A DNA stretch of 64,000 bases from Yarrowia lipolytica (taxonomy: Eukaryota > Ascomycota > Dipodascomycetes > Dipodascales), in the NCBI RefSeq assembly GCF_001761485.1, contig NC_090771.1, positions 1,240,001-1,304,000 on the forward strand. Direction: 5' to 3'. A program made the position numbers and the translations under genes. Under the pieces are notes generated by a model that ran no database searches, was not told where the DNA came from, and worked only from the letters and a program-made list of their open reading frames with translations. This document shows positions 1-64,000 of this stretch, in pieces; position 1 is the stretch's first letter, and each line of letters starts with the position of its first letter.

Positions 1-913
1 GACGGATTTTTGTAGACTTCGGAATGGAGATGTAAGTCGGTGGAAAATCCCGGAAATTGGAGATTTGAAACACAATCTGGTCGGTCGTCATGTTGCTCCA
101 TCTACCATCGCTTATCATGCAGTTGCAGCATCAATAACAATGTCTATCCGAGTTCTGACTCTTCGACCCTTGCCTGTTTGGGACCATGGCTGCAGCAACA
201 ATAAACAAACTCTGAGGTTATGATGACGGAGGTATACAAGTGAATGTAACGCGCTGGGGAGTAGAGATGGCGGAAAAAGAAGGCCATTGATAGGTTCTAC
301 CACCCAGATTACATAACATTACTCTCTTTCCGACCTTTTTCACCAACCCCAGCGGCTTCTATGTCCTCATCTCCCTCAAACTCTCTGCACCGCCCCTCCC
401 ACCCCGTTTGACAGCTGGACTAGCCCGTAAAAGAAGATGAGGGGGGCCTGACATTGGACAATCGTCGACGCCCGCTATCTTACGTCTGTACTACCAGGTT
501 AAAACAAAACATCTGTCACTTGACCGGTTTAGATGCTTCATTAGACGCATTATATCATAGCACTAGTGGGGTCTAGCTGCACTGCCGAAATCAGGGGTAA
601 TCCATATAACCAGCGATATAGAGCCGGTAGAGAGCTGAAAACCCGCACAGGCGTAAACACAGGCTCTGAAAAGGCACCTGCCAAAGCTGGTACTTTTCTC
701 TGCTCACCTTGCTCACCAAATCCCCCCCTCCTCGTCCTCCCCTATTAATATCCTCCACATGCCTAACGCGCGGGATATAAGCTTAATTCTAAGCGGGTTT
801 TATTTGTGATATTATCTGCGATTGGATTTCAAACCTCGACGACAACTGAACGAACCGTTTTTTGGCCTCTTTTTTTTGCCTTTGAACCAAACTCCGCGCC
901 AGTTTTCATCGCA
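1..913. other. Intergenic / upstream region of the Ca2+/H+ exchanger gene
   Basis: No convincing gene. Open frames here are short and mostly lack an ATG start. The right end carries the promoter of the exchanger gene, with a TATA-like element near 776. The left part may belong to the upstream region of a gene outside the window. Confidence 0.6.
776..780 (+). promoter_or_regulatory. TATA-like element of the VCX1-type gene
   Basis: A TATAA lies about 135 bp before the chosen ATG at 914. Distance and orientation fit a yeast TATA box. No transcript evidence is available. Confidence 0.35.
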
Positions 914-2116
914 ATGCCTTCCGAATCCACCCCTCTCATTGGCCGACGGCTCCAGCCCTCGGACCACACCTACGTGCAAAAGGTGCGCATCGTGCTGGGC
1001 TCGTCATATGTCAATATTCTGCTGATTTTCGTGCCCCTCGGCCTGCTCTCCGGAATTCTCGGATGGGGCGCCACCTGGACCTTCTCTCTCAACTTCCTCG
1101 CCATTGTCCCCCTTGCCGCCCTGCTGTCGTTTGCTACTGAAGAGCTGTCTGCCAAGGTCGGCCAGACTCTCGGAGGTCTGCTCAATGCCACCTTTGGAAA
1201 CGCCGTCGAGCTCATTGTATCCGTGATCGCCCTCTACCAGGGCCAGATCCGAATTGTCCAGGCCTCCATGCTTGGATCCATTCTGTCCAACATGCTGCTG
1301 GTGCTGGGATGCTGCTTCGTTGCCGGAGGATGGGGACGAGTCCAGCAGAAGTTCAACATGACCGTGGCCCAGACCATGTCCTCTCTTCTCGCCCTCGGAG
1401 TCACCTCGCTGCTTATCCCCGCTGCCTTCCACGCCTCTCTGCCCAACTCTGGAAAGCCCGGAGAGGATACCGACCCTTCGGTTGTCGACCCCACCCTAGC
1501 TGTGTCTCGAGGAACCTCCATCGTCATTCTCTCCATCTACACTCTTTTCCTCTACTTTCAGCTCGGATCCCACAGCGGTCTGTTTGAGGACGCTGAGAGC
1601 GAGGCCGTTGACGCTACCGAGGGAGAGGACGAGCACGAGGGCTCCACCCTGACTCCCTGGGAGTCAATCTTTGCCCTGGTTGTCATCACCGTAATGGTCT
1701 CTTTCTGCGCCGACTACCTCGTCGAGTCCATCGACGACATTGTGGCTTCTTCCGGACTCTCCAAGACCTTCATCGGTCTGATTCTGCTGCCCATTGTCGG
1801 TAACGCCGCCGAGCACGTGACTGCCGTGGTTGTGGCTATCAAGGATAAGATGGATCTGGCTATCGGAGTGGCTATCGGCTCCTCTCTGCAGATTGCCCTT
1901 TTCCTCACCCCCTTCCTGGTCATTCTCGGCTGGATCATCGACCAGCCCATGTCTCTGTACTTCTCCACCTTTGAGACTGCCGTCCTCTTCGTCGGAGTCT
2001 TTGTCTGCAACTACCTGCTGCAGGACGGAGAGTCCAACTGGCTTGAGGGAGTCATGTTGCTCGGCACCTACTTTATTGCCGCCATTGCCTTCTTCTACTA
2101 TCCCTCGGATATGTAA
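914..2116 (+). CDS. VCX1: Vacuolar Ca2+/H+ exchanger (CAX family, Vcx1-like)
   Basis: A 400-residue multi-span membrane protein that should exchange cytosolic Ca2+ for vacuolar protons and so clear calcium after a signal. The two signature CaCA repeats are visible: [13 protein letters not shown] after the third membrane span in the first half, and [14 protein letters not shown] in the second. An acidic linker (about residues 240-260, rich in E and D) separates the halves, as in fungal CAX proteins. The N-terminus holds an acidic dileucine-like stretch, ESTPLI, which may sort it to the vacuole. I chose the ATG at 914 because the open frame upstream of it has no ATG start and does not look like family sequence. 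The length is close to that of S. cerevisiae Vcx1 (411). No intron is needed. Confident in the family; vacuolar location is inferred from it. Confidence 0.9.
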
Positions 2117-2752
2117 GAGGACAGGAATGCCTCTATGTAAATTACGCAGTGAAGTAATAGACATTATACTTAATGAGCCTGGAGCATTCGCAAATGGACT
2201 CATTTTTGAAGTCCCTTGTATTAGCTGTCCGAACCAGGAATGTGATTCAATGGTATAACAATGTCCGTGATGACTGGCTTCTACAGGTAAGGTTATGATT
2301 TCGCCTTGGAGTCTGAGAAGATGCAAGACTAGACTGTGACTACTAGACTCTGACAAGATATTGTGTAACATGAATGATATATTTAGTGACATTGGGGACC
2401 GTTTCAGAGCTCTCGGATTTCAAATACCTCTTCTGTAGCGCATTCTAGCTATTATAATATTGACTCCTTTTACTTAGCTTTACTTTAACTATAATCTTAA
2501 GAGTTCAACTAATTTCAAGTAATTTAAAGAACTGGGCTATCGAGTCAATATGAGTATATACTCAAGGTATGGAAGAATTAATTACATCAATTCACTTGGA
2601 TCAAAATTCTAACCCCCTTGAACTTATGAAACACTAACCAATCCACTACCTTTACCTTCTCCGTTCCATCTTTGACCACCACTATACACCACGATAAAGT
2701 TGCACCATGCATATCAAGACCGTTTTTTTTTGAAAGTGTATTCTCACCAAAA
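2117..2752. other. Intergenic between exchanger and ELP5
   Basis: AT-rich non-coding stretch holding the exchanger 3' end and the ELP5 promoter. No RNA gene or repeat recognised. Confidence 0.6.
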
Positions 2753-3628
2753 ATGCACCCTTCGCTACTCCTGCCCCGGATTCTCGCGTTGAAGGACAGC
2801 TCGGCGTTCACGGTGATTATTGATAGCGTGGAACAGTCAGCATCTCGCTTGATCAGCGAATTCCTCCACCACGCACCTGAATCAACCAATGTTCTGTACG
2901 TCAACTACGAGACATTGACGGTTGATAAACGGGTCAACCACGAGATTTCGGGACACGAAAAGGTCGCCGAGCTCAAGCAAAAGATTGTCCAGCTGACGGG
3001 GACGTCCCAGACTCTCATCATCTTCGACACCCTGGCTTTCATTCCAGAACAAGAGCTGTTCCAGCTGCTCTTCAGTTTGATCAGCAAGCATACAACAGTC
3101 GTTTGCGTCTACCACGGCGATATCCGGTCGAAAAGTGACTCTTCGAGCTCCTGTTACCCCTCGACTCTGTCGCTTCTCAACTACTTTGCCACCAGTATTC
3201 TTACTGTTGGTCCTCTGAGCAGACCAGACGTCATGCCTCATGTTTTGGAACAACACAGTAACCGGATTTCGGCCTGGGACATCCCTATGGGCTGCAATTC
3301 GCCGAAATTTGAGGTGCAGCTGGATTACAGACGCAAATCGGGACGCTCGGTCATTGCTACATACACTGTAGACAACTCGTCTCATGCAGTAGCCATTGCC
3401 CCTAACAAGGCGCAGCAGCAAGAAAACGAGGCAGATCTGCTCAAGGATCTGACCACGTTTAACCTGACAACTTCCACTCGAAACCAGCAGGCCAAGGATA
3501 AGGTGGAACTGCCGTTTCTGGAGAGTCAAAAGTACGGAGATGGAGGAGTCCAAGGAGGAGCCATTGTTTACCAGTACGAAAAGGACGATGATTACGACGA
3601 AGAAGATCCTTATGAAGATCCCTTCTAA
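2753..3628 (+). CDS. IKI1: Elongator complex subunit Elp5 (Iki1)
   Basis: A 291-residue protein matching Elp5, one of the three RecA-fold subunits (Elp4-Elp5-Elp6) of the Elongator accessory ring. Elongator modifies wobble uridines of tRNAs (mcm5/ncm5). Visible Elp5 traits are a Walker-less RecA-like core (SAFTVIIDSVEQSASRL near the N-terminus, TLIIFDTLAFIP near residue 105), a VQLDYRRKSGRS segment, and a highly acidic C-terminal tail ending EEDPYEDPF. The start at 2753 is the first ATG in frame and gives MHPSLLLPRILAL, the expected beginning of the fold; the frame upstream is open without an ATG. Length is near the yeast protein (309). Fast-evolving family, so the call rests on overall layout and the acidic tail. 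Confidence 0.8.
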   Translation: MHPSLLLPRILALKDSSAFTVIIDSVEQSASRLISEFLHHAPESTNVLYVNYETLTVDKRVNHEISGHEKVAELKQKIVQLTGTSQTLIIFDTLAFIPEQELFQLLFSLISKHTTVVCVYHGDIRSKSDSSSSCYPSTLSLLNYFATSILTVGPLSRPDVMPHVLEQHSNRISAWDIPMGCNSPKFEVQLDYRRKSGRSVIATYTVDNSSHAVAIAPNKAQQQENEADLLKDLTTFNLTTSTRNQQAKDKVELPFLESQKYGDGGVQGGAIVYQYEKDDDYDEEDPYEDPF

Positions 3629-3972
3629 GGGAAAAGTTATTTATTGCACTGTATCATGTTAATATACATTTATCGCAGTTGGTGTTGTGTGTGAAGTATT
3701 TCACCAACTACAATCACAAGAATTGCACCAGAATAGTGTGCGGTTTTACAAGAACACCACAGGGTCGAATGGGGACCTACTGATAGCCGTGCCGAGTACA
3801 GTACAAGTCATAAATCGTATTAATGTCTATCACATCAATGGTGCCATTGTAGATAGTGACAGGATGTAACTCACAGTGGGTAGCTCTCGTAGCAATACGG
3901 CCTCGGCGTTCGGAATAGCCACAGTCGTGCTATACACTCCCATGGCTAACACACCCTCCACTCGTCTGGTTG
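3629..3972. other. Intergenic between convergent ELP5 and CinA-like gene
   Basis: Shared 3' region of two genes that point toward each other. Nothing else seen. Confidence 0.6.
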
Positions 3973-4523
3973 CTACTTCAATTGGTCGAGCAAAAACTGC
4001 AGCGCTCGGAACGCAAACTCCTCCATGTTCTGAGCTCGGTCGTTACTGCCTGTCGAAAAAGTCATGCTCTTGGATCCACTGGGTCCGACCACAGCCACAA
4101 ACCCGGTTCCCACGGCGTCTCCAGTCGGGCCGGCCCATCCGGTCTCGGAAAGAGCATAGGTGGAGCCCAGCTCAATCTTGAGGTTTCGCGCCAGTCTCAA
4201 AGCCACACTTTCACTGGGGCCCGTGTACTGATCAATGTCGGTCTGGGACCAGCCTGAAAGCTTGAGTCGCGACTTGAGCGAGTACACCAGAGTTCCTCCT
4301 GTGAAGTACTTGGAGGCTCCAGGGATAGCCACCAGATAGGACGAGATGAGTCCTCCACATGCCTGTGTTAGTAAGAAAGAGCCGGTTGATTGTGTCGTTT
4401 GAAGTCGGTTATTGAGCCGTTTATTCCACTCACCGCCTCTGAGACCGCCAAGGTGTGTCCCTTTTCGGTCAGCAGCGCCGAAATCTCGTCCAGCAAAAGT
4501 TGTACCCGTTCGGAAATGAACAT
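3973..4523 (-). CDS. CinA C-terminal-domain protein (PncC-like nicotinamide-nucleotide amidase family), two exons
   Basis: Exon 1 is 4523-4434, the intron is 4433-4363 (71 bp, GTGAGT ... TACTAACACAG), and exon 2 is 4362-3973, giving 159 residues, the normal size of a stand-alone CinA C domain. Bacterial PncC deamidates nicotinamide mononucleotide in NAD salvage. Conserved parts include LISSYLVAIPGASKYFTGG after the splice junction, the SESVALRLARN helix, and ETGWAGPTG...GTGFVAVVGP near the middle. The usual active-site ESCTGG reads EAACGG here, so the Ser and Thr of the classical motif are replaced by Ala and Cys; the junction falls inside this motif (GAGGCG|GCATGT). Enzyme activity is therefore uncertain. 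The start is the first ATG in exon 1; an extra upstream exon cannot be excluded. Confidence 0.8.
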
Positions 4524-5110
4524 TGAAATATCGTGGTGTGATAAAGTTGGCGAGTGCTGTGCATGATGATTTGTAAGGCTGGTGGAAGATGAGGGTGTCT
4601 CCTGGAAGGTGTTGGAGGGCGGCTACGGAGATTCTAAAGAGTGCAACATGTTTTAAAAGCAGATATTTAGGGGTATTTGGCCTTTAGATCAGAATAATGC
4701 ATACCATCGGAGCTATGGGCTTGGTACCACTCCTTTTTTTTTTTTTCTGCATATACATTCATTTAATTATTTTCTGCTACTTCTCTAAACATTTAGTTAG
4801 GGTTATTCACTCCATTACTTCAGCTAGAAGTACCGTACTTGTAGTTAGGCTTTCCTGATACGGAGGAGGAAGTGTGTGATTATGTCATCCTTTAGACATG
4901 CTAGCGAGTATCTGAAAACTTTGCTCTATTCACAGCAAAAATCTAACCAACTTCCTCACACAATATTAACCCGCCAGACTCCTACAACGCCGTCAATTCC
5001 AACCCCCCCCAAACATTCGCCACTCCCGCCAAACCCTATTTTCCACCACCTCACAAGCTCACGACACGAGACACTAATCCACACATCCACACATTTACAC
5101 ATCACACACA
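4524..5110. other. Intergenic between divergent CinA-like and RPN13 genes
   Basis: Divergent promoter region. It contains a likely 5'-truncated LINE tail at 4734-4807 (separate entry). The stretch just before RPN13 is rich in CA and CAC repeats, as is common in yeast 5' leaders. Confidence 0.6.
4734..4807 (-). mobile_element. Probable 5'-truncated LINE tail (Ylli-like)
   Basis: Read on the minus strand, the segment ends in AATGAATGTATATGCAG followed by 13 A's, and is flanked by the 6-bp direct repeat GGAGTG (plus strand CACTCC at 4728-4733 and 4808-4813), which looks like a target-site duplication. The same ending before a poly(A) occurs at 11547-11579 in the other orientation. A shared 3' end, a poly(A) tail and flanking repeats are the mark of short LINE insertions; Y. 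lipolytica carries the LINE Ylli, known for many 5'-truncated copies. Assignment to Ylli is inference. Confidence 0.45.
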
Positions 5111-6195
5111 ATGGCGACTACCACCGACATTCTTTTTTTCAAGGCCGGCCAGGCGGACTTTGACGAGGAAACTTCAATTGTGACCCCCCGACGGGGCCAG
5201 GGTCGGATTGTCGTGACACAGCCCAGTGACAGCGAGGAGTTAATATCGTTTGTGTGGGAGCCTCGAGGCACGGCCGGTGGCGAGAAGGTCGAGGTGTACC
5301 CATTTGCTGGAGACGCCACCTTCCAGCATGTCCCTGCATGCAAGACTGGCCGAGTGTTCAAGCTGCAGTTTGAGTCGTCTGGCGAGAAACTCTTCTACTG
5401 GGCCCAGAACCCCACCGACAGCGAAAACGTGTGGGAGCTGAGCAAGGAGGACAAGCGGGTTCTCAACACAATGCAGGCAATTCTGGAGGAGCAGGCTGAT
5501 GACGCTGAGGAGAACGCGGAAGACGTGGATATGCAGTGAGTAGTATAATATATGGATGAATGGTAGTACAGAAGGAGGACCGCGAGAGCAAGGAAAACGA
5601 TTGACATGGTTCCAACAATACAGATCAATTTTGGATGATTTTTGAGCAGTTTTGTGTCTCCAATACACGAGATGAGCAACAATCTATTCGCTCGTCCTGC
5701 AATGATTGGGTTCACCCGGACGTTTGGCCTTGGTTTCCATCATAAACCGAGTCGTTTCGTTTGTACTAACCCAGGGACGCCGAACCCAAATCTGCCCCTG
5801 CAGTCAACCCCACTGTGCCGGATCTGGCTTCTATGATGAGAAACATCCAGGTGCCCCAGAGCCAGTCCCAGAGCCACCAGGCCGTGCCGGTCATGAACAT
5901 TGGCTCTGTAGTGAGTCAGAACATGATGGCCGAGCACATCAGATCGCTGGACGACCAGGAAGTGGATCGCCTGTGCTTGTTGCTACCCGACGTGATTCCC
6001 AAGACCCGAGAGTCGCTCATCGGCGTGGTTCAGTCGCCCCAGTTTGCTCAGGGCATGAACACCTTTGATTCGGCTCTAAGAGAGGGCGCTGCTAGTATTA
6101 TTGCCAGAGAACTAGGCCAGGAGTATCTTGGAGAGGGCGTTGAGGGGTATCTGGAGAGTGCCAGAAAGGCTGCCAAGAAGGAGGAGGACAAATGA
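5111..6195 (+). CDS. RPN13: 26S proteasome ubiquitin receptor Rpn13 (ADRM1), two exons
   Basis: Exon 1 is 5111-5535, the intron 5536-5774 (239 bp, GTGAGT ... TACTAACCCAG), exon 2 5775-6195; total 281 residues. Exon 1 encodes the Pru domain (about residues 5-115): ILFFKAGQADFDEE, LISFVWEPRG, VYPFAGDATFQHV, RVFKLQFESS, KLFYWAQNP, the typical PH-like fold that binds ubiquitin and the Rpn2 tail. Exon 2 encodes a linker and a DEUBAD domain (about residues 185-275; LDDQEVDRLCLLLPDVI, QSPQFAQGMNTFDSAL, IARELGQEY), which in animals and fission yeast recruits the deubiquitinase Uch37/UCHL5. S. cerevisiae Rpn13 (156 residues) lacks this second domain, so this yeast keeps the fuller ancestral form. The intron falls between the two domains, and the junction CA|G restores the frame exactly. 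Confidence 0.93.
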
Positions 6196-8374
6196 ACCAG
6201 CGCGTAGCAGTGGTCTATTTGGTCTATCTGTCTAACCGAACTCTAGTCTTTCAGCAATGGTCTGTGTAAGGAGTCTACGTGGGGCTAGTGAAGGCAGCAA
6301 CTTGTGAAGGCCCATGTTCGTCAGGCCCAGTACAATCCATTGACGATATACTTGAATGAATGATATCAATGGCTTAAGGATGAGCACCAACGCCCCGAGC
6401 GTGAGCGACTCGGCTCTGTTGCGTACATTCGAGTATGTAGCAACGCGGACAACCGAAACGATAGATGACATCCCTGTCTTGTAGTCTCTGGCACGTTTCG
6501 AGGAGCTTTGCATTCCATTGGATAGTTTGTTATCAGTACGTTCGGTACGGTACAATATGTACTACATACCACACTTGGTTCAGACAAGGACTGTTTGTAT
6601 TGGTAACGAGCTATAGACAAACAATTAGATGCATCACCAGTTTAGTGCTTTAGCACGAGTAGGTACCTGTACTGTACTCGTGCTGTACTCGTACTGGAGA
6701 ATGTAGGTTCACGGATGTCGTTGATCCTAGCCGCTTACACGGTCAAGTCCGACACTTTTGTCCGATAATGTCTGCATCCGGCGTTGAGAGCTCATTAGCG
6801 TGTTCCAGAAGGAAAAGTCAACTGGTGTATTCTGTCAGAGAGCACACGTACTCGTAGAGATGTGTGTGCAATACAAGTCAAGTGGCTTACTGGTCAGTCT
6901 ACACTCTCCAAACAGTCGACATTGACCGACTAAACACAAGCATCCCCCACTCAGGTACGGTTCCCCTCACAAGTGCCCACTTTTATAGACCGTTGGAAGT
7001 ATCCGTGGAGCTGGGTCTTCTTGGCAGACAATGCATAGACGAGGTATGGCTGACAGGAGCGTAGAATGGCAAGACGAGCACGAGCACGAGTGACAAGGGA
7101 CGGGCAGGAGTGACAGTCGACAGCGACAGTGACAGCCGCTTGCGAGGGTAACAGCTGGGTCGTCGGAGGTCGTCATCCGGACAGCGCAGACATAGTCTGG
7201 ACCAGCCATGTCCTTGAACGGACCATCTAATCAAAGTCACCAAGCACCAATAAGAAGACGGTCAACCACCCTGTCGATAGTGATAGAGTAGTGACAAAGA
7301 GTGAACTAAATCTACAGTAACCATCTTTTTTACCTCACGTACTAACTCATACCCCACAAAGCTAATCTCCAACGTTTCCCCCCTCCACCGAGTGCATCTC
7401 TCTGTTCATACCCGGCCCTACAAACACAGAATTTGCTTCAAGTGGCTTCATGCTGGAACCTTGGTACCCCACACTTTGGCCTGTTTGGCACTAGTGTGAC
7501 AGTGCAGATCTGATATCATTTGACAGGTGACCTACCACGGTCTCTATTCTCGCCTTTCCATGGGTCTACCCCTCCATCAACGGCGCCATTCAGGAACAAG
7601 GGGTAACGGCTTACGCATGGGGAGGACAGGCTCATAGTTAGCCTACTTGTTTAGCAGCCCTTGTCCAGATAATACGGAGCAAAAAGGAGACGAGAAACGG
7701 CTCAGAACAAGCGGGTCGGGTAGACGAAAAGAAGCTCAATGGTCGACTCCAGACAAAGACTCGCATCTCGTACATTTACCTCCGCCATGCATTATTGCCC
7801 ACCTACTCCCTCCCGCAGTACCACCATGCACCATCCCCCACCCTGCCTCGACTCTTGACTGGATCCACATGGATTTACATGCAAAGTACGATACTGTGGT
7901 GTTATGAATGGCTTTCGGGCTCGATGCCACAAGGCCAATGGGGGTTTCGACATGTGTCAGACGGCGGAGATCCACACTAGCTACTTGTAGTTAACCCATG
8001 GAAAGTGCATCTTTAGCCGGAGACGCAAGACGGCACATTCATGCACAACTACACACTACAAACACACCGTACAAGTGCGGACCCGGGCTCGAGTACAAGA
8101 ACTCAGTCATGCAAACACCATCTGCCTTTATTCTCCGACAAGGCTCCGATCATAAATGCAATTTATGCATCCACATACACACGTACACCTGACGCCGCTG
8201 TGTAAACGCGTGTGATCGCGAGCGAGTAACGTCCACCAGTCTTCTGGGAGCCCCTTTCCTCCAAAAGGCCTGACATTGACGCTTTAAAAAAGTTGACATC
8301 TGAAACAAGCAGCCGTTGCCGGGGGTCTCATTGGTATAAGACAGGATACCGTTGATTCACCGGTCATGGTTCAC

Positions 8375-8406
8375 AGATCGGAAGAGCGGTTCAGCAGGCC
8401 CCCCCC
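8375..8406 (+). other. Illumina adapter-like sequence plus poly-C (probable assembly artefact)
   Basis: Positions 8375-8398 start AGATCGGAAGAGC and continue to ...CAGCAGG. As I recall the Illumina paired-end adapter, all 24 bases match it. A run of eight C's follows directly at 8399-8406. Natural origin is very unlikely. Confidence 0.85.
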
Positions 8407-8865
8407 GCAGAGATGCAACCTCCACCTAAGGAATATCAAGACAAAAGACTCAAGCACAAGTTGAAGCATGGCACAAGCTCCAGCCCACATGCCAAGGTTC
8501 ACAGGTGGATATATTGACTGGACCTACATTCTTTGTCTGCGTGACAGTTTCGAGAATGTGAAGATACCCAAAGTGCGGTGATTATGATGCTGGCAGGGCC
8601 TCCCAGGGTCTGTTTCAAATCGCTACAACCACATGGCTGGATTATCTACTCATTGCAGATCAGGAACACTTTCTGTTGGCTCCCGCGTGCAGATATTATC
8701 ATCTAACTAGTAGCTAAAGTCGCGCTAGCGCCTCTCTAGCACAGTCATGCACGTTTAGATCTGTTCGGGTCATGTCAGGTATACCTGTTTATTGGTATAT
8801 TGAGGGGATTACCAGTTGAACAAGCATGACGGCTGTGGCGGTAGATACACAAAGAGAACGACTTC

Positions 8866-8870
8866 TATAA
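8866..8870 (+). promoter_or_regulatory. TATA-like element of LIP8
   Basis: A TATAA 64 bp before the ATG at 8934, in a spacing normal for a regulated yeast gene. Confidence 0.45.
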
Positions 8871-8933
8871 GAGGGACTATTCTTGCCCTCTGGGTCATCA
8901 TCAAGCAGCAGCTTTCCACCCTTCTCTCTCCCA

Positions 8934-10049
8934 ATGGTATCCCTCTCTGCTCGAATCAAAGACTTTTTTTCGGTCCTCCTCCTCGGAGCTGCAACCATCA
9001 CTCCCTCCACACAGACCGCAGGCGTGTCTCAAGGGTTCTATGATTTTGCTCGGGACTTTGCCCATCTGTCCAACATTGCCTACTGTGTCAATGCTCCCAT
9101 CACTCCACTGAACCCGGACTTCACCTGTGGCAACTCGTGCAAGCACTTTCCGGAAATTGAGCTTGTGAAGACATTTGGAGGCAACTTCTTCAAGACCTCC
9201 ATTACGGGCTACCTGGCTGTCGATCATGTCAAGAAGGAGAAGTACGTTGTCTTCCGAGGAACCTTTTCGCTGGCAGACGCGATCACGGACATGCAGTTCC
9301 AGCTGTCTCCTTTCCTGGTCGATGTGCCTGCCCTGAACACTTTCTCAGCTAATGACACCACCGCAGAGGCCCAGACGCACTGTGAGGGCTGCAAAATTCA
9401 CGACGGCTTCTCCAAGGCCTTTACCGAGACCTGGGGTAACATTGGTGAGGATCTGCAGAAACACCTGGACGCTAACCCGGACTACCAGCTGTACGTGACT
9501 GGCCATTCTCTGGGAGCTGCTATGGCCCTTCTTGGAGCTACTTCCATCAAGCTCAAGGGCTACGATCCCATTCTCATCAACTACGGACAGCCCCGAGTCG
9601 GAAACAAGCCCTTCGCTGAGTTCATTAACAAGTTGTGGTTTGGAGAAGGCAACGGTCTGGAAATCACCCCCGAGAGAAAGCTGTACCGAATGACCCACTG
9701 GAACGACATCTTTGTTGGCCTGCCCAACTGGGAGGGATACACCCACTCTAACGGTGAAGTATACATCAACAACCGGTTCATCAACCCTCCTCTCAAGGAT
9801 GTCATCTCTTGTGCTGGAGGCGAAAACTCGAAGTGCTACCGATCCTCGTTCAGCCTGCTGTCCCAGATCAATCTGCTCCAAAACCACCTGGCTTACATTG
9901 ATTACATTGGATACTGCGCTCTGAACATTGGTCGACGAGAGCTTGCCGATCAGGAACATTACACTGGTCCTTATTACTATGGTCATCGATCTGAGGAGGA
10001 CTTTAAGAAGTTGGGCTTGGAGCTATCCACCCCACAAGTTGAGAACTGA
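8934..10049 (+). CDS. LIP8: Secreted triacylglycerol lipase, Lip8 type
   Basis: A 371-residue class 3 (alpha/beta hydrolase) lipase that hydrolyses acylglycerols outside the cell. I recognise it as the Y. lipolytica Lip7/Lip8 subgroup; 371 residues is the Lip8 length, while Lip7 is 366 by memory. A hydrophobic N-terminal segment (about residues 10-30, FFSVLLLGAATI) acts as signal or anchor. The catalytic Ser is S192 in GHSLGAA; the acid is probably D258 in HWNDIFVGLP, and the His probably H318 in QNHLAYI. The oxyanion region contains YVVFRGTFS. Cysteine pairs (CVNAP, CGNSCKHF, CEGCKIH, CAGG...KCYRS) suggest disulfides, and NDT near residue 140 is a glycosylation sequon. The ATG at 8934 was chosen because it begins the signal peptide; codons upstream in frame are serine-rich and lack family character. 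Confidence 0.87.
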   Translation: MVSLSARIKDFFSVLLLGAATITPSTQTAGVSQGFYDFARDFAHLSNIAYCVNAPITPLNPDFTCGNSCKHFPEIELVKTFGGNFFKTSITGYLAVDHVKKEKYVVFRGTFSLADAITDMQFQLSPFLVDVPALNTFSANDTTAEAQTHCEGCKIHDGFSKAFTETWGNIGEDLQKHLDANPDYQLYVTGHSLGAAMALLGATSIKLKGYDPILINYGQPRVGNKPFAEFINKLWFGEGNGLEITPERKLYRMTHWNDIFVGLPNWEGYTHSNGEVYINNRFINPPLKDVISCAGGENSKCYRSSFSLLSQINLLQNHLAYIDYIGYCALNIGRRELADQEHYTGPYYYGHRSEEDFKKLGLELSTPQVEN

Positions 10050-10226
10050 ACGAGTTGACATGCCTGCACTACTCAACAACTAACTACTTGTAGTCGTCAC
10101 TTTACTATTATCTAGCTGTAATTGTATATTAATATATCTAACGAATATAACAGACGGCTATAGAGTACAACCTTCATCATACAACTCATGACTGAGTTCA
10201 TTTCCCGACTAATGAGACTGACAAAT

Positions 10227-10294
10227 GTTGGGCTTGGAGGGTTGTTGGGCTTGGAGGACTGTTGGGATTGGAGGACTGTTGGGCTCGAAGAGGT
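10227..10294 (+). repeat. Four-copy 17-bp minisatellite
   Basis: Four tandem units near GTTGGGCTTGGAGGACT start at 10227, 10244, 10261 and 10278. The second and third differ at one base; the first and last are more diverged. It lies about 180 bp after the LIP8 stop. Confidence 0.85.
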
Positions 10295-11546
10295 TGATGT
10301 GTTTTCTCCTCACGAGAAGTCGAGATATTATTCCACCTCGAGTTATGCCTCCAGGGCAGACTGTAATATCAGAAGCTATCCATACTATAGATGTCATGTT
10401 AGTCTAGCAGGCAAAATAAGTACAAATTCCGATTCAGAAAACTGGGAGCTTCTGAATGCTACCAAAAATGTCAACATTTCCACCCAAAACTACCCAGTTT
10501 GAGAACGTATCTTGAAAACTGGCCGAATAGTTGGGATGCACCATGTAATTTTTTTTTCTTTTCAGTTGACATGTTAGTTGGGAGCGATTGCACCTTCCAA
10601 CAACACACTACAGAAGCCATCATTGGTATATAGTATAGAGTAAAACACGTGACCATCTAGCACTCCTACAGTCTCTTGTAATTGCGTGACTACTTGTACC
10701 AAATTTCTTCCACATGTCTGAATCTTGTACTTGTAGAGTCAGTCCACTTTGGAGGTTCCATCCATCTGTCGTCGTTACTGGGGCAACCTCCTAACCCTAC
10801 GTCCGCATTTGTCTCCCAACAAACTCAGGGTTATGAAGGTGGACTTTTGAGGGCGTTATTTTCACGTGACTGAACGTGTTTTAATGGGGCAGAAAGGGGC
10901 TAGATGAGACACCCGGATCAATGTTACTGGGCAACATATGTCCTCAATTTGATCAGCCAATCATTTTGCACCACGTAGCCATTAGTTTCTGCTGTTCATT
11001 TCGCTTGTCGTATTTCACCCGCAGTTCCAAGTTAACCTCTGCGTTTAGTTGGTAGTACCTATTTCTTAACCTCTATAGGCGAGAGACTATAATACATTCT
11101 ACGATGGACAACCGCCAGCACTTCACGATGAGCGAGAGTAGACACAGTAGCAAGCGTAAAAGGCGGCCGAGGCCACCGAGAGAACAGCGTAGCAGGGCGC
11201 GTAGTCACCACAGGGGTATTTTTATTATTTTATTATTTTATATAATAACCCTAGGTAAAGTTTGTTAAGGATTAGTTGGGTTAGCTGGAATCAGTGGGGT
11301 GCTGATTCTGGCAGTGGAAAACACCAGAGACTGGAGTGGCGTTTTCCCGATGAACGAACAAACACGCGAAGCTATGTGGACCAACATACAACACGGACTG
11401 AACCAGGTTTTTTTATGATTTTTTTACTGGAAATAGGTACGTGCCAAGTTTGGACAATGACACACTAAACGTGTTTAATTAGTAATATTCGTTGTAAGCG
11501 TTACATTCATTTCAAAGGTTATTCTTTCACGGCAAAAGTTATAATT

Positions 11547-11579
11547 AATGAATGTATATGCAGAAAAAAAAAAAAAAAA
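11547..11579 (+). mobile_element. Probable LINE 3' end (Ylli-like) with poly(A)
   Basis: AATGAATGTATATGCAG followed by 16 A's, the same ending as the minus-strand copy at 4734-4807. The 5' limit of this copy cannot be seen; similarity between the two runs back about 15 more bases with gaps. No clear flanking duplication was found, so this copy may be longer or older. Family assignment is inference. Confidence 0.4.
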
Positions 11580-11900
11580 TACTGTAGCATTAGCAAGGTG
11601 TTTAGGGGGTGTCGTTGCAAGTAGGGAGGGAGGGGAAAGGTAGTCTTTAGTCGATTAGTTCCTTTTGTGTAACTCCAAATGAGCATATATATGTCGATTT
11701 CTTGTAGGTGTTGCCCGCCTCTCGCTACTTGTACCGGTAGTTGCTCTGGGTGTACTTATATCCGGGCTCGTTAGCCCAACCCAAATCTCTCCTGATTTCT
11801 CCTGAAAGCTTGTTACGCCAAAACGCGTGAGACTGCTGCACTCTTTCAAACATCACCACACTACAACAGCGGAAGTATACAACGACTTGAGAGCACTAGG

Positions 11901-14900
11901 ATGTGAGTATCGGCGGGAATTTGGGTGTGCAGGGGCTGGTGGAGGAATTGGATCGGGATTTTGAGCGAAAACCGGACTGAAACGCGGTTGTGTGGAGGGG
12001 CTTGATGGGGCCTGGGTCGAAGTAGTAGGTCCTGTTGTGAAGTTCGGCATTGATTCCATTGCGACAAGTCAATCCCAAAACAGACTCACTACCCGCAGCA
12101 GTTCTGACCCCGGCTCTTCGGACTGGATAGGGCCTGTTTTCTGGTCTATTCATCTGTCTGGTTGGTGTGATCAGAACATGACCTTAGTAAAATCCAGACT
12201 GAAGCAGCCAGATACAAGTCGGCTCAAAAATTGGACCCCGTGGCCCTAGCAATCAATCTATCGGATAACCCACGCCGCACTGCGTGCTTGGCTCTCTACC
12301 GTACTAACCCAGGGACGACCCAACATCCTTTGTGGAATCAATACTGAATGAGGGAAGCAGGAAACTGCGGACCTTCTATTCAGACGGCCAGTCCTTGTCG
12401 GCCACGCTGGAGTCCATGAAACAGATGCGAACAGAGCTCCAGGACAGTGGCAACAAGCTGACCCCCGAGCAGGAGGAACGTCTCCAGCACTATGCAAAGC
12501 TCGTGGAGGAGACTGGCCAGACCCAGGTGGTAGCCAGTGGAGTTCAGGTGAGTAGAGAAGGAGTGGATGGATCTGCAACGAACTACAACGCAGTTGTCGT
12601 GTGTGGTTTGTCGGAGAGAGGATTCAAGGAGAAGGACCAACTGCAGGCTACCGAGATGTGGATCAAGGTGCACATGTCTCTCATCAGCAGGCTGTTGGGA
12701 TGGTAGTCTCGAACTACCTCCTATTACTCCACTATGCGAGGTATCACAGAGAACGATGGCACAACATTCACAGTACAGCAGTGTCTGCACTTCTACAGCA
12801 ATTGCAAGGGATCATCTTTCACTGTCATATGCCGTTATGGCATATTGGGACCTATCGTTCGTTTACATCGTCAATTGTGGTGGAGTGCTCCCATGCCTGA
12901 GTGCTGTTGTCAGTTATTGTGAAGTTCATTTCGATTACTATCACAATGAGCCATACTTGTTATTACGGTTTGAAGTGTCCAGCATACTGTTGCTTTACAA
13001 CTTGTCGTGATTGCTACAGCGTGTTGTCCACCCCATCTATCAATCGTTACCGAATACATCATACACTCGTCGGGTCAATTCCAAACCTTCGGCCTGTCTT
13101 TTCCATTCCGTTGCTAACACAGAAAAAAGCCATCAAATCAGAACACATGCAGTTCGCCACCGGACTCGGCGAGCATCTCCTCGTCGAATGCCGAAAACTG
13201 CAAGGCAAGCTAAACGAAAAGGAGGAGGCCCTTAACGCGCAGTCCGAAGAGCTGGACCGGGCGAAAACCCAGCAGAAAGCCATCGAGGCCAAACTCGCCA
13301 AGTTGTCTCAATCTGAGGACCGCTTCAAGGAGGAAAACTGGAACCTGGAGCTCAAGGTCACCGAGCTTAAGTCGCAGCTGTCCAACACGACCGAGCGGGT
13401 CAAGAAGCAGGCTGTGGAGTCCGGCCGAGTGGCCGACGCCCGAGCCACCGACACAGACACCATTGAGGAGCTGCAGTACCGGGAGCAGGAACTCAAAAGC
13501 GAACTGGAGCAGTCCAAGGCTCGGTTCGAGTCTGAGCGGTCCGACTGGGAACGTCAGAGCGAGTCTCTCCATGAAGATCTGCAACAGTACCAGCGACGGG
13601 TGGCTGAGTTTGAAGAGGCAGAGAAGACCCGAGGACGAGAATCCCATGTGCCCGTGCCCATGACTCCCTCCCCTGAAGATGAGCTTTCCAGCGACTCTGA
13701 TAGATCTCCTTCTGTGTCTCCTACTCGAGGAATGACTCGAAGCACTTCTCGAAACGCTGCTTTGGAGGCTGAAACCTTGCGAGTATCGTTCACTCATCTC
13801 ATGAAACAGCTGCAAACAGCCAAAAACAACATTTTCAAGGAGAAACACGTTTCTGCCGGCCTCAAGCGCGACCTTGCAGAGGCTCTGAAGAGCGCAGAGA
13901 AGGTCGAGAAGCTGACGAGCCACAAGCGGCCTGCCTTTGGCGCGGGCCGACGCCCCACGTCGCGAGTTCTGGAGGAGAACGACGAGTGGGAGGATCTGGA
14001 CGCAGGAATTACTTCTGAATACGTGTCAGCACTGGACACGGCCCAATCGACCGAAGACGACTACATGACGGGTGTGGAGACGCTGGACGGCGATAGTGGA
14101 GCCGAAGATACTGAGACGGAAGACGTTGTGCAGGATCTCAATCCCCGAATGCTTTCCATGGAGTCTGAGCTTGCTGGGGAGGAGTCTGATTCAGACTTTG
14201 ACGGTGACGATGCTGGAAACTCCACTTTCCTCAAAAAGACTCGATCTACTGCCTCTGTGGGCACAGTTGTGGGCGCGAACACAGCCCGACGAGCCCCTTC
14301 GTCTTCTCTGGCGCAAGAATTCATGTCTGAAGAAGACGTGGAGAAGTACGCGGAGATGTATGGATTGGTGGTGGTGGCTCAAGAGGAGTACGACAGTCTG
14401 GTTGAAAGGGCCGAGAAAGAGGAAACCGTTTCTGAGGACTCTATCGCTGCTGCTGCTGCCACATTTGGACTCGCTGTCATCTCTGCGGACAAACTCGCTG
14501 CTCTACAAGCTCCTCCTACTCTGGAGTCTCTCCAGCTGCAGGGTAAGGAGGTGCAGTGTACAGTGCTTCCCACGGACGAGTACGCCCATCTCACCGAGTG
14601 CGTCAATGCCCCTGGCCTCGAATACATCAAGGAGAAGGTGCCTAGCAGTCACGTCCTGCTGTCCAAGGATGAACATGATGCCTTGTTGATTCCTTCGGTG
14701 GAAGACATCGAGAAGAAGTTGCCTGATAGTCACGTATTGCTATCGAAGGATACCCATAAGGAATTGCTCAACCCTACCAAGGAATACGTTCAGACCAAGT
14801 TCCCCGATCACGTGTTGCTTACGAAGGATGTGCACGAGGAACTCTCGACCCCTTCTGTCGCTTCTCTCGAGAAGAAGATCCCCACGTCTCACGTTCTTTT

Positions 14901-17900
14901 GACAAAGGAAGCACATGATGAGCTGACCAATCCTAACGAGGAGCACGTGCGCGCCAAGTTCCCTGATCACGTACTTCTGTCCAAGGCTGACCACGATACC
15001 CTTACCAAGCCTGGTCTGGAGGAAGTCAAGAAACACGTTCCTAATACGCATGTTCTATTGACAAAGGAGGAACACGTCGCTTTGGAGCAGCCTTCTGTTG
15101 AATATGTGGCCAAGAAGCTCCCTAATCACGTGATCATTTCGAAGGAGGAGCACTCTGCTCTCGCTGAGCCCACCATTGAACAGGTTCAGAGCAAACTTAC
15201 AGGTCATGTGATCCTAACCAAGGAGGCCCACGCCGCTTTGGAGCAGCCCACTGTGGAGGATGTCGCTGAGAAGCTACCTGGTCACGTGATACTGTCTAAG
15301 GAGGAGCACCAAGAGTTGGTAGAACCGTCTGTGGAAGACGTTCAGAAGAAGCTCCCTGACCACGTAATTATCACCAAGGAAACTCATAGCAGTCTCGTGA
15401 CCCCTTCCCTCGACACAATCAAATCGCACGTTGGAAACTACAACTACCACGCGATTCCTGCTGCCGATTACGAATCGCTGGTTGCATCTGCAGAGTCTCC
15501 TTCTCTCGAGCACATTAAGGAGAAAGTGGTGAGCCACGGTCACGTGGTTGTCGACGAGAAGGAGTATTCCAGCCTCTGTCAGCCCACTATCGACGTGCTT
15601 AAATCACATGCTTCTTCCCATGATCATGTGATTGTCCCCCAGTCAGAGTACACCATTCTGACCCAGTCGGCCGAGTCGCCTACTTTGGATCTCATCAAGC
15701 AGCAGATTGGAAAACACGACCACGTGGTTCTGCACCAGGACGAGTTTGTCAAGCTCTCGTCCCCTGACCTTTCTCTGCTCAAGGAGAAGGTTGGATCCCA
15801 TGGACATGTGATTGTGGAGGAGGAGGAATTTGAGCGGTTGATGAAGCCGACTGTAGAGGACATGAGGGAGAAGAGCGTTGCTCTTGGTCATGTGTTAATC
15901 GCAAAGGATGAATTTGATCAATTGAGCAAGACTGCCACCGAGCCTTCCCTGTTACACATTAAGGGTAAGGCCAGTGCCCTTGGTCACGTGGTTGTGCCTG
16001 AGGACGAGTTTTCTAAGCTGACTAAGCCCTCTGTCGAGGACGTCAAGGCTCGCGCTGCGGAGCACAATCATGTGATCATCCCCAAGGAGGCGTTCTCCAA
16101 GCTCACCACTGCCGCCACCAGCCCGTCTCTCGAACATATTAAGGAGAAGGTTGGTGCTCACAGTCACGTTGTCATTTCCGAGGACGACCACGCTGCTCTT
16201 AAGGCTCCCACCCTCGATCAGCTGAGTCAGCACGCGGAAAGACACGATTCCAAGATTGTTCCCACCTCTGAGCTCGTTGAACTCACCCGAAAGAGCTCCA
16301 AACCGACCCCCGAGGAGCTATCGATGCGTGCTAAGACTCTCGGTCTCGTGGCTGTTCCGTTCACTGAGTTCGAGGCTCTTAAACGAGCTGCTGAGCCTCC
16401 TACTTACGAGCAGCTTGGTGACTACGCCAAGGAAAGTGGTCACGTGGTGGTCGACCAGAAGGAGTACGAGTCTCTGTCGTCTACTGTGTCATCCCCGTCG
16501 GTCGACTTCCTTACCAAGCAGGCTGCAGCTTCTGGCATGACTTTGGTTGCTCAGGACGAGTACGACAGCCTGTTGGAAACTGTGGGTGAGCCATCCCGTG
16601 ATTTTATCGCCCAGCACGCCAAGTCACATGATCTGGTTGTTCTGGACTCAAAGTCTCACGCTGAACTGGTACGAAAGAGCCAGAAACCATCGGAAGACGA
16701 ACTCCACTCGCATGCCAAGACGCTGGGCTTTTCGGCGATCGGAGCAGCAGCTCTGGCATCACTAACAGCGCTGGCGAACAACCCTAGTCGTGATCATGTG
16801 ACCTCAAAGGCCAAGGACCTCGGCTTGGTTGCTATTGATCGCGACGATCACGCTGAGCTTGTGCGACAGACCACCAAGCCCACAGCTGCTGAAATTGCTG
16901 CCCTGGCAGCTGGTGCTGGTCTCGTCACGGTGGATAAAAAGGAATGGAAGAACCTTGAAGACGCTGACCACGTGACTGAGCTTGCTTCTGGCCTAGGACT
17001 TGCAGCGGTACCGAAGCAGGAGTATAAGGAGTTGCTGAGGAAGAGCTCCAAGCCCACAGAAGAGGAGGTCTCAGGATTTGCACGTGCCAAGGGCCTGGAG
17101 GTGGTCAGCAAACAGGACAAGACGTTATTGGAGGATCCCCTCAAATTTGCCGAAGCCAGAGGTGGACATTTTGTGGTTGGTGATGAGTTTGAGAGGCTGA
17201 GTAAGCCCTCAGTTGAGGATATTGCGTCGCGTGCTAAGGAATTGGGTCACATCTTCGTGGCCCAGAGCGAGTTTGATAAGTTGGCCAAGCCATCGGTTGC
17301 GGACCTAGAAACTCACGCCAAATCACATGGTCATGTGATTATTCCAGTTGACACTCATAAGGCTTTGGTTGCTGCTGAGGTCGAATCCAAACGAGATTTG
17401 ACTGCAGATGAACTCCATAGCCACGCCAAGAAGCTAGATCTGGTGGCTATCACACATCTAGAGCACGAGCTTCTGGCTGCTCCTACGCTGGACTCTGTCA
17501 AGCAGCATGCCACTCGTCTTGGTCACGTTACTGTGCCCTCCGAGGAGTATCACAGCATGTCTGCTGAAGCCAACAAGCCTATCAACCGGGAGTTTGTTGA
17601 GTCTGTTGCTCCAGGCTTAGGTTTGGCTGTGTTGTCTAAGAAGGAGTTAACTGAGTTGAAGGAGCCCGATTTGGACACACTTTCGGCCCGTGCTAGAGCC
17701 CTGGATTCGGTTGTGTTGTCTAAAACTGACCTTGAGAAATTGGAGCACCCTTCCATTGATGTTCTCAAGGCCGAGGCATCTTCCAAGGGCTTTTCTGTGG
17801 TTGATTCAGCCGAATATGAGTCTCTTGTAACTCCTTCTGAGCAGCAGCTTCTTACTCAGGCTGCTAGACTTGGTTTGGTCACCGTCACTGAGAAGGAGTA

Positions 17901-20900
17901 TGAGCTGTTGAAGGCTCCAAACAAGGAACAACTGTCGAAGTTCGCTGAGAAGCACGGTCATGTGCTGGTGCCCGAGGACGAGCATAAGGAACTTGTTTCC
18001 CGGCCCACAGAGTTCACCCCCTCTCTGGACGACCTACACACCCACTCCAAGGCTGCCAACATGGTGCTCCTCACTCCTGACGAGCACGAAGCCCTCACTC
18101 GACCGGCAGAGAAAGACGTGCGACGTCATGCTGTGTCGCATGGTCTGGGAGTTCTCGCCTTGGCTGACCTTGCAGCTCTCAATTCCAAGGCCAACTCGCC
18201 TAGCAAAGAGCACGTGATTGAGCATGCCTCGAAACACGGCCTAGTAGCAACGGATCAGAAGGATTACAATGTCCTGGTCCGAAAGGCGTCGGAGCCATCT
18301 AAGGATGAAGTCATCGATGCTGCATCCAACCTCGGTCTGTCTGTGATTTCTTCTGAGGAGTTGGAGGCTCTGGAGAGAAAGGTGACACAGCCCTCAATTG
18401 CTGAAGTCACTGCCTCAGCTGCTGTCCTCTCTCTGGCGGTAATCCCCGAGTCCGAACTTGGAGAGCTCAGAAAGTCGGCCGAGGAGCCTTCTAGAGATAC
18501 GTTAGAAAAAACGGCGAAGAGCCTGGGTCTGGTTGTGGTCGAGAAGAAGACCCATAAGGATCTCGTGCGAAGGGGTGCTGAGCCTACGTTGGCTGAGCTC
18601 AAGGAGGGTGCCAATGGTCATGGTCATGTGATGATCCCGGAATCTGAGCACGTCAAGCTGTCAGCTCCACTAACAACCGAGGACATCGAGTCACGTGCTC
18701 GAAATCTCGGCCTGGTGGCTGTTGTCCAGTCCGATTATGATGAGCTCAAGCGGCAGGCCGAGTACCCCAGCGAGGCCGAGCTCGAGGCACGTGCCAAGAC
18801 TCTGGGAGTGACTCTGGTGCCCGACGATGATCTGGCGCAGCTCAGACAGGCACAATATGATGTCTATGCTAAGGCCCATCAGATGACATTGGTGAAGGAT
18901 GCGGAACTTGCTGAGTTGAAGGAGAATCAGTATGAGACTTATGCCAAGACAAACGGACTGGTCTTTGTTCCCCAGGTGGAGTTGAATGAGTTAAAGGACA
19001 ACCACCACGAGACTTACACTTCTAATAAGGGTCTTGTGATGGTTCCAGGAGAAGAGTTGTCTGAGCTCAAGAACAGTCACTACGAGACTTACGCCAAGAG
19101 CAAGGATCTCGTTATGGTGCCTTCCAAGGAACTCTTTTCGCTGCGAAACTTCGAGAACGTGCCATTTGACACTCTTGAGACTCATGCCAAGAGCCATGGT
19201 CACGTGATGGTTCCGTCTAAGACTCTGGATGATCTCAAGGCCAATTCTGTCGAGGAGTACACCAAAAAGAACGGGTTGTCTCTTGTCAATGCCGGCGAGC
19301 TTGCTGAGCTGCAATCACGTGCAGATAACCCGTCCCGTGAGCTTTTGCAGCAGCATGTTGGGAATGCCGGCCTTGTTGCGTTGTCAGAAGAAGAACATCA
19401 GAAGTTGTTGGCTCCTTCTATTGAGGAGGTGAGTAAGCATGCCGAGAAGCATGGCCATCATGTGGTTTCAGCTGACGAGCTTGCTACTCTCAAGTCATCA
19501 CAGATCAACAAGGACACTGTGGCTGCATTCGCTTCTGCCTCTGGCTTATCTCTCATTGCAGTTGGGGAACTCGAACAGCTGCGTCGAAAGGTGTATCACC
19601 CGACTGTGGCCGAAGTCCAAACCTCAGCCAAGAGTGTGGGTCTTGTTCCTCTGACCAAGGACGAGTACAACCAGATTTTATCTGAGAATGATGTGCTTTC
19701 GGATTCTGGCGATGTCGGAAACACCTCTGTCTCCTCCATCACGTCGTCAAAGCGCCTTTCCTCCGTACTCGAAAAGCGAAACCATTTCGAGGATCTTATC
19801 AAGGAAGAGAAGTCGCAAAAGCAGCGGGAGAAGATCATGGACTCGGTTAAGACGCTGGGCTTCATTCCTGTGTCTTCTGAGGAGTACAAGCGGCTCGTGG
19901 ACAACCAGAAGGAATATGCCCCTACCAAGGGCGATGTGTTCAAGTCCGCGAAGGAGTTTGGACTGGTGGCTATTCCTCAGGAAGAGTACAAGGGTATTCT
20001 GAAGAAGGCCGCTCCGTTGACCAAGGAGCGTGTTGTTGCTGATGCTGCTTCGTTGGGACTGGTTGTGTCTGAAGAGAGTAAGAAGGATGTTTCTGGCGCT
20101 AGACGAGGCAGCAGAACATCCGTCTCCCTCGAGAACGTGCCTCACGTGGCTACCAAGGAGGAGGTGGCAGCTCAGGCTGCCGAGCTTGGGCTGGAGGCCG
20201 TTCCTGTGACGTACATCACGCAACTCAAGCGCATTGCCGAAGCTCCTGAGGAAGAAGATGTGCGGGAGATGGCATCCAAATGTGGTCTTGTGGTGATGAG
20301 TGAGGAAGAGGTCAAGAGGGCCAATACAGTCCAAAAGGAGCTGTCTGCTGCCCAGCAGGCAGCCCTAGAGGCTCAGAACGAGTTGTCTGAGGCTAGACAC
20401 TCGTTGTCAGAGACTCAGGCCCTCGCCCAGAGCCACGAGAAATCCTTGGCTATGGCTCGATCGCCTGATCTCCAACAGGTAGCTGTTCTGGCAGCTGCCC
20501 ACGGCTGTGTCACCGTCAACAAGAGCGAGTTTGAGCAAATGTCGGCGTTTGTGACAGCCAAGCAAGAGGAGGACGCCAAGCCGAGGGAAGTGCCCAAGGA
20601 GAAGCACTCTCTTGAGTCTCTCGGCGCCATTGCAGCTGGTCTGGGACTGGCTGTTGTGCCGTTTGCTCATAAGGATAGAGTGAAGGAGGTTCCTGTGGAG
20701 AAGGAGGTGGTCCGAGAGGTGCCTGTGACCAAGGAGGTTGAGGTCATCAAGGAGGTGCCTGTGGAGGTTGTCCGGGAAGTGGAAGTGGTTAAGGAGGTGC
20801 CTGTTGAAGTCATCAGAGAAGTCGAGGTCATTCGAGAAGTCGAAGTTCCCGTTGAAGTCATCAAGGAGGTGATCAAGGAGGTCCCCGTTGAAGTCATCAA

Positions 20901-22599
20901 GGAGGTGGTCAAGGAGGTCCCCGTGGAAGTGGTGCGAGAAGTCGAAGTGTCTAGAGACCTCCCTACTACGTTCCAGGAAGCTACTCCTTCTGTCGACTTC
21001 CATACTCAGGCCAAACAACTCGGATTCACGCCTGTGCCGCACGCTGAGTATCATTCCTTGGCCAATCCTTCAGACGAGGAGATCCGCGAACGGGCCAAGG
21101 CGCGCGGTTTTGTTGCTGTTCCGTTCGGACAGTACTCGGAGCTGCAGATCAAGGCTCATCGGCAGTCTGTGCATGACGAGGCGGGTGAATCACGTGATTT
21201 GCAGCGTGGCGAGACAGTGTCGCCCAACTCTGCACGTGACTCGAGTATTCCCCTCACCGCAGCCGAAATCGAGCACAAGGCTTCCACTCTCGGCCTGGTC
21301 ACTCTCTCCGTTGATAAGTACAAGGAGCTGGAGCGTCTGGCTGCCCAGCGACCCGAGCCTGTTGTCGTGAAACCCGATCTGTCCAAACAGGACATTGAGA
21401 GCCATGCCAAGACGCACGGACTGGTTACGCTACCCTCAGCGACCTACACCAAGCTCGTGGCTGGCCAGAACCCCTCAGCCAACCAAGTGAGGGATTTGGC
21501 TGCGAGATACGGATTGGTTGTGCTGACGTCCAATGAGATGGCTCGTCTGCAGCAGCAGCGAGAGACTCAACCCGTTGCTCAGAGCTATCAGTCGGTTGCT
21601 TCTCACGCTACTTCTCCTCGACCGGTGCCCGAGAGCTCGTCTACTCGATCGTCTGTCTACAGCTCTCTCCCCATCGCTGCTGCAAAGGAGGCCATTGAGA
21701 TGCATTCTCCTCGAGGCTCCATGTCTCGAGACTCGTCAGTGGCGTCCCATTTGTCGCGGTACTCCGATGCGCAGAGCCATATACAGACCGCCCAAACGGC
21801 GCATGTAGTTGTACCTGCTCAGACCGCTCAACCTACAGCTCCTGGGCTGATGGGACCCCCCGCAATGACTTCCAGTTTCACTCGGCAGTCGGTACCCGCA
21901 TCCAGCTCGTTCCGAAGAGCTGTCTACGAGTCTCCTCAAAGCCAACACGCCACCCAGCAGCCACAGACTCCCCAGAGAGGCATGACGGAGTCCCCGTCGT
22001 CTCTGCTCATGTCGAACGCTACCATCGCGTCCAACGCGTCGTTCAACGACAAGAACATGATTGCGGTGGTCACCCAGACCATGATTGGCGAGTACCTGTT
22101 CAAGTATACGCGGCGGTTTGGCTCTGTGTCGGGTATCTCTGAAAACAGACACCAGCGCTACTTCTGGGTCCATCCGTACACCCTGACGTTGTACTGGTCT
22201 GTGGAGAACCCGTCAGCCGACGTCAAGGCTGGAAAGGTCAAGTCTGTGCCCATCACGTCGGTCGTGTCCGAGGAAGACGATAACCCCCTGCCTCCCGGGC
22301 TGTTCCACAAGAGCCTATTGATTGGAACTCCTGACAGAGTCATCAAGGTCACGTGCCCCACCCGTCAGCGACATAACATCTGGTACTCTTCGCTGAGATA
22401 CCTGTTGACCCGGTCGCCTGACTTTCTGCTGGACGACGGAGAGGCCAATTCTGCGTCGGGGGATGAGTTGACTGCAGACGCACGGCTGGACATGGAAAGA
22501 CACAAGACGGTCACGGCGGCATACCCCAGAAGGGATTCGTCGTTGAGAGCCATACCCCAGGTGAAGACACTGAGACGATCTTCGTTCAGGAGGAATTAG
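11901..22599 (+). CDS. NUM1: Num1/ApsA-type cortical anchor protein, three exons, about 3237 residues
   Basis: Exons: AT at 11901-11902; 12313-12547; 13123-22599. Introns are 410 bp (GTGAGT ... TACTAACCCAG) and 575 bp (GTGAGT ... GCTAACACAG). The first intron splits the start codon (AT|G), giving MDDPTSFVESILNEG. Num1 anchors dynein, mitochondria and ER at the cell cortex so that nuclei and mitochondria are placed correctly. The N-terminal 250 residues are coiled coil, the part that binds membrane and dynein in relatives. A Ser/acidic linker follows. About residues 480-2890 hold roughly 73 degenerate 25-34-residue units of the form P-S-x-E-x(5)-A-x(3)-G-H-V-x-V-P-x(2)-E-[FY]-x(2)-L, interrupted near 2600-2690 by a tract of KEVPVEV-type repeats. 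A PH domain (about 3056-3172; YLFKYTRRFG, RYFWVHPYTLTLYWS, IWYSSLRYLL) ends the protein and should bind PI(4,5)P2. Longer than S. cerevisiae Num1 (2748). The exact start rests on splice signals only. Confidence 0.87.
14323..21560 (+). repeat. Coding repeat array in NUM1 (about 73 units)
   Basis: Counted by eye in the translation: about 73 units of 25-34 residues. Units near 14600-15400 are short (26-27 residues, HVLLSK.. type) and alike; later ones are longer and more diverged. Near 18850-19130 four units lose the P-S-x-E start and begin YETYAK. Not a CRISPR array: units are degenerate, in frame and protein-coding. Confidence 0.85.
20681..20950 (+). repeat. KEVPVEV-type short repeat tract inside NUM1
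   Basis: About 90 residues made only of K, E, V, P, I, R and few others, in units such as KEVPVEVIKEV and REVEV. The DNA repeats as AAGGAGGTCCCCGTTGAAGT-like words. It is likely an extended, highly charged spacer. Confidence 0.8.
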
Positions 22600-22932
22600 G
22601 TGGACTTTGGAGGACAACACTGAAGGAAGTAAAGAAAGGAGGATTATTGTTTAATTGATTAATTGTATGTTTTGTTGATGCAAAGGATGTAATATTGTAC
22701 AGTGTGCTGTAAATGTAGATACTTACTGTTCCCGCTGTTTAATATGTAGTACTGGTAGTCTACACTGTTCATCTTGCGACATCTCACTGAATCACGTACA
22801 GTTAGAAAAGGTAATACAGCACAACCAAGAGTCGATGATACGACCAAGGAAAACCGAAGACGATCCATCAGACTCACAGAAGTCGCATCAAAAATCAAAC
22901 CTCAGCACTCGCAGTAGCAAAAAAATAAATCC
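22600..22932. other. Intergenic between NUM1 and tRNA-Glu
   Basis: NUM1 3' region, and the T-run terminator of the minus-strand tRNA at its right end. Nothing else seen. Confidence 0.6.
22917..22932 (-). terminator. Pol III terminator of tRNA-Glu
   Basis: On the minus strand, right after the tRNA acceptor end, comes GGATTTATTTTTTTGC; the seven-T run is a normal RNA polymerase III stop. Confidence 0.75.
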
Positions 22933-23003
22933 TCCGATACCGGGAATCGAACCCGGGTTCTCCGCGTGAAAGGCGGAAGTGATAACCCCTACACTATATC
23001 GGA
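22933..23003 (-). tRNA. tRNA-Glu (UUC anticodon)
   Basis: 71 nt folding as a full cloverleaf without intron. Acceptor arms TCCGATA/TATCGGA pair fully. The anticodon loop CTTTCAC sits on a CCGC/GCGG stem and reads TTC, decoding GAA (and GAG by wobble). The T arm is CCGGG-TTCGATT-CCCGG and supplies the B box GGTTCGATTCC. The A-box region is ATAGTGTAGGGG. CCA is not encoded, as in eukaryotes. Confidence 0.95.
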
Positions 23004-23346
23004 TGTTAACCGCTCGACTATTCGGCCAGCGTTCCAAAAAAATGTAGAGAATCTTTAAGAGCTGGAGTTGGGGTCACGTGATCAAGAAAAAAGTTAATTA
23101 TGAAGATATCTAAATGCAGGTTTTAGTCCAATATACCAATTATAAACGTATCCTGGGTGATTCGGGTTCTTTATTCTAACATCATGAGCTTTTTGGATCA
23201 ATTTAGCAATCAATTATGGCTACAGAGCTCATCTAATTCTGACAGGGTTAGGGCTGGAGAAATGATGGTGCATGAACTTGCATCTGATCTGACTTACTAT
23301 CTTACTATACTCTGCTTTATCAGTACGTTCTTTTACTAACCGGAGC
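23004..23346. other. Divergent gap between tRNA-Glu and the M20-like gene
   Basis: Holds a TCACGTGA E-box near 23075 and AT-rich sequence. TACTAACCGGAG just before the ATG resembles an acceptor, but no matching GTGAGT donor was found, so no 5' leader intron is proposed. Confidence 0.55.
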
Positions 23347-25548
23347 ATGTTACGAGCGGCTCCAATACGAGTATTGGCTGTGCCTACGAGGCCGTTGATG
23401 TTCAACTTCAGCAGGGGCTTCTGTGTCACTTCGACGGCACTGGGGTTTCGAGGCAGAGGATCTTCCTCGAGTAACAAGGGCAAGAGAAAGAGTCAAGACA
23501 AGAATGCGCCTGGGATGAAGAAGAATCGCCAGGGGCAGAAGCAGTACCTGGAGAAGAGTGCGGCAGAGGGCGGAGACCACTTTCTGTACTCTCCTGAACA
23601 AGATATGAAGGCGGCAACGGAGGAAGTTCGACAGCAGAAAAAGGAGGGTATTCAGGGAAAGAACTTGGCAATGAAGCGTGCTAAGCTATATAAGCCAGCT
23701 CCTGATGACAAGGGGGCCATGTTTAAGGATAGAATTGCTCAGATGACTCCTGAAGAGAAGTTGACGAAGCAGGTATATCTTCCCTTCGGAGGAGAAGAAC
23801 ATCCCCGAGCATGCAGTATACTTCGCGACGTTGAGGAGATGACTCAGCTCCATCTGGAGGCCGAGAAGCATGCGGACGACTACGTTTCGGTTCTGAGAGA
23901 CCTGGTAGCTCAGGCTACGGTGGCCAAACACTATGTGAATGATGGACAGACCGTTACCTTCTTCAACACCATGAATTTGCTTAGAGTCGCGCTGGCGGAT
24001 TTAGGCTACGTGGTTCGAACCCCCGAGTTCAAGCATCCCGCCATGCCCGAGTACAAGAAGCATCCTCCTTTTATTCTTGCCCAGCCTAAGAATACCGATC
24101 CTAGAAAACCCACAGTCCTGGTTCACGCTCATTACGATACTGTTGGTGTCAGTGAGTCTGGCTGGGCGCATGCGCCCCACCAGATGGGCCGGAAGGATGG
24201 TATTCTCACGGGCCGAGGAGTCGCGACCAAAAGTGTCGTTGCTGCATGGATAGCTGCTTTGACCAATATGGCACGTGCTAACATCCCCAGCAGCGTCAAT
24301 GTCAAATTCTGTTTTGATCCCATGGGCGAGCTGGGCAGTGGATCGCTCGATGCGTGTCTCACCAAGGAAAACACGGGTTTCTTTACGAATATCTCGGCTG
24401 TTGTTGTTTGTCAAGGCCAGTGGATGACTGACAAACAGCCCAACATTGTCTATGGACAACGAGGAGTGCACAACTACTACCTGAACATCAAGGGGGGAGA
24501 GAAACGGCTAGATGCCGGCCACTACGGCGGACTTGTGCGTGAACCCATGATTGAGCTCATGCATCTCATGTCCAACCTTACCGCTCTGGATCAAACTGAA
24601 CTGCTTCCTCGAGTAGCAGACTCCAGAGGAGTCCGACATGTTGCCGACGTTTGCGAAGAAGAAGCAAAGCTGATTAGCGACCTGGACGTGACCACAGACC
24701 ATCTCAAGCAGATGCTTGGTGTTTCTGGACTCAACACCAACGACAAAATCAAAGCCATTCAGCAGATCTGGAGAGAACCGTCTATATCCATCACCAGCAT
24801 CAAGAGCGGCTTTGAGCCGGAAGAGGAGTATCAGACAACAATCCCCAAGCACGCCACTGCCCGTTTCTCCATCAGAACTGTGCCCAACATGGACATGACG
24901 TCAATGGATATTCTGGTGGAGCACTACTTTGCTACCCTGCACAAGTCCATGAACACACACACAGAACTGTCCATCAGATGTCTGTCACGGTATCCCTGGT
25001 GGCTGTCTACTCGTGACCATTGGAACTACGACACTGCCCAAAAGGCGCTAAAGTCTGTGTGGAAAGTGAAACCCGACTTGACTCGGGAAGGAGGAACTTC
25101 ACCTGCTGCTGCACTGTTTGAGAAACACCTGAGAACAAACGTCCTCTGCCTGCCTATCGGAAAACCCAGTGACCAGCCTCGAACAGTCTACGAGAACTTT
25201 GATGAAGTCCATTACATCAACGCAATCAAGACTTTCTGTTCCTACATGTACTTTGCTGGAGAAATGGCCAGTTCCTCGGACAAGTTCATCACTTCAGACA
25301 CAGCCAAAGGCCTGAGGCCCAAGCGGGTGAACAAGAATAAAAAGATCAAAAGTAAGATGGGACACTTGATTCCCACCAAGCCTGGGGACACTCCCGACTC
25401 TGACTTGCCTCAGCAATCCTCTCCCAAAGAACCGCAACTGCTTTCCATCGTCTTCAGAGATCACGTGTCCAACAAGAATCGAAAGCGAAACATCCGCAAT
25501 GTCAAGCTCGATGTTGAGGAACGTGAGAACGACGTCACCCCAAAATAA
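23347..25548 (+). CDS. Mitochondrial M20-peptidase-like protein, probably catalytically inactive
   Basis: A 733-residue protein. The N-terminal 50 residues are Arg/Ser-rich without acidic residues, typical of a mitochondrial presequence; a Lys-rich linker follows to about residue 150. Residues about 170-670 align by eye over their length with carnosine-dipeptidase-like M20 enzymes: VHAHYDTVGV (H262, D264), LTGRG, KFCFDPMGELGS, YGQRGVHNYYL, TREGGTSPAAALFEKH, VLCLPIG. Key zinc-site residues are gone. The GRGxTDDKG motif reads GRGVATKS, so the bridging Asp is lost. The catalytic Glu-Glu pair reads Gly-Glu at 327-328. The later Asp ligand position is Gln356, and the C-terminal GAH motif is missing. 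The C-terminus is a basic extension. The fold is probably reused as a structural or binding module; the real function is unknown to me. Confidence 0.8.
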   Translation: MLRAAPIRVLAVPTRPLMFNFSRGFCVTSTALGFRGRGSSSSNKGKRKSQDKNAPGMKKNRQGQKQYLEKSAAEGGDHFLYSPEQDMKAATEEVRQQKKEGIQGKNLAMKRAKLYKPAPDDKGAMFKDRIAQMTPEEKLTKQVYLPFGGEEHPRACSILRDVEEMTQLHLEAEKHADDYVSVLRDLVAQATVAKHYVNDGQTVTFFNTMNLLRVALADLGYVVRTPEFKHPAMPEYKKHPPFILAQPKNTDPRKPTVLVHAHYDTVGVSESGWAHAPHQMGRKDGILTGRGVATKSVVAAWIAALTNMARANIPSSVNVKFCFDPMGELGSGSLDACLTKENTGFFTNISAVVVCQGQWMTDKQPNIVYGQRGVHNYYLNIKGGEKRLDAGHYGGLVREPMIELMHLMSNLTALDQTELLPRVADSRGVRHVADVCEEEAKLISDLDVTTDHLKQMLGVSGLNTNDKIKAIQQIWREPSISITSIKSGFEPEEEYQTTIPKHATARFSIRTVPNMDMTSMDILVEHYFATLHKSMNTHTELSIRCLSRYPWWLSTRDHWNYDTAQKALKSVWKVKPDLTREGGTSPAAALFEKHLRTNVLCLPIGKPSDQPRTVYENFDEVHYINAIKTFCSYMYFAGEMASSSDKFITSDTAKGLRPKRVNKNKKIKSKMGHLIPTKPGDTPDSDLPQQSSPKEPQLLSIVFRDHVSNKNRKRNIRNVKLDVEERENDVTPK

Positions 25549-25676
25549 ACCCTGTACATATGTAAATAGTTTACTGATTCAATAAATAATAGAACGACCA
25601 ACTCATAAGATCTTCAGCATCTACAATACTGGTATTTCAACGGGCACTACACGTACCAATAAATAGCTATAAATAA
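25549..25676. other. Short convergent 3' gap
   Basis: 128 bp shared by two convergent genes; contains AATAAATAATAG, a likely polyadenylation signal region. Confidence 0.5.
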
Positions 25677-27785
25677 TCATCCTCTCCATGCAAACAACTC
25701 GAGAGTCTCTTTGGTCCAGGGACCGTTCTCGGAGATGGTGAGCTTTGAAGAAGGCGTGGATGCAGTGGAAGTTTGTCTAGTAGTTGTTCGTGAGGCGGCT
25801 CTTGAAGCTGTATTGATCGAGCCTCGTTTAGCAAAAGGGACCGAGAAAGGTTTGTCCAAGAAACTTGAACATTTGGATGGGGGTTGGGCCTGAGGCTCGT
25901 CTGAGGCCTCCTTGATCATGGATGTAGTGCCAATGGATTTGTAATCTGTGGTTGCCTGGCTATCATTGTGCCTCTTTGCTTGGCCCTGGGTATGACTTTT
26001 GTTTGTAGCACTCTCTTTTGTGGGGCTTTGGGAATGTGTCGCTTTCGTGGTAGTGTGGCTCTGTGTGTCAAGCACCTTCGTAGGGCTCTCGATGTCGCTA
26101 TCGTGAAGTGTGTGCGTTTGCACTTCTTCAACAGGTGCCACCTTCCTGATGCCATCTTCCTCATCATTGTCCAGGTTTCCTAAATCACTCCAGGCACTGA
26201 AGTGTTGAGCATCTGCCACCTTGTCACTGTCCAGTTTATCACTATCAACACGAGTAGTATCGTTGGGAGAGCTAACCGACGGATATAAGGAGGAAGACTG
26301 AATTGGAGATAGGACAGGGGAACTCATGATGTCGTTGTCTTGATATCTATGACGAGACGCAATGGGTGATAAAACAGGAGATAAAATAGGAGAACTCATG
26401 TCTCTGTCATTGAAATGAGAAACGACGGGTGATCTCATATGTCTGTCTTTGAAAGGAGACATAAGGCCAGCTTCCGTGTTCCACTCCTCCTCCTCGTCAG
26501 AAACCAAATCAATAACTTCTGTGGTTCTTGCAAACGAGTCCATGCCTTCGTATCCATCAGAGTCGTCGATGGTTATGTGCAGCTGGGACAGTATGTCAAT
26601 ATCCGCATCGAAATTGCGAGTTCGAGGGACAACAAAGACGGGGGATAGAGGCTCGTCTTTTACTTGGAACGTGGGTGACAAGGGTTCAGGTTTGACATTG
26701 ACTTCGATATCATCAAAGTCAGGGTAGTCGTTGACAGAAGTGCAGCCATGGCTAGGCTCCGGATTCAGTTCCGAGTAGTCTTGGAGCTCTGGAAAGTTGT
26801 CGTCCAAGTCATCCAAAGACGGACTTCTCCTCTGGATATCAATGGCCGAACAAGTGAGAACTTCTCTGACTGTCAATTCCGCTTCATTCGGTGGAGGAGC
26901 CATACCTGCTCGTCGTGCGCGGACCATGACGGACTCAATTGGAGGAGCGGGCTCGGTGTTAAGGAAGGTGTCTCTGGCAGAAGACTGGTAGGGTCTTTTG
27001 AACGGAGCCAGAGGGTTGGGAGCTGCCGAGACGAGAGGAGCGGCAGCTGGCTGAGCCTGGATACGCGCTCTGATGGGCGACGAGGTTGGGGATCGCACGG
27101 GAGTAGTTTCAACCACTTTTCCGTCATCCTCAGACGTGTAGCATTGAGTAGGCGTGTGGGGGGAGCTATGGTTTCGGAGGTGTGAAACCGTTGTTTGTAG
27201 AGGTGTGCGGGTTTGTGTAGTTGACTGGCTAAATGGAGGACTTGCCTGTGCTACAGCGCCTTCAGTTGCCGTTCTAGGCGCCCTAAATGGAACCTCGTTA
27301 ACCTGCTCAAGAACAAGTCTCGTGGGTCCTAATGTGCCTGTGGTCCTTGTAGTGGTCTTCACAGGAGTTGCCAGACTTAGTTTGAGCCTCTTGGACACAT
27401 TGGACAGCTGTTTGGTCGTCTCGGTCACATGTGGCAAGATTGTCTGTTGTAACACTCGCGGAGTGGGGGGTGCATTACTGCCTAGACCTGTGTTCTGTTC
27501 GCGGGTATAAATACCTGAGATGTCCCTTGTAGTCGTCTTTGTCAGATCCTCGAGACTGATGAGATGGTTGTCAATCTGGAGCTCTTCTCCTATCTCCAGC
27601 ACCCTCCCACGGCCCAGAAACGTGCTGTCGATCTTGTGATTTGAGTCGTCATAGAGCACCAGCAAGTTGTTGAAGTGGTGGAACTTGGCGGAGCCGTCGT
27701 GCCATTTTTTCTGCTTCTGTCGCACCTGTGGGGTGTATAGAACCACGTACTCGTCCACTTTGCCCTCCACGGGAATGCGCGACAT
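25677..27785 (-). CDS. DUF2439 (ZGRF1/Mte1/Dbl2-like) DNA-repair protein
   Basis: A 702-residue protein whose first 90 residues form a DUF2439 domain: DEYVVLYTPQVRQKQKKWHD, LLVLYDDSNHKIDSTFLGRG, LQIDNHLISLEDL. In S. cerevisiae Mte1, S. pombe Dbl2 and human ZGRF1 this domain binds D-loops and works with the Mph1/Fml1/FANCM helicase in crossover control and telomere upkeep. The rest looks disordered: Ser/Thr/Pro-rich with many SP and TP sites, including a run of MSSPxLSPxxS motifs near residues 460-510, candidate CDK targets. The last 17 residues (ENGPWTKETLELFAWRG) form a short conserved-looking motif. No helicase or GRF zinc finger is present, so it is like Mte1/Dbl2 rather than full ZGRF1. 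Start at 27785 (MSRIPVEGK); the frame upstream has no ATG. Confidence 0.78.
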   Translation of the reverse strand: MSRIPVEGKVDEYVVLYTPQVRQKQKKWHDGSAKFHHFNNLLVLYDDSNHKIDSTFLGRGRVLEIGEELQIDNHLISLEDLTKTTTRDISGIYTREQNTGLGSNAPPTPRVLQQTILPHVTETTKQLSNVSKRLKLSLATPVKTTTRTTGTLGPTRLVLEQVNEVPFRAPRTATEGAVAQASPPFSQSTTQTRTPLQTTVSHLRNHSSPHTPTQCYTSEDDGKVVETTPVRSPTSSPIRARIQAQPAAAPLVSAAPNPLAPFKRPYQSSARDTFLNTEPAPPIESVMVRARRAGMAPPPNEAELTVREVLTCSAIDIQRRSPSLDDLDDNFPELQDYSELNPEPSHGCTSVNDYPDFDDIEVNVKPEPLSPTFQVKDEPLSPVFVVPRTRNFDADIDILSQLHITIDDSDGYEGMDSFARTTEVIDLVSDEEEEWNTEAGLMSPFKDRHMRSPVVSHFNDRDMSSPILSPVLSPIASRHRYQDNDIMSSPVLSPIQSSSLYPSVSSPNDTTRVDSDKLDSDKVADAQHFSAWSDLGNLDNDEEDGIRKVAPVEEVQTHTLHDSDIESPTKVLDTQSHTTTKATHSQSPTKESATNKSHTQGQAKRHNDSQATTDYKSIGTTSMIKEASDEPQAQPPSKCSSFLDKPFSVPFAKRGSINTASRAASRTTTRQTSTASTPSSKLTISENGPWTKETLELFAWRG

Positions 27786-29129
27786 GTTGGAGGGGACTTG
27801 TGGATGGTGTAGGTTCACGAATAAGTCGCGTATACCTCTTTAACATTACGCGTAGAGTGTGAAATGGTGGGGGTTGGGTTAGGAGAACATCTACTGGTGT
27901 AGGTTTAAACGTTTGAATTGTGTTAAAGGAAGGATTTAAATCAGTGAAAAGGGGTCATATTGACGCTTGCAGGGCTTTTTCCGCATTTTCACCATTTTAT
28001 TTGATTTTCTCTGAGGTTTTTGCAATATCAAGTATAGAGTTCAGGATCTACTACGATTCTGCATCAACTATTTATCAACTATTTGTACTCAATTATGAAT
28101 TAAAATAAACTGATGCATGTCTAGCTAGACCACATAAGTACAATACTGTACCGGCGGTAGAAGACATATTTGCGAAGAAATAATTATCCCATTCAGGTCT
28201 AAGAACAAATCTCCGCAGACTCATACGATATTCACCCCAATTGCTAACAAAATAAGCCAGTAAATGTCTTCAGTTGTGATTACAGCTACTGGTTTGATAT
28301 CATTTGATATACTGATACAGTATGTATTCTTCCACTCTAAAACTGAACCGAAACGCCTTGTTTCCACAGTAACATCTTAGCTCTCCATGACAGTACACAC
28401 CGTAACGACGGAATAGAGAATCAAGCCTACAATATTCGTTGGTGAATCTATCTGATCATTTGTTCACGTGACTCCAGTGGCAACTTCGAGCACCAGTATC
28501 GTATGTTTGGGGTCTACTCGTGCACTCGTGGTTCCAAAAAAAGTATCGTTTCGTACCTACAGTATGTACAAGTAAATCATGCATGAAGGGTTGATCTGAT
28601 CCGATCTGAGTGGCGGTGGCAAAGTGGCAAAAACTGTAGTTGACGAGGTGAAGGAGAGAGAATTCCGAGTCGGAGTGACAGTTGGCGGTTCCTCGGGGAT
28701 TTTTATATACTCTTATGAGATTACTTGAGAGTACTTGAGATTACTCGTCTGTAGCCACTACTCCAATCATTGCTGCGATATACATTTCATGTGTGAGCTC
28801 TCTTCGTAGGAACAGCACACCCAACAGTTATGTTGAGTGCATACTCCTACAACGCACAATGGGTTGTTTGGGCGATGGCGATGGGAATTATGGACTGTTG
28901 GTTCCATTACAGTAGCTGGAGAGAGTGTCGAAATGTCGACAAAGAGGCTACAGTCCAGGCAATTGCATTTATACCTCTTTTGAGAGTCTTACTTTAGCCA
29001 AGGTCTAACTCGATCCATAAGCGTTAAGGTGACGGAAATTAGGTTCGCCCAGCATGAGTGCAACTATCACCACAGCACATAACATTGTCCAAAAGCCCGT
29101 TTCAACAACAGCATCTTCTCAAACACAAC
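27786..29129. other. 1.3-kb divergent intergenic region
   Basis: Promoters of the DUF2439 gene (left) and of the stomatin-like gene (right). It holds a three-copy 10-bp tandem repeat at 28717-28746 and GTAC-type words near 28140 and 28565. No gene seen. Confidence 0.6.
28717..28746 (+). repeat. Three 10-bp tandem units
   Basis: GAGATTACTT, GAGAGTACTT, GAGATTACTC in a row. The 10-bp period matches one DNA turn. It lies about 390 bp before the stomatin-like ATG. Confidence 0.7.
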
Positions 29130-30125
29130 ATGCTCTCCAACACCTCGAATCGAGCGGTGCGACACAGCGTCCGCGTCGCGCATAATGCTTTGCGACACTC
29201 CTCACGGCTCTCCTTCTTCCAGCAGAAACAGCTGCCCATGAACACAATTGTGCGGTTCGTGCCCCAGCAACAGGCGTGGATCGTGGAGCGAATGGGCAAG
29301 TTCAACCGGATTCTGGACCCCGGTCTCGCTGTGCTCATTCCGTTCCTGGACAAGATCCAGTACGTGCAGAGCCTGAAGGAGACGGCCGTGGAGGTGGGTT
29401 CCCAGAGTGCAATCACCAGTGATAACGTGACCCTGGAGATGGATGGCATTCTGTACATCCGAGTGTACGACGCATACAAGGCGTCATACGGTGTGGAGGA
29501 TGCCGAGTATGCCATCACACAGCTGGCCCAGACCACCATGCGATCCGAGATTGGCCAGATGACCCTGGATCATGTTCTGCGAGAACGACAGTCGCTCAAC
29601 ACCAACATCACCACCGCCATCAACGAGGCCGCCAAGGACTGGGGCGTCACCTGCCTGCGGTACGAGATCCGAGACATCCATCCTCCTCGAACCGTGCTTG
29701 ACGCCATGCACAAACAGGTGTCTGCCGAGCGAACCAAACGAGCCGAGATTCTCGAATCCGAGGGAAAGCGACAGGAGCAGATCAACCGCGCCGAGGGAGA
29801 GTCCGAGGCCATCCGAATGCGTGCTCAGGCAACTGCTGACGGTATTCGGTTTGTTGCCGAGGCCATCAACAACACCAAGGGCGGAGCTGACGCCGTTTCT
29901 CTGTCTGTGGCCGAGAAGTACGTCGACGCCTTTGGAAAGCTGGCCAAGGAGAGTAACACCGTGGTTGTCCCTGCCCAGCTGTCCGATATGGGCGGCTTCA
30001 TTGCCTCCGGCATGGGCATTTACAACCAGGTCACCAAGCAGGGTCTCAAGGGCAAGGCCGAAAAGGAGGCCACAGACAAGGCCGCTGCTGACCGGGAGGC
30101 CGCCAAGGTCGCTGAGCACGCCTAA
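29130..30125 (+). CDS. Mitochondrial stomatin-like protein 2 (SPFH/prohibitin family)
   Basis: A 331-residue SPFH protein close to human STOML2 (SLP-2), which organises cardiolipin-rich inner-membrane domains and scaffolds proteases and respiratory complexes. The first 35 residues are rich in Arg, Ser and Asn with no acids, fitting a mitochondrial presequence. The SPFH domain (about residues 40-220) begins NTIVRFVPQQQAWIVERMGKF and continues ILDPGLAVLIPFLDKI, ITSDNVTLEMDGILYIRVYD, GQMTLDHVLRERQSLN, RYEIRDIHPPRTVLDAM. A long Ala/Glu/Arg-rich helix follows, as in all stomatins, ending in an Ala/Lys tail. S. cerevisiae has no clear SLP-2, while filamentous fungi do. The ATG at 29130 begins the presequence; the frame upstream of it has no better start. 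Confidence 0.92.
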   Translation: MLSNTSNRAVRHSVRVAHNALRHSSRLSFFQQKQLPMNTIVRFVPQQQAWIVERMGKFNRILDPGLAVLIPFLDKIQYVQSLKETAVEVGSQSAITSDNVTLEMDGILYIRVYDAYKASYGVEDAEYAITQLAQTTMRSEIGQMTLDHVLRERQSLNTNITTAINEAAKDWGVTCLRYEIRDIHPPRTVLDAMHKQVSAERTKRAEILESEGKRQEQINRAEGESEAIRMRAQATADGIRFVAEAINNTKGGADAVSLSVAEKYVDAFGKLAKESNTVVVPAQLSDMGGFIASGMGIYNQVTKQGLKGKAEKEATDKAAADREAAKVAEHA

Positions 30126-31481
30126 TGTATATACTTGAACTGAACATATGACAACTGAGCCAGCCAGGCGAGCGATCCAAACGCCTGAACCGACTTTGGA
30201 ATAGTTGGTGTAGTAAGAGTGAGATGGGAAGTAGTTGGACCTAATGGAGTGAGTTTCGGATCTTCAATACATCTTTACTGATCTGAGATTATTGTACTCA
30301 GGTATATGTACACACTTGTAGCTTGAAGAGCCGGAGATGATGATGACTGTCGTGGCCTAGATAGCTCTTGCGGTAATGGACTCTAGTAGGGGCCGATGTT
30401 GAGACGATTAAGGCTCCAAAATGAAACTCTTCTCTTAGTGGCTTCTCTTCACGGTCAGATCTATACAAGAGTGACGTCAGTACGAGTCCTGTGTCGACGA
30501 ATCACAACTTCCTCTTGACATATTTGAGAGCTTGTGACACCTCTGTAACAGTCTGTAAAAGAGATTGCCTTGAGGTAGTCTAGCAAGCTCGAGTATTTTA
30601 TACTGTAACACACAACAGCACTCGTAAACTTCGTTTGTCACTTCTCGGATACACCTCAATTCGTGTACGGTTTGTGCATCTACTCAGCCTGTACAATATT
30701 TCTTGGTTGACACTTGACACAAGCAAACAAAAACAATTCCTTTTGTCCTTTAGACAACAGTTTGGCGCATTTCTGTCTGTTTTTGTCTCCACATCTGGTG
30801 CTATTGTCGCCACAGCTGATGCTATTGCCACCATATAGCTATCATCTATAGCAACTGACTGTACATACATACGTAGGTTGTTCCACCGTAGCTACATTCC
30901 GTAAAACTGTGAAAGTGACTAAATAGAGCATCACTTTTCCTGTCCGATGTACCCTTGTGATAAATTCCGCACTTTTTTCCATTCCTCCAATGTCTCTGTC
31001 GGTGTCCGAATCCACTTTTTTGGTTGTACGTATTGTCAGAAAGCTTCTCTGCCTACAGGCTGCAATGATGTTGATCGCTTACAAATAAGCGAGCAGGGAG
31101 ACGGATAGATGGTACTTGCTGTCACGTTTGAAGCAGGGGAAAAAATCAATTTGGCAATAGAATCACTCCATCTAACTATGTGTACCAAAAAAAAAAAATA
31201 TACCACTTTATCTTAGCCCACTGTGCGTTGCAAAGGCATCCATTCGGTTGGTATTTTGCTTCCCTTCCATCTCCAGTTTAAACGTTCAAACGGCTTCTAC
31301 ACAAGACAAAGAAACGGCTGCATGTTGCAAACCCAATCACGATGCATTTTCGAGTGATCCCTCAATTCGCGATTTGTAATTGACATATGGAAGTGAGCGC
31401 AAATCAAATGAATACAACGAATCCTGAATGATATAAATAGTCAACTTGTCGGTCACTAACGGCCAACAAACCACCATCACC
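30126..31481. other. 1.36-kb intergenic region before the broken OYE gene
   Basis: No gene seen. It contains a 12-A run at 31188 and an intact-looking TATA element of the OYE-like gene at 31432. Confidence 0.6.
31432..31439 (+). promoter_or_regulatory. TATA box of the OYE-like pseudogene
   Basis: TATAAATA 43 bp before the old ATG at 31482. The promoter looks undamaged, so the locus may still be transcribed. Confidence 0.45.
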
Positions 31482-32593
31482 ATGGCCAACCTCTTCAAAC
31501 CCATCAAAATCGGAGCTCTTCAGCTGCAGAACAGAATCGTACTGTCTCCCCTGACTTGAGTTCGAGCCGACCCCGGCTATATCCCCTCCAAACTCCAGGA
31601 GGAGTACTATAGCCAACGATATGCTGCCCCAGGCACTCTGCTCACCACCGAAGCCACCTACATTTCCCCCGGATCGGCTGGAGCTCCTCTTCCCGGAGAT
31701 GGTATTGTCCCGGTATCTGGAATGAAGAACAGAAGGTCGGCTGGAAGCGCGTATTTGATAAAGTGCACGCCAACGACTCCAAGATATTCCTGCAGCTCTG
31801 GGACATTGGCCGAGTGGCCTGGGCTGCCAAACTGAAGGAACTGGGCGATTATGTTCCCCTGGGTCCCTCTGCTGTGCCTCAGGAGGGAGACGAGCAGGCA
31901 GTGGGACATCTGCGAGCTCTTACTCCTGACGAAATCAAAGAGAAGATCCAACTGTACGCCCAGGCTGCCAAAAACGCCATTGAGGCGGGTGCTGACGGAG
32001 GGGAGATCCATGGAGCTACCGGCTATCTGCCGGACTCTTTCCTTCGAAGCAAGTCCAACCTGCGAACCGACGGGTACGGAGGAAGTGTCGAGAACCGATC
32101 TCGTTTTATTCTGGAGCTAGTTGATGCTGTCTCGGCCGCCGTGGGACCTGAACGAACCGCTCTACGACTCTCTCCCTGGTCCACTTTCCAGGACATCTTT
32201 GTGGACCGCAGCGAGACCCCCGAACAGTTTACTCATCTGATTGGAGAGCTCCAAAAGCGGGCCGACAACGGAAAAGAGCTCGCTTACCTCCATCTGGTTG
32301 AAGCCCGAGGAGACTTCCGAGACAACACCTTTCCCGAGTGGCAGGATAACGAGCAATTCCGAGACATCTGGAAGGGTAATCTCATCAGAGCCGGTGGATA
32401 CACACGAGAAACTGCCATCAAGGACGCCGACAAGGCCAATAACACTCTCATCTCGTTTGGCCGACACTTCCTTGCCAATCCTGATCTCGTTGAGAAGTTC
32501 AAGAACGACTATCCACTCAACAAGTATGACCGAAACACCTTCTACGTTCCGGGAGCGAAGGGTTACATTGACTATCCTACTGATGCTGTCTAA
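31482..32593 (+). pseudogene. Old yellow enzyme (NADPH dehydrogenase, OYE) pseudogene
   Basis: Reads as an OYE-family FMN ene-reductase from MANLFKPIKIGALQLQNRIVLSPLT to an end 371 codons later, the expected full length, but two lesions break it. Codon 26 is TGA (31557-31559) where the family has Arg in PLTRxRAD; one C to T change in CGA would do this. Near 31709 one base is missing from a C run: GDGIV runs out of frame and the family sequence PGIWNEEQKVGWKRVF resumes one frame over. Beyond that the frame is clean: IFLQLWDIGRVAW, GADGGEIHGATGYLPDSFLRSKSNLRTDGYGGS (flavin and active-site region), and a C-terminal FGRHFLANPDLVEKF. So few changes suggest recent loss, or sequence error. Start ATG and TATA are intact. 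Confidence 0.85.
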
Positions 32594-32898
32594 GGTGATC
32601 AAGTAATTTGTTACAAATATCGAGACATGTATTTACATGCGTATTCAACAGCAACGTGCGCGTATGAAGACTAGTATCGCATGGATACTTGTAGAATTGG
32701 TGTAGAATTGTAACTGTTTCAAACGTAATAAATTACAGGCTCATTGCAAAATCGTATATCACACTACATTCGCCAATCAATCCAAGTTAGTCTATTTTTC
32801 CTCCTTTCTTTTCAAACGTCCCCTTTGTGCTCAGCTTCTACCACTGCCCCTAATGGTTCAACCATTCATTTGCTGACGGCTCGATCTTCACCTTCCAT
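32594..32898. other. Convergent 3' gap
   Basis: About 300 bp between the OYE pseudogene and the kinase gene, which point at each other. Nothing else seen. Confidence 0.6.
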
Positions 32899-34290
32899 TT
32901 ACTTTGCCTCTCTTCCCTTCTTCCACTTGTAGTACTCAGACAGTCTCTTCTCAGCATACTCTGCGTAGTCAAAGTCAATCTCCGAAATAGTGGCCTGGAT
33001 AATGGCCCAGATGCCCCAGTAGAAACCAGGCATGCCCCACCAGGTTGCAATCTCGGTGATGAGTGAGTCCACGGCCTGCTCCGTCACCTTAGTAGGCTCG
33101 GACTTGCCCTCAAAGTACGCCAGAGACTCGAGATACTGAGCAGCCCATGTTCGCATCACGGGGTTGGAGGTGGACGGCTCGGGAATGAGCTCAACCACAC
33201 AGTCAAAGCCCTGCCACTCCATGAAATGGTTGGCGAGGTCAAATGCTCGGGGAGTGGGAATGGAGTACTCATAGTCAATGAAGGAGGTGAGAGTGGATGG
33301 AGCAAATCCGTCTACCGCAGGCTTGGCAGGGTCAGTCATCTTTTCTCTCTTTACGTGACCAATGTTTTCCTCCGTAAACGCAGCTTGGGACCCAGTGAGA
33401 GGCTTCTGGTGACTCTTGCCATGGCCCTTGAGTTCCGCTGGGGTCCAGTTCTCAGGAACAATGATGTTTCCGCTGAGCAAGTCGCAATGACCCACGACAA
33501 TAGGGCCTCCCTGATTCGAGATGGTCTTTTTGATCCACGCCAACTCGTTGGTCACGTCCTCAACCCGCTTCTTCTGGGCATCGGTCTCCCGAGGAAGAAC
33601 GTTGATCCATTCCTCCAGCAGCTCGTAGATGTCCCGTGACGACGTGCTCTGTTCGCTGGGCTTTTCCAGGGCCTTGAGGCGCGTCATTTCGCTCTCGATG
33701 GCCTTCTTGTCGAGTTTGTGGTGCCATTCGGCCAGTCGGCTAGCTACTCCGCTCATAATTTCAGGACGGCTCAGATCCGTGTATTCCACGGCCTTTCCGG
33801 GAATGTACTCGTAGATGAGTGCGTTAGAAAGTCGAGCGTAAAGCGTGGGGGCTAGGCCATGGGAATGAAGATGAAGATGGGTGGCCAGCTCTCGATCTCT
33901 GTCGATTATGGTGCTTGTGCCGTTGCCGTAAGCCCGCACAAGCACGTGATCTCGACCGCCGTCCTTGCTGGGGTTCGGGTAGCTCACCAGCAACAGCATG
34001 TTTGTGATACCACCCTTGAGCTGAGCGATTTCAACACGGGGGTCGTTGGCCGAAAACACACACTGTGGGAAGATTTTGTGGATGATTCGTCGCACGTCCA
34101 CAAAGTCACGGGGATTGACCGTGTCTTCGGGCATGACGTGGTGGTGTGTGAGGAGCTTGCCTTCGTCTTCGAGCGAGGTTGCTGACGACGGCACGTTGGA
34201 GGACGTTGAGAGGTCTTCTTCGTTTTCCGAGTCCGATCGGATTTCCAGCGACTCGTCCGGAAGGAACATTGGGTATGTTGGTTGCGACAT
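32899..34290 (-). CDS. EKI1: Ethanolamine kinase (choline/ethanolamine kinase family)
   Basis: A 463-residue kinase that phosphorylates ethanolamine (perhaps also choline) with ATP, the first step of the CDP-ethanolamine (Kennedy) route to phosphatidylethanolamine. Visible motifs: LKGGITNMLLLV (nucleotide loop), VLVRAYGNGTSTIIDRDRE, typical of the ethanolamine kinase branch; Brenner's motif GHCDLLSGNII with catalytic D270; the choline-kinase motif FIDYEYS...FDLANHFMEW (D339); and the C-terminal WGIWAIIQATISEIDFDYAEYA. An insertion of about 45 residues separates the two catalytic motifs, as in fungal members. An acidic disordered N-terminal 50 residues precedes the fold. Start at the first ATG (MSQPTYPMF); the frame stays open further upstream but without ATG. 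Ethanolamine rather than choline preference is inferred. Confidence 0.85.
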   Translation of the reverse strand: MSQPTYPMFLPDESLEIRSDSENEEDLSTSSNVPSSATSLEDEGKLLTHHHVMPEDTVNPRDFVDVRRIIHKIFPQCVFSANDPRVEIAQLKGGITNMLLLVSYPNPSKDGGRDHVLVRAYGNGTSTIIDRDRELATHLHLHSHGLAPTLYARLSNALIYEYIPGKAVEYTDLSRPEIMSGVASRLAEWHHKLDKKAIESEMTRLKALEKPSEQSTSSRDIYELLEEWINVLPRETDAQKKRVEDVTNELAWIKKTISNQGGPIVVGHCDLLSGNIIVPENWTPAELKGHGKSHQKPLTGSQAAFTEENIGHVKREKMTDPAKPAVDGFAPSTLTSFIDYEYSIPTPRAFDLANHFMEWQGFDCVVELIPEPSTSNPVMRTWAAQYLESLAYFEGKSEPTKVTEQAVDSLITEIATWWGMPGFYWGIWAIIQATISEIDFDYAEYAEKRLSEYYKWKKGREAK

Positions 34291-36475
34291 GTGTGGATAT
34301 GGACGCTCGGTGTCGCTATGCTTGTGGTGGTAGTGTTGGTTGCGTGCAAATGTCGTGATGCACTTGCGTCGTGTCAAAGTGACTAGAGAGATAGTACTTT
34401 GTTTCGAATGGTGACCTCAAGTGGTTTGTGTCGCTACTATCGTTCTGTTATGTCGCTTCTATCTGTGTCACCCTCCCTGGATATCGCAGGGAAATGCTGA
34501 TGTTGATACTGATACTGAACAGTAAGATGTATCGTGCAAGTACAAGTAGTGTGTTGGTCAAGCGTGCGCAAGTTTCACTTTGACGTCAGAGTTTGGGAGG
34601 GGTGGAACCGAGGTGACGTGGAGGACTGTAGGGGGGGTACAAGTTGGGGGAAACTGGGGGGTTCTGAGATGGAGAAATATATAGAAAACACGTGACAATC
34701 AGAGTCGAGGTGGAAACCCAGCTATTTTCTCCCCACAAGACCCAACCAAACACCCCTCTGGTCCACCATCTCGCCCAATCTACAAAGTTACAGTTTAGTT
34801 AGCTACAGGACCTTCACTTGTACGAGTAATTAGTGAGATACAAGTATGAATATGGACCGAAGACGTTGAACTTGGACGCCATACATACAGTCTAGAGAGG
34901 AGGGTAGTATTGCAAGCTTCCTGTGGATAAAACACGACAACAAACTGACCGTGTTTGTGTCCAATAATCGTCTCGAGCTACCATCTTTGCTCGCCTTCTC
35001 CCCGCCTCACTACTACTTGGGCTAACCCACCGTCAACCAACCAAATGGCTTTGCATATGATAACGATTGGGGAAGTTTACCGAGTAAAAACATAGGCCGG
35101 AAAAATGCGGGAAACAGGCAAATCGAAATATATTCGCGGACGGTCGCATTGATACGGTCACATGACCACCGCCCCACCGACCGCCCGCCCGGGGGCCTGA
35201 CTAATCGTCCATCAAACGCGAACCCCGCACTATGGCTGTCAAGTCCAGTCCAGGGCCATCAGATTGTCTCACTAACGCACGCCACGCGACCACTCCCGAT
35301 CGGGACGGTAGGGTAACTGCGCACAGCCTGCTTATGTAAGATTGAGTTACCCGGACGACGAGTTTTGGGATGACTCCAACTAACTTTTCGGGTTACCCGG
35401 ACGTGATACCCTAACACCATAAAGTTATCTTCTTATCAGTTACCCGGCTCGAAAGGCAGAGTCTGCTTCAGGACATGAAACCCAAACAGGTGTGGTGGAG
35501 TGCCGTATGATAAGTTAAAAGGTAGAGTCTAGGGGTTACATTGAACCTATTCAACAGAGAGATTGACCATGGGTTAGGGGCGGTTCTTGTAGTGGTGTTA
35601 GTAATCACGGTGTTATTACTAATTGTGCGTTTGCTATGTGCTCATTGTGTTTCCGTTACTGTAGCTACTTACAAGTACAGTACATGATTAAAAACGTCGT
35701 ATTGACTAAAATTTGTGCACCAGCGTCTGGCATGTATGTACAATCGCTTCTGCAGCTATTTAATTATAGTTGAGCTAAGAAGTCTAACTAAGTAGTTTGT
35801 TTTACAAGTGTTGTTTTCCGTCTTTTTTTTTATCTTTTTTGGGAACAAGTTGATGTGACCAAATGGCTTCAGATAAATCTTGAAAAGCTGACGATCACAC
35901 CAAGATGGGTTCATGTATCTTCTTTTGGGGCCCGGTTGGTGTTCTCCGACTTTCATCGATCACTCATCACCTTCTCCTGTCTCACTATGGAATGTACCTC
36001 GGCAGCTATTCGGCAAAGATCGACAGTCTAGGTTAGACTAACGCAGCAGAAAAGTAGTCGTTTGGACACACCAAAGCTGATGGGCAACCTTGTTGTATCC
36101 GTCGACTACCGGTGACGTCATAAAAATAGGCCCCTAGCGTCTTCCTATAGCTATAGATTGAGTCCTTTTTGTCGTCTTGCTCATGGGTCATGGGCGATAT
36201 AAGCTTATCTGCCTCGGTGCACGGTGAACATGCTTAGATAAGACGGTTGGGCTTTGGACGAGTGACACCATGTTCTTCTCTGATTCTTCCTGGATCGAAT
36301 ATTTTATAGAAAACTGTGTTGATTGTACCGGTTCTTGTACAGTAGCACAGACTCGAGATCTACACACTATCTACAGGCAGTGATTCCAACAATAAATAAA
36401 TAACTTATGAAATGAGACGTTTGAGACTTGTGCTCGTTAAAACGTACTTTTGTGGAGCCTGAGCGGTTACTCCGC
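34291..36475. other. 2.2-kb intergenic region
   Basis: EKI1 upstream region on the left, permease 3' end on the right. A stretch from 35150 to 35460 is more GC-rich than its surroundings and carries three evenly spaced TTACCCGG words (separate entry). No coding gene or recognised RNA gene. Confidence 0.55.
35347..35447 (+). promoter_or_regulatory. Three Reb1-like sites (TTACCCGG), 46-47 bp apart
   Basis: TTACCCGG occurs at 35347, 35393 and 35440. The first two share the 12-mer GTTACCCGGACG. A weaker TTACCCT is on the minus strand near 35312. TTACCCG is the yeast Reb1 core; use by a Yarrowia Reb1 is inference. Confidence 0.5.
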
Positions 36476-38164
36476 TTAGGCAATCCAAAACCAGACCTTT
36501 TCGAGCCAGTTTCTGGGGAGTCGCTCGGGGAACATGTCCTCGACCTCCTGGGCCTCCTTGAGACCGGTGGTGATATCAATCTCATCAATGGGTCGAGCAA
36601 AGGGAGTCTTGAAACCAGCTCGCTTGTAGATGTATCGATGTCCCACGTAGATGGCAGCAAACAGAGGCAGGGTGATGTAGGCGGCAACAAAGTCAGAGCC
36701 GGTGAAAGAGCCTCCCACAAATACGGTGAAGCCGTTAGTGATACACATGAGCGCGACGAGGCACAGTACGAACCAGGTTGACCAGGGCTGGAAGGGCGTC
36801 TTGAAGGGCAGCACGTCAAAGGTGCCATGGTTGAACCAGATGGCCTTTCGGAATCGGATCATGGCGGTCAGCACACACAGCCATGCGAGGAAACCCGAGA
36901 TGGTGGAGATGTTAGACAGCCAGGTGAAGGCCTCCGACGAGCCAGACGAAACGTTGAGGAAAGCCAGACAGCCGACGGCAGCAGTGGCAGCCACACACAG
37001 GTAGGGGACACCGTTGGGGGTGCATCGCTTGAAGACGGCCGGAGCCTCTCCGTGGCACGCCAGAGAGTACATGGTTCTTGAGCCAGCATAGAGGAAGGAG
37101 TTTCCGGCAGACCAGGCCGAAGTCAGAATCACGGCGTTGATGATATGGTTGAGCACGGGGATTCCGGCGTTCTGGATACCAATGACGAAGGGAGAGGCTG
37201 CGGCGTCTTCTCCTCCAGAGTTGACGGCTCCCAGAAGTCGGGGGTCGTTTCCAGACACAATAACACCAATGACCAGAGATCCCAGCACGTAGAAGGCAAT
37301 GAGTCGGTAGGCGAATCGCTTGGTGGCCTTGGGAATGTTTCGACGAGGAGCCTCGGTTTCTCCGGCAGAGATTGTGACGAGCTCAGGAGACAGAATGAAG
37401 GAGAATCCGGATCGGATCAGCGCGTTCCAGAACCCGCAGAATCGACCAGAATCGCCCTTGACAATGTACTCCTTGAAGGCGTCGTGTTTCCAGTATCGGA
37501 AGCCGAGTCGGTCGTGGGTGGGAGCTCCGCCAAAGAAGATGACGATACCAACAATGATGAGACCGATGATGCCGAGAATCTTGATACTGGCAAACCAGAA
37601 CTCACATTCTCCGAAGACGGAGACGGCGATGATGTTAAGAATGACAATCGACACGAGGAAAATGGTGATCCACACCGCCACGGGCACCTTGTCTGTCCAG
37701 TACTCAACCACAATGGAGGCTGCGGTGACTTCTGAGGCCACCAGAATGGCATAAGCATACCAGTAGTTCCAGCCACAGGCAAACGCCAGAGAGTCGTCGA
37801 CAAACCGGTTGACGTACATGGGGGGAGCGGCGCCGGCCAGAGGCAGATAGGTGGTCATTTCTCCGAGAGCGTTCATGACAACGTAGATGACAAAGGACAT
37901 GATAATGTAGGCGATGAAGATGGAGGCAGGGCCCGAGTTACTGAGCATGGCTCCGGAACCAACAAACAGACCGGTTCCAATACATCCTCCGAGGGCAATT
38001 AGCTGCACGTGACGCGACTTGAGCGCTCGTTTGGTGGTGTGGCCTCCCTCCTTTTGGGCCTCGTGATCCTCAAACGACGCGCTCTGAGTGGAGCTGAGCG
38101 ACTCGTTTGGCAGATCGACGATTGAGCCGCTGTATTCAGTTTTTTCAATGGTGGACTTGTCCAT
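36476..38164 (-). CDS. Amino acid permease (YAT/APC family, 12 membrane spans)
   Basis: A 562-residue plasma-membrane amino acid/proton symporter. After an acidic hydrophilic N-terminus (about 55 residues, SPS-like Lys and Ser residues for ubiquitin control) the first span carries the family hallmark HVQLIALGGCIGTGLFVGSG. Other conserved parts are GEMTTYLPLAG, FACGWNYWYAYAI, SPELVTISAGETEAPRRNIPKA (substrate-site helix 6), and SAWSAGNSFLYAGSRTMYSLA. The C-tail ends EKVWFWIA, the trafficking motif seen in Gap1-type carriers. Substrate is not readable. Because PUT1 and PUT2 are 17 kb away a proline carrier is possible, but that is a weak link. Start ATG at 38164 (MDKSTIEKTE); a TATA box lies just upstream. 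Confidence 0.9.
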   Translation of the reverse strand: MDKSTIEKTEYSGSIVDLPNESLSSTQSASFEDHEAQKEGGHTTKRALKSRHVQLIALGGCIGTGLFVGSGAMLSNSGPASIFIAYIIMSFVIYVVMNALGEMTTYLPLAGAAPPMYVNRFVDDSLAFACGWNYWYAYAILVASEVTAASIVVEYWTDKVPVAVWITIFLVSIVILNIIAVSVFGECEFWFASIKILGIIGLIIVGIVIFFGGAPTHDRLGFRYWKHDAFKEYIVKGDSGRFCGFWNALIRSGFSFILSPELVTISAGETEAPRRNIPKATKRFAYRLIAFYVLGSLVIGVIVSGNDPRLLGAVNSGGEDAAASPFVIGIQNAGIPVLNHIINAVILTSAWSAGNSFLYAGSRTMYSLACHGEAPAVFKRCTPNGVPYLCVAATAAVGCLAFLNVSSGSSEAFTWLSNISTISGFLAWLCVLTAMIRFRKAIWFNHGTFDVLPFKTPFQPWSTWFVLCLVALMCITNGFTVFVGGSFTGSDFVAAYITLPLFAAIYVGHRYIYKRAGFKTPFARPIDEIDITTGLKEAQEVEDMFPERLPRNWLEKVWFWIA

Positions 38165-41100
38165 GGTGGAAGATGGAGATGGTGGGAAGAGATCGGGACC
38201 TCTAGACGGTCTTCCTCTTATATAAGAACCGACTTGATTATCTCCACATGCAGAGACCAAAGGCCAAAAGGTTTAACTTTGTGGAGAAGAAAATGTTATG
38301 AGAGGTAAAATATCGAAAAGTGGACGGTGACAAAGCGCAAGCGAGTGTGCTGAAGCGCAAAAAACACAAAATCCCCGAGCTGGAACAAACGACGGCCGCG
38401 TCGCTTCAAATGCCGCCACGGCAAGTGGTCAGGTGTCCACCGACAGCCAGCAGGAAGGGATACGTCATGTTCAAACGCCCGTATTTTGTCATTGTTAGCC
38501 TTCCTACCTCCATATGACTAAGACGGGCTATCTACGTTCCATATCTCCAAACCAAAAGCCTGATAGCCAGTGAACAAGTTCATTGGTTATAGTAACCATT
38601 AGCGATCGAGCTACAATACACCTTTTTACCAGTACAGTACTTGTAGATAGATCTGGAGCTCCCCCAGAACTGCCCCGTTTTCTGTCACCTCACCGCCAAT
38701 TACCGGCCTGCTCTTGGCGAGGCTTGCTTAGCTGCCCAGTCTCTCGCGCTCACCGCCCAGCTTGTATGTAGGACATCGGTGGGTCTCAAAAAGTTTTCGG
38801 CATGGTGGCCTTCCGCAACGTCAGCTTGCATGAGCGGGTAAAAAGTGGGAAATGCGGGCATTTTTCGAGCGGAGAAAAGGAAAATCGAATAAACCGGGCT
38901 GGACAAATCGATTGGACTACTCCTTGAGACCCCAACTGTCTTCTTATTGCTTCATCGTCTCATCTCAAAAGTCGAACCATACAAGCTCAAGGTTTGCACT
39001 TTATTCGCTTCTCCAAAATGGAAAGTGAAAGAGAGACTAAAAAAGGATGAATTTGTATGCGAAAAAAAAACTGCAAAAGGAGGCCAAAGGAGAGACACCC
39101 GAAAACAAACACAAATGGGCTCATGATAAAACCCAGATAAACACTGAAAGATAGTGCTGAGCCGTCTGACTCGTTGTCACCCACGGCAAACCGTCTTTTC
39201 AGGCACCGAGTCCAAATTAACAGCATGCTTATCAGCACAGCCTACAAGACAGACACACACTATAATACCCACTATCTAGACTCTCGCTGTGGCATGCCTG
39301 CAACAAGGGCTACGGAACAAGGGCCACCAGTGGTCGGAAAAATTCATGCAAGCTAAGACTCCCCGATGCACCTTTCAAACGGCGGTAGGAGGTGGCGATG
39401 AGCAGAGAGGGAGAAAACGGAGAGAAGGGGTACGGTAGATGCGTGGTGCGTGCTACGTGGTGCGAGGTGCGCGGCTATGCTAGAGTTCCTGGTGGTGAAG
39501 CGGCTGACCGAACGCCTACGAGCGTTGTTCAGTCGGGCTGGGTCGGAAGGGAACGGATAGTAAAAGTCTTGTCTAAAGCACGCATACCAAGCCTCATTAG
39601 TGAGGATTTTTCGGGTCTTAGCCTGGATCTCGTGTGACTGTGCACGGTGACACCTGTCAATGTAACCTTGGAGGTGCTACGAACAAGTGCTGGTACAAGT
39701 ACTCGTACCTGCCAGGTGAGATACCGGAGGATTGCACGCCGATGTTGAGATAGCTACGAGTTACCCATACCAGACGTCTCATGACAAATGTATACACCAA
39801 ACTGTAGATTGCAACCCCAGAGTCCGCTCAAACTCGCCCAACTCGAACTTGCTTTTCTCGCTGTGTGCACCCGAATCTGGAGAGCTGGCGACACAGAGTT
39901 TCAGGAGAAGTGGACCGGCTGCAGTTGAAGACGTGCAAGAGCACGCGATGCCAAATGGTGGCTCTGCTGGATACCCCGGAGGTTGTAGTTTAGAGCAGAA
40001 TCTGGGGATGTGGGGTAAGAGGCTGTATTGTGCCACCATCTATGAGACGGCTGTATGTTCGACTTCCTCCTCTCCGGCTTGTAGGTATTTTGTTTCACTT
40101 GACCTTCTAGAAGCCACAGTTTATCCGTATACGAGGAGCAGAGCTTTACCCCGTAGCCGGCACGATAACAAGACACACCCGACAAGACTGTCAAGGCGGC
40201 TGAACCTGAACCACGACCGTCTTCAAGGACTCCGGCCCCATCCCGACTTCCGACTTGTTGCTCAGTCAGAGCACAGACTCCAGCCGATTATCCCCCCAAC
40301 GTTAACGCCTGCACCACGCCACATCCTGTGCCTGTAGTATCCGTGTCTTCCGATGCAGTAGGCGCTACCGAGGGCGATAGAGTGGCAAGAGTTGGCATGA
40401 CGGAACAGGCAGCATTGACGGTAACTCCAATGGTACAGAGAGGAGGATGAGAGTGGAGCGCCCACAGGTCTTTAGCGACTAGCTCGGACGGATCATTGTC
40501 TACACGTGGCTCCGGTACCGTATTTTTGCAAGTACATGGACCTCTGTCAATGCCTGATAGTTGTTCATTCTCACCACCAGTGTTTAGATCGACACCCTTA
40601 ACGTTGTCCCCCTCGGGCTTGCTGTCTATGAGTGCCCGCTATGTACACACCCTGTTGAGTTTGATCCTGGTGGCACTCTATCTGTGCAACACACGACAGC
40701 TATCGTACATGACTTGTAGCACACACTCGCTCCGGACTGCTCCTTCTCCAGCCCTTGTTTTTTGCTCATGTACGGCTCTCCGGGGTAATGACGTAAGGGA
40801 GTGCTAAAGGCAAGCAAAGTATGAACCGTAACCCTCGAGCCATACAAAGACGCGTCCCCCATGCACCTCCCAGACAAAACATGGGGTAGAGAGAACAAGT
40901 TTCTTCATTCTATTTCAGGCGGGGAAGCTTGAGACAATACCTGTAGTCGTGCAAGTGGCTTAGGGCTCTCTTCTGTTCTTGTTTTTAGACTGTGAAGTCA
41001 AGCTTGTATCGTGCCCTCTAGGTTGAACTGAGACATGGCTTCCGAAGATACTTGCCCAGGGTATGTTCAATATGTAACTCGCAAGAGCCATGGACATAAG

Positions 41101-42632
41101 TAACCGTCGCAAATTCCTTTTTATGTCACTAATCGATGGCTGTGGGGTATTTGTGCTCAGCTCAAGCATGTTTCCCCAGTTTCACAACGGGTGCCAAGCG
41201 AGCGAAGCCCAGTGTCTGCGGGTGAATCTCTTGGTCGGCTCGGTATAGTCGAAAGTTGGACTTGTCTAGAGATGACGTTGGCAAGTCACACCGGAGAGAG
41301 TGTGGTATTCAGGTTCTTGGTAAATTTGAGATGGATATTGTCTACACAACGCCATCCCTTAGTGTCAGCATACAGATTACATCGCAATGGGATGTGATAA
41401 TATGGTCAATATGGACCTACTCTGTCACTTATGCTAGCTTATCCGAACTGAAACCAGCTACCTACTGTCTTAGCCCTGCTACCCCAAGTGGAACTAGAAA
41501 CCGAGCTTGAAGTATAGATATTGAGTGCAACTTCATGAGTTGCAGGTGCAAGAAGTTGACCTGAAGAATATAGATGAGTGAAGCCACACAGCCTCTTCCC
41601 CTTGTTTTCTTCTGAAATGATCATTACATACAGGCATCCGTACAAGTTCAAGATACTATACCCAGGAACACTAATACAAGTTCAGGTCTCCTGTCGAAAC
41701 CAGGGCAGATACTGTTAATGCTCAATATGGTGAATTCCAGCACTTTTATAGTCGTCCCCTCCCCCGCCTCACTACTGATCTTCAACTGTTTACTTACCCC
41801 CAAACTATCATTGTGCTTTCAGCCTCCGAACTACAATGGAACATGCTATAGGCCCCAGCGATAACCACTTCACTGCTCACTTGTAACACCTCAAATCAGT
41901 ATACATTTGATATTTGTTTTTCTCTCTGGCCTTCCCCGCATCGAAAACTACCGTAGTGGTACCCTCCTAGGTAGACTAGACTAGTGGCTAGTGTCTAACT
42001 GATTACTGGGCTTCGCTGTACTCAACGGAGTATGACATAGCGAGGTGGAGATTCTAGAATGACAATAGAAAGGGTTTTTGAACTTGTGCTGTTGACAGCA
42101 ATAAATATGAGCTAGTTATCGCAACTATTCAGTGCAAGGTAGTAGAAATACTTCCTACTCTACAAATACTACGCACCAGGAACGAACTACAAGTACAACC
42201 ATTACATATTCTAGATCTTCAAAGGAAGTGTATGACAAGTATCTAGAGCCCCTTTGTTACTTCCTCGTCAAACACTCTCAGGGTTTCTTACGAAAAAACG
42301 TCGGGCAAAACAAGCCAACATATCAGCATGTACAGTATGTTCATACAAATACAGGTACAGTTTTCGAAACAAGCCATTTCAACCCATTACCCCTGTCTAA
42401 TATATGTCTATCACGTGATTCTACTGACATTAGACGAGTTCCAGGCGTTATGACTACGATTCTAGGGCTCTCCAAGTTCGTTGGAGATGCTAGAGATTTG
42501 AAGAGGTCGGGTGTTCGAACTACAGTGTACGTACACATCTGTACATATCCTCATATTCATTCACTCATATTTACAAACCCATACATCCATATAATACACT
42601 ATCCTTCCTCTATCTCCCTCACTCCTCTTGCT
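38165..42632. other. 4.5-kb intergenic region
   Basis: The longest gap in the window. Permease promoter at left, BRE1 3' end at right. No coding frame with family features, no splice pairs, no tRNA-like B box. GTAC-type words occur at 38632-38646 and 39691-39710. A lineage-specific RNA gene cannot be ruled out by eye. Confidence 0.5.
38218..38224 (-). promoter_or_regulatory. TATA box of the permease gene
   Basis: TTATATAAG about 55 bp before the ATG at 38164 on the minus strand; a GATAA (nitrogen GATA-factor type) reads on the minus strand near 38237. Confidence 0.45.
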
Positions 42633-44735
42633 CTACAAATGAACGGTCAACAGATCATTTTGGGAAAAGGGCTTGTTGCAGTTGGGACACTTTCGCAACC
42701 GCGCATCCAGCCGGTCCTGTGCACACTGGTGACAAAAGACGTGTCCACAGACCTTGAGGGCAGTGTCTTTCCAGTTTTTCGAACACAGGGAACACATTGC
42801 AATAGACCGCAGCTCGTCAATTTCATCAGAAGAGCCTCCAAAAGAAGACAACTCGATCTGCTTGGTCAGTTTGGCATTATCCAGAGCCAGTTTTCGAGCT
42901 CTATGCTCTCCAACCGACAGCTTTGTGCCCTGCTGCTTCATTTCCTCCTTGAGCGTCGTCAGGTACTTTTGAGCGCCGTTCAACATGTGCGTTTTTTCGG
43001 CCACCTGGCTAGTCAGACGCTTGGCGGCTTCCTGTTGCTTTGCATGAAGAGAAACGTACTCCGATAACGTCTTCTCGAGCACGTCAATCTTGGCGCGCGT
43101 CTTGGCATCCACCTCCTGGAGCTGGTTGACTAGCTCACTAGACTTGACCATCTGCGCCTTGAGCTTGGCGTTCTCGGCACCCAGCGCGTCCTTGTGTCGC
43201 ATGGCCGCAAAGTACTTTTCATCGGCCTTGGCCTTCTCTGCAAGCAACTTAGTTAACCTGCTTTCACGGTCTGCCACGTCCAAAGCCTTGTTTTCGGCCA
43301 TCTTCTGCGCAGACACAAACGCAGCCTCCATTCCGGGGATCTCGGCCATTAGACTCTGATTAGTCAGCGTCAGGACCGTCACCTCCTTCTTGAGCTCTTC
43401 CAGCGACTTTCCCTCGACATTGCTGGACATGTTAACTCCTTCGTTTCCCTCTTTTCTCCACCGCTGAACCTCAGACTCCAAAGTGCCAATTCGCAGCTTG
43501 TACACCTCGCCTAATTCTTTCAGTGACTCAATCGTCTTAAGTTTGTCCGCTTCAGTGGCCTTTTTCTGGCTCAAGTCTGCCAGAATCTCGTCTCTGGCTG
43601 TTCTGATTCGCACAAGATCGGTTTCGGCCCGTGACAGCTGCGAACGGAGCTCAGACTCGCGTTTTTCAAACTCCCGCTTGATAGTCGACCGGTATTGTTG
43701 TCTGTTTTCGTCGAGGGCCATTTTTTCAGCTGAAATGGCGTCACGGGATTTTTCCAGCGCCAAAATCTGCCCTGTTTTATCGCTCAGCTGCTCCTTTGCA
43801 GCCTTAAATGCTCCAGAGTGATCCAGGAGGTCGGATTCGGACAGATCCGCCATTTTCGCATTGAACAGACTAGCCTCGTGCTCCAGAGCAGCAATTTTCG
43901 CGTCCAGTTCTTTCATTTGTTCCTCCTGGACTTGTATGGTTTCTCTCAGGGCCTTAGTATCTCCGGTATCTTTGGTATCTGGGGAATCTTCAGTTTCCTT
44001 CTTTTCCTCCATTTGTGCAGTCTTTTGGTCGCCATTCTCCTCCGCCTTCTCTTCGACATCTTCGCCCTCAATCAACTTCACGGTGGGCGACTTGTACCTA
44101 TCCAGCTTCTTGGCTGCTGCTAGGTACTGGTTTTTCATGGTCTGGGCCTCATGTTCGAGATCTTGGATCTTCCGGACCAGCAGATGACGCTGCTCGGCCA
44201 TATCCGTGTATCCCGCACTGAGACGCGACACTTCCGTCTTGTCCTGCTTGGAGATCTTGTCCCCAATGAGATCAAGAAGGGTGGAGAAGTGACTCGAGAT
44301 AGAGGCACTTTTTTCCTCCAGCTCCAGGTCCGTAGCCAATCCGGTAGGTCCAGGTGCAACCTCCACTTCGTCTTCATCACCGGCGTCTCTCTCTGTGTCT
44401 TCCTCCTTCTTCACATCTTCAGTCTTGACCTTTGATTTCTCAAACTCATATTTGCCCACCACCAAGGCCAACCGATCGGCTACCTTGTCCCACCACGTGC
44501 CCAGGCGAACGACGCGCTCCTCCAGCTCCCGCTCCTTTTCGCCTTGCGTCTCCAGCTGCTTTTCCAGAGTCTCTTTTTCACGTCGATAGGTTTCCATGGC
44601 CCGGAAAATGGCCTCTTTCTGGAACTCGGCCACGTCTTCCAGCGACACCGGGCGAGCCGCAACACGGGCCCGCTTGCTGTCGCCGCCGGAAGAAGCGCCC
44701 AAACTTGCGCTTTCAGCGTTGCGTTTGTCCTCCAT
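42633..44735 (-). CDS. BRE1: Bre1 E3 ubiquitin ligase for histone H2B
   Basis: A 700-residue RING ligase (the S. cerevisiae protein is also 700) that, with Rad6, puts ubiquitin on H2B, which is needed for H3K4 and H3K79 methylation. The N-terminal segment (VSLEDVAEFQKEAIFRAMETYRREKE) matches the Rad6-binding region. Residues about 40-630 are nearly unbroken coiled coil rich in E, K, L and Q, with an acidic interruption near 120-140. The C-terminal RING is C3HC4: Cys648 in CSLCSKNWKD, then KVCGHVFCHQCAQDRL and CPNCNKPF ending near 687. Start is the first ATG. Single exon. Two TATA-like runs lie upstream near 44868. Confidence 0.94.
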   Translation of the reverse strand: MEDKRNAESASLGASSGGDSKRARVAARPVSLEDVAEFQKEAIFRAMETYRREKETLEKQLETQGEKERELEERVVRLGTWWDKVADRLALVVGKYEFEKSKVKTEDVKKEEDTERDAGDEDEVEVAPGPTGLATDLELEEKSASISSHFSTLLDLIGDKISKQDKTEVSRLSAGYTDMAEQRHLLVRKIQDLEHEAQTMKNQYLAAAKKLDRYKSPTVKLIEGEDVEEKAEENGDQKTAQMEEKKETEDSPDTKDTGDTKALRETIQVQEEQMKELDAKIAALEHEASLFNAKMADLSESDLLDHSGAFKAAKEQLSDKTGQILALEKSRDAISAEKMALDENRQQYRSTIKREFEKRESELRSQLSRAETDLVRIRTARDEILADLSQKKATEADKLKTIESLKELGEVYKLRIGTLESEVQRWRKEGNEGVNMSSNVEGKSLEELKKEVTVLTLTNQSLMAEIPGMEAAFVSAQKMAENKALDVADRESRLTKLLAEKAKADEKYFAAMRHKDALGAENAKLKAQMVKSSELVNQLQEVDAKTRAKIDVLEKTLSEYVSLHAKQQEAAKRLTSQVAEKTHMLNGAQKYLTTLKEEMKQQGTKLSVGEHRARKLALDNAKLTKQIELSSFGGSSDEIDELRSIAMCSLCSKNWKDTALKVCGHVFCHQCAQDRLDARLRKCPNCNKPFSQNDLLTVHL

Positions 44736-46123
44736 TGTTCAATAGACTGCAAAAGTTGATAGTGTGACGACAGGAAGTGATGAAGGTTTGAACCCGAGGG
44801 CGTAGGGTTAGGGGATATTTGGTGCTGGTTGGTGGTGATGAGCACAGTGTCTGTGGCAAAGAGGGATTATATATATATGGTGAATGTGGGGCAGATCATG
44901 TCTAGTGTCGTATTGTAGATAATTATACGGGTGTGCTCAGAATTAGGTCTTGCGTGGAGGTTGTAAAAAGCAGCTACAGGTGACTATGAGTACTAGTTAT
45001 TGATGACTAATGAAAATGAAGTAGATTTGACTGAGTGAATCTGTAGAGAATCTGTTGAAGAGTCTGTTTATTGCACTTTTATTCGTTTCTCGTGACTCTC
45101 AAGTATCTAATGATAAAGAGGCAATCGTTGTATGCTTCAGGGCTCTCTGTCAAAGACATGGTTTCGGTGTGGATTCTATAGCTGGGGAACTGAGTTGTTC
45201 TCTAAGTGCAAGTACCTTCAACCACCTGCTACTTTTGGCAGTTTTGTTCTTATCATGAAACCAGTATGTCCATGTTCTAACACTCCACAGTGTGTTACGT
45301 AAGTATAGGAAGAGTACCAGTGTAATGCCGTGCTCTATACTCGAATGGCTTCTACTGCGGCTTCATCTGCCGTCTGAACTAGTATACAATCTTTCCAATT
45401 CATTCAACTACCCCATTATCTCAAGTTTCAGACTGATAACAGTTGGCAGTACAGTAGATGATTTGAAAGACATCTATAGACGACTTCTCATCAAGTACCC
45501 TCAATCAAGAAATGAAGATCAAGGTAACATCAAGAGCTTCTCCTTCCATACGACCCAGTTATCTCCCCATTTGGTTCGAACTCCAGATATACCACACCTA
45601 CCACAAAAGTGCTCCATGAATCACCATGAGCCCATTAACCACCACTCACACAACCACCACAATTAACCACTCACACCTTGTTCAATCCTCTCAATCCAAC
45701 TTGTCATATGCTTCACACCATTAGTCTAAGAGTATATATACACATCCTGGAAGGTACGGTACGGGAACATACCATACTGTACAAGCGAGTACAAGTAACA
45801 CCCTCCTTATCTATCCCACGTCCCGTCAACATGACAAACACAAACAGCCTCATTTATATATACACAGCGATCGATTCTAGTTTGTGTTTTTCCCACCCAG
45901 TTTCCCACCCAGTTTCCCGCTTTACTCCAAGTACAGTAGCTCCGAGTCGGCCCTACATTCGAGTCCCACTCTCACCAAGTTGCTCTTTTGCCGCTCAAGT
46001 TACCCTGTCTTTACCCTAACCCTAAAGTGCTTCCCCTCGCATATCCCTTTGCTGACACAATTGCGACGGCGGCCCTAACCGAAATCAGCACCGACCTTTT
46101 TCTGTTTTTTTTGGAAAATAAGT

Positions 46124-46219
46124 CACGTGGAAATACCCCGGGGGCGAGGATCTTGCGTAGGTCACGTGATGCATATATCCCATCCCGTGTCACGTGACCT
46201 CTCGTTCGTTTTTCACGTG
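46124..46219. promoter_or_regulatory. Cluster of four CACGTG E-boxes
   Basis: CACGTG at 46124, 46163, 46191 and 46214, three of them inside TCACGTGA. The cluster lies 510-605 bp before the ATG at 46729. TCACGTGA is the binding site of Cbf1-type bHLH proteins. Confidence 0.65.
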
Positions 46220-46652
46220 ACCAGGGACACAAAAAAAAAGAATAAAAAACAAACATTCGTTGAGCCCACGCGACCGGGCTGGCCTGCCATTTGGGGGCTA
46301 GGGTTGCGCCCAGAAAAGTGGCCCATTCCATTTAGGCAGGGTTAGGGCTGCGTCTGTCTGTTTTGGGCTGGCTGGGTGGCTGGAAGGATAGTGTTGCATG
46401 GAAAGAAATGGAGAAGGATTTTTTGACATTGTTGGGGGCGGAAAAATCCCGGAAAAAATCGGAAAAAATTGGATGAAATTTGGATAATTCTTTTTAAAGT
46501 CTTTTTGTTCCAATGACACGTCCATATTCTCTATAACGCCTTTTTTCGTCGGTTTTAATGGCATACTCTATGTTCTGTCGATGCGTCAAAACCTATTCGG
46601 CATTTTCCTTTTGTGGTTTTTTTTTCCACCAAAAAAGTATAACGCGAAACTA

Positions 46653-46660
46653 ATATATAT
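46653..46660 (+). promoter_or_regulatory. TATA box of the nine-cysteine protein gene
   Basis: ATATATAT about 70 bp before the ATG at 46729. Confidence 0.4.
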
Positions 46661-46728
46661 CCCTGTCTTTCCTCGGCCATGTCGCCGTCTCAAGATTCGA
46701 TCGGTCTCTCCCTTCGTCAGTCACCAAC

Positions 46729-47292
46729 ATGTACGCAATGAACCATGGCTCGATGCACAACTCGCGAAAGCGACGAAGTGAAGAGGATCACTATTCACAG
46801 AGTGCCGTGACCTCTCCTCCATTGAACCATGCCACCTCGAATGCCTCTTTACACTCTAATTTTGGCGACCAGATGATGGACGTGGATATGAGCGGTGGAT
46901 ACACGTCCATGGGCGATATGGAGCTCACTTCGCCTGCCCACTCGCCTGCCCACTCGCCTGCCCCCGAGTGTGCCAACAGAAACAAGCGGTTCCAGCAGCA
47001 ACCTGTGGATGGGTATGCCCATGCTGTGACCATGCAGCATTTGCGAAATGCCGCTGAGCGGGGTACACGACAGGAGCCTTGTGCTGCCAACGGGTTTACT
47101 CCTTCTCCTGCGGGGCTTGTGGAGGGTCTCAACTGCCAGCAGTGTGACAAGGATCTTGCCCAGGACGACATCTATTATTACGACAACTACACGTGCATTT
47201 CGTGTTCGTCCATTGTGTGTCGACGGTGCTCCATCTCGAGTATTTACCGGACGGATTTGTATTGTTTGGGGTGCTATTCGCATGGTTGTTAG
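46729..47292 (+). CDS. Small protein with C-terminal CxxC zinc-binding-like region, function unknown
   Basis: A 187-residue protein that I do not recognise. Residues 1-130 look disordered: a basic RKRR near residue 14 (possible nuclear signal), Ser/Met-rich sequence, three SPAH/SPAP units near 75-85 with SP sites, and Gln. The C-terminus is dense in cysteine pairs: C136/C139, C156/C159, C164/C167, C179/C182 plus terminal C187, spaced as four CxxC pairs, which could hold two zinc ions in a cross-brace fold. The spacing differs from classical RING and LIM as far as I can judge. The ATG at 46729 has a TATA 70 bp upstream, and the codon use is normal for this genome, so it is probably a real gene. 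A second ATG lies three codons downstream. Confidence 0.7.
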   Translation: MYAMNHGSMHNSRKRRSEEDHYSQSAVTSPPLNHATSNASLHSNFGDQMMDVDMSGGYTSMGDMELTSPAHSPAHSPAPECANRNKRFQQQPVDGYAHAVTMQHLRNAAERGTRQEPCAANGFTPSPAGLVEGLNCQQCDKDLAQDDIYYYDNYTCISCSSIVCRRCSISSIYRTDLYCLGCYSHGC

Positions 47293-47398
47293 GTGCGGAG
47301 CGGGATTGAGCGGAGCGAGCGACGGTTTTTTGCAGCGATATTCAGCAATCTCGAGTGTGCGCTGTCTAGAACAATGCTGTTGATTATGTCGAGGTACA

Positions 47399-47471
47399 TC
47401 GGTTCCATGTTTCGTCGGTTCCATGTTTCGTCGGTTCCAGCTTTGCTCGGTTCCAGGCTTTCCTCGGTCCC
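47399..47471 (+). repeat. Five-copy ~16-bp tandem repeat
   Basis: Units start TCGGTTCC at 47399, 47415, 47431 and 47447, with a partial fifth at 47464. The first two (TCGGTTCCATGTTTCG) are identical; later ones drift. It starts 107 bp after the stop of the nine-cysteine gene. Confidence 0.85.
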
Positions 47472-49039
47472 AATGTGCTACTGTGAAAGAGCTTGGATGG
47501 TTGAATGATTTGGTGATTGCTATCTGCTTTGGAAGATGGGGGCGAGTCTACGGGGTTGTTGCCAATACTTTTGTCAAAACCCACCAAGAGTCTCGTCAGT
47601 CTGAGACATGTTTCCCCTTTGAGGAGGTTGTCTGAGACCTGAGCGGAAAAGGAAAGATGTGTACAACATGTAGTATATTAATTTATTTATTATTAACGAG
47701 ATATTGAGGTGGACTGGTTGGTATAACGAGAAAGGGAGCACGGTCTTATACAGTAGTCTGCTGAATTGCAAGTACAAGTACCGGTACTGTCTCTGGAAGA
47801 ATGAGTCGGCTATCGTACGAGCATCTACTTTACCCATTCACTTCTCTACGGTTGGATGTTCATTCAAGTTTTCCTTGTCCATATCCGTTTACAACCAGAA
47901 CCAGACACTGTGCACGCGACATGATATGAGAGTTGAAGCAGCTTGTGTCATTAGAAATTGAAGTGGGCAGTAAAGCGAACAATACTTACTTGCAAGTGCG
48001 AGTACGATAGATAGTTCCTCATGGTCATTCTTGATGATTCTCTGGAGTCCAACATGAGCATTTAGGGTAACTACTTACAATGAAGATGAGAAAACATTCT
48101 TCTTACAAGTACGATACTGTCAGCGCTGCTTCCGACCAACATAATCGACCCCTGGAAATCTTGAGCGTCTCCCATAGCTCAATTATCTCATGAACGGAGC
48201 CCAAATATGAAGGCCAACGAATCCTTCTCTCTCCGACTCACCCATTTCGGACTCTGAACTCCTCGCCCTTGTTTGGATCTCCTCATTCCAATGCCCAAAA
48301 ATCACCTAACGCACATTCCTGAAGAACCGCCCCAAAATCCCCCCTCAAACCTCCATGTGACGGCATTGGAACGCTCCGGCTCCTCTTGATACACACAAAC
48401 GCCCCTCGTCCTAATCCAGCAACGCTTCCTCTGAGTTTGGCACAAGCAACCACGCACCCTCCACCTCTCCCCCATTCTGAAACATTCCCTGCGTAGATTA
48501 TGTCATGGTTGCACCAATTAAGCAGTCCCAGTGAAGTCAGAAGACGCCAGACGAGAGTGAGTGGTAACGGCAGGAGATGGACTATACGTATTGGGGGAGG
48601 CACAGATGCTTGTAGAAACTCCTATGTGTGTGTTTGTTTCTCGTTCTTACCAAAAATCTCAGAGAAACTCCGTTTTGGTCATATCTCGTCCAATAGTTGA
48701 GTTATCTAAACTTCAAGCTTACCATTCGAATCCTTAGATTCCTGCAAACTTTTTGGTACCATACACCAAGACTCTCGGATGAACCATCATCCAATAGAAG
48801 TTATGTCAAGCCCTCTCTCTGCTGCGACCCACCAACACCTCTGTCGTCCGCTTAAAGTTGGCTTTTCTGAGCAAGGTCTAAATACTGTACAAGTAGACTG
48901 AGTGGATAAAAGATTTTCCGCAGATTATTGCCGTTGAATGACACACAAATACGTTTATTGAGCTTCCCTATTGAGTGATTCTCGATTGGAACGACGCCAT
49001 GGGTTTTTGTTGGGTTTTTGAGCGTTTTGGCGATTCTTT

Positions 49040-49190
49040 ATAGATTTTTATTTTTTTTTTATTTTTTTTTATTTCTTTTTTATTTATTATTTTTTTTATT
49101 TTATTTTTTATTTTTTTCTCCATCTTTTCGATTTTGCCGAATTTTAAATAAAAATTAAAAAATTGAAATTGGAATTTAAAAAAATAAATC
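49040..49190. repeat. Low-complexity T/A tract
   Basis: About 150 bp of T runs broken by single A's, then a shorter A-rich stretch (AAATAAAAATTAAAAAATTG). Could be a nucleosome-free region or replication origin element; could also be hard to assemble correctly. Confidence 0.7.
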
Positions 49191-49662
49191 CTGGAATCCT
49201 AGATACATGCCTTCTAATTCCCTCCATATCCTCCAGGTAGTACATGTCCAACCCCCTTCGCACCTCCCCTTCCTCCCCAAACGCCGTACATTAAAATGAC
49301 ACTAATTCAGCCTCGCCAAATACAACTCATGTATGCATAAGTTATCGACGACTCCTTCCCGTTTCACCGCCATCTGAAACAAAACCGCTCCAGTTATGCA
49401 CAATTGGAGTGCTAGCACTTGCACGGTATATATAGTACCGGTGCGACACTCGTACGACTTCTCCGTCCAACACACAAACAGTCAATCTCCATAAAGGATC
49501 TATCATACATTCCAATCAATGTTGGTTATTTTAAGTGCCCCAGTATAAGTAGCCATAAGTTGGCTATATTAACTGTCAGTGCTGGTACTTGTACAGTTGA
49601 CATCATCGCAATGTTCTGGACCCACTTTGAGACAACTGTATAGAGGAGGCTGTGACATAGTA

Positions 49663-49687
49663 CACTGGTACGATACTCGTACCAGTG
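49663..49687. repeat. Perfect inverted repeat, 11-bp arms, 3-bp loop
   Basis: CACTGGTACGA, then TAC, then TCGTACCAGTG, its exact reverse complement. The arms contain the GTAC words common in the gaps of this window. Confidence 0.9.
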
Positions 49688-50629
49688 CAGTAACTACAAG
49701 TACCGTTATTTGTACTTGTACTCACCATTCCACTGCCAAATTCTACTGATATTTATCAATATCATCTATTGTCACCCTTCCAGACTCGTCTAATATCACC
49801 ACCACTAATCCCACCTATGACGTCGTTCTGCACCCCACACTGCTGCATTGCCGAGAGGCTGAGCAGAGCAACGTGGTATGGCAGTGCAGAACAAGAGCCA
49901 CGTGAGCCAACAATGCCCAAACAACAACGACTGTCTCGTCACATGACCGGCCGTTTCGTCCAACAGCTCCAGGTGTGTGCACTGCTATGGACACTCCCCA
50001 TACAGATGCAATCCTCCGTGATCGTCGTTCCGAGCCGATAAAGGTGGCTGGATTAGATTTGGTTTGTTAGTCAGGAAAAGAGGGGATAAGAGGACAGAAT
50101 GTAGGAGGGCAAGAGCTCCGGCGGACGTAAACGTATTTTGGTTTGTCGTCACTCGGCCATTGCTTGTTCACGGTTGTGCAAGTGCTTTTATAATCAATGG
50201 GGGGCTTCGACTGTGGCTGGTTCGGCTGCTTGCTGTATACAAGTATCATCCGGTAAATACAGTGTGTGCGCATGAGCGTACAGTGTGGTGGGGGCGGTTG
50301 GGGATGTGTATATCTGGGCCCAGCAACAGCCCAACTTCAGGGTAGGAGAGATTTGCGGGCTCCTGTTGTGCTCGTCTTGTCGTCCATCCCCTATTGCCCT
50401 CATCCTTAGGTCTCCTAGTGCGGGATTTAAGGTGTGTTGTTCCGCAGCGCAGAGGGTTATTTTACTCTAGCTCACATGCTGGTGCGTGCGTATTTTTGAA
50501 TTGTCTTCAGCGGAGATAGCAGGTGGACGAGTGACGAAATCGACCCTGGCCTTATAACGACTTTGGCAGACCCAGACGACTTTGGCAGACCAAGCAACAC
50601 ACAACTACTCATACACACACAACCCCGAC

Positions 50630-53600
50630 ATGTCGAGAAACTACGAAAAGCTCGTCAAGGTGAGTGACACAGATAGAGGTGGACTAGAGACCCCGACAGT
50701 GGCAAACGGACTGTGACGGCTGTGACGACGCACGGGGAAGCATTGTTGGACGGTTGGATGGCATTGGCCTTTTGGACGGCACCCACCGTTTGGATGACAC
50801 CCACCGTTTGGTTTCCTCACAGTTGTCCGCTTGTGTCCTTGCACTATCACCACCACGGCGAATGGCTATATCTCGTCGAGAATGCTGTAGTTGTGATTGT
50901 GGTTGAAGGATGCATTCGACTCTACCGTGGGACATGCCTTCTGACGTCCACGAACAATACTAACTCAGGGAGCGACTAAACTAAAGGTGAGTGAATGAAA
51001 GAGATACAACGAGGAGATGGAAGAACTGACTGGCGTCTGAATGAACCACTGCGGTGGTCTCGGCGTACTGAGCGCAACAAACCAGACTGTGTTTTCACTT
51101 CAACGCCGACTGTCTTAGTGAGCATGGGTGGCTGGCTGAATAGACAGAAAGAATTCACCAATCTGTCAAGGAGCTCATACTTCTCTACAGCGACGTTGAA
51201 TTCTCCTGTGGACTATTCGGGCCAGTCGAGTTTGCATTGTTTCCAATACTCTCAGTTGAGACAATTAGCTGTGACTTAATCAAAGAACTGCGTCAGTTCT
51301 GGGCTGTGCAAGTCTCATCAGGAGGAATGAAATGAAGTCCAGCAAGTTTCCCGAGACGAATGTGGCATGACTGAAACACTGATATATGGCGTGTCCAAAC
51401 CACATGCATTGATATCATATGACATGGAGACAGCTCAATGAAGTTGAATGTGGTTACCTGTGCATGCTACCTGTTGCTGTGCATATTAGCTTGTTCATGC
51501 TGAGTTCTTCGTATCAGCTTCCCTATGTCACTTTGTTCAGCTGCGCCGCAGCTTATCGTGCCTCCAGCTTGCTTTGGGGTATTGCTCTGCCTCCGTCTTG
51601 AGGATGATATTGTCCCGTAGCTCCCAGGTCCACAGCTGATGCTGTTCGCTGCTCCTTACTACCGTTACTAACCCAGTTGGCTCCCCCTAAAGCCAAATAC
51701 GTGGAGCCGCTTCTAGCCGGTCTCCGACATACGGATGACTTGCGATCCATTATGAGCTGCATTTCGCGGCGACTAGACGACTCCGCATACTCGGTGGTGT
51801 TCAAGTCGCATATTCTGCTGCACATTATGATCCGAGAAGGTCCCCCCAACTCGGTACTCAAGTACCTCAAACGACACCCCAACATGCTCGATTGCCAAGG
51901 TATTCGACGACAACGAGGCGGAGGGCTTGATGGTGGCTCTGAGGCATCCGTTGAGGGTCTTCTTCGCTACAACAACTATCTCCAAGTGCGAGCGTTGCGA
52001 TTTGACGAACAAAAGGGCGACTACGTAAGACCCAAGTATCTCCACCGAGATGACGATCTCAAATTTCTGTCTGTTGAGAAGGGCCTGCTCAAGGAGTGCC
52101 AGTCAATTCTCGACCAGCTTCTGGCCCTGCTCAAGTGCCGATACTACGAAGAGGAACTGAACGAAGACACTCTTCTGACGGCGTTCCGTCTGCTGGTGGA
52201 AGATGTACTCGTGCTCTACGAAACGCTCAACCAGGGCGTCATCAACGTGCTGGAGCACTACTTTGAAATGTCGCGATACGATGCCGAAAAGGCGCTCAAA
52301 ATCTACCAAAAGTTTGTCAAAATCACGTCGCAGGTGGTGTCATACCTCAAGACCGCCAAGCAGATGGAGTACGCTACCAAGATCCATGTACCCAACATCA
52401 AGCACGCGCCTACCTCGCTGGCAGACTCGTTGGAGGACTATCTGAACGACCCCGACTTTGATCTCATTCGACGACAGTATCTGGCTGAGAAGGAGGCCCG
52501 GGAGACCGAGAAGCGAGGAAATGGCTACAGAAAGTCGTCTGATGCCACTGTTCGTGGCAGCGGAGTAGACCGAACTGCTTCCCAGCGACGTTCTGTGTCC
52601 CAGCCCTCTCCCTCAGAGGCCGCCGCTGCTCAGCAGATTCAACAGCAGGCTCTACAGCAGCAGCAACAGCAGTATCAGCAGCAGCAGTTCCAGCAGCCCA
52701 CTCAGATGCAGCAGCCCTTGGTGGACCTGTTTGGACCTTCCGGAATCCAGATGCAGGAGACCAGTATACAGATGGACACCCAGGCAGCGATTTTGCAGCA
52801 GCAGCAGCAGCAGGCCCAACAACAGGCCGCTCTCCAGCAACAACAAGCCCAGCAGCAGGCTATGGCTCAACAGCAGGCTCAGCAGCAGGCTCAGCAACAG
52901 GCTATGGCTCAGCAGCAGGCTCAACAGCAGGCTCTGGCCCAGCAACAAGCCCAGCAGCAGGCTCAGCAGCAGGCTCAGCAGCAGGCTCAACAACAGCAAC
53001 AGCAGCAGTTTGGCCACAACCCCTGGGGTCCTCCACAGCAGCCTCAGCAGCAGATGTTCCAGCAACAGCCTCAGCAGCAACAGCAGAACACAATCATCCC
53101 CGTTCAGCAGCAGCAGCCCTTGTTGCAACAGCAGACTACTGGTTCCAACCCCTTCAGAAAGTCCATGCTCCAGCAGCCCATGCAGCAACAGCCCATGCAG
53201 CAACAGCCCATGCATCAACAGCCCATGCAGCAACAACCGATGCAGCAGCAGAACATGCAGCAGCAGCACACTGGAGGCCACAACCCGTTCGGATCGCTGT
53301 CTAGAGCGCCCTCCACCTCGTCCACTCTCTACTCTATTTCTGAACCCACTACGACGCCGACGTCTCCTGCTATGACTGCCCCTAACGCCTCTGTGGCTGC
53401 TTCTCCGGCCTCTGTGGCTTCGTCCTCGGCCTCCATGCCTGCCGGTCATCTCATTCAGCAGACCACAGGCACCAACCCGTTTGCATCTGGCGGCATGGCC
53501 GTGTCTCAGGCTCCCATGATGCAGCAGAACAACGGTTTTGGCCAGCAGCAGCAGCAGCCTCTGGTTCAGCAGCTGACGCAACAGACTACCGGATATAACC

Positions 53601-53752
53601 CCTTCCGAAAGTCCATGGCCCAGCAGCAGTTTCAGACGCCCATGTACAACCCTTCGTTTGGTGGCCTGGAGCAGCTGCAGACCAACCCCGTGTTCCCTCA
53701 GACCCAGCATGCCCAGCAGCAACAGCAGCAGCAGCAACAGTTTGGTTTCTAG
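50630..53752 (+). CDS. YAP1801: AP180/CALM clathrin adaptor (Yap1801/Yap1802-like), three exons with an 18-bp micro-exon
   Basis: Exons: 50630-50659 (MSRNYEKLVK), 50969-50986 (GATKLK, 18 bp), 51677-53752; introns of 309 and 690 bp, both starting GTGAGT and ending CTAACTCAG or CTAACCCAG. Total 707 residues. The joined start MSRNYEKLVKGATKLKLAPP, then KAKYVEPLL, matches the ANTH PIP2-binding site of yeast Yap1801 (VKGATKIKSAPPKQKYL), which supports the micro-exon strongly. The ANTH domain spans about residues 1-290 and should bind PI(4,5)P2 and synaptobrevin-type cargo at endocytic sites. The remainder is Gln-rich and disordered, with a clathrin box LVDLF at about 364 and four NPF motifs (N507, N552, N616, N657) for EH-domain partners Ede1 and Pan1. 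Gln runs use mixed CAG and CAA codons. All micro-exon residues contribute to the lipid-binding motif. Confidence 0.92.
52631..53745 (+). repeat. Glutamine-rich coding repeats (CAG/CAA)
   Basis: Units such as QQAQQQAMAQ (52800-53010) and QQPMQQQPM (53170-53270), and a final Q run near 53715-53745. Mixed CAG/CAA codons suggest old, partly purified repeats rather than a fresh expansion. Confidence 0.85.
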
Positions 53753-55120
53753 ACAGATGAGGCTAGAGGAGGATTTTAATGATGGTTTATGAAGTAACAA
53801 GCCAGCAACCTGGTGTAATGAAGTATGAACAGAGGATGAGTGGACCGCGCTGTATGAGCAAAGCGACAGCAAAGCGAATGCAGTGACGATGTAGTCTTTG
53901 TAATAGTATTAACCAATATGCTATACGTGTATAATATCGGTACGAGTGCTGGTAATTGTAGTGCTAGCAATTACTGTAGCGACAATATGCTGGTTGACTG
54001 GTTGACGCGTTTGGTCTCGTCATTGCCCCTCACCAAGCAAGTATTACTATCATTTTCCACATAGTAATACTTGTCTAGCAGTCCTCCATACGGCAACTTA
54101 TATCTCCTGTCGTGCCATGATGGTTTTTTTGTTTTTTTTTCTTTTTTTTTCTTTTTTTTCTCTTCGAGTAGCATTTTTCTGTTCAATCCCGGCACCGTTG
54201 AGTGCATTATTTAGGCTCCAGTTCTCAAGGTGTAATTAAGGTTGTCGGCTATAAACTTCTTATCAGTCACATGACGCATTAACCCTATCTCGAATTTATC
54301 CGGCTCCGAAAAACTACTCTGGGACCATACGATCTATTAACCCCGCGGACATCAGATGATGGCATGCATGCAAAGGTCATGTGTCTGGGCTGGTTGTGGG
54401 GTGGTACTGACCCCAGATTAGACCATTTTCTTTGTTCGGAATTGTGGATTCGACCCTGCGACCAAATGCCTCAATTGAGAGAGCAGTTGAGTGGTAGCAA
54501 GCGGGATTACTCTAGAAAGTGTTACACTCTCGAGATTGGATGGTATTCAAAGACGACTGTGGACGGTTTCAAATGTTATCGAATAACTACATGTAGGTTG
54601 CTAACTATCTGCTCGTCTAAGACCCGATATCAATGTCCATCGTCGTAATCGGAAGCTACTGCCTGGGGATGTGGCTTATTAGATATGTAAGCCTAGGTCT
54701 TCACCTTCAGTGACCGATAGTTACCTGTTGGATTATCTACATCTCCTCTCTAGAATTCATCTTGATGAGATCTTCATATGCCTGAGGTTATCGGGTGAAA
54801 CCAGATGCACAATGGTTACAGCATCTTCATCTACCGCATGTCAGATTGTGTCTACTGTAGTTCCGCCAGTATTTGTACAGATACCGGCACGATACTTGCA
54901 AGTACTCCAATAAATATGCCCGAGTTAGGTTTCCTCGACCCTTGATTGAACAGTCTCGCCATGCTTCTCTATTTCTACTCGTACTACTACTCATGCTCTA
55001 CTTCTCTGCGTCTTTATCATTCTAATTTCATTAATGCTAATGCTAATAAATAAGTCGCGAACGTATCCACGATTCCTCCTCTCTCATATACAGATTCCAA
55101 TGCAATGCAGGGCCAGGCGT
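53753..55120. other. 1.4-kb convergent intergenic region
   Basis: 3' regions of the AP180 gene and PUT1, which converge. Contains a T-rich run at 54123-54165 and GTAC words near 54875 and 54900. No gene seen; a 94-codon open frame at 54364 has no recognisable features. Confidence 0.6.
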
Positions 55121-56629
55121 TTACTTCACCAGTCGCTTGGCAAGCTCGGTGGCACACTGGAAAGCAACAGTCATGCCGCCATCGGAAAGAGTGTCGCCGT
55201 TCTCCTCCATTCGTCGCACCAGGTAGTCCTTGGTCTCGTTAACGGGACCCCAAGGCACGTACTTGAGCACCTTGTAGCCTCGGTGAGCGAGCTCCTCACC
55301 CAGATCCTCAGCCATGCCCATGAGCTGGGCGAAGATGACCTTGTCCTGGGACTCGAGCTGCTCGGGAGTGAGGTCAGCAGACAGTCTGTGGGCAGCCAGA
55401 GCCATGGAGCACTCGTTGTGGGAAGCGACAATCAGCTTACCAACAGCAGAGTGGTGGGTGCCGGACTGGATATCGGGGATGATGCCGTCGAGGCACAGAG
55501 CCACGCCTCGGTTGTAAGAAATGTCAGAGTCCTCCTTGGTTCGGTGAATAGTGGTCCATCGGTCGGGCTCGGAGTGGATGTAGGCTCCTCGCACCAGCTT
55601 CATGCCGATCTGGTATCCGTTGGCAGCGGCGTGAGAAATGTCGTCCTGCAGCTGAATAATGGAGTCCTGGAGGTACATCTGGATGGTGCCAATCACGGGG
55701 ACGGCTCCGTTGACGTTGAACTCCTGCATCATGGCTCGCTGGGCAGCGTAGACACCGGGCTGGAGAACCTTCTTCTCGGCGTCAAAAACAATTCCAACCT
55801 TGCCCTCACCGTTCTCGGCAGCGTGTCGGCAGATCTTTCGGCACACGGCGAGGTACTGCTTCCACTGCTCGGCGTACTCGGGCTTGTCGTGGTTTCGGAG
55901 AATGGCGGTGGCGTTCTTCATCAGACCGGTGGGCTTGAGAGCCACAAAGCCGGTGATGGACTTGCCGGTCTTCTTCTCGGACTCGTGAGCGTACTTGACC
56001 AGGACATTGTCAATGGACTCGATGATGGAATCAACGGCAGAGTCCATCAGAGCGTTGGCAGAGTCTCCTCCCTCGGCGTCCTCAACGGAGTAGGACAGCA
56101 TCATGTTGCCAAAGCCTCGATCCAGCAGCTTCTTGCCGGTCTCGACGACCTCAGCGTGGTTGGCGCCGCCGCAGTACAGCGAGTAGACAATGGCCTTGAT
56201 GAGCGCGTTGGGGGTGTAGGGCATGAGCTTGGTGCACAGCTTGATGAGAGTGGGGTGGGAAGTTGCTGCCGAAGTGAGCATGAGAGCAACCACGTCCGAG
56301 GTCTTCATGGAAGAGAGGTACATGGGAGGGTGGTTCTCGGGGAGCAGACGGGCCTCGTGGGAGTCGGAAGATCGGTCCTCGGCGGATGCAATATCGCCTC
56401 CAAAGGGGGAGGGCGAGAGGGTGGACAGGTTGTGATGGCCGGGACCGGTCACGGGAGAGCCTCCAGGCAGGTTTCCGAGCTGCTGCATGGTCTGGGGCAC
56501 ATCGGCCTTGGACAGGGGAGCAGGAGGGTTGTTGGTCGCCAGGGGCTGGTTGGACTTGAGCGAGGTGGAAATAAGCCGGGTGGAGGCCTTTAGGGTTGGC
56601 AATCGGCGCAAGTATGCAGGTCGGAACAT
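55121..56629 (-). CDS. PUT1: Mitochondrial proline dehydrogenase (Put1)
   Basis: A 502-residue FAD enzyme that oxidises proline to delta-1-pyrroline-5-carboxylate and passes electrons to the respiratory chain. The N-terminus (MFRPAYLRRLPTLKASTRLIST) is a classic mitochondrial presequence. The PRODH barrel covers about residues 150-495: GNMMLSYSVEDAEGG, GKSITGFVALKPTGL (substrate/FAD barrel strand), VGIVFDAEKKVLQPG, IGTIQMYLQDS, QIGMKLVRGAYIHSE (conserved KLVRGAY), VIVAS-type VASHNECSMALA, FAQLMGMAEDLGEEL, and the C-terminal YVPWGPVNETKDYLVRRMEENGD with paired Arg for the proline carboxylate. Near S. cerevisiae Put1 (476) in length. Codon bias is strong, suggesting high expression. It is divergent from PUT2 across 2.7 kb, with two GATA sites just upstream. 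Confidence 0.95.
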   Translation of the reverse strand: MFRPAYLRRLPTLKASTRLISTSLKSNQPLATNNPPAPLSKADVPQTMQQLGNLPGGSPVTGPGHHNLSTLSPSPFGGDIASAEDRSSDSHEARLLPENHPPMYLSSMKTSDVVALMLTSAATSHPTLIKLCTKLMPYTPNALIKAIVYSLYCGGANHAEVVETGKKLLDRGFGNMMLSYSVEDAEGGDSANALMDSAVDSIIESIDNVLVKYAHESEKKTGKSITGFVALKPTGLMKNATAILRNHDKPEYAEQWKQYLAVCRKICRHAAENGEGKVGIVFDAEKKVLQPGVYAAQRAMMQEFNVNGAVPVIGTIQMYLQDSIIQLQDDISHAAANGYQIGMKLVRGAYIHSEPDRWTTIHRTKEDSDISYNRGVALCLDGIIPDIQSGTHHSAVGKLIVASHNECSMALAAHRLSADLTPEQLESQDKVIFAQLMGMAEDLGEELAHRGYKVLKYVPWGPVNETKDYLVRRMEENGDTLSDGGMTVAFQCATELAKRLVK

Positions 56630-56653
56630 GTCAGTAGAGTTTGTGTAACAAGA

Positions 56654-56679
56654 GATAACGACGCTGTCGAAATGATAAG
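56654..56679. promoter_or_regulatory. Paired GATA sites upstream of PUT1
   Basis: GATAA at 56654 and GATAAG at 56674, 25-50 bp from the PUT1 start. GATA factors (Gln3/AreA type) control proline use in fungi. Position so near the ATG may place them in the 5' leader. Confidence 0.35.
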
Positions 56680-56688
56680 AGCAAGACT

Positions 56689-56709
56689 TGTGTGTGTGTG
56701 TGTGTGTGT
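56689..56709 (-). repeat. (TG)n microsatellite
   Basis: About ten TG units, some 60 bp upstream of the PUT1 ATG, probably within its leader. Confidence 0.85.
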
Positions 56710-57430
56710 CTGTGCTCCTTGTGTGGTATCTTCGAGCTGCGAGTGTAGCTGGAGATGGGTGGCTTAGTAGCTGGAGTTGTAGTAGTGGTAGGGGCGGGAG
56801 GTGGTATGAGATGTGGTAGTGAGACAGGCCAGAGGCACTATTATCTCTCTTGTATCTGTGTTGTGTTGTGTAGGTGTTGTTGGGTGTGAGTTGAGATTTG
56901 ATTTCCGGAGGAGGGCGCTCCTATATATAATCTGTCTGGTTCCACACGGCTTTGGCTATCTTCTTGCACGTCGGAATCCGCAGGTCAGTAGGCCGCTGTT
57001 GTATTCCCATTTTTGGGTAAAGTCAAAGGCTGCTCCTGCTATCTTGAGTTATCTCAGCGAGGAAACTCACGGCGGAAACCTAACGCATGGGTCATGAGGG
57101 ACCACTTTGTGATAAAAGTTTGATAGCGACGGAGTTTGGGCTGACGGCGGAAAAAGAAGAAAGCGAAGAGAGACGCGAAGCTGTCTTCGTGGGGGGCGAG
57201 CAAGCAAGAAGGCGAGTAGCAAGAGAGCCCAGAGAAGAGCACAGTGGAGATCGAGAGACCGCGGACATGGCAAGGACAAGGACAAGAACAGCAGGCGAGT
57301 CAAACCGGTTAGCATTATACCCGCTGCGGAACCCAACCATCCCCACATCCACATGGCATGGTGCCGCGTGCTATTTCCCTCCCACTCCCTGTATTATCCG
57401 CTGTGGGTGGGTCGTATATACGGCTTTTGA

Positions 57431-57445
57431 CGGATGTCAGATCCG
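57431..57445. promoter_or_regulatory. CGGAT-N5-ATCCG dyad (possible zinc-cluster site)
   Basis: CGGATGTCAGATCCG, a perfect 5-bp-arm palindrome with CGG and CCG ends 9 bp apart. Zn2Cys6 regulators bind such pairs; S. cerevisiae Put3 prefers CGG-N10-CCG, so the spacing is one short. Candidate only. Confidence 0.3.
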
Positions 57446-59341
57446 GTGCGGATTTCCAACTAGTCTCCCAAGTAGCACGCGTTCCACTTGGCGGTTTACT
57501 TACCGGCCGCGCCGTTGGGAGAAAAACAAAAGTTTTATGCTTGGCCGCACGGCACCTGACCTCTGTATCTCTGTATGTACTGTACCCCCCAAAGGCATGA
57601 AATGGCGATGTTATGTTGGGGCTGGGTGCCGCAGCTATTGTAGTGGACTTGACGCGGTTGGTAGCGGTCTTAACGCGGTAAAGCGGCTGTGTAGTGCGCT
57701 CTACAGGCCGCTCCACTGTCAAGGGCTTTCACGTGGTTCAGGCCAGCTCCAACAACAACTTTACATAGACCGTCAGGCGTTTCAGAAATACAACTCTTCT
57801 CTTTTTGCAAACAGCCTTATTTGACCTACCTTTGACTACAAGGTCTAATCTCTCTTGCGCTTTTGTCTGGCTCAAGTTTTTCAATCCGCTGGTTGACGCA
57901 GCTGCACACGACCAGGCACCACCTTCCAATCATGTGTCTTTTGTATATGCACTTTTTTTCTTTTGCGCCCGTCTCAGCTTGTGTTTTTTTCCGGGGTAAC
58001 ACCCTGACGGAGGTTCGCTCATTCCTTCCACAGATAGTCACCTGGTAGCCGCACACCTCGCCAAACCTAGAAGGTTACAAGCCGTCTTTCCGGCGTTATC
58101 GGGAGCGCAGAGCAAGACAAAGACGAGACGACAAGCGACGAGAAGGGAGAAAAGCACGAAAATCGTAAGAGAAAACGACAGCCATGAGTGTCGTGCTCAT
58201 ACGGTGAAAATCAGGAACATGTCGAGCATCTTGCATGACGTGCAGGACGTAAAATAACGATTCCTAACCTACCACCTACTTGTAGCTAGTCTATGGAGTG
58301 TAACATGGCAAGATGTAGCGTAGTGTCGACGGACATATACATGTTGGCTACAGGTAGCTAACGGATAACAGGCCATCGATTGAGGGCGTCGGGAGCCACG
58401 GCCTTGCTACCGCAGCCCCGAGGTCGACCCAATATCTCCCTTGCTCTCTTCCAATAGAGACTTTGCAAATCCGGCTCTTTGAGGGACTTGTGCAGCGAAC
58501 AGGGCAAGGCTGGCTCAGGTACGTCCGGCGGAAGATGGAGTGGTTGAGTAGGTTGCTGTTCGTACATACGCAAACTTGATTGGATCTTCAGTTACCGCTC
58601 CTAGACCACAACTCCAACACTCAATGTCTATGGCTCGTCTTGTCGTATAGAACATCTGTGGAATGTCTCGACTTGCAAACCAGATACACTTTGATGTGAC
58701 ACCCGGAGTGTCTCGGAATAACTCTGACCTGGGCACCAGCCAAAGAGCGCTGTGCAAAGCGGGCACCAAAGACAGCCTATTGAAAAAGAGCCCTTGAGCT
58801 TGAGTCAGAGTATGGCGCAATGTCGAGAGTGGAAGAGAGCAGTGCGAAAAAGCAAGGCTCAAGAGCCATCGGATGTCCCCACAATTGTCTCCACAGATCG
58901 TGCCCACAGCCGGGTGCGACGCGTTGACACGCACCCCGGAGTCGCGTGCAGCGTATTAAAAGCCTTTCTGCACGAGTTGCTGCACCGGACGTTAAATCAC
59001 AGTCGGTTTGTATACATCGTCTTCTCCTACTGAGGTGGTTCGCAAACCTTGTTTGGTATCGCCGTTGACTTCCAAACTCTGTTTGAAACCTTAACTGCTT
59101 GGGAGAAACCAGAGTTTGTCGCTAATGCATGCCGTCTGAGGACGACATGTTGGGAGGGTTGAAAAGGGAAGGTGACAGCACCACATTAGATGGGACCAAA
59201 AAAATCGAAATCAGGGCTGCACCCTCAAACTCAATTGCACCACCTTGCATTGCGGAGTAAGACGGGCGCCTGTTTCTTCTTAAGACACCTGTCCGCAACT
59301 AAACTGAACCTTTCTTACCCACTTACAACTAACACACCACG

Positions 59342-61060
59342 ATGCTCCGATCCGTTTCGAAATTCAGAGCTCCCCTCGCCCGATCTTGTCGATCCTTCAC
59401 CACCATTGGAGTGCCTGGTACCCCAGGAAACGGTACCTTCTCCATCCCTGAAATCAAGAACGAGCCCGTCCGAGACTTTGAGCCGGGATCCAAGGACCGC
59501 CAGGGCGTCCTCAACTCCCTGAAGACAATCAAGGAGTCTGTGCACGAGATCCCCGTCGTCATTGCCGGCCGAAAGTACTGGTCCGAGAAGACCGGATCCC
59601 AGTACAACCCCTACGACAAGAAGGAGATCGCCAAGGTGTCCCAGGCCACCCCCGAGGACGTGACCTTCGCCATCGAGACCGCCATGGGCGCCAAGAAGGA
59701 ATGGGCCAACGCCTCCTTCGCCGACCGAGCCGCCGTCTTCCTCAAGGCCGCTGAGCTCATCGCTGGCAAGTATCGATACGACATGCTTGCTGCCACCATG
59801 ATTGGCCAGGGCAAGAACGTGTACCAGGCCGAGATCGACACCACCTGCGAGCTGGCCGACTTCCTGCGATTCAACGTTAAGTACGCCCAGGAGCTCTACC
59901 AGGTCCAACCCGCCGAGAACTCGCCCGGCGTGTGGAACCGAGCTGAGTACCGAGCCCTCGACGGTTTCGTCTACGCCGTCACCCCCTTCAACTTCACCGC
60001 TATCGCTGCCAACCTGGTTGGTGCCCCCGCCCTCATGGGTAACACTGTCGTGTGGAAGCCCTCTGCCGCCGCCGTGCTCTCCAACTACTACCTCTACCAG
60101 ATTCTGATTGAGGCCGGTCTGCCCGAGGGAGTCGTCTCCTTTGTGCCTGGTAACGCCCAGGAGGTGACCAAGACCGTTCTTGGCTCCGAGGACTTTGCTT
60201 CTCTGCACTTCACCGGCTCTACTGGTGTCTTCCAGACTCTTAACCAGGAGATTGCTGCCCACCTGCCCGAGTACAACTCCTACCCCCGAATTGTTGGTGA
60301 GACTGGAGGAAAGAACTACCATCTCATTCACCCTACTGCCGACCTGTCCCACGCTGTCAAGTCCACCGTCCGAGGTGCCTTTGAGTACCAGGGCCAGAAG
60401 TGCTCTGCCTGCTCCCGAGCCTACGTCCCCGAGAACATGTGGGAGGACTTCAAGAAGGAGATCCAGGCCGAAGTCAAGAACGTGACCGTCGGTGATGCCA
60501 CCACCCCCGAGGGCTTTGCATCTTTTGCCGGTCCCGTCATTCATCAGCAGTCCTTTGACAAGCTCAAGGGTGTCATCGATGCTGCCAAGAAGGACGACTC
60601 TCTCGAGCTGGTCGCCGGAGGCAAGTACGACGACTCCAAGGGCTTCTACGTCGAGCCCACCATCTACGTGACCCGGGATCCCGATCACCCCAACCTCAAG
60701 ACCGAGTTCTTCGGCCCCATTCTCACCGTCTGCCTGTACGACGAGGTCAAGTTCCTCGAGACCTGCGAGGTTGTCGACAAGACCACCAAGTACGGACTCA
60801 CCGGCGCCATCTTCGCCTCCGACCGATACGTCATCTCCCAGGCTTCCGAGCGACTGCGATACTCCGCTGGAAACTTCTACATCAACGACAAGTGCACTGG
60901 TGCCGTTGTTGGCCAGCAGTGGTTCGGAGGAGGCCGACAGTCCGGAACCAACGACAAGGCTGGTTCCGGCAACATTCTGTCTCGATTTGTTTCTATCCGA
61001 AACATCAAGGAGAACTTCCGAGAGACCGACAACATCCTCTACCCTTCCAACTACAACTAA
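59342..61060 (+). CDS. PUT2: Delta-1-pyrroline-5-carboxylate dehydrogenase (Put2)
   Basis: A 572-residue mitochondrial aldehyde dehydrogenase (ALDH4 family) that oxidises glutamate semialdehyde, formed from P5C, to glutamate with NAD+. The N-terminus (MLRSVSKFRAPLARSCRSFTT) is a presequence. Family landmarks: YAVTPFNFTAIAANL (NAD fold start), LMGNTVVWKPS, SLHFTGSTGVFQTL, GETGGKNYHLIH with general base E320, FEYQGQKCSACSRAYVP with catalytic C354, EFFGPILTVCLYD, and QQWFGGGRQSGTNDKAGSGN near the end. Length equals that of yeast Put2 (575) within three residues. Codon bias is very strong (few rare codons), a sign of high expression. It works directly after PUT1, its divergent neighbour. Confidence 0.96.
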   Translation: MLRSVSKFRAPLARSCRSFTTIGVPGTPGNGTFSIPEIKNEPVRDFEPGSKDRQGVLNSLKTIKESVHEIPVVIAGRKYWSEKTGSQYNPYDKKEIAKVSQATPEDVTFAIETAMGAKKEWANASFADRAAVFLKAAELIAGKYRYDMLAATMIGQGKNVYQAEIDTTCELADFLRFNVKYAQELYQVQPAENSPGVWNRAEYRALDGFVYAVTPFNFTAIAANLVGAPALMGNTVVWKPSAAAVLSNYYLYQILIEAGLPEGVVSFVPGNAQEVTKTVLGSEDFASLHFTGSTGVFQTLNQEIAAHLPEYNSYPRIVGETGGKNYHLIHPTADLSHAVKSTVRGAFEYQGQKCSACSRAYVPENMWEDFKKEIQAEVKNVTVGDATTPEGFASFAGPVIHQQSFDKLKGVIDAAKKDDSLELVAGGKYDDSKGFYVEPTIYVTRDPDHPNLKTEFFGPILTVCLYDEVKFLETCEVVDKTTKYGLTGAIFASDRYVISQASERLRYSAGNFYINDKCTGAVVGQQWFGGGRQSGTNDKAGSGNILSRFVSIRNIKENFRETDNILYPSNYN

Positions 61061-62509
61061 GAGGTTGAAGAAGAACAAGGAGATGGGTTATTTAAGTCTG
61101 ATTAATCAGCGTTATTTAAACGTGCAGAGCACAATGTGATTTAAAATGATATTATCTGGATAGTTGTAGCTACAGGTACGAGTACAACCCGATACATGCA
61201 GTACTACGAGTGCTCATCCCCGAGGAAGGATATGGAACTATAAGTGGATCAAGGCGTTTTAGGGTTAGGGTGTTTGTAAATGGCGGCGTGTGCTTGGCTT
61301 CTGCAGGTTAGGGAAGGGTTTGGGTTGATTTCCCGACGCAGAATAGGTTACGGTTAGGGGTTGATTACAGGCGGCATTTCTTAAAATCGTCATATTGCAG
61401 TCATCTCGTTTTCCTGGATTTTACGAGTAGGCTGTTTAGGGTTTCGATTGTGGGCTGTGTTGATGGGTGGTTAGTGTTGGAACCTTAAAGTACACTCTGA
61501 TTTGACGATAACGATAGAGTTTAGTTGCTCATCGATCAAACATGAGATACCGCAAACAAGGGACAGCAGAATGGTAGAGAAGCATTTGGTGGTGAAAAAG
61601 GGAAAATGGAGAGAGAAGAGATGAAACGAAGAAAGTTCAAGTGGAATTCTGCGGCGAGATGATGTTGTTGAGAACCGGAAAGATGAATCAGAACGAAGAT
61701 CCATGAGGCTCTATATGGTAGCTGTTTGGGATGTCTAAGATGGTGTGTGGAAGCGGACTGAAAAGCGGCGAATAATGGAGATTGAAGGTCATAAATACAA
61801 TCACGAGACGTATCCCGCTGCTCCCCGTCATATAAAATAATCCACCCCCCTCAAAACACCTACTTGTACAATCCTCCTACTCTCTGTTGATACATGTTAT
61901 CTCTGCAACCCTATTGGTGGATAACCCATGAGACATCTCTCCAACACGTAATATGCAGGCTGTAGGAGCGATGAGTGCAAGTGCAGATGGACAATGAACA
62001 ATGGCTCTGATTCGCAAGGGTCCCTTCTCGATGGCCCCATTGCGTTGGGTTTAACCCTATCGCGGCTTGTCATAGGTCCGGTCCTTATCTGTCTCGGAAT
62101 GCATGCGGACGATGAGATGGACAAAGGAAGAAGGGAAGACAAGAAAGATGAAACTAAAGGAGAAAGACGGACCCGTAACAGCCACCTGAGTCACCAACTA
62201 CGGCCGTTCCACGCTACACCACTACAAACGACAACAACACATGTCTATAATCTATTATACATCAGCTGGTGTCTTGGGATATATCAGCTGTCCAGCAGTG
62301 CTGGAAGGCTACACTGTAACACGAGTGCTTGTTCTTGTAGTAAGGTCACCACGTTGTTTTAGCTCTCAGTAATCACCAGATATCTCGCTGTGGGTTTCCT
62401 TTGGGGTGTGGTTTTTGTGTTTTCGTGGATGTAGAGTTGGAAGAGGAACTCTGATAGACCCATTATGAGGTCAAACCCAGTAAGTGCCGTCGTCCCAACC
62501 CTGTGATTG
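61061..62509. other. 1.45-kb convergent intergenic region
   Basis: 3' regions of PUT2 and the glucosyltransferase gene. Four TTAGGG-type words lie between 61257 and 61442. A 122-codon open frame at 61994 is listed under rejected items. Confidence 0.55.
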
Positions 62510-64000
62510 TCAATTGAGATCAATCTCTTCGGCAGACAGGTCTGCATTGATCCGGAACGGCTTGTTTCTCCAGAAAACCTGCTGACCAAGCATGGCCATG
62601 GTCCAGATGGGCAGGGCTAAGGACTCTCTGAGTAGCCAGACGGAGATCCAGTGGAGCGCGAAACGCGACTCGAAGGGCCCATTTACGTTCTTGCCCTTGC
62701 CCAGCAGACTAGGGGTGTTGAGCTGATGCTTGTTGGTGTAGAACCGCTTGGCAAAGTAGGGAATGGTCTGGTTCGGCTTGGGGCGGTCCAGGTTGCTGAA
62801 ACTGAGCAGGTTGTGGAAATGGAAGTAGTCAGACAGACACCACAGAGCCATATGGATGAAGAAGAAGGGCCAGGAGAAATAGCCGCCCTTGAAGATGAGC
62901 GAGTAGCCCACTGAGCCGATGATTCCACAAAGAATGGACTCAGTGGTGGGTTCCAGCAGAGTGGCGGCCAGAACCATGAACTTTCTGACTCGCAGCCAAC
63001 GAACTCGTCGCTGGACATAGCCTGCCAGAGTCACTTTGGCCAGGGGTTGCACGACCGAGTCACTGGTCATGGCCGTTCGTCCACCCTCTCCCCACAGAGC
63101 CTCAGCGATCATATTGTCTTCAGCAATATACTTTGCAAACTGCTGCAGACCCGTGTTCTCTTCTGTATCGTGGGTAGGCGAGTTTGACCGCGAATGAGGC
63201 GTCGTGGAGTGCACTGCCGACGACGAGATGGTCTGAGACTCGGCAGTAGGAGGCGAGATTGCCAGCGATTCGGGATTGCCACCCACAGCCGGCTGCACGA
63301 CCTTGGCAGCGCTCATGGCTGCCCATTGCGTGAAGGGGTTGAATGTGCTGGGATTGAAGCTCTTGGCAGCCTTGTTGAGCGAGCTTCGACGGTACATGTT
63401 GGACTTGCCCATGACGCAGGGAGCCAGAGCGGCCCAATTGATGGCCGTGTAGAACTTGGAGTGGGCTGTGAGCATGAACATTTCGTCGAGCTCGGCTCCC
63501 ACGCCATCGTCAATGGCCACACAGACAGGCAGGTGGTGGACGAGTTCCACGGTGCGGTTTTCGATGAATTTGTCAACGGATCGGGCCATGGCAGATCGGG
63601 TGACCCACACGTTGGCGTCTAGAACCCAGACAATGTCGTACTTGGCCCGCTGGTACGCCTTGACCAGATTGTTGACCTTGGGGTTGGGTCCATAGTGGGC
63701 TGATCCGACCAGAAGACGGGCATCCACATTGGGGTAGCGCGCAATGAGCTGTTCTACAATGGGGATGGCTGGATCATCGGCCATCTCCACGGCGAAGATG
63801 ATCTCAAATAGAGGGTAATCCTGCTCAAACGCAGCCATCAGACACGTTTCCATTTCGGGATCAATGCCCTTGAGCGGACGCAAAATGGACACGCCCGGAG
63901 GATTGGTCATTGAGGGGGACCGTGGAGCATCGGCCACCGTGTTGCGTTTGTACACCAACGTGATTCCAACCGTGCTGAGAAAAATGATGAGACAGTACCA
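62510..64000 (-). CDS. Ceramide glucosyltransferase (GT21), 5' end beyond the window
   Basis: At least 496 residues; the frame is open to the window edge, where it reads WYCLIIFLSTVGITLVYKRN, part of an N-terminal membrane span, so only a short N-terminal piece is missing. The enzyme adds glucose from UDP-glucose to ceramide, making fungal glucosylceramide in the Golgi. GT21 motifs: PGVSILRPLKGIDPEMETCL, FEIIFAVEMADDPA (D1), GPNPKVNNLVKAYQRA, DIVWVLDANVWV (D2), AEDNMIAEALW (D3), and QRRVRWLRVRK (QxxRW). Two or three C-terminal membrane spans follow. A Ser/Thr-rich insertion of about 60 residues sits before D3. S. cerevisiae lacks this enzyme; Y. lipolytica and Candida have it. Confidence 0.92.
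   Translation of the reverse strand, partial: WYCLIIFLSTVGITLVYKRNTVADAPRSPSMTNPPGVSILRPLKGIDPEMETCLMAAFEQDYPLFEIIFAVEMADDPAIPIVEQLIARYPNVDARLLVGSAHYGPNPKVNNLVKAYQRAKYDIVWVLDANVWVTRSAMARSVDKFIENRTVELVHHLPVCVAIDDGVGAELDEMFMLTAHSKFYTAINWAALAPCVMGKSNMYRRSSLNKAAKSFNPSTFNPFTQWAAMSAAKVVQPAVGGNPESLAISPPTAESQTISSSAVHSTTPHSRSNSPTHDTEENTGLQQFAKYIAEDNMIAEALWGEGGRTAMTSDSVVQPLAKVTLAGYVQRRVRWLRVRKFMVLAATLLEPTTESILCGIIGSVGYSLIFKGGYFSWPFFFIHMALWCLSDYFHFHNLLSFSNLDRPKPNQTIPYFAKRFYTNKHQLNTPSLLGKGKNVNGPFESRFALHWISVWLLRESLALPIWTMAMLGQQVFWRNKPFRINADLSAEEIDLN

Follow-up and report, generated by a model that had tools for sequence, protein, structure and literature searches.

An Illumina paired-end adapter sequence inside a Yarrowia lipolytica contig upstream of a class 3 lipase gene

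The closest described counterparts of the sequence considered here are published listings of the Illumina paired-end adapter and copies of its first bases in deposited assemblies. The adapter passage of PMC4331701 gives a 61-base Illumina adapter, which opens with the 24 bases found at our locus and then reads AATGCCGAGACCG. The corresponding passages of PMC3784568 and PMC10038132 print the first 33 and the first 37 bases of the same adapter, respectively, as adapter sequence. In all, 23 papers contain the 24-mer. The assignment of the 24 bases to the Illumina paired-end adapter in the earlier note is in agreement with the three listings, as far as these passages go.

Other assemblies were scanned for exact copies of the 24-mer. 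The prokaryote set represents 84,980 species by a single genome apiece, with contigs shorter than 3,000 bases excluded, and the viral set comprises 2.9 million contigs. The scan finds 10 places in the prokaryote genomes and 12 in the viral contigs, 22 control copies in all. Judged by the contig names they stem from 12 assemblies or samples, therefore they are not 22 independent events; 17 of them were positioned within 11 whole records. All but one (21/22) lie at most 44 bases from a contig end and point outward from the genomic sequence. The remaining copy (L005) is internal and is followed by N. The sequence continues as the published adapter in 20 of the 22 copies, over up to nine bases available; one copy has no further base and one has N. 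In both collections the 24-mer appears only as left-over adapter, once at a contig-internal join, and none of the 22 copies looks native.

The adapter stands at both ends of two of the viral contigs in opposite orientation, namely at 26-49 and 36598-36621 of the 36,644 bases of IMGVR_UViG_2548876821_000002 (L014/L019) and at 5-28 and 20012-20035 of the 20,041 bases of IMGVR_UViG_2548876827_000001 (L012/L015). A test for terminal inverted repeats could be led astray by such copies at contig ends. The bases just before the adapter are also shared among several control copies. The motif atgtagc precedes it in L006, L008, and L009, though L010, from the same assembly, lacks it; attgctc is shared by L004 and L005, gactgtg by L011 and L021, and ctccg by L012, L014, L015, L017, and L019. 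The pairs L013/L016 and L020/L022 have no common bases there. We read these 5 to 7 bases, common to different contigs, as in-line barcodes that stayed in the assemblies.

At our locus the same 24 bases, AGATCGGAAGAGCGGTTCAGCAGG, occupy positions 8375-8398 on the plus strand of the window, by which we mean the whole analysed stretch of 64,000 nucleotides of the Y. lipolytica contig NC_090771.1. Read directly, they are identical to the published adapter at 24 of 24 positions counted from adapter base 1, so that the exact match runs from the ligation end of the adapter and exceeds 20 bases. The matched oligo is, as we assume, the older, pre-TruSeq paired-end adapter, and the first A of the window copy presumably derives from A-tailing. 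The few bases directly before 8375 might likewise be an in-line barcode, by analogy with the control copies. The 24 bases are followed by eight C's at 8399-8406 (plus strand), also read directly, where the adapter would read AATGCCGAG. The coordinates given in the earlier note for the 24 bases and the C run are correct.

The weight of the match lies in its full length. From the base composition, 4.7e-10 exact 24-mer matches are expected by chance on both strands of the window, and 2.5e-7 when 14 adapters and 40 offsets are roughly allowed for, which bears out the earlier view that a chance match of this length is negligible. It is the exact 24 bases that count because the 13-base Illumina prefix alone is uninformative: with up to two mismatches it gives one match in the window against 1.66 expected, and by itself it is therefore no evidence. 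Reversed-adapter controls in the window likewise reach 13 bases. A comparison of the window with 14 adapter and linker oligos returns the 24-base match at 8375-8398 as the only one longer than 13 bases; the shared 14-base Illumina prefix is found at the 8375 site itself and not at a second place. It is very hard to believe, then, that native yeast DNA happens to resemble the adapter over these 24 bases. Such a reading would fit a join marked neither by N nor by a flank duplication, but it has to face an expectation of about 5e-10 exact matches and the lack of any native-looking copy in both collections, where all 22 copies lie at contig ends or beside N.

Hence, we conclude that 8375-8398 is almost certainly left-over sequencing adapter, an assembly artefact at an untrusted join and not biology, as the earlier note had proposed. 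Along with the exact identity, the arrangement on the left side is that of the control copies, with genomic sequence first and adapter second. Contigs of the Milkweed yellows phytoplasma (NZ_AKIL01) and of Piscinibacter sakaiensis (NZ_BBYR01000069) carry the 24-mer as well, again with the genomic part first and the adapter after it. However, their copies stand at contig ends and run into AATGCCGAG, whereas the copy in the window is internal and follows the adapter no further than base 24. The internal copy of Natrialba taiwanensis (NZ_AOIL01000042, L005) shares with the window the 24 bases, the genomic sequence before them, and the join inside a contig, but N follows its adapter in place of the eight C's without N in Yarrowia. 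It lies at 183533-183556 within a public contig of 301,708 bases.

Several features of the locus count against the artefact. Continuation into the next adapter bases and a position at a contig end or beside N are usual, though not defining, for left-over adapter, and the window copy has neither: it is internal, in a window of 50.4% GC with 0 N, and eight C's come after the 24 bases, an arrangement seen in 0 of the 22 controls. Moreover, no flank overlap beyond chance marks the join. Within 300 bases on each side the longest common substring is 7 bases, a length reached in 996 of 1000 random joins; there is therefore no sign of a duplicated edge. The composition around the join is unremarkable, with GC from 0.46 to 0.545 in 200-base windows over 7400-9399. 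A repeat finder reported a 19-base, 79% repeat between 8358-8376 and 8486-8504, which includes two adapter bases and which we treated as chance. The region had no match in a plasmid collection (1131-base query, near mode) or in a phage collection (181-base query, distant mode), and 24-base patterns from the left and the right flank had no exact match among the viral contigs. None of these collections would be expected to contain a yeast locus, so the misses are uninformative on the artefact.

The right-hand side of the join leaves two ways of drawing the extent of the artefact. After the eight C's the window reads GCAGAGATGCAACC on the plus strand, and in the right flank the C run stands before GCAGAGATGC. 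The eight C's may be fill, or the right-hand piece may start with them as genomic sequence. We lean neither towards nor away from the variant in which the foreign part is limited to the 24 bases and the C tract is true genomic sequence at which the assembly broke. A second run of eight C's at 5003-5010 shows that C tracts of such length occur in this genome, and since 0 of the 22 control copies have C's after the adapter, the C's are no usual tail of adapter reads. Both observations speak for genomic C's, but low-quality fill would explain the run equally well. The choice alters the extent of the artefact, not its kind.

A real insertion would also account for adapter bases at this place. The sequenced strain would then carry a synthetic adapter piece upstream of the lipase gene, through capture or insertion of laboratory DNA or through strain construction, and the continuity of the sequence without N would be natural. 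We nevertheless regard such an insertion as extremely improbable. An adapter cut short without its next bases, with no visible marker or vector nearby, would be unlike the expected remnant of a construct, and none of the 14 adapter oligos has a second match in the window.

The origin that we propose for the artefact is the following. With an insert shorter than the read, sequencing would have run on through its end into the paired-end adapter ligated to it, and the adapter-bearing read would have been trimmed incompletely. This read could then have been added to the end of a contig or used to fill a gap in a scaffold. Finally, the left piece, ended by adapter, may have been joined without N's to sequence that starts with the C run or shortly behind it. 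A left piece that ends in adapter read-through, together with a right piece starting at or near the C tract, is the most economical reading of the locus. The left-over adapter is as such an ordinary assembly error, and published assemblies of this species with Illumina pairs and gap closing are counted in favour of the artefact. For the H222 assembly, Illumina pairs were trimmed with Trimmomatic and Cutadapt and then put through SOAPdenovo2 and GapCloser, and the assembly passage for A-101 names the same tools (SOAPdenovo2, GapCloser, Trimmomatic, Cutadapt). A left-over adapter is less expected in these two because adapter trimming is reported for both. For PO1f the corresponding passage describes Illumina pairs with Velvet, and with A5 followed by closing of gaps with IMAGE; for W29/CLIB89 it describes Illumina combined with PacBio.

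The window also contains other genes. An Rpn13-like proteasome gene with two exons lies at 5111-6195 (plus strand), about 3 kb upstream of the lipase reading frame. Its first exon (5111-5535, plus strand) encodes the Pru domain and its second (5775-6195, plus strand) the UCH-binding C-terminal domain. The putative intron between them (5536-5774, plus strand) starts with GTGAGT and ends with TACTAACCCAG; the frame is kept as read by eye. The branch site lies only a short way from the acceptor, the usual arrangement in Yarrowia introns, which supports the species named in the earlier note but is no proof of it. Further downstream, a reading frame of 3217 aa at 12946-22599 (plus strand) has a C-terminal Mcp5-type PH domain and is a long, cortical-anchor-like protein.

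The gene next to the join is an intact reading frame of 371 aa at 8934-10049 (plus strand), which encodes a class 3 lipase (Pfam Lipase_3); its ATG lies 536 bases downstream of the last adapter base. The best solved relatives of the product are 3o0d (Triacylglycerol lipase) and 4jei (Lipase 2), both of which we take to be Y. lipolytica Lip2. The name LIP8, which the earlier note gave to the gene, is carried in part: a class 3 lipase akin to these two structures fits LIP8, but the name itself is unproven, and structural relatives of the predicted protein would not tell it from LIP7. In the relevant passage of PMC5980982 LIP8, along with LIP7, is described as a relative of LIP2. Passages of three papers on the gene, supplements aside, contain neither a LIP8 sequence nor LIP8 primers.

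Last but not least, the relevance of the finding is one of data quality only: a join that cannot be trusted lies 536-559 bases ahead of the lipase ATG. Adapter is able to persist in a gap-free stretch and thus to escape checks of contig ends. Anyone who uses this assembly to clone the promoter, to search for motifs, or to measure distances should mask 8375-8406.
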